Below are positions 1 through 48,624 of a stretch of 48,624 bases of DNA, piece by piece. The stretch covers positions 1 through 48,624 of the forward strand of contig JAPKDJ010000027.1 of the NCBI GenBank assembly GCA_026421245.1, written 5' to 3'. Numbering within the stretch: position 1 is the stretch's first letter; every line of letters starts with the position of its first letter. The translations under genes and the position numbers were made by a program. Source of the DNA: Akkermansiaceae bacterium (GTDB lineage Bacteria > Verrucomicrobiota > Verrucomicrobiia > Verrucomicrobiales > Akkermansiaceae). The notes below the pieces were generated by a model, which did not search any database, had not been told where the DNA came from, and saw nothing but the letters and a program-made list of their open reading frames with translations.

Positions 1-2
1 AC

Positions 3-212
3 GCCAAGCCCCTCGACTGGTTTGAAATCGCGGGCGAAGACGGAAAATTCGTCAAGGCCCAAGCCGTGATCGACGGCAACACCGTTGTTGTCTCCAGCGA
101 CGCAATCGCCAAACCGAGCGCAGCAAGATTCGCCTGGCACCAGGAAGCCCAACCAAACCTCATCAATAAAGAAGGCCTGCCCGCCGGCCCCTTCAGAACG
201 CATCGCCCATAG
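3..212 (+). CDS. Sialate O-acetylesterase, C-terminal fragment (5' end outside window)
   Basis: The open frame enters from the left edge and stops at TAG 210-212, giving 69 residues. It carries the hallmark end of the SASA (sialate O-acetylesterase) family: RFAWHQEAQPNLINKEGLP followed by AGPFRT. In this family the motif closes the enzyme that removes O-acetyl esters from sialic acids, usually exported in polymer-degrading Bacteroidota and Verrucomicrobiota. The catalytic Ser and His lie upstream of the window. That fits the sulfatase and haem-protein genes further along. Family assignment is firm on the terminal motif alone; substrate is inferred from the family. Confidence 0.85.
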   Translation, partial: AKPLDWFEIAGEDGKFVKAQAVIDGNTVVVSSDAIAKPSAARFAWHQEAQPNLINKEGLPAGPFRTHRP

Positions 213-303
213 ATCTTGCGATTGGCATAGCGGAGATGGCATCTAACTCCCCTTCTCTTTTTCTTGCACACCGGATTTTTCTGCTGCTAATATTTACATC
301 ACA

Positions 304-708
304 ATGATTTCTTTAATAAAAAATCTACTGCTCATAACAATCGCAGCTGTGGTTTTGGTCACAACCGCTTTTCCTGATGCGATTCACGATGCTGCTGCGA
401 AAGGCGATCTTGCTGGTGTACAAGCAGAATTGGGTAAAGGCGTGGAGGTGAATACGAAGGGTAGTGGTGCTGCTGTGCCTCCTTTGCTTTTGGCCGCTTT
501 AAATGGTCACATGGAAGTCGCCAAACTACTCACTGGCAACGGTGCGGATTTGGGAAGAGCTGATAAGTTTGGCAATAGCCCTTTGCATTATGCGTCTCAC
601 CATGGCAGCAAGGAAATCGTTATACTTCTAATCACTAACAGTGCAGATGTGAATGCAAAGGATTCAAGGCCCTCGCGCCAAAAGCAAATTCCTAACAGTG
701 CGGGATGA
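304..708 (+). CDS. Short secreted ankyrin-repeat protein, probably 3'-truncated
   Basis: 134 residues. An N-terminal hydrophobic stretch (about residues 6-22) looks like a signal peptide. Three ankyrin units follow, with typical motifs at about residues 25-45 (AIHDAAAKGDLAGVQ), 58-80 (PLLLAALNGHMEVAKLL) and 91-115 (GNSPLHYASHHGSKEIVILL). A fourth unit begins with SADVNAKD and then breaks off. The last 16 residues are encoded by one copy of the dispersed repeat found elsewhere in this window, so the original C-terminus seems to have been replaced. Its TGA overlaps the ATG of the next gene (ATGA at 705-708), consistent with translational coupling. Ankyrin repeats mediate protein binding; the partner is unknown. 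Confidence 0.75.
   Translation: MISLIKNLLLITIAAVVLVTTAFPDAIHDAAAKGDLAGVQAELGKGVEVNTKGSGAAVPPLLLAALNGHMEVAKLLTGNGADLGRADKFGNSPLHYASHHGSKEIVILLITNSADVNAKDSRPSRQKQIPNSAG
656..697 (+). repeat. Dispersed repeat, copy 1 (partial)
   Basis: Shares the core TTCAAGGCCCTCGCGCCAAA and the end AAATTCCTA with copies at 5188-5254, 5393-5460 and 10360-10422. The pyrimidine-rich leader of the other copies is missing. It lies inside the 3' end of the ankyrin gene and supplies its last codons. Confidence 0.75.
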
Positions 709-3566
709 GATCGATTCTCATGGCTGGAATCTTCGCAATCTTCTGTCCTCACTTGTGGGCAGGGGAAGGACACTGGGCTTTTCGCCCGGTGAAACGTCCC
801 GTCCTCCCCGAAGCTGCAGCCGCTGACCCGATCAGTTGGATTGTCGGTGATGGCCTTGAGAGGGCGGGATTGTCTGCGGTGCCTGCCGCTGCTCGCCATG
901 ACTGGATTCGGCGCCTTTATTACAACCTGACCGGGCTGCCTCCTAAGTTCGAGAAGCTGAAGGCTCTTCTCGCTTCCGAAGAAACAGAGAGCGCTCTCGC
1001 CATGCGCCTTGTCGAAGAACTTCTGTCTTCTCCCCACTATGGTGAACGCTGGGCACGGCATTGGCTTGATGTGGCGCGCTACTCCGATACCAAGGGCTAT
1101 GCCTATGGTGGTGAGGAATTCGACTTTCCCCACGCTTGGGTTTATCGCGACTGGGTGATCAAGGCCTTCAATGAGGACCTGCCCTATGATCAGTTTGTTC
1201 AGCGCCAGATTTCGGCGGATCTCTTGTTGGAGGAGAAGCTCTGTGATCGCGAAGATCTCGCTGCGATGGGATTTCTCACCTTGGGTCGTCGCTTTATAGG
1301 AGTGGAGCCCGAGATCATCGATGATCGGATCGATGTCGTCACGCGTGGGTTGCTGGGGCTCACCGTTTCCTGCGCGCGATGTCACGATCACAAGTTCGAT
1401 CCCATTCCCACGACGGACTACTATGCACTCTACGGAGTCTTCAAGAGCTCAAGGGAGGATCTCCAGGCCATTGATCCTGAGGCTGCGCGCAAGCATGCCG
1501 AACTTGAGAAGAAGAAACTGGCTCTCGCAGCAGATTTCGAAAAAAGAGCGAGTGAGGTTGAAGGTCGCAGCCTTGCACGGGCCGCGGAGTACATGCTGGC
1601 AGCTCTCGATATCTCAATAGTGCCGCCACCGGACTTTGCGGAGGTTATTGAGAAGGACGATCTCAATCCGGCACAGATTCGGCGATGGTACGAGTTCCTA
1701 TCGCAGAAATCGCGACGCGATGATCCCGTCTTTGGTCCTTGGTTGGCTTTGTCGAGAGGCGAGGCGCCAAAAATCACATCTGCAAACGTGCTAGTTTCCG
1801 AAGTTCTCCGACCTGCAGGGGAGGACCTGAAGAAGGCGGCGATGTGTTACCAGACCCTCTTTGGCCGCGCCGTGCAGGAAGAGAAGGACAACCACTCTGC
1901 GGATTGGAATGAAGTTCGTGAAGCCGTGACTGGACACGATTCCCCGATTCGTATTCCGCGTGACTACATTCACGATGTCGAGTGGCTCTTCGACGATGGA
2001 AACAAGAATCCATTGAAGAAACAGCAGGCTGCGATTGAGCGAGAGATCATTGGCCTGAAGAACAAGGCGTCCCACGCCCTTGTGATGGTTGATCGTGCGG
2101 TTGCTCAGAACGTTCGGGTCTTTAAACGTGGTCAGTATCCCACTCAGCTTGGCGAGGTCGGCCGTGGATCCATCGCGGTGTTGCATGGCGGTAAACGTCC
2201 GGTCTATCGCAGGGGTTCGGGGCGATTAGAGCTCGCCCGCGAGATCACGACAAAAGGAAATCCGCTGACTGCGCGCGTGATCGCGAATCGCATCTGGCAA
2301 GCGCACTTTGGGGAAGGACTGGTGCGGACGGAGAGCGATTTTGGAACGCGAAGCGAGCAGCCGAGCCATCCCAGATTGCTCGACTTCCTGGCCGCCGAGT
2401 TGATGGACCATGGCTGGTCTCTCAAGCACCTCCAGAGACGAATCACAAACTCCGCAGTCTATCGCCGGAAAGCGGGTGAAGCCCCGAAGGATGACCCGGA
2501 GAATCGCCTGCTTTCGGTCTTTCCGAGGCGACGTCACGATGTGGAGGCGATGCGCGATTCCATGTTAAGCGCGTCTGGTGAATTGGATTTGCGGATGGGG
2601 GGGGCACCGGGGCCACTCTTTGGAGGCGGAGCATCGCATCGACGGAGTATCTACGGTCGCATCGATCGACAATTCCTTCCCTCCACGTTGCTGGTTTTCG
2701 ATTTCGCAAATCCGGAACTACATAGTCCGAGTCGTTACCGCACCAATGTCCCCCAGCAGGCCCTCTTCCTGATGAACGCGCCCTTCACCGTGAAGCGAGC
2801 GCAGGCGCTCTCCGATCGTGTTGAGAAGGAGGTGTTGAAGGGTGGTGATCGGGAAAAGATCGAACGTTTCTTTGAGCATGTCTACCAGCGGAGACCCACT
2901 GAAAGAGAACTTACAAATAGCATGCGCTTCGTAACGGCACTGCCCGCCGAAGTTGTCGAAGGAGTTCCCGAGAGCGAGGTTTGGAAATATGGCTATGGAA
3001 AGTTCGACGCAGAGAAACAACGCATCGCTGAGTTCCACAAGCTCCCTCACTTTGATGGATCCGCCTGGGGCGGTGGAACGAATTGGCCGGATGGAAAACT
3101 GGGGTGGTTGCGCCTCACGTCGCAAGGAGGTCATGCGGGGAACTCGGTCGACCACGCGGCGGTGCGGCGATGGACTTCGCCTGTTGACGGAGTGGTGAAC
3201 GTCGCGGGAACGATTTCCAAGATCGAGGACTGTGGTGACGGGTTGCGAGGCTGGGTCATCAGCAACAAGCAGGGACTGCTCGGAGCGTGGAAGATCGATT
3301 TTGGAAAATCCCTAGCCGTTGAAATTGATGCCATCAAGGTCGAGACGGGAGAGACGCTCGACTTCGTGATCGATTGTGGGGAGGCAAACAATTTCAGCTG
3401 TGACGGATTCACGTGGGCCCCGCGATTGCAACTGGTCGGGAGCAAACGTGTCTGGGATGCGCGAAAGCACTTTGCAGGTGAAGTCAGCAAACTGGCTGCG
3501 CTGAGCGTCTGGGAGCGGTTTGCCCAAGCTCTTTTAATCTCAAACGAGGCAATGTTTTTGGATTAA
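705..3566 (+). CDS. DUF1549/DUF1553 (PSD1-type) secreted protein
   Basis: 953 residues with a short signal peptide (about 1-19). The DUF1549 half (about 45-250) holds HYGERWARHWLDVARYSD and a haem-type CARCHDHKFDPI motif. The DUF1553 half (about 500-780) holds GNPLTARVIANRIWQAHFG and FGTRSEQPSHPRLLDFLA. The N-terminal cytochrome domain (PSCyt1) often fused to this family is absent, so CARCH is the only CxxCH seen. It is followed after 2 nt by a DUF1501 gene, the standard PVC pairing; such pairs are abundant in planctomycetes and verrucomicrobia and are suspected to act in extracytoplasmic polymer oxidation, but no enzyme activity is established. A G8 tract at 2597-2604 lies within the frame. 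Codon use is richer in G/T-ending codons than the genes beyond 20 kb. Confidence 0.93.
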   Translation: MRSILMAGIFAIFCPHLWAGEGHWAFRPVKRPVLPEAAAADPISWIVGDGLERAGLSAVPAAARHDWIRRLYYNLTGLPPKFEKLKALLASEETESALAMRLVEELLSSPHYGERWARHWLDVARYSDTKGYAYGGEEFDFPHAWVYRDWVIKAFNEDLPYDQFVQRQISADLLLEEKLCDREDLAAMGFLTLGRRFIGVEPEIIDDRIDVVTRGLLGLTVSCARCHDHKFDPIPTTDYYALYGVFKSSREDLQAIDPEAARKHAELEKKKLALAADFEKRASEVEGRSLARAAEYMLAALDISIVPPPDFAEVIEKDDLNPAQIRRWYEFLSQKSRRDDPVFGPWLALSRGEAPKITSANVLVSEVLRPAGEDLKKAAMCYQTLFGRAVQEEKDNHSADWNEVREAVTGHDSPIRIPRDYIHDVEWLFDDGNKNPLKKQQAAIEREIIGLKNKASHALVMVDRAVAQNVRVFKRGQYPTQLGEVGRGSIAVLHGGKRPVYRRGSGRLELAREITTKGNPLTARVIANRIWQAHFGEGLVRTESDFGTRSEQPSHPRLLDFLAAELMDHGWSLKHLQRRITNSAVYRRKAGEAPKDDPENRLLSVFPRRRHDVEAMRDSMLSASGELDLRMGGAPGPLFGGGASHRRSIYGRIDRQFLPSTLLVFDFANPELHSPSRYRTNVPQQALFLMNAPFTVKRAQALSDRVEKEVLKGGDREKIERFFEHVYQRRPTERELTNSMRFVTALPAEVVEGVPESEVWKYGYGKFDAEKQRIAEFHKLPHFDGSAWGGGTNWPDGKLGWLRLTSQGGHAGNSVDHAAVRRWTSPVDGVVNVAGTISKIEDCGDGLRGWVISNKQGLLGAWKIDFGKSLAVEIDAIKVETGETLDFVIDCGEANNFSCDGFTWAPRLQLVGSKRVWDARKHFAGEVSKLAALSVWERFAQALLISNEAMFLD

Positions 3567-3568
3567 CG

Positions 3569-4966
3569 ATGCGTTCCAATTCTGCGCTAGCTCTTGATCG
3601 TCGTCACTTCCTTCACCGTTGTGGAATGGGGATGGGAGCATTGGGACTTGGAGACATCCTGCACTCGGAAGTGTCGGCCGCTAACTCTGTTCCGCATTTC
3701 CCTGGTCGTGCCAAACGAGTGGTCCACTTTTTTCTCAATGGCGGACCGTCGCATGTGGACACCTTCGATCCCAAGCCCGCCTTGCAGAAGTATGCGGGCA
3801 AGGAATTGCCGCAGGGTAAGTTGCGCACCGAACGGAAGACCGGCGCGGCCTTTCCCTCGCCTTTCGAGTTCAAGCAATACGGTGAGAGCGGGATCGAGGT
3901 GAGTAGCATCTTTCCGAAGATTGCCGCCTGCATCGACGACATTGCGGTCATTCGCTCCATGAAGGCCAAGGTGCCCAATCATGAACCTTCCCTCATGCTC
4001 ATGAACTGTGGCGACGCCATTCTGAGCCGACCGAGCGTGGGGTCATGGGCTACCTATGGTCTTGGTTCGGACAATGCAAATTTACCGGCCTTTGTTGCGA
4101 TGTGCCCAGGAGGATATCCCATCAAGGGCGCCCAGAACTGGCAGGCCGGGTTCCTTCCCGGAGCATTTCAAGGTACTTTCATCGACAGCAAGCACAGTAA
4201 GGTGGAGAAGCTCATCGAGAACATCCGCAACAATGGACAATCGCCTTCCCAACAGCGCGCGCAGTTGAATTTCTTACAGGCCCTGAATCGAGGGCACCTG
4301 GAGGCGCGCGGCGGGTCGGATGACAAACTGCGGGCGCGGATCCAGAGTTTTGAACTGGCCTATCGCATGCAGATGGACGCCACTGATGCCTTTGATCTCG
4401 AACGCGAGCCCGATCACATTCGCGATCTTTATGGACGCGAAGTACACGGGCGGCAGACCCTCATTGCGCGCCGTCTCCTAGAACGAGGCGTGCGCTACGT
4501 CCAACTCTGGCACGGTGCAGGCCAACCATGGGACAATCACGATAATATCAAGGAAAACCATAGCAAACTCGCTCGGGAATTGGACGGTCCGGTCGCCGCC
4601 TTGCTCACCGATTTGAAGCAACGCGGGATGTTGGAGGACACCTTGGTGATCTTCGGAGGCGAATTCGGCCGCACTCCCACGGTGGAGCTCACCGGGGCCG
4701 GAAAATCAAAGCTCGGCCGTGATCATAATCCCTACGGATTCACGGTTTGGATGGCGGGTGGCGGAATCAAGGGAGGAACCATCTACGGCGCCACTGATGA
4801 ATTCGGATTCGAAGCCACGGAGAATGTAGTCGAAGCCCACGACCTTCACGCCACGATCCTTCATCTCCTAGGCTTTGATCACGAGAACTTCACCTATCGC
4901 TACGCCGGTCGCGACTTCCGCCTCACTGATGTGGCAGGTGAGGTGATTCGTGATGTGGTGGCTTAG
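3569..4966 (+). CDS. DUF1501 Tat-exported protein
   Basis: 465 residues. A twin-arginine signal (DRRHFLHRCGMGMGALGLG, residues 10-28) predicts folded export. The rest matches the DUF1501 family: HFFLNGGPSHVDTFDPKP near residue 52, a central LIARRLLERGVRYVQLWHG, and an alkaline-phosphatase/sulfatase-like C-terminal FGGEFGRTPTVE with GRDHNPYGFTVWMAGGG. DUF1501 proteins belong to the alkaline phosphatase superfamily fold, but no substrate is known. It follows the DUF1549/DUF1553 gene by 2 nt, so the two are almost certainly one transcript. I see no broken motif. Confidence 0.93.
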   Translation: MRSNSALALDRRHFLHRCGMGMGALGLGDILHSEVSAANSVPHFPGRAKRVVHFFLNGGPSHVDTFDPKPALQKYAGKELPQGKLRTERKTGAAFPSPFEFKQYGESGIEVSSIFPKIAACIDDIAVIRSMKAKVPNHEPSLMLMNCGDAILSRPSVGSWATYGLGSDNANLPAFVAMCPGGYPIKGAQNWQAGFLPGAFQGTFIDSKHSKVEKLIENIRNNGQSPSQQRAQLNFLQALNRGHLEARGGSDDKLRARIQSFELAYRMQMDATDAFDLEREPDHIRDLYGREVHGRQTLIARRLLERGVRYVQLWHGAGQPWDNHDNIKENHSKLARELDGPVAALLTDLKQRGMLEDTLVIFGGEFGRTPTVELTGAGKSKLGRDHNPYGFTVWMAGGGIKGGTIYGATDEFGFEATENVVEAHDLHATILHLLGFDHENFTYRYAGRDFRLTDVAGEVIRDVVA

Positions 4967-5226
4967 CGCGTAACTCCGCCGTCGTAGACGAAGTTCCAGC
5001 GCTCATTACTTTCTGACGGAGGTGGAGTGTTCCATCCATAGGAAGCTAAGACTTTGCTCTTTTTCAAATTGAGATCGAACTTGTTAACCTGTGCGAACTC
5101 GTCTGCCTTCCCTTGGAGCCTCACCAATAGGATCAAGAATTTTCCTTCCCTAAGTTCCTTGGCGATATCAAGCCGTTCGCCCCCCCCCTTTCCTCCCCCT
5201 CCCCTCCGATCAAAAGGCGGCTTCAA
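4963..5226 (-). pseudogene. Possible gene remnant, 87-codon frame starting in a repeat
   Basis: Open frame whose only start (TTG at 5226) lies inside dispersed repeat copy 2 and whose first residues come from the repeat and a C9 tract. From about residue 19 it becomes protein-like (KELREGKFLILLVRLQG, then LASYGWNTPPPSE and RWNFVYDGG) and stops convergently against the DUF1501 gene with 4 bp overlap. I do not recognise a family. The likeliest reading is the C-terminal stub of a gene cut by the repeat; a chance frame is also possible. Confidence 0.25.
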
Positions 5227-5254
5227 GGCCCTCTCGCCAAAAGCAAATTCCTAG
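5188..5254 (+). repeat. Dispersed repeat, copy 2
   Basis: Pyrimidine-rich leader (TTTCCTCCCCCTCCCC), then AAAGGCGGCTTCAAGGCCCT, then TCGCCAAAAGCAAATTCCTAG. Same orientation and order of blocks as copies 3 and 4. Confidence 0.85.
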
Positions 5255-5392
5255 GATTACTGTTTCAGATGACACCCCTATCAACCCAGCGGAAAGCACG
5301 TTAAGAACAGGAGCCCGACGATGACATTCTGAATCCTTGCCCTGACGCATCGCCTCCCCTATTTTCTAAGGCGTTATGAACACACGCCATTA

Positions 5393-5460
5393 CCTTTCTC
5401 CCCCTCCAGTCCGGTCCAAAGGCGGCTTCAAGGCCCTCGCGCCAAAAGTAAATTCCTAGC
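5393..5460 (+). repeat. Dispersed repeat, copy 3
   Basis: Begins CTTTCTCCCCCTCC, continues TCCAAAGGCGGCTTCAAGG and ends AAATTCCTAGC. It sits about 140 bp after copy 2, in the same orientation, and ends 45-70 bp before the next gene. Confidence 0.85.
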
Positions 5461-5528
5461 AATACGGCAGCAGCGAAGGACGCTTCCCTCTAGCGTCCAA
5501 CAAAATGAACCATCGTAGGAACAGCATA

Positions 5529-8500
5529 ATGCAGACGTGGCGTGCCGTCCTTGGCGTGGGGATCCTTTCGGCTTCTGGGATGTCGTGGGGTGCCAATACC
5601 GAGGAAGCAGCGGCGGACAGCACTTCTCAGGCCGAGAAGCCGCCCGCCGCCCAACTCGCGATGGCGGAGGGGGTGGAGGCGACCCTCTTCGCCTCCGGAT
5701 CGCAATTGTTCAACCCGTCGAGCATCGATGTCGATCACCGCGGTCGGGTCTGGGTCTGTGAGACTGTGAACTATCGCAAGAAACTGAACCCTGACGGAGA
5801 TCGCATCAAGATCCTCGAGGACACCGACGGGGATGGGAGAGCAGACTCGGAGAAGACTTTTTACCAGGGGGCGGACATCGATGGTGGGCACGGGGTTTGC
5901 GTGCTTGGCAACCAGGTGATCGTCTCTGTGTCGGACCGGATCCTGCTGCTGACCGATTCGGATGGTGACGACGTCGCCGATTCCAAGAAACTCCTATTCA
6001 AGGGAAAGGTTTTGAATCCGGTGCACGGGCAACACGATCACGCAATCCACTCGGTGATGTTCGGCCCGGACGGCCGTCTCTATTTTAACTTCGGAAATTT
6101 CAATTCCGAGTTACGTCGCGAGAATGGGACGGTGGTGACCGACCGCTTCGGGCAGCCAGTGGACGGCAGCCGAAAACCGTACATGGATGGCATGGTGATC
6201 CGCTGTGAACTGGATGGTAGCGAGGTCGAGGTCCTCGGTTACAATTTCCGCAACAACTGGGAGGTCACGGTCGACTCCTTCGGCTCGATGTGGCAGTCGG
6301 ATAACGACAATGGCTCCAGCAGCTGCCGGGTCAATTTTGTGATGGAGTACGGCAACTACGGCTACCGCGATGAGGTCACCGGGCTCGGCTATCAAAGTCC
6401 GCGCACGAACATGTCGCCGAAAATATCCGAGAGCATGTGGCATCAAAACGATCCGGGGGTCGTCCCGAATTTGCTCATCACCGGCGCCGGCGCACCGACT
6501 GGGATCTTGGTCTACGAGGGCGATCTCCTGCCGGAGCCGTTTCGCGGTCAGATGATCCACGCAGAGCCGGGGCGGAACGTCGTCTGGGCGTTCCCGATCG
6601 AAAAGAGCGGCGCTGGTTACACGGCGACGATTACCAACCTGGCGCACAGCGAAGAAGACCGAAACTACCGTCCATCAGATGTCTCGGTGGCGCCCGATGG
6701 CTCGCTGATCATCGCCGATTGGTACGATCCAGTTGACTGTTGCCATCGCACGATCGACGACACTGGCCGCTTGTTCCGCGTCGCCCCGCCCGGACACGCT
6801 TACACGGCTCCCAAGTTTGATTTCGAGACGCCCGAGGGCGCCACGGAGGCCTTGGGCAACCCCAACCTCTCCGCCCGCCACTTGGCCTGGACAGCTTTGC
6901 TGACAATGGGTTCGCGCGCCCGGCCGGCTCTTGAGGTGATGGCGAAAGATCGGAACCCGCGATACCGGGCGCGGGCGCTCTGGTTGCTTGCCGAGATCGA
7001 AGGGAACCCGCAGGCGGCGATCGATATGGCGGCGCAGGATGACGTAGATGATGTCCGCGCCCTCGCACTGCGAATAGCGCGGCGGCATCGTGTGCCGATC
7101 GAGCCAGTTGTGGGTGCCCTTGTCAGGGATCCCTCCGCGTTGGTCCGGCGGGAATGCGCAATCTCCCTGCATCGATTGACGAGCTCGGATGCGACACGGC
7201 TTTGGGGTGAACTTGCCCAGCAGCATGACGGCAAAGATCGCTGGTATCTGGAGGCGCTCGGGATTGGCGAACACAAAAACGAGGACGCCTGTTTTGATGC
7301 GTGGTTGGCGGCCGCCGGCGACGACTGGAACACGACTGCCGGTCGCGATATCATCTGGCGTTCGCGCGCGCCCAAGGCCGCCGGATATCTGGCAAAATTG
7401 CTGCTCTCCGCAGATCTACTGGAATCCGAAGCTCCGCGCCTGATGCGGGCTCTCGATTTTCACAATGGCGAGGCCAAGGAGGCCGCGTTAACCGCCATTC
7501 TCGCCGCTGGATCCAAGGATCGTCACTGGACATTTCTGGAGGCGTTTCGTCGCTTCGATGGCGTCACCCTCGCAGCCCGTCCCGATCTGGTGGCGCTGGT
7601 GCAAGCGGCGATCCTGGAGAGCAAGGGGACGATAACTTTTGTTGATCTGGTGGCGAAATACGATCGGCGCGATCTGGTGGAGGATCTGCTCGACATGGTG
7701 CGAACCGATCCTGGAAATCCGCCAGCAATCCGTGCGCTCCAACAACTGTTGGCTTTTGGCGAACAGCAACGCGTGACCGAGGCTCTGGCCAAACCAGATC
7801 AATCGACGGCCTTGATCGATGCGCTCGGTCTCGCCGGTGGCAAGGAATCGTTCACACTTCTCAAAAGCGTCACTGATGACGAATCCCGATCCCTGGCGGT
7901 TAGGACTCTCGCGGTTACAGCCATGGCGAAAAATCCGACCGGGGCCGGCGAACTCATGAAGCTCATCCAGGGCGATGCGGTCCCTCAGGAACTGGTCGCG
8001 CCAGCGGTGCGCGGTCTACTTCTTTCCCCAAACCCGGACACCCGCATATTCGCCGCCGAAAGACAAAAGCAGTTGGCGCCGGTGGGAGGCGAACGCTGGC
8101 CGCTGGAAAAACTACTCACTGCCAAGCCGGATCCCACCCGCGGGAAGGTGGCCTTCACCAAGGCCGGCTGCATCGCATGTCACGTCGTGAGTGGCGAGGG
8201 TATCCAATTCGGCCCGGAGTTAAGCGAGATTGGCAGCAAGCTGGATCGGGCCAATATGATCTCCGCGATTCTGGAACCTAACCAGACTGTTTCCCTCGGT
8301 TTTGAAGGCCTCATCGTCGAACTGAACGACGGTATGCAGCTCATCGGTTTCGTCTCCGGCGAAAGCGAGACCACGTTGAGCCTGAGAACAATCGGTGGTT
8401 TGCAAAAGGACGTGGACGTGTCGCTCATCAAGACCCGCAAGCCGATGAGGGCATCCCTGATGCCGGCCGGGCTCGACGCGGCCATCTCGTCGCAGGAACT

Positions 8501-8579
8501 CGTCGATCTTGTTGGTTGGCTGGGAACGCTTCGAGCACAGGCGGGGCTGGGAGAGGTTCGCAAGCACTTCAAAAAGTGA
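5529..8579 (+). CDS. PVC-type haem-binding CxxCH protein with beta-propeller and HEAT-like repeats
   Basis: About 1,016 residues. The ATG at 5529 has AGGA 8 nt upstream and opens a signal peptide; an in-frame ATG at 5505 lacks an SD and would add 8 residues. Domains: a sorbosone-dehydrogenase-like six-blade propeller (roughly the first 430 residues, with HRGRVWVCETVNYR, MFGPDGRLYFNFGN and PDGSLIIADWYDP), an alpha-helical HEAT-type region (about 450-870), then a C-terminal cytochrome c domain with GCIACH (about residue 881) and a following beta-rich tail. This architecture is characteristic of Planctomycetota and Verrucomicrobiota and is thought to be a periplasmic sugar or polyol dehydrogenase, though substrate is unknown. 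Repeat copies lie just upstream. Confidence 0.93.
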   Translation: MQTWRAVLGVGILSASGMSWGANTEEAAADSTSQAEKPPAAQLAMAEGVEATLFASGSQLFNPSSIDVDHRGRVWVCETVNYRKKLNPDGDRIKILEDTDGDGRADSEKTFYQGADIDGGHGVCVLGNQVIVSVSDRILLLTDSDGDDVADSKKLLFKGKVLNPVHGQHDHAIHSVMFGPDGRLYFNFGNFNSELRRENGTVVTDRFGQPVDGSRKPYMDGMVIRCELDGSEVEVLGYNFRNNWEVTVDSFGSMWQSDNDNGSSSCRVNFVMEYGNYGYRDEVTGLGYQSPRTNMSPKISESMWHQNDPGVVPNLLITGAGAPTGILVYEGDLLPEPFRGQMIHAEPGRNVVWAFPIEKSGAGYTATITNLAHSEEDRNYRPSDVSVAPDGSLIIADWYDPVDCCHRTIDDTGRLFRVAPPGHAYTAPKFDFETPEGATEALGNPNLSARHLAWTALLTMGSRARPALEVMAKDRNPRYRARALWLLAEIEGNPQAAIDMAAQDDVDDVRALALRIARRHRVPIEPVVGALVRDPSALVRRECAISLHRLTSSDATRLWGELAQQHDGKDRWYLEALGIGEHKNEDACFDAWLAAAGDDWNTTAGRDIIWRSRAPKAAGYLAKLLLSADLLESEAPRLMRALDFHNGEAKEAALTAILAAGSKDRHWTFLEAFRRFDGVTLAARPDLVALVQAAILESKGTITFVDLVAKYDRRDLVEDLLDMVRTDPGNPPAIRALQQLLAFGEQQRVTEALAKPDQSTALIDALGLAGGKESFTLLKSVTDDESRSLAVRTLAVTAMAKNPTGAGELMKLIQGDAVPQELVAPAVRGLLLSPNPDTRIFAAERQKQLAPVGGERWPLEKLLTAKPDPTRGKVAFTKAGCIACHVVSGEGIQFGPELSEIGSKLDRANMISAILEPNQTVSLGFEGLIVELNDGMQLIGFVSGESETTLSLRTIGGLQKDVDVSLIKTRKPMRASLMPAGLDAAISSQELVDLVGWLGTLRAQAGLGEVRKHFKK

Positions 8580-8632
8580 GGGAGCATTCTCCCCTTGCCC
8601 TGCCTCAGTCGCGTCTTTATTTTATTATCCTC

Positions 8633-8935
8633 ATGAAAATAGTATCCACCCTCTTCGCATCTTTCGTCCTCACAGCAGCCGCTGGCGCCGTGGAGTATGT
8701 GACGCTGACATCCAAGACATTGGCCAAGGCGATCCCGTCGGGTGCACTTGTGGAAATTGTAGGTAGGAGGGCTAGCGTGGCTGATACAAGTATTCAGGAA
8801 GTTGAGCTGTCCTTTGTGGACGGCCAGAAGGGTTATATAGAAATCTCTGGAACGGTAAGTCAGTCCTCGAACCCAGTTTTAAATCGCAAATATATCTTTT
8901 CCGGACTTGCTAACGGCTCTCTAAACCCCAGATGA
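8633..8935 (+). CDS. Small secreted protein of unknown function
   Basis: 100 residues starting at ATG 8633; the frame is open further upstream but the signal peptide (KIVSTLFASFVLTAAAGA) fixes the start. The mature part (EYVTLTSKTLAKAIPSGALV onwards) is beta-rich and unrecognised. The frame stops at TGA 8933-8935, but the same frame then stays open for 34 more codons (YRFSVALKITPTSE and so on) to a TGA at 9038-9040 that overlaps the next gene's ATG. This could mean a recent nonsense mutation has shortened it. Confidence 0.6.
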   Translation: MKIVSTLFASFVLTAAAGAVEYVTLTSKTLAKAIPSGALVEIVGRRASVADTSIQEVELSFVDGQKGYIEISGTVSQSSNPVLNRKYIFSGLANGSLNPR

Positions 8936-9036
8936 TATAGATTCAGCGTCGCCCTCAAAATCACCCCGACCTCCGAGGCTAAACTCAGTCGTCTCTGGTG
9001 TCGTCACACTTCCCTCATCCGTTCCCCTTACAAGCC

Positions 9037-10203
9037 ATGAAACCCGCAAATTCTCTTCTCATTCTACTCACAGCCTTGGCTGTCGTCATCAACTCCGCAC
9101 AAACAACAAATGCCGACCTTGTTGTAAGTCAGGATCTTGGTGTTTTGGCAGCTGGCAGCATCACGGCCGTTAACGGCAACACGGCCACAGGAGCAAACAA
9201 TTGCGACACATATTTTGCGGAAGAAGAGTTCCAAACCTGGAGAAATGAAATCGTCTTCCAGTTCACGGTCAGGCAAACCGCGTGTATTCAAATAACCAGT
9301 GTTGCCCTCGGCGGCGACCCGGACACGTTCCTGCTTAACAGCCTTGGAACCGAAGTGAACGCCGCAGGGCTCCTTAATGCAACAGGGGTCCTAGCATTTG
9401 CGTTACATGATGATGACGTGCCTCAAAGCGAAAAACTTGCGATAGTGGAACCGGGAACCTACTATATCTCTGTCGACGCCTATGGAGAACTGGATGCCAT
9501 TTTTTTCTATAATCTGACCGTGAATGACGTGATCCTGCCGGTGGCATCATCAATCGGCGTAATCGCGGAGGCAGAGACACCGTTCACCATTGACACAATC
9601 GGCAACCTGATCGACACGGAAATTGCTGTTTTCAATGACAAGGGGGAACTGCAAGGCGAAAACGATGACGCTGCCTTCGCCGGTGACACTGTGCCGCCTG
9701 TCTACCAGAGCAGGATCGACTTCTTCGGACTTCCTGCTGGTAGCTATTATCTCGCCGTCGGTGCATGGGACACTCTCTGGAGCGGCTGTTTAGGAGCCGA
9801 TGGCAGTGGGGGTTCTGAGGGAGGGCCACTGGATATCAATCACGGCCCGACAATTCCGTTCATAACGGGCGAGGAACTACCAGTCCCAGCTGTAAACTCA
9901 ATTCGAGGGACACTTGAGGTGGGAGGCATACTCTGGTATTCCTTCGAGATCGGTAAAGTAATACCGCCCGAACCCGTTGCCCCCTTGCGCATCACCAATA
10001 TCACGCGCAATACAGACGGGGACATAATCATTACCTTCAACTCGGTAGTTGGAAGAGAATACGGAGTCGACATCAGCATCGACATGAACGAGTGGCAGGA
10101 ACTCACCGACGGATTGATCAGCGAAGCTAAAAGTACCATCTACACCCACACATCACCAGATCGTTCATCGCGCACCCTTTTCTACAGGATCCGCCAGCTG
10201 TGA
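9037..10203 (+). CDS. Secreted beta-sandwich protein with PPC-like domains and a PVC-type C-terminal domain
   Basis: 388 residues from ATG 9037; a longer frame from 8998 is rejected because the signal peptide (MKPANSLLILLTALAVV) begins at 9037. Two repeated blocks resemble pre-peptidase C-terminal (PPC) domains: DPDTFLLNSLGTEVN with PGTYYISVDAYG, and DTEIAVFNDKGELQGENDD with LPAGSYYLAVGAW. The last about 70 residues (ITNITRNTDGDIIITF, ending LFYRIRQL) resemble a C-terminal module common on verrucomicrobial secreted proteins; the relic at 13308 ends similarly (CFYRVKV). No catalytic motif is visible, so it is probably adhesive or structural. A repeat copy lies 160 bp downstream. Confidence 0.75.
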   Translation: MKPANSLLILLTALAVVINSAQTTNADLVVSQDLGVLAAGSITAVNGNTATGANNCDTYFAEEEFQTWRNEIVFQFTVRQTACIQITSVALGGDPDTFLLNSLGTEVNAAGLLNATGVLAFALHDDDVPQSEKLAIVEPGTYYISVDAYGELDAIFFYNLTVNDVILPVASSIGVIAEAETPFTIDTIGNLIDTEIAVFNDKGELQGENDDAAFAGDTVPPVYQSRIDFFGLPAGSYYLAVGAWDTLWSGCLGADGSGGSEGGPLDINHGPTIPFITGEELPVPAVNSIRGTLEVGGILWYSFEIGKVIPPEPVAPLRITNITRNTDGDIIITFNSVVGREYGVDISIDMNEWQELTDGLISEAKSTIYTHTSPDRSSRTLFYRIRQL

Positions 10204-10633
10204 GTAATTCCTCTGGAGTAGCCTGAGCAGGCAAAAAGGATCCCTCCGGCTGAGGCGCATGCCAACTCACCCAAGTGAGTATGGAGTCTGTTGCAAGTGC
10301 CGGCTTAAAAAACCGCCACCGCAGGGCACGTATTGTTGCAGAAGGCTCATCATCCCCCTCCTTTCTCCCCCTCCGCTCCAAAGACGGCTTCAAGGCCCTC
10401 CCGCCAAAAGAAAATTCCTAGCAGTCAGTAAGGGAGGCTTTTTAGGGAAATCAACGTGGAGCCGGATGGTTTAGCCGATGCTGGCTTTGTGCTGCCGTCT
10501 ATTTGAAGAGAAAACAGTTGCCACTTTGTTGCCACTTCTGCCTGCATTTGAGTGCATCTAAAGGGCAATGACACTGAAGCCCCCTTGGGGGAGAACTCGA
10601 GAAATTCACCCTAACACCTTACAAGAGAATAAG
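10204..10633. other. 430-bp region with no intact gene
   Basis: Contains dispersed repeat copy 4 (10360-10422), a tandem duplication of GTTGCCACTT (10517-10526 and 10528-10537), and a short palindrome CCCCCTTGGGGG near 10580-10591 in the region downstream of tRNA-Leu. No T-run follows the palindrome, so I do not call it a terminator. Confidence 0.6.
10360..10422 (+). repeat. Dispersed repeat, copy 4
   Basis: CCTTTCTCCCCCTCC leader, AAAGACGGCTTCAAGGCCCT core and AAAATTCCTAGC end. Same strand as the other three copies. Confidence 0.85.
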
Positions 10634-10715
10634 TACCGGCGATGGGAATCGAACCCATACTTCCGAAGAAACGCGATTTTGAATCGCGCGCGTCTACCAA
10701 TTCCGCCACGCCGGC
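10634..10715 (-). tRNA. tRNA-Leu (anticodon CAA)
   Basis: 82 nt on the minus strand. The acceptor arms GCCGGCG and CGCCGGT pair (first pair G-U) with discriminator A73. The anticodon stem CGCGA/TCGCG encloses loop TTCAAAA, giving CAA, which reads UUG. A long class II variable arm (TTTCTTCGGAAG) and a T arm ATGGG-TTCGATT-CCCAT confirm leucine type. CCA is not encoded. Confidence 0.95.
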
Positions 10716-10789
10716 TTATTCTCTTGGAGAGCGCGCGAAGTTTTCATTTTTCACGAGGGGCTGTCAAGCACGCCACGCAATGGAACTGA

Positions 10790-11602
10790 CTAAAATCCCA
10801 CGACCGTAATCTTTCCTTGAACACACTTTGCTTCGATCTCCTCAAGTCCGAGAAACAGAGTCTTTCCAGCCTCGACCGCAATTGTCCCGACTCCAGCTTC
10901 CCGACAGCTCTCGATGGTTTTCGGCCCAATCACAGGGACATCAAAACGCATGTCCTGCTTGGGCTTTGAAACCTTGACTAACGTGACATTCGTCCCTTTG
11001 CCAAGCTTCCCTCCCCGCTTGATGCATTCGTCGGTTCCCTCGAAAGCCTCGACCGCCAAAACTGTCCCTCGCCGCACCACGATACTTTGTCCAATATCCA
11101 AGGCGCTGGTTTTCTTCACAATCCGTTGACCGAATCGCACATCCTCCCAATCGCGTTCCTTCAACGGCGGACCAAACAGATGCCCCTCTCCTGCCAATTG
11201 GTCCTCCAAAAAGGTCGTCGCGGGCAGCAGGGTGATCTCGTCTTTAGCCAACTCATCCGCAATGGCTCCAAAAAGACTCTCCGCATTTCGCTCTTTAACA
11301 CCGTGCAGCACTTTCAAGGTTCTCAGATCAGGCCAGAGGTCGAAAAGATTTCGCGGAGCAATCTGCCCGACCATAATGGCCTCAAATGCTCCTTGCTTGC
11401 GAAAAAACTTAATCACGCTCCCCAGTTGCCCAACGCGGAACCACTTAATGGCATCTACTTCCTCCTCAAGCTCCTCTTTCGTTTCGCCTTTGAACGCCGC
11501 CACCACCAGCCTTATGCCCCGTTTCCTGGCGGCCCGAACAAAGGTCTCAGGATAAATCCCGTTTCCCGCAATCACTCCGATTGTCCGTTGCTCATCATTC
11601 AC
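10790..11602 (-). CDS. lpxI: UDP-2,3-diacylglucosamine pyrophosphatase LpxI
   Basis: 270 residues, typical of LpxI. I chose GTG at 11602 because AAGGTGG precedes it by 4 nt and the family's N-terminal IGVIAGNGIYPETF starts at once; the frame is open to 11644. Family blocks are present throughout: VGQIAPRNLFDLWPDL, the FLEDQLAGEGHLFGPP region, ALDIGQSIVVRRGTVLAVEA, then MRFDVPVIGPKTIESCREAG. LpxI cleaves UDP-2,3-diacylglucosamine to lipid X and UMP at the cytoplasmic face of the inner membrane, the fourth step of lipid A synthesis, replacing LpxH in many phyla. Divergent from floA with 77 bp between starts. No other lipid A gene adjoins. Confidence 0.93.
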   Translation of the reverse strand: MNDEQRTIGVIAGNGIYPETFVRAARKRGIRLVVAAFKGETKEELEEEVDAIKWFRVGQLGSVIKFFRKQGAFEAIMVGQIAPRNLFDLWPDLRTLKVLHGVKERNAESLFGAIADELAKDEITLLPATTFLEDQLAGEGHLFGPPLKERDWEDVRFGQRIVKKTSALDIGQSIVVRRGTVLAVEAFEGTDECIKRGGKLGKGTNVTLVKVSKPKQDMRFDVPVIGPKTIESCREAGVGTIAVEAGKTLFLGLEEIEAKCVQGKITVVGF

Positions 11603-11679
11603 GAATCCACCTTCAATATTTGCGACGCAAAATTCAAACTTCAAATTGCATGATCCAAATTCCTAGCTAACATCCCAAC

Positions 11680-12708
11680 ATGCTCGCAGAAATACAGTTT
11701 GCAGTCCCCCTCGCTATTGTCGGATTTATCATTCTGATGGTTGTCGGCTTGATCTTTATCAATTTCTTTGGCCTTTGGATTCAGGCCAAGGCAGCAGGAG
11801 CCCCAGTCAGTCTCATCAATCTTGTCATGATGCGCTTCCGGAAAGTTCATCCCGGCACCATTATAAACAGTAAGATTACTGCGGCCAAAGCAGGATTAGA
11901 CTACGAAACCAATGACTTGGAGGCTCACTACCTCGCAGGTGGTGATATTATCAACGTTGTTCTGGCTCTCGTTGCCGCGGATAAAGCAGGCATTTCCCTT
12001 TGTTTCAAGAGGGCTTGCGCGATCGATCTCGCCACAAAGGATACCGGAAAAACCGTTCTTGATGCCGTTCGGACCTCAATTAACCCGAAGGTGATTGATT
12101 GCCCGAATCCAATCGGCGGCATCACCAAAATCACCGCCGTTGCAAAGGATGGGATTGGCGTCAATGTCCGAGCTCGTGTCACTGTCCGCACGAATCTTGA
12201 TCGCTTCGTCGGCGGTGCAACCGAAGAAACCATCATCGCTCGTGTCGGTGAGGGCATAGTCACCTCAGTAGGTTCCGCCGCTTCCTACAAGCAAGTGCTT
12301 GAAAATCCCGATTCTATTTCGCGCCTTGTCCTCGAAAAAGGGGTCGATGAAGCTACCGCCTTCTCCATTCTCTCGATCGACATTGCAGATGTCGACGTCG
12401 CCGATAATGTTGGAGCGCGGCTTCAGACAGAGCAAGCCGAAGCCGATAAACAAGTCGCACAGGCCAAAGCCGAAATGCGCCGTGCCGCCGCTGTTGCCTC
12501 TGAGCAGGAAATGGCTGCCCGCACCCAGGAAATGCGCGCCAAGGTGGTCGAAGCTGAGGCGACCGTTCCATTGGCCATCGCTGAGGCCTTCCGAAATGGC
12601 AATCTCGGTGTCATGGACTACGCCAAGTATGAGAACGTCGTTGCCGACACCAAAATGCGTGATTCAATCGGCGAAGAAGCTCCTGACCAATCGTCCGAGC
12701 CGTCATGA
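11680..12708 (+). CDS. floA: Flotillin-like protein FloA (SPFH family, UPF0365)
   Basis: 342 residues, the usual FloA length. One N-terminal membrane segment (about 8-34, [21 protein letters not shown]) is followed by a cytoplasmic SPFH domain ([36 protein letters not shown]) and an Ala/Glu-rich coiled coil (about 245-305, [20 protein letters not shown]). FloA scaffolds membrane microdomains in Bacillus and relatives. Its stop codon overlaps the ATG of the next gene, so the two are co-translated. Confidence 0.95.
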
Positions 12709-13199
12709 TTTTTGCGGCTCTGCCCATCGATCCACAGGCGATTATTATCTTTATCGCGGTAATCTTTGCCGCGGTAAAGGCCCTGATTGAGCGCGGCCAA
12801 AAGAACAAGGAGGCATCTCCGGCTCCGCTTGTTGAAGACGAGGAGGGGGAGATCGATCCTTACGAATCCTACGAATCTGAACTTCAGAGGCAACGTGAAG
12901 AAATGGGAATCCCCCCCCCGCTCCCCGTTCGATCACAAGCCCCTCAACTTGCTCCCACACCAAAGGTCTCCATCATTCCAGCTGCGGTCAAACCAGCACG
13001 TCACAAGTTGAGCAGAGAAGAGAAGGCCGCTCTCGAAAATCTGAGGCTTCCTTCCCGCCGCGCCCGGAAGGAGTCCATAATTTCAACAAAAGCCCGGGTT
13101 AAAGCACACTTGTCCAGCCCAACAGCGGCGCGAGAAGCCCTCCTCCTAGCCGAGGTCTTTGGACCACCGAAGGCTCTCAAAACAGACGTGCGGTTTTAA
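12705..13199 (+). CDS. Small membrane-anchored protein partnered with FloA
   Basis: 164 residues, start overlapping the floA stop (ATGA). One N-terminal membrane helix (about 11-25, [16 protein letters not shown]) is followed by a charged, proline-rich low-complexity region and a short C-terminal motif [18 protein letters not shown] recall similar -EILGPP-A-L endings on small proteins in PVC bacteria, without known function. The gene position suggests it binds FloA or its microdomain clients. A C9 run (12911-12919) within the frame could slip; a one-base change would remove the C-terminal half. Confidence 0.75.
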
Positions 13200-13307
13200 G
13201 GGGCTTTGTCGAGTTAGAATACAAACAAACCGAATGATTCAACGGGAGTTTTTCGTTCATGGCTAAGCCATCTTTTTCAAAGGCGATCTCCAGAAAATCA
13301 AAGACAA

Positions 13308-13885
13308 CTATCTTCCAATAATTACCACTTTGACTCGATAGAAACATCGGCCCGAAGGAACATCGCCCACCCGGCGCCAGACATCATACCGCTCTGCTCC
13401 GGTGGTCACACTCACTGTTCGCTCCATAGATTCACTCGGCCAATGCTGCAAATCCCGGGTCCACTGCACCTCGACCAAGGCATCGTCAGCCCCAAGACGA
13501 TGGCAAACATCAAATCCACCAGAACTCCCCAGTTCGAATGATTTAAGAGCATAGCCCAGCGGATCTTCACTATCGGCAAAGTCGATGTGATCCGATTCTC
13601 CGGGATTGCCTCTTTCGGCAACACTGGGCCGCCACGAATTGGGAGAGGTCTGAATTCCTCCCCGGTAGATTCGACTTCGGCCAAGGCCATCCGCACTTCC
13701 CGGCCAAGGAGCGGAATCACCGTAGCTCACGGTCCACAAAACACCCCTGCCCTGGGATTCGAGCGAGAACACATCCCCCCATTCCCCCAAGCCCCGTCAT
13801 AATCACCTCCCATTATCAAATCTGGATAAGCAGCCGAAAATGAGATTCCATTGATTTGCTCGCGATTCCCTTCCTGAAGGTTTCT
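13308..13885 (-). pseudogene. Frameshifted relic of a secreted lamin-tail-domain protein
   Basis: Two consecutive frames encode one protein-like sequence. Frame A runs from just after a TGA at 13886-13888 with INGISFSAAYPDL then GGDYDGAWGNG. At the homopolymer G6 at 13775-13780 it must shift to frame B, which continues GDVFSLESQGRGVLW, VSYGDSAPWPGSADGLG and NSWRPSVAERGNPG, the pattern of lamin-tail-type (LTD) domains on verrucomicrobial exoproteins. The end (WTRDLQHW and RCFYRVKV) is the common C-terminal module. No start codon or signal peptide remains, so the 5' part is lost. One extra or missing G in the assembly could explain the frameshift but not the missing N-terminus. Confidence 0.65.
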
Positions 13886-13997
13886 TCAAATTCGAATCGA
13901 CCGTGGATTCTGGCTAATCGAACGAATCAAGGACTGAAAGCCGACAGGACAAAACTCGCCCGGCTCACCCCGGACGCGCGTTTTGATTTGGGCCGGG

Positions 13998-16553
13998 TTA
14001 TTTTTCAAAGCTGAGCCCCCCTTCGGAGACTCTCACTGTGATTTCATCACCTTCGACAAACTCCCCTTCAAGGAGAGAAAGACTCAGCGGATCAAGTAGA
14101 TGATGTTGAATGGCTCTCTTAAGCGGACGCGCACCATAGACCGGGTCGTAGCCTTGGTTTCCGATGAACTCCACGGCCTCCTCACTGAGCTTCAGAAGCA
14201 AGCCTTGCTTTGCAAGCCGGCCCTTCACCCGATCAAGTTGCAAGACCACAATTTTCGCCAACTCGGCGCGATCCAAGCGATCAAAGATCACGGTCTCATC
14301 GATCCGATTCAGAAACTCGGGTCGAAAATGTCCACGCAAGGCCTCCCTTACTTTCACCTCCCTTTGCTCAGAGTTTGATTCATCGATGATGTGCTGACTT
14401 CCGATGTTTGAAGTCATGATCAGCACCGTGTTTCTAAAGTCCACTGTTCGGCCCTGACCATCAGTAATTCGCCCATCGTCCAAAACCTGAAGAAGCACGT
14501 TAAAGACATCCGGATGGGCCTTTTCGATCTCGTCGAACAAAACGACAGAGTACGGTTTGCGTCGTACGTGTTCGCTTAGCTGGCCACCTTGCTCGTATCC
14601 CACGTAGCCCGGAGGTGCTCCAATGAGCCGGGAAACGGCGTGCTTTTCCATGTATTCCGACATGTCAATTCGAACCATCGCCCCGTCGTCGTCAAAGAGA
14701 AACTCAGCGAGGGCTTTGGAAAGCTCCGTCTTTCCGACACCGGTTGGCCCTAGGAAGAGGAAAGAACCAATCGGCCGGTTCTCATCCTGCAAGCCCGCCC
14801 GCGCGCGGCGCACGGCATTGGAAACGGCAGCGACAGCCTGACGCTGGCCAATCACTCTGGCCCCAAGTCGTTTCTCCATTTTGACGAGCTTGGCGCGCTC
14901 GCCCTCCTGAAGCCGACTCACCGGAATACCGGTCCAGGTGGCCACGACCTTAGCAATATCATCTTCGGTCACATCCTCGCGAAGAAGTCTTGAAGAATCC
15001 TGGTGACCCTCCAGATCCATGAGCGCCTGCTCGGCCTCTGGGAGTCTCCCGTAAGTGATCTCAGACGCCCGCCCAAGATTGCCTAGTCTTTGGGCCTGCT
15101 CGGCTTCGGTGCGAAGGGTATCGATTTCTTCCTGCAAAGAGCGGATCTCATCAAGGCCCTCCTTCTCCTTCCGCCATTGCGCCATCAGTCCTGCCGATTC
15201 CTCTTTCAAGTTGGCCATTTCCTCCTGCACCGTTTCGAGCCTTTTGCGGGAACCTTCATCAGTTTCTTTTTCCAGAGCCTGCCGCTCCATCTCAAGCTGC
15301 ATCACCTGACGCTCGAGCTGATCGATTTCGGTCGGAAGGGAATCGAGCTCGATTTTTAAACGCGAAGCTGCTTCGTCAATCAGGTCCACCGCCTTGTCTG
15401 GCAGGAAACGATCCGAGATATAGCGATCACTGAGGGCCGCCGCAGCCAAAATGGCGCTGTCCTTGATTCTGACTCCGTGATGCACCTCGTAGCGATCCTT
15501 GAGACCGCGGAGAATGGCCACCGTATCCTCGACGCTCGGCTCGCCAACCTTGATCGGCTGAAACCGGCGCTCAAGAGCAGCGTCCTTTTCGACATACTTC
15601 CGATATTCATCGAGGGTGGTCGCTCCAATTGTACTCAACTCGCCACGTGCCAGCTGGGGTTTGAGTAGGTTGGCCGCATCAACTGCACCTTCACTCGCCC
15701 CCGCCCCCACGATGGTATGAAGTTCGTCGATGAAGAGAATGATCTCCCCGTCCGAGTCCGTCACCTCTTTGAGGAATGCCTTCAATCTGTCTTCAAATTC
15801 GCCACGATACTTGGCACCCGCGATCATCCCACCAAGATCGAGTGCGATGAGACGCTTGTTCTTCATCGAATCAGGAACATCACCGCTCACGATTCGGCGG
15901 GCCAGTCCCTCCACGATGGCGGTCTTACCCACTCCGGGTTCCCCGATAAGAACGGGGTTGTTTTTTGTCCTCCTGGAAAGCACCTGAAGAACCCGGCGAA
16001 TTTCCTCATCACGGCCAATGACTGGGTCAATTTTTCCCTCCCGCGCCCTTGCGGTCAAATCCTGGCCATATTTTTCAAGAGTCTGGTATTTCCCTTCGGG
16101 ATCCTTATCAGTCACTTTCTGCGAGCCGCGAATCTCCTTCAACGATTCCTCAAATTTTTTGGACGTGATTCCGGCATCAACAAGCAACTTTCCAGCGGGC
16201 GAATCATCTTTTAAAATACCCAGCACAGCATGCTCAACACTCATAAAGTCATCGCCCATTTTCTCCCGAATCTTATCAGCCAGATCGAGAGCACTCCGAA
16301 GTCCGTAACTCATTTGTGGCTGTGACCCAGCCCCTTGAACCCGGGGCTCTGCCTCAAGCGCCGAGGCAAGCGAAGCCTTCAGCGACGTTGGGTCGCCACC
16401 TATCTTCTCCACCAATGGAATCATAATCCCCCCTTCCTGCTGAAGAAGAGCCAGCAATAAATGCGTAATCCGGAGCTCGGGATGAGCCGACCGCAGAGCC
16501 AGCTGCTGCGCGCTTTGGAGAGCTTCCTGTAGTTTTGTCGTAAGTTTGCTCAT
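13998..16553 (-). CDS. clpB: ATP-dependent disaggregase ClpB
   Basis: 851 residues, normal for ClpB. Clp-N repeats occupy about 1-145. The first AAA+ module has Walker [16 protein letters not shown] and Walker [15 protein letters not shown] middle coiled-coil (about 410-530, [19 protein letters not shown]), the ClpB-specific M domain, marks it as ClpB rather than ClpA/ClpC. The second module has [18 protein letters not shown] and [16 protein letters not shown]. It threads aggregated proteins with DnaK. No CIRCE operator is visible upstream of its start. Confidence 0.97.
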
Positions 16554-16654
16554 CGTGGTTATCTGTTAAACGTATCCTATCAATCTTTCGTTCGCTAAAG
16601 TTCAGAGGAATTCAAGGGCCGCTCTAGAAGAGCATCCCCATCCTCTCCCTAAAG

Positions 16655-18310
16655 ATGCCAAGCAACTTTTCTCGCGCAATGGGGTTTCTTAAACTAGATT
16701 ATCCTAAAATGTCACCCCGGATTCTTATTGCAACCCTCGCCCTCGTCATCGGCCTCCTCTTGAGTTGGCTCCTCATGAGCACCCCGAATGAGGATTCTTC
16801 GAAAAAAGAACCTTCCAAGGTCGTAATCCAAATTTTCGATCCGGTCCCTCCAAACCCGACAAGCGACAGAAAACTCCGGCAGCCTTCCGGCCGGAACCCT
16901 GAATTCGATCCAAATGCTATCCCAAATGAACGCATTATAACCTTCGCCAATGAAGAGGCCTATCGACGATTCCTCGAAAAACTCGCGAATTCCAAGATTC
17001 GTAACCTTGGCCAAATCGACACCCTCCGCGCCGTGCGATTAGGGTTCGACAACCTTTCGGACTTCGACGGACTCGGCCTTGAGAATGCTCAATTCAACTA
17101 TCCCGTGATCGTCCCGGAGCTCCGTGAGGTGGCGCCGCAATCTGGCATTGTGGGCTTCAACAATAGTGCCCTGGAGTTCCTCGGAATTACCGTAGATAAT
17201 TCCGAATGGGGGCGTGGAGTAAAAATCGCCATCATCGACACTGGCATCCTTCCGCATATTGCACTTAGCGACAAGATTCGTCACATCAACCTTATTGAAC
17301 TACCAGAAGGAGTGGAGGCAAACAGCCATGGAACCTCCGTTGCCTCACTGATCGCGGGAATGCACCCCAATATGAAGGGAGTCGCGCCTGCCGCAGATCT
17401 CATTTCAGTTCGAGTGGCCGACGAAACCGGATACTCGAGCTCGTTTCTTCTCGCTCAGGGAATCATCGAAGCTTCGAACGCCGGGGCTCAGTTGATTAAT
17501 ATTTCCCTTGGATCTGAGGGAGACAGCCCCTTGGTTCGACAAGCCGTAGATTACGCCACAGAACGCGGAGCGGTCATCTTCGCCTCATCCGGAAATGAAG
17601 GTTCCGAAAACGCCGCCTATCCCGCCGGAGATCCGGACGTCTTTTCGGTCGGTGCAGTCGACGCCCTAGGACAACATTTAAACTTCTCAAACTCGGATAG
17701 CGATCTCGCCTTCACGGCACCTGGCCTTGAAATCCAAGCGGCCTTTCCCGGTGATAACGTCACCTCCTTTACCGGGACTTCAGGTTCGGTTGCTTTTCCG
17801 GTTGGAGCCGTGGCTGCAATCATGTCGGAGAGCCCCACCCCCATCACCGCTCAGATGGCGACTGAAATCCTGAGAACCTACACCAATGAAGCAGGAGCTC
17901 CGGGTTTAGATTCTCAGTATGGACTTGGAATGATTGATGTTGGTCGCGCGATGCAACGGGATACTCCGGGAATCGAAGACCTCGCCGTCGCTTCCCAAAT
18001 CTATCTCTTCCCGACCGAGGATGACCGCTCATCCGGACTGCAGGTCAGTATTGAAAATCGAGGGACCGAACCCCTCTATCAATCCACCGTAACCATTGGC
18101 ATCGCGGGAGATCAATACCCGGTCACGATCCAGTCTCTGCAACCAAATGAACGCAAGGTCATCACCATCCCCTCTGGTCTTGGACTCCTCATGGAAGAAG
18201 GAAAGCTGACCGTGAAAAGCGAAGTCAATCTCTCGAACGGAAATCGCGATGCCAAGCCCGCCAATGATTCTCGTAACGAAGTGATCACTGTCCCAGAAAA
18301 TGGTCCCTAA
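16655..18310 (+). CDS. Membrane-anchored subtilisin-like serine protease (S8)
   Basis: 551 residues from 16655; an in-frame ATG at 16709 (MSPRILIATLALVIG) is an equally good start, as neither has an SD. A hydrophobic segment (about 22-42) is a signal anchor or signal peptide. A propeptide-like region follows (ITFANEEAYRRFLEKL). The catalytic triad is visible: Asp195 (AIIDTG), His225 (SHGTSVASLIAG) and Ser376 (FTGTSGSVAFP), with the oxyanion Asn in ASSGNEGS. The residues after Ser are GSVA rather than the usual MAxP. The C-terminal about 110 residues form a CARDB-like beta domain (VSIENRGTEPLYQSTV). It overlaps the next peptidase gene by 11 nt, so the pair is probably co-expressed in the periplasm. 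Confidence 0.9.
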   Translation: MPSNFSRAMGFLKLDYPKMSPRILIATLALVIGLLLSWLLMSTPNEDSSKKEPSKVVIQIFDPVPPNPTSDRKLRQPSGRNPEFDPNAIPNERIITFANEEAYRRFLEKLANSKIRNLGQIDTLRAVRLGFDNLSDFDGLGLENAQFNYPVIVPELREVAPQSGIVGFNNSALEFLGITVDNSEWGRGVKIAIIDTGILPHIALSDKIRHINLIELPEGVEANSHGTSVASLIAGMHPNMKGVAPAADLISVRVADETGYSSSFLLAQGIIEASNAGAQLINISLGSEGDSPLVRQAVDYATERGAVIFASSGNEGSENAAYPAGDPDVFSVGAVDALGQHLNFSNSDSDLAFTAPGLEIQAAFPGDNVTSFTGTSGSVAFPVGAVAAIMSESPTPITAQMATEILRTYTNEAGAPGLDSQYGLGMIDVGRAMQRDTPGIEDLAVASQIYLFPTEDDRSSGLQVSIENRGTEPLYQSTVTIGIAGDQYPVTIQSLQPNERKVITIPSGLGLLMEEGKLTVKSEVNLSNGNRDAKPANDSRNEVITVPENGP

Positions 18311-19085
18311 AATTGCATTCATCTTTCTGGCCGTCCTCTTGTCATTTGCCAATGCGAACTGGCTGACAGCTCCCATACCCAACTCACCGCCCGCCAATCA
18401 ACTTCGTACCGATGGCAATGCCTGTGGTCCGGCATGCCTCCTTGATGCTTTTCGTTCAGGAGGAGAAAAGTGGCGAAAATCGATTGGTAGGATTGAAGGA
18501 GATTCCGACACGGCCAAAATTAAAAAAATCATCTACCAGTTTGGCAAACGAGGATCTCGCCTAGATCCGAAACGCGCCCGTTGGAACGGCCGCTACGGCG
18601 TCAGCGGAGCCGACCTTGCCGATATGGCCAATGAAATCGGCACCGAACGCTGGATGGGAACCGTGAAGCAGGAGATATTTTTTAAAACCTCCCGTGAGTC
18701 CGACCTCGCTCTCATCAAACGCACCCACAAACACCTCGCTGCGTCTCTCAAAAAGGGCCTTCCTCCGATTCTTCGGGCGAGACGAGTAGCCTGGCGTGCG
18801 CCCAAAGGTTCATCCACCAAAAGCTGGCTAGCCGTCAACAGGCACTATCTCGTTCTCACCGGCCTCCCCGCAAAGCTCCCTAAAAATGCCACTTCGTTTG
18901 CCGTAACCTATCATGACCCCTGGGGAGGAAAAAAATACCAGGGCTCTGTTCGAATTCCCGACACCCGCTCGGCCGGGATGGCCACTTTGATCGCAGACTT
19001 TCCAAAATCTACCACCGGAAAAAGTCTCATCAAAAAGGGAGAACCCACGTGCCTCTCACTTTCCTCCGCCATCGGACTCTTCTGA
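18300..19085 (+). CDS. Secreted C39-like cysteine peptidase-fold protein
   Basis: 261 residues, signal peptide at about 1-19 (IAFIFLAVLLSFANA). A papain-like or C39-like triad is visible: Cys42 in GNACGPACLL, His182 in NRHYLVLTGL and Asp206 in VTYHDPWGG. The order and the GxxCGPA context match the C39-like peptidase clan, but no bacteriocin-transporter domains exist, so this is a stand-alone secreted peptidase or a homologue of unknown substrate. The ATG is inside the 3' end of the subtilase gene in another frame, implying translational coupling. Confidence 0.7.
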   Translation: MVPKIAFIFLAVLLSFANANWLTAPIPNSPPANQLRTDGNACGPACLLDAFRSGGEKWRKSIGRIEGDSDTAKIKKIIYQFGKRGSRLDPKRARWNGRYGVSGADLADMANEIGTERWMGTVKQEIFFKTSRESDLALIKRTHKHLAASLKKGLPPILRARRVAWRAPKGSSTKSWLAVNRHYLVLTGLPAKLPKNATSFAVTYHDPWGGKKYQGSVRIPDTRSAGMATLIADFPKSTTGKSLIKKGEPTCLSLSSAIGLF

Positions 19086-19303
19086 TCCCCGTGCAAACGG
19101 TTTCTAAAAACCAAGCAGATCAGCACGCCGATAGATTCATTCATCAATTCGGATCGGAACCAAAGGAACGCCTGAACACATCAGAACAAGCGACTTCGAC
19201 ACCGGAACCGCTTCCCCCTCCTGACCACCTGTTCCCACAAAATTAATCGCGAAAAAAAGAAATCAGGGCCTTGGCTCGGCTCATCCGGAGCCATGCCTCA
19301 CGA

Positions 19304-20104
19304 TCAGCGGGAGAAAATCCAGCGACCTTTCACCTCACCCGGCACAAAGTGTTCTCCATTCAATTCAATTTCTCTGGCTGTCAGTTTGTTCTCATTGAGA
19401 TCAACCGCCCAAGAACGACTCCCTTTCATAAAGGAACCGGTATTGATCATCACTTTCCCCTCTCGCTCCCAAATCCCGGCCTGATGAAAATGACCACAAA
19501 CCAAGACCTTCGCCCCTTCTCCCGAATGCTCCAAAAAACTCAACCCCTGCGTCCCCATCCCTCGCCAAACCCGAAGCATCTCTAAGGTCCGGCTCGGCGG
19601 CCAGAACGCCGTCGCAAAAAAATTGAAGGGAGGAGGAAGTTTTGGCAACGGGATCACTTTCAGAACTAACGCGATCTCCTTTGCTCGATCCGCACAAGCC
19701 GCCGCCAAATGGTTCTGCGGCTCATACTTCTCAATGATCGCATTCACCTCAGCCCGATAATGACCAATCTCCCGCGACCACGGAGTGGCATTATCATAAA
19801 TCGCGTCACCATGAGTCACGAGAACCTCTCGATCCGCCAACCAGGTGACGCCCTCTCCTCCTTCTGGATCATGATTCCCCCTGAGCAAATCCACCGTAAC
19901 CCCCCGCATCCTAGCAAGTTCAAGCAATTCTTCGAACAGCTGTCTTGCCTCTTCCCGAGCCCGCCCGATTTTTCGCTGCTGCCAAACATCGCCCGCAAGC
20001 ACAAGGTGATCAACTCCATCGAGCACCGGCTCCAACATCACCGGATTCTTCAAACGAGACGCTGAATGGCCCAGATGGAGATCTGAGATGATTCGCGTTC
20101 TCAC
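19304..20104 (-). CDS. Calcineurin-like metallophosphoesterase
   Basis: 266 residues from GTG 20104, which overlaps the stop of the upstream methyltransferase gene (GTGA). Metal-binding motifs appear in order: [49 protein letters not shown]. This is the class III phosphoesterase layout used by UDP-diacylglucosamine hydrolases (LpxH, LpxG) and by phosphatases of other substrates. A central hydrophobic [14 protein letters not shown] could be a membrane-facing cap. As LpxI is encoded at 10.8 kb, a lipid A role would be redundant, so the substrate is open. Confidence 0.88.
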
Positions 20105-20670
20105 GGCTCTCGCTGTCTCACAGCTTCGTATAGACACACCCCCGCAGAGACGCTCACATTTAGGCAATCTACCGTGCCCTTCATTGGAAATTTGATCAAA
20201 AAATCGCATTCCTTCTCGGTGAGTTGTCTCATCCCTTCCCCCTCCCGCCCCATCACAATTGCCGTCGGCCCTTTGAAATCAGTCTCGTAAAGTGACTGCG
20301 TCGCCCGATCAGAAGTTCCCACAATCCAAATTCCCCGTTCCTTCAAATCCCGCATCGTCCGCGCCAGATTGGTCACCTTTACAAAAGGAACACTCTCCGA
20401 AGCCCCCACCGAAACCCGTCGCACCGTGTCGGTCAAGCCAACCGCCTTATCCTTTGGCGCGATCACGGCATCCACGCCCGCTCCATCCGCCGTTCTCAGA
20501 ATCGCACCCAAATTGTTCGGATCCTGCACACAGTCCAAAATCAGCAAAAGCGGTGCTTTCTTTCCCTCCAGAAGATCAACCAAATCCCCTTCACCCTTCG
20601 GCCTGGCTTCACGCTCACCCCGAGGCTTCGCATGCCGATTGTCCCGCGCTTCCCCTGCTCTTTTTCGCAT
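20101..20670 (-). CDS. SpoU/TrmH-family RNA 2'-O-methyltransferase
   Basis: 189 residues. The three SPOUT motifs are intact: [29 protein letters not shown] and [17 protein letters not shown]. It resembles the catalytic half of RlmB (23S rRNA Gm2251) but lacks RlmB's N-terminal L30e-like RNA-binding domain; a short basic tail of about 30 residues ([18 protein letters not shown]) replaces it. Target RNA cannot be told from sequence. Upstream in a two-gene minus-strand unit with the phosphoesterase. Confidence 0.9.
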
Positions 20671-20743
20671 GCTCTAATTCTTATGTCCGACATCTCAAAA
20701 TTCAAAGTTCATTTCCCTCTCGTCCTTGCTTACCTTCATTTTC

Positions 20744-22222
20744 ATGAAGTGGATCATCCCTTTCCTCGCAACCGCCGCCCTCGCCTCCTCCGAGCAAAAG
20801 AAGCCTAATATCGTCTTCATCCTCGCCGATGACCTCGGCTACGGAGAACTCGGCTGCTACGGACAGAAAAAAATCAAAACTCCCAATATCGACCGTCTTG
20901 CCAGCGAAGGGATCAAATTCACCCATCATTACACCGGAGCCCCAGTCTGCGCGCCCGCCCGGTGCGTCCTCCTTACCGGACGCCACCTCGGCAATGCCGA
21001 AATTCGCTCAAATGGAGACTCCAAAAACGGCCGCAAATTCCCCGGCCAATGGCCAATCACCGCCGGAGCAGTCACCCTCGCCGAAGCTCTCCAAAAAGGC
21101 GGCTACGTCAGCGGTGGCTTCGGCAAATGGGGCCTCGGACCAACCGATACCTCCGGTTCCCCCATCAAACAGGGATTCAATCGATTCTACGGCTATAACT
21201 GCCAGCGCAATGCTCACTCCTTCTTTCCGCCCTTCCTCGACGACAATGAGAAAATTGAGATCATCAACGAAAGCCCCATCCCAGGCCACCAGCGGAAAGC
21301 AGAGGGCGAAGTGAAAGCCGATGACTATCGTGATCAGACTTACGCTCCTGATCGCATCCTTGAAGAAGCTCTCGAATTCCTCGACGAAAACAAAGAAAAG
21401 CCCTTTTTCCTCTACCTTCCCTTCGTCGAGCCCCACGTCGCCATGCATCCGCCCCAGGAGTGGATCGACCGCTACCCGAAAGAGTGGGACGATAAAAAAG
21501 GGCCTTATCGAGGTCAAAACGGCTACCTGCCCCACCCGCGACCCCGTGCTGGCTACGCTGCCATGATTTCCGATCTCGACGAGCACGTCGGCACCATCCT
21601 CGAACGCCTCAAAAAGCATGGTCTCGAAGAGAACACCATCGTGGTCTTCACCTCTGATAACGGAACGACCCATCCCGGCCGCGATCCCAAATTCCACATC
21701 GGTGGGGTCGATGCTCCCTTCTTCAACTCCACGGCCGGTCTCCGGGGCTGGAAAGGCTCCGTCAACGAGGGCGGCATCCGCGTCCCCGCCATCGTTCGCT
21801 GGCCCGGAAAAATCAAGCCCGGCTCCAGCACCTCGGCACCGTCCTACTTCCCCGATTGGTTCCCCACCTTCTGCGCCATCGCCAAAACCGCCGCTCCCAA
21901 GGGGCTCGACGGAACCGACCTCACTCCCGCTCTCACCAAAGGCACCTTCAAACGAACCAAACCCATGATCTGGGAATTCCATGGCTACAGCGGACAACTC
22001 GCCGTCATCGACTTCCCCTGGAAGGCCGTCCGCCAGAAGGCCAAGACCAAAAAACCCGGCGATTGGCAACTCTACAACCTTGAAAAGGATGCCGCCGAAG
22101 CCAACGACCTTGCCGCCAAACACCCCAAGATCGTCAACCGCCTCGAAAAGGTCTTCAAAAACGACCGCACCAAAAGCGAACGTAATAAGCTTCCGCTCTA
22201 CGATCTCGTGAAACAAAAATAG
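20744..22222 (+). CDS. Exported type I sulfatase
   Basis: 492 residues from ATG 20744, which opens a signal peptide (MKWIIPFLATAALASSEQ); the frame is open 18 nt further up from a TTG. Metal and active-site motifs: NIVFILADDLGYGELG, and CAPARCVLLTGR with Cys69 the residue converted to formylglycine, the CxPxR-type signature with Ala for Ser/Cys at position 3. FTSDNGTTHPG and AGLRGWKGSVNEGGIRVP follow. It would desulfate carbohydrate polymers in the periplasm, needing a formylglycine-generating enzyme not seen here. The cytochrome, amidohydrolase and DUF1552 genes follow on the same strand. Confidence 0.95.
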   Translation: MKWIIPFLATAALASSEQKKPNIVFILADDLGYGELGCYGQKKIKTPNIDRLASEGIKFTHHYTGAPVCAPARCVLLTGRHLGNAEIRSNGDSKNGRKFPGQWPITAGAVTLAEALQKGGYVSGGFGKWGLGPTDTSGSPIKQGFNRFYGYNCQRNAHSFFPPFLDDNEKIEIINESPIPGHQRKAEGEVKADDYRDQTYAPDRILEEALEFLDENKEKPFFLYLPFVEPHVAMHPPQEWIDRYPKEWDDKKGPYRGQNGYLPHPRPRAGYAAMISDLDEHVGTILERLKKHGLEENTIVVFTSDNGTTHPGRDPKFHIGGVDAPFFNSTAGLRGWKGSVNEGGIRVPAIVRWPGKIKPGSSTSAPSYFPDWFPTFCAIAKTAAPKGLDGTDLTPALTKGTFKRTKPMIWEFHGYSGQLAVIDFPWKAVRQKAKTKKPGDWQLYNLEKDAAEANDLAAKHPKIVNRLEKVFKNDRTKSERNKLPLYDLVKQK

Positions 22223-22242
22223 GCCACTTCCGTAATGGAAGC

Positions 22243-24495
22243 ATGCGCCTTTGGATTTTTCTTAGCCTCTTAACCATCCTTCCCGCAAGCGGGAAGGATG
22301 GAGCGGAGATCTACACCCAACACTGTGCCTCCTGTCACGGAGACCAGGGTCAGGGCGTAGCCAATGAATACGACGAAGCCCTCGTCGGGAAAAAAACCAT
22401 CGCCTCGTTGGCGAAATACATCCACCGCACCATGCCGGAGGATGACGAAGATGCTGTCATTGACGAGGATGCTCTCCACGTTGCCGAATACATCCACGCC
22501 GCATTTTACTCGCCAGAAGCCCAAGCCAAAATCAAGCCGGTCCGAAAGGACCTCCTCCGCCGCACGCAGCACCAACACCGGCGCGCCATCACCGACATCG
22601 TGCAGTCATTTAGAGGTCGCGCCTCGATGGGAGGAGAAAACGGTCTTCGGGGTCATTATTTCAACAAGGAGAAGATGGATAATCGTAAGAAGGAGTTGCT
22701 CAAGAGGGTCGACCCCACCATCGATTTTGACATTCACAATGATCACGGCGTTGAAGGTCTCAACCCGAAAGCCCATGCCATCTATTGGGCAGGCTCAATT
22801 CTTCCCCCTGAAACCGGGACCTACCAGTTCCGGATCAACACCCCTAACGGGGTCCGCGTCTACATAAACGAACCAAATCAACAGAACGACGCTTTCATCG
22901 ACGCCTGGGTCTCCTCCGGAAACAAAATGCGGTCGATCGAAGCGCCCCTCTTCCTCCTCGGGGGACACGCTGTCCCCATCGCGATCGACTTTGTCTGTTA
23001 CAAGGAAGAAAAGTCCTCCCTCTCCCTCGACTGGAAACCTCCCCACGGAACTTGGGAGCCCGTTCCCTCCCGCGTCCTTTTCGTCGACAGCTCAAGTGAG
23101 GCCGCTCTTATTTCAACCCCCTTCCCAGCCGATGATGCCTCGCTCGGCTACGAACGCGGTTCCTCAATTTCCAAAGCCTGGAAGGAAGCCATCACCAATG
23201 CCGCCATTGAAGCAACCGGCCTGATTTTTGATGACATTGATGAACTTGCTCGCACCAAATCTGACCAGCCGGACCGAGGTGAGAAACTCAAAAACTTCTG
23301 CTTTGACTTCGCCTACCGAGCCTTTTCCAGACCCCCCACCGGGGCCCAGCGCAAAACTTACATCGACAACGTTTTTGCCACTGCTGGTGATGACTATGAG
23401 ACCGCAACCAAGCGCTCTCTCATGCTCATTCTCACCTCTCCCTATTTCCTTTATCCATCGTTAAACCGAAACGAAAATGGCGAGCCCGACAACTTCACAA
23501 CCGCCTCCCATTTCGCGCTGACCATTTGGGATTCCGTCCCCGATCAAAAACTTATGGATTCCGTATCCAAAGAGCACATCACCACCCCCAAACAAATCGA
23601 AGATCGCCTTTGGAACATGATGGGAGACCCGCGTGCAAAGACCAAACTCCACAGCTTTTTCCACCACTGGCTAAACCTCTCCGAAAAAGAAGACCTCGAC
23701 AAGGATCCCAAGCTTTTCCCCGGATTCGATAAAAAAATCATCGCCGACCTCCGGACTTCTCTTGATCTCTTCATCGACGGTGTTGTCTGGTCCGAGCAGT
23801 CCGACTACCGCAGCCTCTTCACCGAGGACAGGATCTACCTCAACCCGCGTCTCGCCGAGTTCTACGGCGCTCCAAGACCCCAAACGAACTCCTTCGAACT
23901 CCTCCCCACTCCTGACAAAAAGCGGGCCGGACTCTTCACCCACCCCTACGTTCTCACCGCCTTTTCCTACCACAAACAAACCTCCCCCATCCATCGCGGT
24001 GTCTATCTCAGCCGTAACGTCCTCGGGCGCTTCCTCAAGCCCCCGCCCAATGCCATTGAATTCAAGGACGCCGACTTTAAGCCCGACCTCACGATGCGCG
24101 AAAAAGTCACCGACCTCACGAAGGATGAAAACTGCATGGCCTGCCATTCCATCATCAACCCCGTTGGCTTCAGCCTGGAGAACTTCGATGCCATCGGCCG
24201 CTTCCGGACTCACGAAAAAAACAAGCCCATCAATACGGTCAGCGACTACTCCACCGCCGAGGACGAGACCGTTAAAATTACGGGCCCTTCCGACCTCGCC
24301 AAACTGGCCGTCGAATCAAAGGGGGCACACCGCGCCTTCTTAAAACACCTTTTCCATCATCTCATCCAGCAATCCATCAACACCTATGGCTTAGGAAAAA
24401 TGAATCACCTTCACGAAGTTTTCAAAAACACCAATTTCCATATTCAGAGCATCATGGTGACGATGGTGAAGGAAACGATTCCAGCAAAAGACTGA
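22243..24495 (+). CDS. DUF1592/DUF1588 protein with N-terminal cytochrome c and PA14-like domains
   Basis: 750 residues. A short signal peptide (about 1-17) is followed by cytochrome c haem site Cys28-Cys31-His32 (CASCHGDQGQG). A PA14-like domain spans about 130-280 (LRGHYFNKEKMD, PETGTYQFRINTPNGVR). Then come DUF1592 and DUF1588 blocks and a second haem motif, Cys631-Cys634-His635 (ENCMACHSIINPVGFSLENF), and a DUF1585-like end. This PVC family is coupled to DUF1552 proteins and is suspected to transfer electrons in polymer oxidation. A 28-nt palindrome lies in the signal-peptide codons. Confidence 0.92.
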   Translation: MRLWIFLSLLTILPASGKDGAEIYTQHCASCHGDQGQGVANEYDEALVGKKTIASLAKYIHRTMPEDDEDAVIDEDALHVAEYIHAAFYSPEAQAKIKPVRKDLLRRTQHQHRRAITDIVQSFRGRASMGGENGLRGHYFNKEKMDNRKKELLKRVDPTIDFDIHNDHGVEGLNPKAHAIYWAGSILPPETGTYQFRINTPNGVRVYINEPNQQNDAFIDAWVSSGNKMRSIEAPLFLLGGHAVPIAIDFVCYKEEKSSLSLDWKPPHGTWEPVPSRVLFVDSSSEAALISTPFPADDASLGYERGSSISKAWKEAITNAAIEATGLIFDDIDELARTKSDQPDRGEKLKNFCFDFAYRAFSRPPTGAQRKTYIDNVFATAGDDYETATKRSLMLILTSPYFLYPSLNRNENGEPDNFTTASHFALTIWDSVPDQKLMDSVSKEHITTPKQIEDRLWNMMGDPRAKTKLHSFFHHWLNLSEKEDLDKDPKLFPGFDKKIIADLRTSLDLFIDGVVWSEQSDYRSLFTEDRIYLNPRLAEFYGAPRPQTNSFELLPTPDKKRAGLFTHPYVLTAFSYHKQTSPIHRGVYLSRNVLGRFLKPPPNAIEFKDADFKPDLTMREKVTDLTKDENCMACHSIINPVGFSLENFDAIGRFRTHEKNKPINTVSDYSTAEDETVKITGPSDLAKLAVESKGAHRAFLKHLFHHLIQQSINTYGLGKMNHLHEVFKNTNFHIQSIMVTMVKETIPAKD
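22274..22301. repeat. 28-nt near-perfect palindrome in the signal-peptide codons
   Basis: Arms CCATCCTTCCCGC (22274-22286) and GCGGGAAGGATGG (22289-22301) are perfect reverse complements separated by AA; 13 bp pairing, with a loop of two nominal bases. It begins 31 nt after the ATG. Confidence 0.9.
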
Positions 24496-24562
24496 GCGTG
24501 GTGCAAACACTTGATTCCCGGTCCCGGCTTGTGTCGTGAAAAGGAATCCGCATCATCAAGAG

Positions 24563-25522
24563 ATGCACATGGAATCATCTCCGGAGGTTGGCTTGGTCTT
24601 GGACGATCTCTACACCAAGCACCTCACCGGGCAACATCCGGAGCACTTTGCCCGCTACCAGGCCGTCACCGCGATGTTTCAAGAATCCGGTCTGGAAGCT
24701 GGAATGAAGACCATCAAATCGCGCCCTGCCAGAATTGATGAGTTAAACATGGTCCACGATGGCTCATACGTGTCCCTGGCGGAGAAAGAGATTCTCTCCG
24801 GTGTCGAGCAACTCTCTACAGGCGATACCGCGGTTTGCCCCGACAGTTGGATGGTTGCCACACACGCTGCGGGTGCGGTCTGTGCCGCTGCCGATGAAGT
24901 CTTTTCCGAAGACGCCAACAGCGTCAAACGAGCTTTCTGCGCCGTTCGGCCTCCGGGGCATCACGCCACCCCCAACCGGGGGATGGGATTCTGCGTTTTC
25001 AACAATATCGCAATCGGAGCCCGATATGCTCAGCAGAAATTCGGAATTGGAAAAGTCGCCATCCTCGATTGGGACGTTCACCATGGCAACGGAACCCAAG
25101 ACATCTTCTATGACGATGAAACGGTTCTTTTTTGCAGCACCCACCAATCACCATGGTTTCCCGGCACCGGATTCGAGGATGAATTGGGAACCGGAAAGGG
25201 CCGAGGCTATACCTTGAACGCCCCCCTTCCAGCAGGATCGGAAATGAGCCAAATCGGCGGCCACATTGACGACCGTTTCGTGTCTGCAATGAGGAAATTC
25301 AAACCGGAACTCGTGATGATTTCCGCAGGCTTCGATTCCCGCCTAGGTGATCCCTTGGGACAGTTTCGTTTGCTTGATCAAGACTACACAACTCTCACTC
25401 GGTGGATGCGGCGAATCGCCGATGAGTTCGCCGACGGGCGCCTTATTTCAGTTCTCGAAGGGGGCTACTCTCTTCAGGGATTATCGGCCGGAGTCGAAGC
25501 CCATGTCAGGGCCTTAGAATAA
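24563..25522 (+). CDS. Histone deacetylase-family amidohydrolase
   Basis: About 319 residues from ATG 24563 (a GTG at 24536 would add 9 residues; neither start has a clear SD). Family motifs are complete: FCAVRPPGHHATPNRGMGFC, AIGARYAQ, ILDWDVHHGNGTQDIFY, ISAGFDSRLGDPLG and VLEGGYSLQG. The metal ligands Asp-His and Asp are in WDVHHG and GFDS. Bacterial members deacetylate acetylpolyamines or acetylated small amines. It lacks a signal peptide, so it acts in the cytoplasm, unlike its exported neighbours. The gene sits between two genes that are normally adjacent. Confidence 0.92.
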   Translation: MHMESSPEVGLVLDDLYTKHLTGQHPEHFARYQAVTAMFQESGLEAGMKTIKSRPARIDELNMVHDGSYVSLAEKEILSGVEQLSTGDTAVCPDSWMVATHAAGAVCAAADEVFSEDANSVKRAFCAVRPPGHHATPNRGMGFCVFNNIAIGARYAQQKFGIGKVAILDWDVHHGNGTQDIFYDDETVLFCSTHQSPWFPGTGFEDELGTGKGRGYTLNAPLPAGSEMSQIGGHIDDRFVSAMRKFKPELVMISAGFDSRLGDPLGQFRLLDQDYTTLTRWMRRIADEFADGRLISVLEGGYSLQGLSAGVEAHVRALE

Positions 25523-25591
25523 ACCGGAAATATCATTTTGCGTGTAGATTTCCAGTGGCACGACCGTATAACAAAGAGATCTCTTTTCGTC

Positions 25592-26899
25592 ATGACTTCC
25601 AGACGCCAATTCCTTCGCGACCTCGGCATTACCGCCGGAGCCCTTCCCTTCGTCTCCGGCCTGCCTTCGTTTGCCGCCACCAATGTCGGTGGAATCAAAA
25701 AGCGGCTCATCTTCATGTTCTCGCCGAATGGCACTGTCCCGGCAAAGTTTTGGCCGTCGCAGGATGGAACCCTCGCTAGTTCTGCCATTCTTGCGCCACT
25801 CGCACCCTTTCAAAAACAGGTCACCGTTCTTAAGGGGATTTCAAACCTCGTCGGTGGCGATGGCGACCGACACATGCGCGGAATGTCATGCCTCCTCACC
25901 GGAGCCCGCCTTCATCCCGGAAACATTCAGGGTGGTTCCGACAGCCCCGCCGGATGGGCCTCAGGTATCTCCATCGATCAGGAGGTCAAAAACTTCCTCC
26001 AAAAAAACAAAGAGACCCGTACCCGCTTTGGATCGCTCGAAATTGGGGTCGCGGTCCCGGATCGAGCTGATCCCTGGACCCGCATGTGCTATGCTGGCTC
26101 CAACCAGCCGCTGGCACCACTCGACGATCCCTACCAGATGCTCAATAAACTCTACGGGCAGTCCAAAGACCGGGAAACCTACGCTTCGATACTCGAGACC
26201 CTTGGCTCAGATCTCAAACAGGTTTCCCAAAAGCTTTCCTCTGAGGATCGTGCGCTTCTGGAACAGCACATGACTCTGGTTCGTGAAATGGAGCGCGAAA
26301 TGGCCGACGCCGCGCAGACTGGTGAACTCGCCCACCCGGAGCCTGAGCTCGATCCCAACATTGAACTCGTCAACGATAACACGCCCCAGCTGGCTCGCAT
26401 GCAGATTGACCTCCTCGTCAACGCCATGGCAAACGATATGACCCGGATTGGCTCACTTCAGTTCATGCGCTCGGTCGGACAGGCCCGCATGCGCTGGCTC
26501 GACATCAACGAAGGACACCATTCCTTAAGCCACGAGCCGGACAAAAACGAAGGGGCCCAGGAGAAACTCGAAAAAATCAACATCTGGTTCGCTCAGCAAC
26601 TCGCCTACCTCGCCAAAAAGCTCAAAGAGACCCCCGAAACCGGTCAGAACGGTAACATGCTCGACCACACCACCATCGTCTGGGTGAACGAACTCGGGAA
26701 AGGCAACACCCACACTCTGGATGACCTTCCCATCGTCATGGTGGGCGGAGAAGCCACCAGGACCCCTGGCTTCCACGACGTCGGAAACAAGATCCCCCAC
26801 AACCGCCTTCTCATGACCCTAGCCCACTCAATGGGCCACCGAATTCAGACCTTCGGAGAAAAGAAGTGGTCACACGAAGGCCCGCTTAAGTGGTCTTAA
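25592..26899 (+). CDS. DUF1552 Tat-exported protein
   Basis: 435 residues from ATG 25592; the longer frame from TTG 25538 is not used because the twin-arginine signal SRRQFLRDLGITAGALPF starts just after this ATG. The body has DUF1552 features: LIFMFSPNGTVPAKFWPS, DRHMRGMSCLLTGARLHPG, SISIDQEVKNFLQ-like GISIDQEVKNFLQ, and a C-terminal WVNELGKGNTHTLDDLPIV block. DUF1552 proteins are alkaline-phosphatase-superfamily-like exported proteins that travel with DUF1592/DUF1588 cytochromes. Its 3' end overlaps the converging lgt gene by 14 bp. Confidence 0.93.
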   Translation: MTSRRQFLRDLGITAGALPFVSGLPSFAATNVGGIKKRLIFMFSPNGTVPAKFWPSQDGTLASSAILAPLAPFQKQVTVLKGISNLVGGDGDRHMRGMSCLLTGARLHPGNIQGGSDSPAGWASGISIDQEVKNFLQKNKETRTRFGSLEIGVAVPDRADPWTRMCYAGSNQPLAPLDDPYQMLNKLYGQSKDRETYASILETLGSDLKQVSQKLSSEDRALLEQHMTLVREMEREMADAAQTGELAHPEPELDPNIELVNDNTPQLARMQIDLLVNAMANDMTRIGSLQFMRSVGQARMRWLDINEGHHSLSHEPDKNEGAQEKLEKINIWFAQQLAYLAKKLKETPETGQNGNMLDHTTIVWVNELGKGNTHTLDDLPIVMVGGEATRTPGFHDVGNKIPHNRLLMTLAHSMGHRIQTFGEKKWSHEGPLKWS

Positions 26900-27914
26900 G
26901 GCCCTTCTTCGACTTCCAGGCATAGATCAGGAAACCAATCCCGATCGCGATCATGAAGAAGGAATAAAACTGTCCCTTGGTCACCCCAAGGACGGAATCG
27001 GAATCAGGCTCGCGCACGTTTTCCACCCCGATCCGGAAGATGGCATAAAGAATAAAAAACACGCCGGAGATGACACCATGCCATAACTTTGGAAAGCTCA
27101 CCCGAAGGGCATAGAGCACGAGGAAGATAAACAGACCTTCCAATACCCCCTCATAGAGCTGTGAGGGATGTCTGGCAGGAGTGTGATCCGCCAAGGCTTG
27201 CAAAACCTCCGGATTCTCGCGGGCCAGTGGTTCGAGCTGGGTTTCAAACACTCTTCTGGGCAGAGCAAAATAACCATCGAGCTGTGCATAGGGCTCAAGA
27301 ATAGGCCCCACCTTCTCGGGGTCAGCCACGGCGGCCTGCCGCAGTGCCGCCTGAAGATTCTCTCCGTCCCCTTCATAGAGGGACTTCGGAAACTTAACCG
27401 CCCACCATTTGTTCCCATCAGTCACTGTTCCGTATAGCTCCCCGTTGATGAAGTTGGCAATCCTCCCAAAACACACCCCAAGAGGCGCGACAATCGCAAA
27501 TCCGTCACCCACTCCGGGCCAGGAGAGTTTGTGCCTCCAAGCATAGAACAACGTGAAAAACATGATCCCCAGAATCCCGCCATGCGAGGCCATTCCCCCA
27601 TCCCAAACTGCGATGATCGTGAGCGGATTACTTAAAATCTCGCCCACCCCATCGCGAGGAATCATGTAAAATAACACGTATCCAATCCGGCCTCCTAAAA
27701 ACACCCCGAAGATCGCAGTGTATGTCACCACATCTCCCACCTTCTCCTCTGCCACCATCCAGAGATCCCGGCGCGCCAATCTCAGCAAAATATAGTAAGC
27801 CGCCATGAAGCCCAGAACATAAGAAAGCCCATACCAGCGGAGCTTGATCTTCTCGCTAATCGAAAAGATCACGGGATCGAAATCGTGGACGAAGGTTGCT
27901 AAAACATCAAGCAC
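26886..27914 (-). CDS. lgt: Prolipoprotein diacylglyceryl transferase Lgt
   Basis: 342 residues, longer than the typical 260-300. Several membrane helices and the signature GRIANFINGELYG identify Lgt, which adds diacylglycerol to lipobox cysteines. The conserved RHPSQLYEG motif is present but is separated from the signature by a large polar segment (about 155-230, with GDGENLQAALRQAAVAD and LPRRVFETQLEPLAREN) that is much shorter in E. coli. The lipoprotein at 48213 is a likely substrate. Downstream of the candidate selenoprotein gene by 56 nt on the same strand. Confidence 0.94.
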   Translation of the reverse strand: MLDVLATFVHDFDPVIFSISEKIKLRWYGLSYVLGFMAAYYILLRLARRDLWMVAEEKVGDVVTYTAIFGVFLGGRIGYVLFYMIPRDGVGEILSNPLTIIAVWDGGMASHGGILGIMFFTLFYAWRHKLSWPGVGDGFAIVAPLGVCFGRIANFINGELYGTVTDGNKWWAVKFPKSLYEGDGENLQAALRQAAVADPEKVGPILEPYAQLDGYFALPRRVFETQLEPLARENPEVLQALADHTPARHPSQLYEGVLEGLFIFLVLYALRVSFPKLWHGVISGVFFILYAIFRIGVENVREPDSDSVLGVTKGQFYSFFMIAIGIGFLIYAWKSKKGLKTT

Positions 27915-27970
27915 GGGAAGATTTCATACCATCTACTGAAATTCCGCAAGCGAGCAAACTCACCAACCCA

Positions 27971-29242
27971 TTACGGTCGCACCGGAATGGCAATCGGTTG
28001 CCTCAAAAACCGGCACGCCCCTTCGGCTCCTTCACAGACGTAATAATACGCAGCCCCTTGAATTTTTTCGGGAAGCTCCTTTCCCTTCAACGCCCGCAAT
28101 TCAAACTCAATCGTCCGTTCCTCGGCACTCGTCGCTTTGTCCTTAGGAACCTGAGAAAGTTGAAGATCATGCACCGTAAAGCGATCTTCCGAATCAAAAT
28201 GAAAACTAACATTCCCGGCATCATTGGTCCAATGGATCTTCTTTTCCGCCGACGGCCTGAATCGAAAATGAACCCGCACCGCAACCCCGTCTCCCTTCGT
28301 TGAAGGAACAACGACCACAGAAGACGCCACAAGCTTACCGGAATCAGCAGCTACTTTCCCCTCGGGATCAGGATGCTTTACTTTCTGATTCGCAGCTCCC
28401 CCCGCTTTCTCAGGGTAGGCAAACTCCGAACCTCCGGGTTCCACCGTCAACCGATGAGCAACCTCTCCTCGCTCCTTCAATTTTTTTCGAGATTCATTCA
28501 CCCAATCGTAGAACGAATATGGCTTATCCAACCTTGGACCATACTGCTGAATCCGTCGTCGCCAGATATATTGATCAGGCTTCAGTTCCAGAGCCTTCCG
28601 CCAAGAAGCCATGGCCTTTCCAAAATCTCCCTCCTTCCTGTCTTTCGAATCAAACCTTTGCCTCAAAGCCACCCCGTATCGGAAGTGCGCCACCGGATTC
28701 TTGGGGGTTTTCTCCAATTCCTTTCCAAGCTCCTTCAAATGGCCATCAAAAGAATAATCCACTTCTTGAATCATCGTTCTCGGATAAAGCGCCGCCATGA
28801 ATGCCTCCAGATCTTTTCCCGACGGATTCTTGTATCGGATGATGCCGGAACCATCCACAAGCAGCGTAATCGGCACCACCTTGACTCCAAGTAGATTGAA
28901 AGGATCCGCCAAAACGGGCCAGTCCATCTTCTGCCACTGCATATACAAAGCGGCCCGGTCGGGATGCTGTTCCTGCACGATTCCAAGCGACTGCAACTTT
29001 CCCGCTTTTACCAGTTCATCTGTTTTGGCATGCCACACCGGCACGCGCTTTCGACAACCAGCTCACCAAGAAGCAAAAATGTGGAGAATGGTCTTCTTGC
29101 TTAGGTAAGCGCGGACAGCTTTCACCTCCCCGGTCGAAACATTCTCGAACGAGAAGTTGGCTACCGGTCTCCCGACGGAAAGATTCGGAGCTGGCGCAGC
29201 TGAAATCCGAAGGATTAACAAAAAACAGATTAACAATCTCAC
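27971..29242 (-). CDS. Secreted redoxin (AhpC/TSA-like) with in-frame TGA at the CxxC site: candidate selenoprotein
   Basis: 424 codons, interrupted only by TGA at 29065-29063. The upstream part starts at GTG 29242 (GGAGG just before it) or TTG 29236; the frame is closed above by TAG at 29257, so the start is well bounded. It encodes a signal peptide (RLLICFLLILRISAAPAP) and then KKTILHIFASW-TGA-AGCRKR, where W-C-x-x-C is expected: the TGA replaces residue 60, Cys 63 remains. The frame resumes flawlessly with VPVWHAKTDELV, VLADPFNLLGVKVVPITLLV (redoxin core), a helical KNPVAHFRYGVALRQR region and a C-terminal beta domain. Ordinary gene calling would begin at the internal GTG 29044 and lose the active site. 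Alternative: nonsense mutation of a Cys codon. Lgt follows downstream. Confidence 0.8.
29028..29046 (-). promoter_or_regulatory. Candidate bacterial SECIS hairpin
   Basis: On the minus strand, arm GCGTGCC (29046-29040) pairs with GGCATGC (29034-29028), 7 bp including one G-U, closing a loop GGUGU (29039-29035). The loop begins 23 nt after the TGA. Bacterial SECIS elements are short stem-loops within the coding sequence right after the UGA with G in the first loop positions; the E. coli fdhF loop is GGUCU. Confidence 0.6.
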
Positions 29243-29304
29243 TTCCCTCCCACCCTACGGGGAATCAATCGCGATGGAAGCCCAGCTTAAATTGAGGTCC
29301 CTAA

Positions 29305-30270
29305 TCACGACATCACCAACCAAGCGGTGAAGCCAAGGTAGCCGAGAACCAGGAGCCCACCCTCCCAGCGATCCAGCTTCATGCGGTGCCACATCATCGG
29401 CATCAGAATGATCGTCGCTCCCAGCATGACCGTGTAATGAATCCAAGTCACTCCGTCATCATTCAGAGGAGCGATCAATCCCGCCATACCGACAACAGCG
29501 AGAAGGTTAAAAACACAGGATCCCACCGCATTTCCGACGATGATGTCTCCTTGTTTTTTGATCGCAGCGACCACTGAGGTCGCCAATTCAGGAAGCGAGG
29601 TGCCAAAAGCAAACAAGGTCAACCCAATGATGGCTTCAGGCACATCGTAGAAGCGGGCGATACTTTCGCCGCCAGTCACCATCCGGTCAGCTCCTATCAC
29701 GAGGGTTATTCCTCCGCCAACAATCAGGAAAATGTTGAAAAAGAGCCTCCCTGACCCGCTGTTTCGAGCCGCGCCGATCATCTCGGGAGAAATGTCTTCA
29801 GACTGATTGGGATCCTCTTTTCTCGCTTCGACCAGGCTGGTGATGACATAGAGCACAATCCCGCTGAAGAGAACTCCGGCCTCCAAGCGCTCCATTGTTC
29901 CATCGCGCATCATCAGCAAGAAGACAACCGAGGCAACAAGAAGAATAGGAATTTCCCGACGAATCACCCGGCGCTGAATCGCAATTGGAAAAATTACCGC
30001 ACCAAAACCGAGAACGAGGGCGATGTTGCAGATATTCGAGCCGACGACATTACCGATGGCCATGCCTCCCTGCCCGTCAAGATTGGCCTTTACGCTGACG
30101 ACCAACTCGGGGGCACTGGTGCCAAAGGCAACCACCGTAAGACCAACCACCAGTGGACTAATGCCTAAACGGATGGCAAGTTCCGAAGAACCTTTGACGA
30201 GCCATTCGGCCCCAAAGTAGAGAAGAACCAGGCCTCCGAAGACCCAGCCAATATCGAGCATTTCTGGCAC
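29305..30270 (-). CDS. Calcium/sodium antiporter (CaCA family, YrbG-type)
   Basis: 321 residues, about ten membrane helices. The two inverted alpha-repeats are clear: VAFGTSAPELVVSVKAN with AIGNVVGSNICN, and FAFGTSLPELATSVVAA with IVGNAVGSCVFN; each carries the acidic ligand in GTSxPE. Exchanges cytoplasmic Ca2+ for Na+ or H+. Start is GTG 30270 or ATG 30261, a three-codon difference. Confidence 0.94.
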   Translation of the reverse strand: MPEMLDIGWVFGGLVLLYFGAEWLVKGSSELAIRLGISPLVVGLTVVAFGTSAPELVVSVKANLDGQGGMAIGNVVGSNICNIALVLGFGAVIFPIAIQRRVIRREIPILLVASVVFLLMMRDGTMERLEAGVLFSGIVLYVITSLVEARKEDPNQSEDISPEMIGAARNSGSGRLFFNIFLIVGGGITLVIGADRMVTGGESIARFYDVPEAIIGLTLFAFGTSLPELATSVVAAIKKQGDIIVGNAVGSCVFNLLAVVGMAGLIAPLNDDGVTWIHYTVMLGATIILMPMMWHRMKLDRWEGGLLVLGYLGFTAWLVMS

Positions 30271-30326
30271 GGGCGGAGGTTGCCTTAGGATCAGGTCTCC
30301 CGCAAATACGAAGAACGACTCTTTTT

Positions 30327-31487
30327 CTAATCGCCGATCTTGATGAGCTCGACGTCAAAAACGAGGGTTCCGGAAGGAGCGCCGGGGCGACTTGGAGTTT
30401 CCCCGTAAGCAAGATTGCCAGGAATCCAAAAACGACGTTTTTCTCCCACCACCATGAGCTGAACTCCTTCGGTCCACCCCTTGATCACCCCATTGAGCGG
30501 GAACGAGATGGGTTCTCCACGAGCGACCGAGCTATCGAACATTTTCCCGTCGGTGGTCCACCCCGTGTAGTGGACAAGAACCTCGTCAGTCGGAGCCGGG
30601 TGGTCGTTGCCAGTGCCACTCGAAAGCACTTTGGAAGCAAGCCCCGAACCCGTCGGCTCAGCGTCGGCAGGCGCGGCCGAGACATCATCGGGGGCAGGAA
30701 TAGACTCCGGAGACTTGGGCATCTCGTTAAATTCCAGTAGTTCAAAATCAAAGATGAGATTTCCTTTGGGGGCACCCTGAGGAGGATTTTCGCCAAAACC
30801 CAATGCTTCAGGAATCCAGAAGCGACGCTTCTCTCCTTTTCTCATCAGTTGGAGACCTTCTACCCAGCCCTTGATTGAGACTTGGTCGAGTTTGAACTGC
30901 GCAGGTTTCCCATTCATCACGGTACTCTCCAAAAGATTCCCGTTCTCAAGCCACCCCGTAAAATGGGCCACGACGATGTCAGTTGGACCAGGCCGCCCCT
31001 CGCCCTCTCCTTCCTCAAGAACTTGTGAGGCCAGGCCGGAAGGTGACTTCTCTGCGCTTTCAGTTGCGATGAGATCTTCAGGAATCTTGGGAGATTCGGG
31101 GGCACCTTTGATTGAGAAAAGTTCAACGTCAAAAGTCAAATCCCCACAAGGTGCTCCGGGTCGAGATGGCTTCTCTCCGTAGGCGAGATCAGCAGGAATC
31201 CAAAACCGGCGCTTCTCTCCAACCACCATGTGCTGGAGACCTTCAGTCCAACCCGAAATCACTCCATCCAGCGGGAAGGAAATCTTTTCTCCGCGGGCTT
31301 CGGAACTATCGAAAAGCTTCCCGTCCGTCGTCCAACCACTGTAGTGAACCTCCACGGTGTCTCTTGGGCCAGGTTTTCCGGTGCCGGAACCAGGTTTCAG
31401 GATCTTCGAAGCCAAACCTGAGTCAGTGACTTCGGCATCAGCGGGCGCAGCGGCGACATCTTCGGGCGTTTCAGGCGTTTTGCTCAC
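30327..31487 (-). CDS. Triple-domain FKBP-type peptidyl-prolyl isomerase
   Basis: 386 residues from GTG 31487 with three tandem FKBP domains at about 25-130, 150-255 and 285-386, joined by acidic linkers (EDVAAAPADAE, recurring before domain 3 as DDVSAAPADAE). Domains 1 and 3 are near-copies (VHYSGWTTDGKLFDSS, VHYTGWTTDGKMFDSS) with the usual aromatic active-site residues; domain 2 is diverged (AHFTGWLENGNLLEST) with F for Tyr, L for Phe and E for Asp. No signal peptide. Catalyses prolyl isomerisation in the cytoplasm by family inference; domain 2 may be only a binding module. Confidence 0.93.
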   Translation of the reverse strand: MSKTPETPEDVAAAPADAEVTDSGLASKILKPGSGTGKPGPRDTVEVHYSGWTTDGKLFDSSEARGEKISFPLDGVISGWTEGLQHMVVGEKRRFWIPADLAYGEKPSRPGAPCGDLTFDVELFSIKGAPESPKIPEDLIATESAEKSPSGLASQVLEEGEGEGRPGPTDIVVAHFTGWLENGNLLESTVMNGKPAQFKLDQVSIKGWVEGLQLMRKGEKRRFWIPEALGFGENPPQGAPKGNLIFDFELLEFNEMPKSPESIPAPDDVSAAPADAEPTGSGLASKVLSSGTGNDHPAPTDEVLVHYTGWTTDGKMFDSSVARGEPISFPLNGVIKGWTEGVQLMVVGEKRRFWIPGNLAYGETPSRPGAPSGTLVFDVELIKIGD

Positions 31488-31596
31488 GAGCGGGCCTTAA
31501 CCAAAGACAGCCATTCATACCAGAAATTTACAGTTCTGCTCACTTTATTGGTCTTGTGCTCTAGACAAACTGCTATTCCTAACAAATCCTCCGCTC

Positions 31597-32331
31597 ATGA
31601 AGATTTCAGTCACAGGTCGGTCAGGCCGCATGGGCCAGTCGGTGATCGCCGCGATCAACGCGGAAGATGCCGCTGCGGTTCACAACACTCATGATTCCGG
31701 AGAGAACCTCGCCTCTGCGCTCTCTGGAGCCGAAGCCGTCATCGACTTCACCCTTCCAATTTTCACCGACGAACTCATCGCAACCGCCGTGGAAAACAAA
31801 GTTGCCTTGGTCATTGGCACTACCGGGCATTCGGACGAGCAAAAGAACGCGATTCGCGAAGCTTCCAAAACAATCCCCATCGTCCACGCTTCCAACTTCT
31901 CCACCGGTGTCAATCTCCTCTTCCACCTGACCCGCAAGGCAGCCTCGATCTTGGGAAACGAGACCTTCGACATTGAAGTGACTGAAATGCACCACCGACA
32001 CAAGGTCGATGCCCCGTCGGGCACTGCCCGCACCCTTCTCGACATCCTCAACGAAGAAACACAAACGTCATACGAAGACGACGTCGCTCATGGTCGGGAA
32101 GGCAATGTCGGCCCCCGCCCTTCAGGCGAGATCGGAATGCACACGTTGCGAGGAGGCGATGTCGTAGGTGACCACACGGTCATGTTTGCTGCCGACGGCG
32201 AACGGTTTGAACTCACACACAAGGCCTCTTCCCGTATGACCTTTGCCTCCGGATCAGTCCGTGCTGCGCTCTGGCTGCGAGGCAAGGAAGCAGGCCTCTA
32301 CGACATGCAGGATGTCCTCGGACTAAAGTAG
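31597..32331 (+). CDS. dapB: 4-hydroxy-tetrahydrodipicolinate reductase DapB
   Basis: 244 residues, on the short side for DapB. Begins with the nucleotide-binding MKISVTGRSGRMGQSV and has the catalytic block EMHHRHKVDAPSGTA and VGTR-like HTLRGGDVVGDHTVMF. Reduces the DapA product to tetrahydrodipicolinate for lysine and diaminopimelate (peptidoglycan). First gene of a dense plus-strand run through 35716; divergent from the FKBP gene, with 109 bp between starts. Confidence 0.96.
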   Translation: MKISVTGRSGRMGQSVIAAINAEDAAAVHNTHDSGENLASALSGAEAVIDFTLPIFTDELIATAVENKVALVIGTTGHSDEQKNAIREASKTIPIVHASNFSTGVNLLFHLTRKAASILGNETFDIEVTEMHHRHKVDAPSGTARTLLDILNEETQTSYEDDVAHGREGNVGPRPSGEIGMHTLRGGDVVGDHTVMFAADGERFELTHKASSRMTFASGSVRAALWLRGKEAGLYDMQDVLGLK

Positions 32332-32338
32332 ATGAGTT

Positions 32339-32848
32339 ATGGGATCTCGAACCGGCATTGCCCTTGGCACCAATGTAGGAAACCGCCTCGCGAATCTTCG
32401 TGAGGCGCGTGATCTTTTGGTGAACCTGATGCCACCGGGCACCGACTTTAAACAGTCCTCAATCTACCAATCCGAACCAGTCAATTGTCCGGCCGAATCG
32501 CCTGATTTCTACAACGCAGTGGTGGAAATCGACTACGTGGGCAAACCCCATGATCTTTTGAAAGCAACCCAGGGAATTGAGTGGAAACTGGGACGAACAT
32601 CGTCGGCAGTCAGAAATGCCCCCCGTCCCATAGATCTTGATATTCTCTATTTTGATCACTTTGTGATGGATGAAGATATCCTTACTCTTCCACACCCTCG
32701 TCTCACAGATCGTCGCTTTGTCCTCAAACCTCTCGCTGATATCCATCCACACCTCGTCCTTCCTGGAGACGAAACCACGGTCGGCGAACACCTAAGAAAG
32801 CTCGACTCCGAGGAATCTGATCCCATTCTCATTCAAACAGTTTGGTAG
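32339..32848 (+). CDS. folK: Hydroxymethyldihydropterin pyrophosphokinase FolK
   Basis: 169 residues. HPPK signatures: GIALGTNVGNRLANL, RPIDLDILYFD (Mg/ATP-binding), LPHPRLTDRRFVLKPLADI. Transfers pyrophosphate from ATP to 6-hydroxymethyl-dihydropterin in folate synthesis. Seven nt separate it from dapB and 3 nt from panB, so it is co-transcribed. A functional partner of thyA and folA downstream. Confidence 0.95.
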   Translation: MGSRTGIALGTNVGNRLANLREARDLLVNLMPPGTDFKQSSIYQSEPVNCPAESPDFYNAVVEIDYVGKPHDLLKATQGIEWKLGRTSSAVRNAPRPIDLDILYFDHFVMDEDILTLPHPRLTDRRFVLKPLADIHPHLVLPGDETTVGEHLRKLDSEESDPILIQTVW

Positions 32849-32851
32849 CCT

Positions 32852-33616
32852 ATGAACCTCATCGAGAAAGCTGATCGACTCCGCAAACGAAAAAACCGGG
32901 TCCCGATTTCCGCGCTCACGGCTTACGACTATGCCACAGCCCGGCTCCTTGATGAAGCTGGCGTCGATCTACTGCTTGTGGGCGATTCTCTTGGAATGGT
33001 CGTCTTTGGCTATCCCGACACGACTCGTGTGACCTTGGATCACATGACCCACCACACCGAAGCGGTCGCGCGGGGTGCCAAAAGCGCCCTCATTCTCGGA
33101 GACCTGCCCATTAACACTTATCCGGATCCTCAAACAGCTGTTGCCAACGCCCGGAAACTTGTCAAAGCCGGAGCGCAGGCCGTAAAGCTGGAAGGCGGTC
33201 TTCGCCAGGCCGAAAAAGTCAGGGCCATTATCGATGCCGGTATTCCGGTTATCGGTCATTTAGGAATGCTTCCTCAAAGAGTGAAAGAAGAAGGCGGATA
33301 TAAAAAGAAAGGCAAGACCCACGACGAAACCCAGGCCATCCTGGAAGGAGCTCTTGCCCTGCAGGACGCAGGCGTTTTTGCAATCGTCCTGGAAAGCGTC
33401 CTTCCGAAAGCCTCACGCCTGCTCACCCGAGAGCTCGAAGTCCCAACCATCGGCATCGGCTGTGGTGAGGGAAACTGCGATGGCGAGATCGCTGTCATCA
33501 CAGATGTCATAGGCTCCTACCCTTGGTTTGTTCCGCCGTTTGCAACTCAGCGTGCTGACGTCGCGGGCGAGATCACTAAAGCCGTGAAAGGCTACCTCGA
33601 TGCTCTCTCAGGATAA
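32852..33616 (+). CDS. panB: 3-methyl-2-oxobutanoate hydroxymethyltransferase PanB
   Basis: 254 residues. ISALTAYDYATARLLDEAG, LVGDSLGMVVFGYPDT and VKLEGGLRQAEKVRAI identify PanB; the metal ligands are in GDSLG. It uses methylenetetrahydrofolate to make ketopantoate for CoA, which connects it to the folate genes beside it. Its 3' end overlaps the next gene by 17 nt. Confidence 0.96.
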   Translation: MNLIEKADRLRKRKNRVPISALTAYDYATARLLDEAGVDLLLVGDSLGMVVFGYPDTTRVTLDHMTHHTEAVARGAKSALILGDLPINTYPDPQTAVANARKLVKAGAQAVKLEGGLRQAEKVRAIIDAGIPVIGHLGMLPQRVKEEGGYKKKGKTHDETQAILEGALALQDAGVFAIVLESVLPKASRLLTRELEVPTIGIGCGEGNCDGEIAVITDVIGSYPWFVPPFATQRADVAGEITKAVKGYLDALSG

Positions 33617-34004
33617 AAAGGAAGCCTTGGAAAGGCGCATGGCCTCGTTGGGAGTCTTCGAAGACGACCTCATCGAGAAGTTCATTCGCGGCACCGGGAG
33701 TGGAGGCCAAAAAGTCAATAAAACATCGTCCTGCGTTTTTCTTCAACATCCCGCCTCGAAGATCGAAGTGAAGGTTCAGCGCGAACGATCACGAGAGATG
33801 AATCGCTTCCTCGCACGGGAAGAACTCTGTTCTCGTCTTGAAGAGATCGCCGAAAAGAAAAAACTGGGGCGCAAGCAGGCGCGCGAAAAAGTCCGCCGCC
33901 AAAAGCGCAAACAAGGAGTCCGTGCTCGCGCCCGCAATGTCGAAAAGAAACGCAAGCACGGGCGCAAAAAAGAAAACCGTCGAAAACCGGGGTCTCACGA
34001 CTGA
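33600..34004 (+). CDS. Class I release-factor-like protein (GGQ motif, ArfB/RF-H type)
   Basis: 134 residues. The catalytic loop GTGSGGQKVNKTSSCV is followed by PASKIEVKVQRERSREMNRF. A strongly basic C-terminus (KRKQGVRARARNVEKKRKHG) replaces the decoding domain of RF1/RF2, as in ArfB/ICT1-like or C12orf65-like peptidyl-tRNA hydrolases that rescue stalled ribosomes. Its ATG is inside the 3' end of panB. Which rescue role it plays is inferred. Confidence 0.88.
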   Translation: MLSQDKKEALERRMASLGVFEDDLIEKFIRGTGSGGQKVNKTSSCVFLQHPASKIEVKVQRERSREMNRFLAREELCSRLEEIAEKKKLGRKQAREKVRRQKRKQGVRARARNVEKKRKHGRKKENRRKPGSHD

Positions 34005-34047
34005 ATGAGTCTTGCCTCCCGGCGCTCTTCGGCCAACATTTCCCGCA

Positions 34048-34857
34048 GTGAAAACCTACCTCGATCTTCTCTCCGATGTTCTCGAAAACGGCGAAGAACG
34101 AGGTGATCGCACCGGGACCGGAACCCTCAGTGTTTTCGGAAGACAGGCCCGCTATGACCTGAAAAATGGCTTCCCATGCCTCACGACTAAGAAACTCCAT
34201 CTCCGGTCCATCATTCATGAGCTCCTCTGGTTTCTCAAAGGCGAGACCAATATCGCCTACCTCAAAGAACACAAAGTGAGGATCTGGGATGAGTGGGCAA
34301 ACGAGGATGGTGATTTGGGACCGGTTTACGGCCAACAGTGGAGATCCTGGCCCAAAGAAGACGGATCGACTGTCGACCAAATTGGAGATCTGATTGAAGG
34401 CCTCAAAAACAACCCAACCTCACGCCGTCATCTGGTCTCAGCCTGGAATGTTGGAAAGATCGACGAGATGGCTCTCCCACCCTGCCACCTCCTTTTCCAG
34501 TTCTACGTTCACAATCCCGAATCAGAGCGCCCCGGTCTCAGTTGTCAACTCTACCAGAGAAGTGCCGACCTCTTCCTCGGAGTCCCTTTCAACATCTCCT
34601 CCTATGCCCTCCTGACCCTCATGGTCGCCCAAGTTTGTGGATATGAAGCCCGCGAATTTGTCCATACCTTTGGAGATCTCCACCTGTATTCCAATCATCT
34701 TGACCAAACCCGTTTACAGCTCACCCGTGATCCCCACCCCCTCCCGACGATGAAGATCAACCCAGAGGTCTCCTCCATTGACGGCTTTGTTTTCGAGGAC
34801 TTTGAGCTGGTCGATTATCAAGCCCATCCGCACATTAAAGCCGCCGTTGCTGTATGA
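34048..34857 (+). CDS. thyA: Thymidylate synthase ThyA
   Basis: 269 residues from GTG 34048; the frame is open from TTG 34012, but the family begins [19 protein letters not shown]. Active-site Cys146 lies in [13 protein letters not shown], and RRHLVSAWN and [16 protein letters not shown] bind dUMP. Converts dUMP to dTMP with methylene-THF, yielding dihydrofolate that FolA recycles; the folA start overlaps its stop (ATGA). Confidence 0.97.
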
Positions 34858-35315
34858 AATTAACCGCCATTGTCGCTATGACTCCCGAGAGGGTGATCGG
34901 AAAAGACGGGGACATTCCCTGGAGCCTTCCTGACGATCTTAAGTTCTTCAAAAAACAAACTTCCGGACATCCGATTGTCATGGGCCGGAAGACCTTTGAT
35001 TCCATTGGTCGCCCGCTCCCGCTCCGTCAAAACATTGTCATCACCCGTGATCCGGCCTGGCACCACGATGGCGTCGAAAGTATCCATCATCCCAGGGAGT
35101 TGAAGGAATTCTCCCTCATTGACCGGCAGGTTTTTATTATCGGTGGAGAGCAAATCTACCGCTTCTTCCTTCCCATGCTAGATGACATCGTCGTCACCCA
35201 TGTTCCTGACTCCTACGAAGGAGATACCTACTTCCCCGATTACAAACATCTGTTTCCAAATTCGGAGATCATCTTGGAACAAGAAGAGTTCATCATCAAA
35301 CGCCACTTTAAATAA
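34854..35315 (+). CDS. folA: Dihydrofolate reductase FolA
   Basis: 153 residues. [40 protein letters not shown] and [15 protein letters not shown] mark DHFR with the acidic substrate-binding Asp in LPDDLKFF. Reduces dihydrofolate from ThyA. Coupled by ATGA to thyA. Confidence 0.97.
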
Positions 35316-35335
35316 AACCACCACATCCTAATACC

Positions 35336-35716
35336 ATGGCCAACACATTTGAATTATCCGGCACCCTCAAGGTTCTCGAAGATCTGCAGACCTTCGCGAG
35401 CGGCTTCACCAAACGTGAATTCGTGATCGAAGTCCCCGACGGCAAATACCCCCAGATGGTGAAATTTGAAAGCGTCCGCGATAAAATCGACCAACTCAAT
35501 ACTCACAGTATCGGCGATGAACTCAAAGTAACTTTCGATGTTCGCGGAAACGAATACAAGGGGCGCTACTACGTGAACCTCAACGCCTGGAAAATCGAAT
35601 CTACCGGCGGAGGTGGTGATGGACAAGGAGCGTCCCCCAATGATTCTCCACCAAGTTCCTTCGACAGCTCTTTTGACAACGAGCCTGATCCAAGCGACGA
35701 CGACATTCCGTTTTAA
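35336..35716 (+). CDS. DUF3127 OB-fold protein with SSB-like acidic tail
   Basis: 126 residues. The core (about 1-90: FELSGTLKVLEDLQTFASGF, KREFVIEV, YPQMVKFES, RGRYYVNLNAWKIE-like GRYYVNLNAWKIES) matches DUF3127, an OB-fold family. A Gly/Ser/Asp-rich linker ends in DDDIPF, the same tail used by bacterial SSB to recruit repair and replication proteins. It follows folA by 20 nt. Family function is uncharacterised; ssDNA binding is inferred from fold and tail. Confidence 0.85.
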   Translation: MANTFELSGTLKVLEDLQTFASGFTKREFVIEVPDGKYPQMVKFESVRDKIDQLNTHSIGDELKVTFDVRGNEYKGRYYVNLNAWKIESTGGGGDGQGASPNDSPPSSFDSSFDNEPDPSDDDIPF

Positions 35717-35768
35717 AGTCGGAGGAGATTGGAAATGGGCGGCTTTCTTTTTTCTGTCGCCGTCCATA

Positions 35769-35799
35769 GAAAAAACCAATCCCCCCTCTCAGAGGGAGG
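35769..35799 (-). terminator. Rho-independent terminator of xseA
   Basis: Read on the minus strand, a 7-bp stem CCTCCCT/AGGGGGG with loop CTGAG is followed after five bases by T6 (complement of 35770-35775). It lies 6-37 nt beyond the xseA stop, between converging genes. Confidence 0.6.
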
Positions 35800-35805
35800 C
35801 TCGGA

Positions 35806-37146
35806 TTATTCCAGGACCACACTTTTTATTTTACCGTCACTCACTTGTGTCGTGAGTTCATCCCCCGCAGAAATCTCATCCGTGGATTTCAAAATCTCTC
35901 CGTCTGGACCGAAGGTGATTGAAAATCCACGATTCAGAATACTTCCGGGGCCCAGTACCTGCAGCAACGAAGAAAGCCCGGCAATACGAGTTTCCTGTCC
36001 TTCCAAGGCATGCGTCGCCGCGTTCAAAAACTCAACTTGGGAACCATCCAACTTCTCCTGCCGCCGCTTCAACATCTCCCGAGGGTGATATCGATTCCAA
36101 TTTGCTTGGTAGTCATGAATCAACCGCTCACGAACTCGCACCGATTCTTCGATGGCATTTGAAAAATCACGCCGGAGCCCCTTGAGTCGTAAAATCGGTT
36201 GCTGCAGTTTCCGTTCAGACGATTGCGTAAAAAAACCCCGCTCGTAGTAATCAAGTTGATCTGACAGCCGATCAATTCTTCCCCGAACGACCCGACTCAA
36301 TCGCGCTCCCAAGCTCTCAAGTCGATCCAACAAATCCTTCCGATCAGGAACAACCAACTCCGCCGCCGCACTGGGTGTCGGAGCCCGTAAATCAGCCACA
36401 AAATCCGAGATCGTAAAATCAATCTCATGTCCCACCGCGCTAATTACCGGAACGATGGAAGCCGCGATGGCCCGAGCAACCACTTCTTCGTTAAAATTCC
36501 AAAGATCTTCAAGTGAACCGCCGCCCCTTCCTACAATCAATACCTCGGGCTGAGGGAGTCCTTCTTCTGCCGCTTTCCCTGCTCGGCGGATCGCGTGAGC
36601 AATTCCCCGCTCCGCCCCCTTTCCTTGAACCGCTGCCGGGAAAAGTACCACCGTCAACCACGGAGCCCGCCGGCTGAGCACATTTTTCATATCCTGAAGG
36701 GCCGCCCCCGTGGGAGAAGTGACAATTCCCAAAACCCTCGGAAACCCGGGCAAGGGACGTTTACGTTCTTGGGAAAAGAGTCCCTCCTGATCAAGCTTAC
36801 GCTTTAAAGCCTCAAATCGCGCTTGAAGGTCGCCAACTCCCACCGCCTGTGCCTTTTTGACAATGAGCTGTGTGCTCCCTCGAGCCTCGTAGAAGCTAGT
36901 TTCCCCAAAAATTTGAACCTGGGCTCCATCCGCGATCACTTCGTGCCCCTGTCGACTGCGGGCTCCAAACATCGCACAGGAAATCTGGGCCGACTCATCC
37001 TTCAGGGAAAAATACCAATGTCCGCTCCCTTGCTTTCGCACATTACTGATCTCACCTTCAACCCAAATATCCCCGACCTCAATCTCCAGGAGATTACGGA
37101 TCCGCCTCGCCAATTGAGTGACTGAGATCGCCTTGACCTGACTCAC
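35806..37146 (-). CDS. xseA: Exodeoxyribonuclease VII large subunit XseA
   Basis: 446 residues. N-terminal OB-fold (about 5-100: ISNVRKQGSGHWYFSLKDE, AQISCAMFG), the catalytic domain (RVLGIVTSPTGAALQDM, EVLIVGRGGGSLEDLWNFN, PVISAVGHEIDFTI) and a coiled C-terminal arm. The GTG start follows the YacL-like stop by 1 nt, with GGAGG inside the end of that gene. Degrades single-stranded DNA with XseB, which is not encoded here. Confidence 0.96.
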   Translation of the reverse strand: MSQVKAISVTQLARRIRNLLEIEVGDIWVEGEISNVRKQGSGHWYFSLKDESAQISCAMFGARSRQGHEVIADGAQVQIFGETSFYEARGSTQLIVKKAQAVGVGDLQARFEALKRKLDQEGLFSQERKRPLPGFPRVLGIVTSPTGAALQDMKNVLSRRAPWLTVVLFPAAVQGKGAERGIAHAIRRAGKAAEEGLPQPEVLIVGRGGGSLEDLWNFNEEVVARAIAASIVPVISAVGHEIDFTISDFVADLRAPTPSAAAELVVPDRKDLLDRLESLGARLSRVVRGRIDRLSDQLDYYERGFFTQSSERKLQQPILRLKGLRRDFSNAIEESVRVRERLIHDYQANWNRYHPREMLKRRQEKLDGSQVEFLNAATHALEGQETRIAGLSSLLQVLGPGSILNRGFSITFGPDGEILKSTDEISAGDELTTQVSDGKIKSVVLE

Positions 37147-37147
37147 C

Positions 37148-38209
37148 CTAGCCCTCCTCTTTAGTGTTCAATTCAGCAAACACCATCTGTCCCGCACTGG
37201 TTTGCAAAGTACTAATTACGGTCACGTCCTGGGAAGTTCCAATTTTCCCGATGGCGTGATTCACCACAATCATTGTGCCATCCGGCATATAGCCCACGGC
37301 CTGGTGATCGTCCTTGCCGGCACGGACGAGAGCAAGCCGGACGGACTCACCCACCACAACCGAAGGTTTGAGAGCATCTGAAAGATCGTTTAAATTAATA
37401 ATGTCCGCTCCCTGAAGGTGCGCCACCTTGGTCAGGTTTTCATCCGTCGTGATGAGACGAGCGGATAGAAGTTTGGCCGTTTGTACAAGACGGCCCTGAA
37501 AGGATTCATCTTCCGCCATCCCTCGCGAATCTTGAATGGAAATCGGGACTGCTGGATTTTTCTGCAGCTCGCTCAAAATCTCCAACCCCCGCTGACCACG
37601 CTGGCGCTTCCCCGCCGCCGGCGAGTTTGCCATCACCTGCAGTTCATCGAGCACAAACTGTGGTACCAACACCCGCCCGGTCAAAAAACCCGCCGCCATG
37701 AGAGAAGGCAAGCGCCCATCCATAATGACTTCGGCATCCAAAATGAGTAACTGACCCGAAGCTGCATCCTGCCGGAAACGAACGTAGGGAATAATAAAGG
37801 AAAAATCCTCCTGATCGCTCCTCAGGGCCAACACAGCACCGAGGAATGCAAAACTTGCGTAGGAGGTCACGACAAAGGCAAGTGAAAGTGCTTCACCAAT
37901 TCCTTCAACCTGAATCGGTGACGCCGCGATCTTGATGAGTTCGGGTATCTGCGCACGGTTGAGTAAAAAAGCGCAAAGCAATCCCACCCCGATTCCAAAT
38001 GTCGCCGTCGAAAATCCACGAAGAGTGAAGTTCCTCATCGAACTCTCCACTAGGATGAAAAATACCGCAACAATGAGGCCGCCAAACAATCCCACCCAAA
38101 GTGGAATACTCGGAGTGCTCAGCGCAATCGCCAGCCCCGCCAACTGGCACAGCGCGATATAGATCACGCGTGCCACATTGACAGATGGTTTAGACACTTT
38201 CATGGGCAT
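37148..38209 (-). CDS. YacL-like membrane PIN/TRAM-domain protein
   Basis: 353 residues. Four N-terminal membrane helices (about 12-135) precede a PIN-like nuclease domain (about 160-290; ILDAEVIMDGRLPSLMAAGF, VLPQF-like LVPQFVLDELQ, LITTDENLTKVAHLQG) with acidic metal-binding residues, and a C-terminal TRAM domain (about 295-350). This is the YacL/PilT N-terminal family, membrane-tethered RNA-processing candidates of unknown substrate. Immediately upstream of xseA. Confidence 0.88.
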   Translation of the reverse strand: MPMKVSKPSVNVARVIYIALCQLAGLAIALSTPSIPLWVGLFGGLIVAVFFILVESSMRNFTLRGFSTATFGIGVGLLCAFLLNRAQIPELIKIAASPIQVEGIGEALSLAFVVTSYASFAFLGAVLALRSDQEDFSFIIPYVRFRQDAASGQLLILDAEVIMDGRLPSLMAAGFLTGRVLVPQFVLDELQVMANSPAAGKRQRGQRGLEILSELQKNPAVPISIQDSRGMAEDESFQGRLVQTAKLLSARLITTDENLTKVAHLQGADIINLNDLSDALKPSVVVGESVRLALVRAGKDDHQAVGYMPDGTMIVVNHAIGKIGTSQDVTVISTLQTSAGQMVFAELNTKEEG

Positions 38210-38248
38210 AAGACTTTAGTCATCAAATTGATAAATCCGCAAGCCTGC

Positions 38249-39661
38249 CTATTCCTTCGCTTCCGGCCACTCGAGAGTCCTCTCCTTCTGTCCTCCCGGA
38301 ATTTCATCACCAATATCCTTGGTCGTAATGTAGAGCATGAAGCCCATGAGAAGAAGAGCAAAGCCGGTTTGAATCACTTCCATGAATCGGGCGGGGAGAG
38401 GTTTGCCTCGGACCCACTCCATGATTGCCATCACAATGTGCCCTCCATCGAGAACAGGGAGTGGAAGCATATTCAAAACAGCCAAATTCACGTTAAAGAG
38501 CACAAAGAAAGCCAAAACTCGCAGCCATCCGTCGGGTTCCTGCAGTAGGAGAAACTTGGTTTTGGCAATCCCAATAGGACCCGCCAATTGATCAACTCCC
38601 ACATGAGACTTGGGTGAACTAATCACCTTGATCGTCATCCACATGGTCCGAAGACTATCCCGAACTTGCTCCCAAGGATTGGGGTGTAAAATCTCAGATG
38701 AAATGATCGCTTTAAAATCCCAAGAAATTCCCACCATGGGATTTTCAAAGTCATCTCCCTTCGGCTGCAGAGGTGTGACCTCTAGATTCATGGTTTCATC
38801 ACCCCGCTTGATGGTGAAGGTAGACTTCCCAAATTCGTTCTCTCTGAGCACCTGGGTGACGTGATAGGAACCGTAGATTTCTTTCCCATTCACTTTCACG
38901 ACCTGATCGCCTTCCTTAATTCCCGCTCGCTCGGCCGGGCTGGTCCCTTTTCCTTCACTAATCCGGCCAACAACGGCAGGTCCGCCTGGAGTAATTCCTA
39001 CCTGCGGGAGAGCCCGGCGTTTAAAGAAGGAGGTCTTTGGAATATCAAACTTGGTCGTGACTGTTCGGACCGTGCCATCGCGCACGATTTCAAAATCGAT
39101 ACTTTCCCCCTCGGTCAGCATAATTCGTGTGCGAATGTCATCAAATACACGCCCTGCATACCACTGGACGGGTTTTCCATCAATGTTCAGGATTTCATCT
39201 CCCGGCTGTAAGATCCCATCCGCAGGGCTCTCATGAACCACCCCGCCAATGACATTGGATTTGATGGCATCCTGCGGTTTCCCCAATCCCCACACCAAAA
39301 AGCCAGCGACGACCGCCAGCAACAGACTGAAGAGCGGACCCGCAAAAGCCACGATGATTTTGTCGAGTGGGGAAACCGGCGGCAACTCATTCTCATCGAG
39401 ATTCTCTCCTTCGATTGATTCCATCGCAGCCATCTGGGGCAACGCCACGAATCCGCCCGCCGGAAGCCAGCCCAAGCCATACTGAACTCCATTGATCTCC
39501 TTCTTCCAGATCGGTTTCCCGAACCAAATCTGAAATCGGTCGACCTGAAGGCCACGCCATCGGGCTGCCAAAAAATGACCCAGTTCGTGGACAAAAATCA
39601 TCACGTTGAACAACGCAATGACCACGAGAATCAGGACAATTGAATGTAAAAAATCGATCAT
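38249..39661 (-). CDS. rseP: Site-2 intramembrane metalloprotease RseP
   Basis: 470 residues from ATG 39661; the longer frame to 39700 lacks family support. Zinc site H25-E26-x-x-H29 in FVHELGHFLAAR within the first membrane helix, two periplasmic PDZ domains (about 130-210 and 215-300) and the distal LDG motif in NMLPLPVLDGGHIVMA. It performs regulated intramembrane proteolysis of anti-sigma factors and signal peptide remnants. It lies 39 nt from the YacL-like gene and 91 nt from tyrS on the same strand. Confidence 0.95.
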   Translation of the reverse strand: MIDFLHSIVLILVVIALFNVMIFVHELGHFLAARWRGLQVDRFQIWFGKPIWKKEINGVQYGLGWLPAGGFVALPQMAAMESIEGENLDENELPPVSPLDKIIVAFAGPLFSLLLAVVAGFLVWGLGKPQDAIKSNVIGGVVHESPADGILQPGDEILNIDGKPVQWYAGRVFDDIRTRIMLTEGESIDFEIVRDGTVRTVTTKFDIPKTSFFKRRALPQVGITPGGPAVVGRISEGKGTSPAERAGIKEGDQVVKVNGKEIYGSYHVTQVLRENEFGKSTFTIKRGDETMNLEVTPLQPKGDDFENPMVGISWDFKAIISSEILHPNPWEQVRDSLRTMWMTIKVISSPKSHVGVDQLAGPIGIAKTKFLLLQEPDGWLRVLAFFVLFNVNLAVLNMLPLPVLDGGHIVMAIMEWVRGKPLPARFMEVIQTGFALLLMGFMLYITTKDIGDEIPGGQKERTLEWPEAKE

Positions 39662-39752
39662 ATAAGTTAGCTGCGCGGAACCTACCCCACTGCCCTCCAT
39701 TGGGCCAGTGACATTTCCACGTTTAAAAAACGTCGCTAATGTCCGTCTTGGT

Positions 39753-40934
39753 TTAAGTCAGACGCACACTCTGCTTTTTACTGAGACGGAGAATCTGACC
39801 AACTTGACCGGAAAACTCTGCCATTGGGTCAGTGAGCTTTTCGCCGTCAAGTTGGACAGCCCCGGTGGTGATAAACTGCTTCCGGAGTTCTCCGTTCGAT
39901 TTCTCGAGTCCGAAACTGTTCTTGAACACACGATTTACGACTTCCAGAACGTTTCCACTCAGATCACTGGCCGCCATTTCAGGGAGATCAGCGGCATTAA
40001 GGTCACGCTTTGAAAACCGAGTCTCCCAGTCATCGCGGGCAGCCTGTCCAATTTGTTCGGTGTGGTAACGAGCCACGACGCGACGTGCCATTTCCTTCTT
40101 CGCCTCCATTGGGTGCAATGACTCTTCTCGAGCGGCACCCAGCAGCAGGAGATAGTAGCGATCCATCAATTCGTCGCTGATGCTCATGAGTTTACCAAAC
40201 ATCTCATTGGGTTCCTCACTGACTCCCACGTAGTTGTGAGCACTCTTGGACATCTTTTTGACGCCATCAAGCCCCTCAAGAAGAGGCATGCAAATCACCG
40301 CTTGCTGGGCTTGCCCTTCTTCTTTCTGAAGATCACGCCCCACCAGCATATTGAAAAGCTGGTCGGTTCCGCCGATCTCAACGTCTGCCTGAAGCTCAAC
40401 CGAATCCCAGCCCTGCATGATAGGGTATTGGATTTCGTGCAGCCGAACCTCGGTTCCTTTTGAAACCCGCTCTTTAAAGTCCTCGCGCTGAAGCATCTGT
40501 TGCAGGGTCACGCGGGCATTGAGTTTCAAAACCTGCTCGTAGGTCATCTTACGAAACCAATCGCCGTTGAAAATGATTTCGGTTTTTTCACGATCGAGAA
40601 CCTTGAAGGCCTGATCCGTATATGTTTCGGCGTTGGAAAGGACCTCTTCACGAGTCAGCGGCGGGCGGGCCGTGCTGCGCCCGGTTGGGTCACCCACGGT
40701 TGCGGTAAAATCTCCAATCAAGAGAACGGCCTGATGCCCTAGTTCCTGAAACTGCCGAAGCTTCTCAAGCGGCACGGTATGGCCGAGGTGAATATCGGGA
40801 GCAGTTGGATCGACGCCAAACTTAATCCGCAGAGGCCGGCCCTCCTTGAGCTTCTCGTCGAGTTCCTTCTCGGAGAGAACCTTGGAAGTGCCCCCAATCA
40901 ATTGGGCCAGGGCCGGATGTGCTTCGTCGCTCAT
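39753..40934 (-). CDS. tyrS: Tyrosyl-tRNA synthetase TyrS
   Basis: 393 residues from ATG 40934, MSDEAHPALAQLIGG; the frame's earlier start at 40994 is not needed. Class I motifs HLGH (in DIHLGHTVPLEKL) and KMSKS (VKKMSKSAHNYVG) are intact, and a C-terminal S4 domain binds tRNA-Tyr (QFITTGAVQLDGEKL). Of the TyrZ-like subtype by the DPTAPDIHLGH start. Preceded by tRNA-His and its terminator. Confidence 0.96.
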   Translation of the reverse strand: MSDEAHPALAQLIGGTSKVLSEKELDEKLKEGRPLRIKFGVDPTAPDIHLGHTVPLEKLRQFQELGHQAVLLIGDFTATVGDPTGRSTARPPLTREEVLSNAETYTDQAFKVLDREKTEIIFNGDWFRKMTYEQVLKLNARVTLQQMLQREDFKERVSKGTEVRLHEIQYPIMQGWDSVELQADVEIGGTDQLFNMLVGRDLQKEEGQAQQAVICMPLLEGLDGVKKMSKSAHNYVGVSEEPNEMFGKLMSISDELMDRYYLLLLGAAREESLHPMEAKKEMARRVVARYHTEQIGQAARDDWETRFSKRDLNAADLPEMAASDLSGNVLEVVNRVFKNSFGLEKSNGELRKQFITTGAVQLDGEKLTDPMAEFSGQVGQILRLSKKQSVRLT

Positions 40935-40985
40935 GTGGGGCCGAGTCAAGCGGGAGCGGGCGGAAAATTCAAGTGCGCCGGGAGA

Positions 40986-41026
40986 TAAAAACAAAAGCCG
41001 CTCTCCCGGAGGGAAACGGCTTTTGA
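40986..41026 (-). terminator. Rho-independent terminator of tRNA-His
   Basis: Stem CAAAAGCCG (40992-41000) / CGGCTTTTG (41017-41025), 9 bp, with T-run (complement of 40987-40991) beyond it on the minus strand. It lies just after the tRNA and before tyrS, so it separates the two transcripts. Confidence 0.8.
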
Positions 41027-41036
41027 GAAAAGGTGG

Positions 41037-41110
41037 GGTGATCGACGGGACTCGAACCCGCGACAGCCAGAATCACAATCTGGAGCTCTACCAACTGAGC
41101 TACGACCACC
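41037..41110 (-). tRNA. tRNA-His (anticodon GTG)
   Basis: Acceptor GTGGTCG/CGATCAC with the extra G(-1) at 41110 opposite C73 at 41037, the histidine hallmark. Anticodon stem CCAGA/TCTGG holds loop TTGTGAT. CCA is encoded next to it (41036-41034). A terminator follows at 41026-40986. Confidence 0.96.
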
Positions 41111-41173
41111 AACTTGGTGCGCGGGAGACTAGAAAAAAAAATCCCGATGGCAAGCGGAGAATTTCGAAAAATC

Positions 41174-42019
41174 TCAAACTCCCACTGGATGCCAGGTCGT
41201 CTTGATTTCCTGAAAATCCAGAATGTGATATGGGCTCGGCGAGAGAGGTCGATCCGGCTGTAGCGCTACCCGTTTGAGGTTTTCAACCGCCTCCAATTCG
41301 ACCCCCTGGCGCTCTTCAGCATCATCTGAACACAAGAGCATGGCGTTTACATCCATGTGTTTTGCAAACTCCGGGACCAGTTCATCACGATGTCCTGTGA
41401 GAATATTCACAACCCCGGCAGGAACATCTGATGTTGCTAAAACTTCGGCAAAGGAAATCGCAGTGAGAGCATTTTCACCCGCAAGCACGACCACCGCATT
41501 GCCCCCGACCATAGCCGGAGCAATCACAGAAACCAACTCGGGAAGGCTTCCGCGGGTTGGAGAGACAATCACGACCACTCCGCTGGGTTCAGGAGAGGAA
41601 AAGTTAAAGTGGGAAGAAGCAACCGGATTCACGGTCGAGAAAAGCGCCTGATACTTGTCACTCCATCCCGCATAATGCACGAGAAGATCGACAGCTTCAG
41701 CGACCTCGGCTCTCGCCTTGTTCTCGGGAAGTCCATGCGCCACCAACTCATTGACAAATTGATCAGTCCGTCCATCGAGAATTTCCGCGATGCGATACAG
41801 GATTTGTCCTTTCAGGTAGGCGGTCGATTTTGCCCAACCTCCGCTGGCTCTACGCGCCGCCACGACCGAGTTTCGAAAATCCTTACGACTCGCACGAGAA
41901 GCGTTCGCGAGAAATTCACCTTTCGGACCGCGCACTTTGAGAATGCGACCAGATTCGGTGCGGGGAAACTTTCCGCCAATGAAGAGCTTGTAGGTTTTCG
42001 GAATGCCAAGATTACTCAT
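41174..42019 (-). CDS. Short ALDH-like protein lacking the catalytic cysteine region
   Basis: 281 residues, about 60% of a normal aldehyde dehydrogenase. It keeps ALDH-fold stretches (YKLFIGGKFPRTESGRI, GWAKSTAYLKGQILYRIAE, PAGVVNILTGHRDELVPEFA) but the sequence ends before or in place of the region that would hold the catalytic Cys and Glu, and none is visible. It follows the active ALDH gene by 18 nt. The pair resembles an ALDH16 enzyme split in two: ALDH16 proteins carry a C-terminal non-catalytic ALDH domain. It may form a heteromer with its neighbour. Confidence 0.85.
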   Translation of the reverse strand: MSNLGIPKTYKLFIGGKFPRTESGRILKVRGPKGEFLANASRASRKDFRNSVVAARRASGGWAKSTAYLKGQILYRIAEILDGRTDQFVNELVAHGLPENKARAEVAEAVDLLVHYAGWSDKYQALFSTVNPVASSHFNFSSPEPSGVVVIVSPTRGSLPELVSVIAPAMVGGNAVVVLAGENALTAISFAEVLATSDVPAGVVNILTGHRDELVPEFAKHMDVNAMLLCSDDAEERQGVELEAVENLKRVALQPDRPLSPSPYHILDFQEIKTTWHPVGV

Positions 42020-42037
42020 GAGAAAATGGGTGGGTGA

Positions 42038-43489
42038 TTAGTGGCTGAGGTTGCAGTAGGCGGAGAGACCATGCAGTCCACCTTCGCGGCCAATGCCGCT
42101 TTCCTTGTATCCACCGAAAGGTGAAGTCGGATCGAATTTATTGAATGTATTGGCCCAAACGACTCCCGCATTCAGGCCGGTGGTCATCTTGAAAATCTTA
42201 GACCCCTTATCGGTCCAAACTCCTCCACTAAGTCCATAGGGAGTATTGTTGGCCTTCGTCAAAGCCTCCCGCGGCGTGCGGAATGTCTGGATCGCCAACA
42301 CGGGGCCGAAGATCTCCTCCTGCACAATCCGGTGACTCTGAGCACACTCGGTAAAGAGCGTGGGTTTGAACCAGTTCCCCTTTCGGGGAACCCCTCCCGA
42401 AGGTTGCCAGATACAAGCCCCCTCCTCTTTTCCGGCTTTGACGAGCTCTTTGATTCGTTCCAACTGCGAGGCTGAATTGATGGCTCCGACGTCGGTGTTC
42501 TTGTCGAGCGGATTTCCGACAACAAGCGACTCCATCCGCTTCTGCAGTTTCTTAATCACCTTATCAGCGACGCTTTCCTGAACAAATAACCGCGAACCCG
42601 CGCAGCAGACGTGCCCTTGATTGAAAAAGATCCCGGTCACGATTCCCTCAACCGCTTCGTTGATCGCCGCATCTTCAAAAACAATATTCGCGGCCTTGCC
42701 TCCCAGTTCGAGAGTGAACTTCTTTCCCGTTCCCGCCACGGAACGGCGGATTGCCTTCCCCACCGCCGTCGAACCGGTAAAAGCCACCTTGTCGACATCC
42801 GGATGCTCGACCAAAGACTGCCCCGTCTCTCCTGCGCCTGTGATGATATTGACCACTCCGGCGGGGAGGCCGGCATCCTCAAAAAGCTCAGCTAATTTCA
42901 GAGCCGTGAGCGGAGTCGTCTCAGCTGGCTTTAAAACCACGGTATTTCCACAAGCAAGCGCGGGAGCGATTTTCCACGCCGCCATGAGGAGCGGGAAATT
43001 CCAGGGAATGACCTGTCCCACGACACCAATCGGACTCACTTCGGCCCCCGGAAACGCATAAGTCAGCTTATCAGCCCAACCGGCATGATAAAAAAAGTGC
43101 GCCGCTGCCAAAGGAACATCGACATCGCGACTCTCGCGAATCGGCTTTCCTCCGTCCATCGTCTCCACCACCGCAAACTCGCGCGCGCGTTCCTGAAGCA
43201 AACGGGCAATGCGGAAAAGATACTTCCCACGTTCAGCGCCCGACAATTTTGACCAGATTTCATCGTAGGCCTTGCGTGCCGCCTTCACTGCTTGATTGAC
43301 CTCTTTCTTGCCGGCCAGAGCGACTTCGGAAAGCACCTCTCCATTGGCAGGATTGGTGGTTTGAAAACGCTTTGCCGCTTTCACCCACTTCCCTCCGATA
43401 TACAAATCGTAGGTCTTTTTGATCTCGAAATGATCAGTGGATTCGGGCGCGGGAGCAAATCCGCCGGAGAGAAAATCGTTGGCATTCAT
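42038..43489 (-). CDS. Aldehyde dehydrogenase (catalytic)
   Basis: 483 residues. Cofactor site GVVGQVIPWNFPLLMAAWK and FTGSTAVGKAIRRSV, general base Glu in TLELGGKAANIVF and nucleophile Cys295 in FNQGHVCCAGSR (Cys296 adjoins it). Oxidises aldehydes to acids with NAD(P). Downstream of deoC by 14 nt, so acetaldehyde from DeoC is the likely substrate in part; deoC-ALDH operons are common in bacteria. Confidence 0.95.
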   Translation of the reverse strand: MNANDFLSGGFAPAPESTDHFEIKKTYDLYIGGKWVKAAKRFQTTNPANGEVLSEVALAGKKEVNQAVKAARKAYDEIWSKLSGAERGKYLFRIARLLQERAREFAVVETMDGGKPIRESRDVDVPLAAAHFFYHAGWADKLTYAFPGAEVSPIGVVGQVIPWNFPLLMAAWKIAPALACGNTVVLKPAETTPLTALKLAELFEDAGLPAGVVNIITGAGETGQSLVEHPDVDKVAFTGSTAVGKAIRRSVAGTGKKFTLELGGKAANIVFEDAAINEAVEGIVTGIFFNQGHVCCAGSRLFVQESVADKVIKKLQKRMESLVVGNPLDKNTDVGAINSASQLERIKELVKAGKEEGACIWQPSGGVPRKGNWFKPTLFTECAQSHRIVQEEIFGPVLAIQTFRTPREALTKANNTPYGLSGGVWTDKGSKIFKMTTGLNAGVVWANTFNKFDPTSPFGGYKESGIGREGGLHGLSAYCNLSH

Positions 43490-43503
43490 GGAACTTAAAA
43501 AAT

Positions 43504-44418
43504 CTAATCTTGGGAAAAATAATCACCGCTCTGGTAACGGCCGGTCTCCTGCTTGCGAATCTGCATCAAGAGATCATTGGTGAGGGAACTGGCACCAAAG
43601 CGGAACCAGTCGTTGGTGAGCCATTTCGGCCCGAGCACTTCGCGGACCATCACGAGATACTGAAGAGCTAGCTTGGCATTCGAAATGCCTCCTGCTGGCT
43701 TCATCCCAACCATCCGTCCGGTCCGTTCGTAGAAGTCCTCAATCGCTTGCAGCATGACCAAGGTCACCGGCAGAGTGGCTGCGATGGGAACCTTACCCGT
43801 CGAGGTCTTAATAAAGTCCGCCCCGGCCGCCATCGACATGTCGCTAGCAAAGCGAACATTGTCGTAAGTTGTCAGCTCACCGGTCTCTAGAATCACTTTG
43901 AGACGCGCCTCGCCACACGCCTCTTTGCATGCAGCAACTTCATCATAAATCGCGCGATATTCTCCCTGTAAAAACTGTCCCCGCGAAATCACCATGTCAA
44001 TTTCATCGGCTCCCTCGCCTACCGCATACTTCACTTCCCCTAACCGTTCCTTGAGTCGCATCTGCCCGCTGGGAAACTGCGTCGCCACCGCCGCCACCCT
44101 CACCTTCGATCCCTCAACTGCTTTTACGGCCGTCTTCACCATTCTGGGATACACACAGACCGCAGCAGCCGGTCCCACCGATGGATCTCCGGGCAAAGGT
44201 CGCATTGCCTTCTGACACATTTGGCGAACCTTCCCCACCGAGTCGGCTCCCTCCAAAGTCGTGACGTCCAACATCGTCACCGCCAATTTCAGGGCCGACA
44301 TCTTGGTCTCCTTCTTCAAGCTGCGGGCACAGAATCGCTGCGCGCGTTCTTCAACGCCTACTTGATCAATCGCCGGGGAATCACGGCGCGCAGGAAAAGG
44401 TAAAACCTCAGTCTTCAC
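43504..44418 (-). CDS. deoC: Deoxyribose-phosphate aldolase DeoC (long, DERA-like)
   Basis: 304 residues with an N-terminal extension (SPAIDQVGVEERAQRFCARS) that resembles animal DERA. GTG start at 44418. Catalytic Lys in DFIKTSTGK, with EIDMVISRGQFLQGEY, LKVILETGEL and MKPAGGI. Cleaves 2-deoxyribose 5-phosphate to acetaldehyde and glyceraldehyde 3-phosphate. It leads the operon with the ALDH pair. Confidence 0.94.
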   Translation of the reverse strand: MKTEVLPFPARRDSPAIDQVGVEERAQRFCARSLKKETKMSALKLAVTMLDVTTLEGADSVGKVRQMCQKAMRPLPGDPSVGPAAAVCVYPRMVKTAVKAVEGSKVRVAAVATQFPSGQMRLKERLGEVKYAVGEGADEIDMVISRGQFLQGEYRAIYDEVAACKEACGEARLKVILETGELTTYDNVRFASDMSMAAGADFIKTSTGKVPIAATLPVTLVMLQAIEDFYERTGRMVGMKPAGGISNAKLALQYLVMVREVLGPKWLTNDWFRFGASSLTNDLLMQIRKQETGRYQSGDYFSQD

Positions 44419-44476
44419 AAGGAGAGACTAAGAACCGCCTCACGCCGACGCAAGGATTCGAAAAATAAATCGGCCT

Positions 44477-44800
44477 TAGATGATCCACTCGGAAAGAGGC
44501 CCACTTTGATCAATCGAATCCGGCAAGGTTCGATCCGGTTGGCGAAAGGTGTCCGTCGGCTGACCGGCAGCGTACAAGAGGCTCTTGTAAAAGTGGGCAA
44601 TCGTGCGATGCCCCGACTCCCCCCCAGTCGGGGCACATGAATGTAATGACCGGCCTTGAAACCACCGCCCATGTTACAATGAGCCATCACCCGCGGAAAT
44701 ATCGGCAAGTCGCTTGGCCATTTTCGCGCTATTCTTCATGTGATAATCCATGATCAATTGGCGGGCCGTAAACTCACCTTTGCCACTCCCCACCAAACTG
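44477..44800 (-). pseudogene. Decayed C-terminal fragment of a DUF1552/DUF1501-like exported protein
   Basis: Three frames joined end to end read as one family-like sequence. From about 44800: SGKGEFTARQLIMDYHMKN then AKRLADISAGDGSL, stop; then another frame MAHCNMGGGFKAGHYIHVP; then, after a C7/G7 run at 44620-44626, GHRTIAHFYKSLLYAAGQP and PDSIDQSGPLSEWI to TAA at 44477. That layout (short helical stretch, GDGSL, glycine-rich AGxH, then a terminal AxGQPxDTF) resembles the C-terminus of DUF1552/DUF1501-type proteins. The N-terminal three quarters are missing. Family assignment is tentative. Confidence 0.6.
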
Positions 44801-45067
44801 CAGCATGGCCGAAAACACACCAAAGTTTACGGATCATGAGTCTCACAGGATACTTGCGCTCCTATCACGGAAGCCCATATCAGCTTTCTAAAACGCAAAA
44901 GCCCTGATTTCTCTATCGAGTGAGCCGAATCCGTAAAAACCCACCTTCCATGATAGTTTTGACAGCCGAATCAATTCGATCTCCACTTCATCGCTGATAA
45001 TTCCTTGACTCCCTGGCCGAGTACCCCTATTCCCCGCCCCTCTAAGAACCTTTCCCTCCTTAAGACC
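44801..45067. other. Gap before rplI
   Basis: Beyond the relic I see only short frames with no family resemblance and no hairpin with a T-run. The rplI promoter should lie here, but no clear -35/-10 pair is visible. Confidence 0.5.
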
Positions 45068-45529
45068 ATGGCACTTACCGAAGTTATCCTCCGTGAAAAA
45101 ATCGACAATCTTGGCGCTGAAGCCGATGTCGTCAAAGTGAAAGCAGGCTTTGCCCGCAACTTCCTCATCCCTTCAGGCAAAGCCTACGAGGCAACCAAGG
45201 GAAACCTTCGTCAAATCGAGAACCTTCAGGTTTCCCGTGCCAAGCGTGAAACCGAGGAACTCAGTAAAGCCCAGGAGGCCGCCAGCAAGATCTCCCGCAT
45301 GAAGCCCAAGTTCACCCTCGACGTAGGCAAGAACGGCAAGGCCTTCGGTTCCGTGACGTCGATCGATATTCACAAAGCTCTCGAAGACAAAGGGGTCTCC
45401 ATCGACCGAACTGCAATCCAGCTTAACAAACCCATCAAGTCCACCGGTCAAACCGACGTGGAAGTGAAGCTTCACGCCGATGTCACTACTTCGGTGACCG
45501 TCACCGTGGAAGCGACTGCTGCCCAATAG
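45068..45529 (+). CDS. rplI: 50S ribosomal protein L9
   Basis: 153 residues from ATG 45068 (an upstream frame start at 45005 is not used). N-terminal L9 pattern: MALTEVILREKIDNLG, VVKVKAGFARNFLIPSGKAY, then the long helix and C-terminal domain (GKAFGSVTSIDIHKALEDKG). Binds 23S rRNA at the L1 stalk base. No rpsF, rpsR or ssb partners adjoin. A terminator follows. Confidence 0.97.
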   Translation: MALTEVILREKIDNLGAEADVVKVKAGFARNFLIPSGKAYEATKGNLRQIENLQVSRAKRETEELSKAQEAASKISRMKPKFTLDVGKNGKAFGSVTSIDIHKALEDKGVSIDRTAIQLNKPIKSTGQTDVEVKLHADVTTSVTVTVEATAAQ

Positions 45530-45557
45530 CTTTCGCGATCATATTTCAATTCCCAAG

Positions 45558-45588
45558 AAGCCCGGCTCATTGCACCTGGGCTTTTTTT
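45558..45588 (+). terminator. Rho-independent terminator of rplI
   Basis: Stem AAGCCCGG (from 45558) with CCTGGGCTT (one G-U), then T7 ending at 45588. It lies 29 nt beyond the rplI stop. Confidence 0.85.
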
Positions 45589-45629
45589 GTCGTTTCCACG
45601 CTGCCATTTCATCGTCAAGGTCCCCACCT

Positions 45630-46397
45630 GTGATTGGTGTTCTCGACTCCGGCGTTGGCGGTTTCTCCGTTCTTCGGGAGATTCATGCCCATCTCCCCGA
45701 CCAAGACATCACTTATATTGGCGACAACGCCTGGTGCCCATACGGAAACAAAAGTTATCCCGAGATTCGCGAACGAACGTTTGCACTCTCTGATTTTTTG
45801 ATCGAGCAAGGAGCCGAGGTTATCGTGATTGCTTGCAACTCGGCCACGATCGTCGCGATCGAAGCCCTCCGCTCCCATTATTTGCTGCCCTTCATCGGCA
45901 TGGAACCTGGTGTTAAGCCCGCCGCCGCGCTCACCAAAACCGGAACCATCGGCGTCCTCGCAACCGAGGCCTCCCTTCGTGGAGACAAATTCCATCATCT
46001 GGTCGCTCGACACGCCCAGAATATCCGGGTCATTACACAACCTTGCCCCAAGTTTGTCGAATTAGTAGAACACGGTATTCTTAAAGGTCCTGAAGTCGAT
46101 GCTGCCATCGACGAATATACCGCAAATATGCTCGCCGCAGATGCCGATGTCCTCATTCTCGGCTGCACCCACTACCCGTTCCTCCGCCCTGCCCTCGAAA
46201 CCCGGCTTCCGGACCACATTCGTTTTATCGATACCGGAGACGCAATCGCACGCAGAACCGAGCAACATTCCCTCACTCCGTCGGACAAACCCTCCATCAA
46301 AATCCTCACTACAGGCATTCCTGAAAAAATCGCCTCACTGCTCCAGACTCTCACTCCCAAAATCGAAGCCACCTGCACTCCTCTTTTTCTGCCATGA
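45630..46397 (+). CDS. murI: Glutamate racemase MurI
   Basis: 255 residues from GTG 45630 (AAGG 9 nt upstream), where the family-typical IGVLDSGVGGFSVLREI begins; the frame is open to 45570. The two catalytic cysteines are in VIACNSATIVAIEA and LGCTHYPFLRPAL. Makes D-glutamate for peptidoglycan. Overlaps the next gene by ATGA. Confidence 0.95.
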   Translation: MIGVLDSGVGGFSVLREIHAHLPDQDITYIGDNAWCPYGNKSYPEIRERTFALSDFLIEQGAEVIVIACNSATIVAIEALRSHYLLPFIGMEPGVKPAAALTKTGTIGVLATEASLRGDKFHHLVARHAQNIRVITQPCPKFVELVEHGILKGPEVDAAIDEYTANMLAADADVLILGCTHYPFLRPALETRLPDHIRFIDTGDAIARRTEQHSLTPSDKPSIKILTTGIPEKIASLLQTLTPKIEATCTPLFLP

Positions 46398-47302
46398 AAT
46401 TCCTCCCCCTTACCTCGGCCATCGCTCTAGTTGCGGTCATTATTTTCCTCGTCTTAAATCGCGACAATCCAGAGCCACCTGAAACACCTTCCGATCCCAA
46501 TTCGGCCACTGAAGCAGAAGCTCCCATCGATGACTCGAGTCCAGAGCCAGAACCAGAGCCAGAGCCAGAGCCAGAGCCAGAACCTGACAGCACCATTGCC
46601 GACAACGATCCTCAAAAACCAACCGACGCCACCGAGCAAGAATACGTCCCAGCCCCTCCCACCCACAACTACTACTCGAAGGGAGAGAAAACACGCGACG
46701 GTACCGGCAAATACTATCAGGACCGAGAGATTTCTTACGTTATGGGTCACCCCGCCATCAATTGGTTGGAGCGTCCCGAGCGAGAAGATGAAGAGGCTCC
46801 CGCCAAAGCGATGGATCTACTCGACCTCAAAGAAACAGACGTTCTCGCCGACATTGGTGCCGGTTCGGGATACTATAGTCTCCGCATTGCCATGCAAAAC
46901 CCCAAAAGCGCAGTCATCGGAGTCGACATCCAAAAGGAGATGATTGCTTTTCTCGAACAACGCATCACTCAACTTGATGTAGAAAATGTCACCACCCATC
47001 TCGGGAAAATCGACACCATTGGCCTGCCTCCTGAATCCATCGACGCAGCCCTCATGGTCGATGCCTACCACGAATTTTCCCACCCCTACGAAATGATGAC
47101 CTCCATCGTCAAGGCCCTGCGCCCCGGAGGTCGGGTCTTCCTCCTCGAATACCGTGCCGAAGATCCCACCGTCCCCATCAAGCCTCTCCACAAAATGACC
47201 CAAGGCCAGGCCAAGAAGGAAATGGCTCTCGTCGGCCTCAAGTGGGAGAAGACTCGCGACGAACTTCCCTGGCAGCACTTCATGGTCTTTCGCAAACCAT
47301 GA
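46394..47302 (+). CDS. Membrane-anchored class I SAM methyltransferase with Pro-Glu linker
   Basis: 302 residues. An N-terminal helix (about 5-22, LTSAIALVAVIIFLVLN) is followed by an acidic linker of seven Pro-Glu dipeptides (46541-46585), a VMGHPAINWLERPERE motif and a Rossmann methyltransferase domain: ADIGAGSGYYSLRIA (motif I), IGVDIQKEMIAFLE, ALRPGGRVFLLEYR. The motif I glycines that bind SAM are intact. If the anchor is an N-in helix the domain is in the periplasm, unusual for a SAM enzyme. Substrate unknown. The ATG overlaps murI's stop. Confidence 0.82.
   Translation: MKFLPLTSAIALVAVIIFLVLNRDNPEPPETPSDPNSATEAEAPIDDSSPEPEPEPEPEPEPEPDSTIADNDPQKPTDATEQEYVPAPPTHNYYSKGEKTRDGTGKYYQDREISYVMGHPAINWLERPEREDEEAPAKAMDLLDLKETDVLADIGAGSGYYSLRIAMQNPKSAVIGVDIQKEMIAFLEQRITQLDVENVTTHLGKIDTIGLPPESIDAALMVDAYHEFSHPYEMMTSIVKALRPGGRVFLLEYRAEDPTVPIKPLHKMTQGQAKKEMALVGLKWEKTRDELPWQHFMVFRKP
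46541..46585 (+). repeat. Pro-Glu codon repeat in methyltransferase linker
   Basis: CCAGAG/CCAGAA units in tandem, encoding alternating Pro and Glu before Pro-Asp. Confidence 0.9.
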
Positions 47303-48216
47303 CCGAACCTCCCGATTGGCTCGATCCCCAGGAAACCTATCTCGTGGGAATCTCCGGAGGCCGTGATTCTGTCGCTCTTCACCACTGGCTCGCCAGCCAC
47401 GGCTTTCAAAGCCTCATCTTTTGCCACCTCAACCACGGTTTGCGGGGAGAGGAATCCGATGGAGATGAAACCTTTCTCCGTGACCTCATTGGCCCTTCTC
47501 TTCTCTCCCAAAAGGCCGACGTTTCTGTTCTCGCTACCGAAAAAAAACTCTCCCTCGAAACAGCTGCCCGCGAAGCCCGTCACAGCTTCTTCAATGAATG
47601 CTCTGGCCACACCGGAGTCTCCAAAATCCTCCTCGCCCACCACGCTGACGACCAAGCCGAAACAATCCTCTTCAACCTGCTCCGCGGCTCCTCCGGCATC
47701 AAGGGAATGTCGACTCGCCAGAAAATCGGCGAGCTCACTTTCCTCCGGCCTCTTCTTAAAGTCCGCCGATCTGAAATCGACTCTTTCCTCGCCAATGGCA
47801 ATCACCCCTTCCGCGAAGATTCTTCAAATTCCAACCCCTTTGCCACCCGCAACCGTCTCCGTCACGAAGCCTTTCCTCTTCTCTCTGATATTCTTGAACG
47901 CGACCCCGTCCCTGCCCTCCTCCGCGCTCACCAACAAACCGAAGAGCTGGAACAAATCGCCAACGCCCAACTGGAAACCTTGAACATCCTTGATCCCCAG
48001 GGCCGCATTCATCTCCCCATCTTTCGGACCCTTTCCCCCGCTCTTCAGAAAAAAGCCCTGCATCAATATCTCACGGAGAACAACATCCCAAACATCTCGT
48101 CCAATCTCATTAGCCGAGGACTGACACTGCTTTCTCCCGATTCTCCCTCCTCCATCAATCTTCCCGGCTCTCAACGATTACGAAGAAAGGAATCCCGTCT
48201 CTTTATTTCATCATGA
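47299..48216 (+). CDS. tilS: tRNA(Ile)-lysidine synthase TilS
   Basis: 305 residues from ATG 47299, overlapping the methyltransferase stop (ATGA). The PP-loop GISGGRDSVALHHW and LLAHHADDQAETILFNLLRG identify TilS, which modifies the wobble C of tRNA-Ile(CAU) to lysidine. The PP-loop has Arg where many have Val (SGGVDS). It is shorter than E. coli TilS and appears to lack part of the C-terminal domain, as several bacterial homologues do. Confidence 0.95.
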   Translation: MTEPPDWLDPQETYLVGISGGRDSVALHHWLASHGFQSLIFCHLNHGLRGEESDGDETFLRDLIGPSLLSQKADVSVLATEKKLSLETAAREARHSFFNECSGHTGVSKILLAHHADDQAETILFNLLRGSSGIKGMSTRQKIGELTFLRPLLKVRRSEIDSFLANGNHPFREDSSNSNPFATRNRLRHEAFPLLSDILERDPVPALLRAHQQTEELEQIANAQLETLNILDPQGRIHLPIFRTLSPALQKKALHQYLTENNIPNISSNLISRGLTLLSPDSPSSINLPGSQRLRRKESRLFISS

Positions 48217-48624
48217 AGCTTTTTCTCCTCTTTCCCCTCCTATTACTGACATCCTGCAGCCTCTTCAAAAAAGACGCCCCCAAAGAAAAGGGCGAAGAAA
48301 AAGTGACCGGCCCTGAGCGCAGAATCGTTGGCCGCATCGCCGCTGTTTCGCAAGCGGGAGAATTCGTCCTCATTCAGAAATTCGGAGCTGGAACTCTTCC
48401 CGAAGAAATCATCTATCAATCTCAGGGCCCCGAAGGACGCTCTGCCTCCCTCCGCCCTTCCGGAGAACGTGTTCGAGACTTCTTTGCTGCTGATCTTCTA
48501 AGCGGCGAAGTTGAAAAAGGAGACGCCGTTGTCGCCTACCCTGATCCCAAGAAAAAGGAGGAAAAACCGCCACAAGAGATCGAATCCTCGTTCGCCCCGC
48601 GGGTTGTGGAGCTTTGGGGGGGCG
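48213..48624 (+). CDS. Lipoprotein of unknown function (3' end outside window)
   Basis: 137 codons to the window edge, no stop reached. ATG 48213 overlaps the tilS stop. Signal peptide with lipobox LLLTSC (residues 11-16), so it would be lipidated by Lgt. The mature start is charged (KKDAPKEKGEEK), followed by IVGRIAAVSQAGEFVLIQKF and a beta-rich domain with SGEVEKGDAVVAYPDP. I do not recognise a family. Confidence 0.85.
   Translation, partial: MKLFLLFPLLLLTSCSLFKKDAPKEKGEEKVTGPERRIVGRIAAVSQAGEFVLIQKFGAGTLPEEIIYQSQGPEGRSASLRPSGERVRDFFAADLLSGEVEKGDAVVAYPDPKKKEEKPPQEIESSFAPRVVELWGG

Follow-up and report, generated by a model that had tools for sequence, protein, structure and literature searches.

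An in-frame UGA very probably encodes selenocysteine in a three-domain TlpA/ResA-like redoxin of an Akkermansiaceae bacterium

Introduction

The window analysed here, a 48,624-nucleotide stretch of DNA from an Akkermansiaceae bacterium, carries on its minus strand a redoxin gene (positions 27971–29242) with one in-frame TGA at 29065–29063. This TGA is very probably read as selenocysteine (Sec), because the genome encodes the Sec machinery, all 70 distinct homologous sequences share the TGA, a covarying hairpin is kept behind it and the family co-occurs with selA. We consider it highly likely that SelB and tRNA-Sec decode the UGA via this hairpin and that the gene yields a probably exported redoxin of the TlpA/ResA type, whose active site is U-A-G-C.

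Results

A single TGA lies at the first cysteine position of a redoxin motif

The gene runs from GTG 29242 to the TAA at 27973–27971 and encodes 423 amino acids with Sec at residue 60. The TGA (29063–29065, minus strand; codon 60) is the sole in-frame stop between these ends, and the residues around it, FASW-U-AGCRKRVPVW, match the WCxxC pattern of redoxins with Sec replacing the first Cys. An earlier note on this DNA had placed the TGA within one open redoxin frame, between a Trp and A-G-C, with a GGAGG near the start and a frame-closing TAG above it, and the sequence bears this out. The TAG shuts the frame five codons upstream of GTG 29242, and the GGAGG ends 3 nt ahead of that GTG and 9 nt ahead of an alternative TTG (29236). 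The GTG start is backed by near relatives (L038, L039, L040 and L023), which have an ATG or GTG 59–60 codons before the TGA. Read with table 11, the locus yields a truncated ORF of 357 amino acids from GTG 29044, which has neither the active site nor the signal-like segment, as the note had also described.

In the whole window, 118 TGAs each link a pair of open stretches that are both 40 codons or longer, so the open frame alone is weak evidence. The conservation of the TGA in 70 of 70 sequences, together with the covarying hairpin, far exceeds chance. In comparisons with the four nearest relatives, pN/pS is 0.23–0.38 before the TGA and 0.22–0.28 after it, with pS at 0.70–0.81 and thus near saturation.

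The TGA is conserved among homologues from several phyla

Homologues were collected with searches that read through stops, using a query and models with Cys at the Sec column. A match was present in 14 of the 288 genomes searched from the order, and scanning genome_contigs identified 41 loci. The sequences from both sources, after identical stretches were merged, form a first set of 41 distinct sequences that cover the Sec column, all with TGA. Profile searches in two further phyla (those of genomes G650 and G661) added 29 distinct sequences, again all with TGA. The resulting 70-row alignment thus has TGA at the Sec column in every row; it spans Verrucomicrobiota, Planctomycetota, Acidobacteriota and single bins of other phyla, with identities to the window protein as low as about 34%. 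One match in the order, L034 in G250 (G250:C81:46685-46954, minus strand), spans residues 226–315 only and is likely a remnant of a decayed family gene; G250 has kept selA.

When TGA was not demanded, the strong matches that cover the column had TGA in 17 of 17 cases in the phylum of G650 and in 20 of 20 in that of G661; eight of these loci duplicate first-set sequences, and an extra short row (L127) is blank at the motif. The phylum of G661 contains 42 genomes with a place scoring above 160 bits, of which 20 were fetched and checked at the column. For the remaining 22, a TGA is reported inside a place that covers the N-terminal part, at an unspecified position within it.

No cysteine form is found among the strong matches checked

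None of the strong matches checked in the bacterium's own phylum or in those of G650 and G661 has Cys at the Sec column. The earlier note had anticipated either Cys or Sec in relatives; TGA was found in the relatives examined, and Cys in none of them. The search for a Cys form covered 387 genomes from the bacterium's phylum, 396 from that of G650 and 392 from that of G661, with four candidates scored per genome, and therefore a diverged Cys form could have escaped it. The own-phylum search gave matches in just two genomes. Scores in the G650 phylum fall from 218 to 93 bits and from there to 80.5 bits, where the 93-bit match is the second fragment of one gene; in the G661 phylum they fall from 164 to 99 bits, and some weak matches have an internal TGA. 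Eleven weak matches at or below 80.5 bits were fetched from the G650 phylum: ten encode TlpA-type proteins and read TGC or TGT, and the eleventh, L102 from G846, has TGA in U-G-C. Because the relatives examined have TGA only and no Cys, the family appears to be Sec-only. In the portion of the GOS survey table considered here, most selenoprotein families have Cys homologues.

The L102 protein, with the motif W-U-G-C, has a redoxin domain followed by a TPR-like region, as in the window family. It is without the C-terminal beta domain that the window protein has, and it looks like a sister selenoprotein type.

A SECIS-type hairpin follows the UGA and is kept beyond coding needs

Just downstream of the UGA lies a SECIS-type hairpin, GCGUGCC-GGUGU-GGCAUGC (29028–29046, minus strand), with G in loop positions 1 and 2. 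The bacterial SECIS model, in the part of its source considered here, specifies an apical loop of 3–9 nt located 16–37 nt after the UGA, a G in the first two loop positions, a stem of 4–16 bp and an energy of at most -7.5 kcal/mol (PMC13188914). The window hairpin falls within all of these bounds, with 7 bp, an apical loop from +23 nt after the UGA and a stem energy of -10.8 kcal/mol. All 41 first-set sequences share the geometry, with a 5–7 bp stem and the loop placed at +23 or +24, and the stem-only energy misses the -7.5 limit in some relatives (for example, -5.5 in L038). All 70 of 70 sequences form the five inner pairs and have a G within the first two loop positions.

The mean stem energy is -7.9 kcal/mol, versus +0.5 kcal/mol under synonymous codon shuffling, where 200 shuffle means go no lower than -2.85; in this scoring the absence of a hairpin counts as +9, and 55% of the draws hold a qualifying hairpin of at least 5 bp. 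For single sequences the excess is modest, with 1% to 57% of synonymous shuffles equalling the observed hairpin (3.5% for the window). The Val codon in the stem is GTG in 39 of the 40 sequences with Val at this place, versus 478 of the 1295 Val codons in the rest of the genes. RNAalifold recovers the hairpin unaided; the predicted fold of the entire downstream stretch is not always the SECIS-type hairpin.

Paired cells make up 98.8% of the total for the 41 sequences and 98.1% for a set of 69 distinct ones. The covariation score was reached by none of 500 shuffles in either set, and the number of pairs changed on both sides was reached by 10 of 500 shuffles with the 41 sequences and by 52 of 500 with the 69. 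Stem variants in which both arms are altered jointly include CUGCC/GGCAG, AUUCC/GGAAU, AUACC/GGUAU and GUACC/GGUAC, and the first three of these also change the amino acids encoded by each arm. The hairpin, as a set, is kept beyond protein-coding needs, and it is a clear case of amino-acid changes accompanying RNA pairing.

The host encodes the selenocysteine machinery

The host genome (G000; 4.3 Mb in 192 contigs, 93.5% complete) contains SelA (479 bits), SelB (299.5 bits, profile positions 2–577 of 581), SelD (387.8 bits) and tRNA-Sec (55 bits), each above its curated cut-off, and ARAGORN identifies this tRNA as tRNA-SeC with the anticodon TCA (UCA in RNA). The complete set of selA, selB, selC and selD, which the earlier note had named as the genes to look for, is thus present; its proposal that the TGA occupies a selenocysteine position is upheld by this machinery and by the TGA at the same column in relatives. 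The host selD (L018, G000:C68:142009-142938, minus strand) has its own in-frame TGA, at GGUASK, followed by a SECIS-type hairpin that fits the geometry of the redoxin gene's hairpin. The same genome holds a second TlpA-like Sec candidate (L137, G000:C80:10613-10849, plus strand) with an in-frame TGA in FW-U-GPC and a possible hairpin 31 nt downstream of it (loop GGUC, -5.8 kcal/mol).

Within the order sample, a selA match occurs in 14 of 14 genomes with a homologue versus 95 of 288 overall (hypergeometric 9e-8, with relatedness ignored); the match in G199 is partial and below cut-off. Among the 41 genomes behind the genome_contigs loci, SelB is above cut-off in 33 and SelA in four of the eight others. 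Neither protein is above cut-off in 4 of the 41, one of which has a piece of SelA at contig base 6. The order sample and these host genomes overlap, and several share identical family sequences.

Six family loci read by eye have no shared neighbour gene. In G654, the family gene (L112, contig C22) and selA share a contig and are separated by about 3 kb. In the acidobacterial locus L058, a peroxiredoxin-like frame (about 4356–4982, plus strand) directly 3´ of the family gene has an in-frame TGA at GGW-U-PYC and is possibly a Sec peroxiredoxin, judging from its sequence. In the window, 20726–26899 holds ORFs that we take, from the look of their sequences, to be sulfatase-like and of DUF1552/DUF1592 type. 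Viral contigs gave no exact match to one active-site DNA pattern, and tblastn against plasmids gave three weak redoxin-domain matches.

The predicted protein contains a redoxin, a TPR-like and a beta-sandwich domain

The protein starts with a signal-peptide-like segment (residues 1–19; 29186–29242, minus strand), a hydrophobic stretch judged by eye. Inspection by eye shows similar segments in the majority of the 41 relatives; L068 has none and L060 is cut. A TlpA/ResA-like thioredoxin-fold (redoxin) domain follows (residues 21–160; 28763–29182, minus strand), with U60-x-x-C63 and P124, as indicated by Pfam, AlphaFold2 and Foldseek. The window protein scores 28.4 bits against PF00578 (AhpC-TSA; gathering cut-off 26), and all 41 members match AhpC-TSA or Redoxin at E-values up to 1, the best being 4.8e-13. 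The next part is a TPR-like helical segment (residues 169–257; 28472–28738, minus strand) with the conserved YIWRRRIQQYGPRLDKPYSFYDW, recognized from the alignment and the AlphaFold2 model; the window protein itself stays below the Pfam cut-off of the TPR models. The C-terminal beta-sandwich domain (residues 298–423; 27974–28351, minus strand), delineated by the models and Foldseek, contains C403 and C410 in a C-x6-C arrangement.

Residues A57, W59, Sec, A61, G62, C63, R64, P68, W70 and P124 are invariant in the 41 sequences, as is most of the TPR-like motif; in the sequences added from other phyla, residue 61 is also V or Q. Among the rows that have letters at these columns, all 40 keep C403 and all 39 keep C410. 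The AlphaFold2 model built with the family alignment has a mean pLDDT of 85.8 and the same three domain boundaries, and Foldseek ranks ResA, DsbE and related proteins on top for the whole model. Modelled alone, the C-terminal domain reaches a pLDDT of 93.6; its top Foldseek matches are DsbD N-terminal domains (E 1.5e-3, TM about 0.5), and adaptin-ear Ig-like domains rank lower. The predicted model places C403 and C410 in the last beta hairpin. The TPR-like segment, this beta domain with its Cys pair and the SECIS-type hairpin do not figure in the earlier note.

Comparison with known proteins

ResA, TlpA and DsbE (CcmG) oxidoreductases share the thioredoxin fold, the W-[CU]-x-x-C motif and the conserved Pro (124) with the window protein, which differs from them by its Sec at the first Cys position and by its two additional domains. 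The best NCBIfam match (release 20) of the window protein is NF041054, WAxxUGC_long (ResA-like), which is also the closest family for the 41 members (best E 2.8e-28); no NCBIfam match of the window protein comes close to a cut-off. Membership is rejected, with 40.5 bits against a cut-off of 300 and the motif UAGC rather than UGC.

The C-terminal domain resembles the DsbD N-terminal domain (PF11412) in predicted fold only, and its predicted beta-sandwich and the Cys pair near its end may correspond to those of DsbD. By eye, the Cys spacing is C-x6-C in the window family versus C-x5-C in E. coli DsbD (QGCADAGFC). The PF11412 search assigned no family to the domain of the window protein and matched 2 of 40 members (best E 0.065), and hhalign against E. 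coli DsbD gave a probability of 0.2%; neither sequence search thus gave a significant match in favour of a DsbD-type domain.

UxxC redoxin selenoproteins are already catalogued. A 2026 catalogue of 119 selenoprotein families includes, in the part considered here, a 'Redoxin family protein' (PF08534, UxxC; PMC13188914), which it attributes to PMC2398784 and PMC5029168. Like the window family, that entry has a redoxin domain with Sec first in UxxC and is predicted only; from its description alone, it may or may not be the window family. For 'Prx-like 3' (pfam08534, UxxC), the GOS table, in the portion considered, counts 68 homologues with Sec and 2,608 with Cys; for the window family, in contrast, no Cys member was found. 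No description of the three-domain architecture of redoxin, TPR and beta-sandwich was found in the open-licence literature searched, supplements excluded; selenoproteins of Planctomycetes are reported in a supplementary table (PMC4807772), which could include the window family.

Discussion

Insertion of Sec at the UGA has to be weighed against two other fates of this codon. If the TGA were a true stop, arising from a nonsense mutation or a sequencing error or bypassed by a restart at GTG 29044, the 357-residue ORF would be available and the open frame behind the TGA would be one of the many TGA-joined stretches in the window. We regard this as highly improbable, since the identical TGA recurs in every distinct sequence across several phyla and purifying selection acts both before and after it; a restart would, moreover, leave A-G-C-R, which lies between the TGA and GTG 29044 and is invariant in the 41-row set, untranslated. 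Translation of the UGA as another amino acid such as Trp or Cys, through an altered code or suppression, draws on the fact that a translated UGA does not by itself specify the residue. It is just as hard to credit: TGA is the gene end in 16 of the 39 family rows with a complete end, so it also works as a stop codon, and each gene has a single internal TGA, always with the hairpin next to it, in the presence of the Sec machinery. The pseudogene, restart and code-change readings are thus rejected on the TGA conservation, the hairpin, the selection and the terminal use of TGA.

With Sec at this position, SelB and tRNA-Sec would decode the UGA under the guidance of the mRNA hairpin (29046–29028), and the product would be exported, as its N-terminal hydrophobic segment suggests. 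The Sec60–Cys63 pair would alternate between a selenenylsulfide and the selenol/thiol form and would reduce oxidised extracytoplasmic proteins or small molecules. More tentatively, C403-x6-C410 may act like the DsbD N-terminal domain and pass electrons to the redoxin site within the same polypeptide. We propose that the protein acts outside the cytoplasm as a thiol-disulfide reductase whose electron relay is internal.

A competing view accepts Sec and assigns the protein mainly to a peroxidase partnership or to cytochrome-c maturation in the manner of ResA/CcmG, and we hold this to be a serious possibility, at somewhat longer than even odds. The best relatives in fold and sequence are ResA, DsbE/CcmG and Etrx proteins, archaeal peroxiredoxins are also among the matches (superposed poorly), the Pfam family bears the name AhpC-TSA, and the next gene in L058 looks peroxiredoxin-like with its own in-frame TGA; the C-terminal domain, moreover, also matches adaptin-ear Ig-like folds. 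However, the peroxiredoxin motif TxxU is absent, the W-U-x-x-C pair is as in thiol-disulfide reductases, and no cytochrome-c maturation gene was seen by eye in the six loci.

Returning to the reductase with an internal relay, we see about an even chance that it represents a distinct, undescribed Sec-obligate family of Verrucomicrobiota, Planctomycetota and Acidobacteriota, which unites a UxxC redoxin, a TPR region and a DsbD-alpha-like C-x6-C domain in a single exported protein. If so, one molecule would carry its own complete selenium-based electron relay, for which the genomes sampled offer no cysteine counterpart. Genes of this sort are prone to mis-annotation, because table 11 drops the active site and the signal-like segment and leaves only a fragment. 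That only Sec is found in a family extending over several phyla suggests a reaction for which selenium may be required and which probably takes place outside the cytoplasm.
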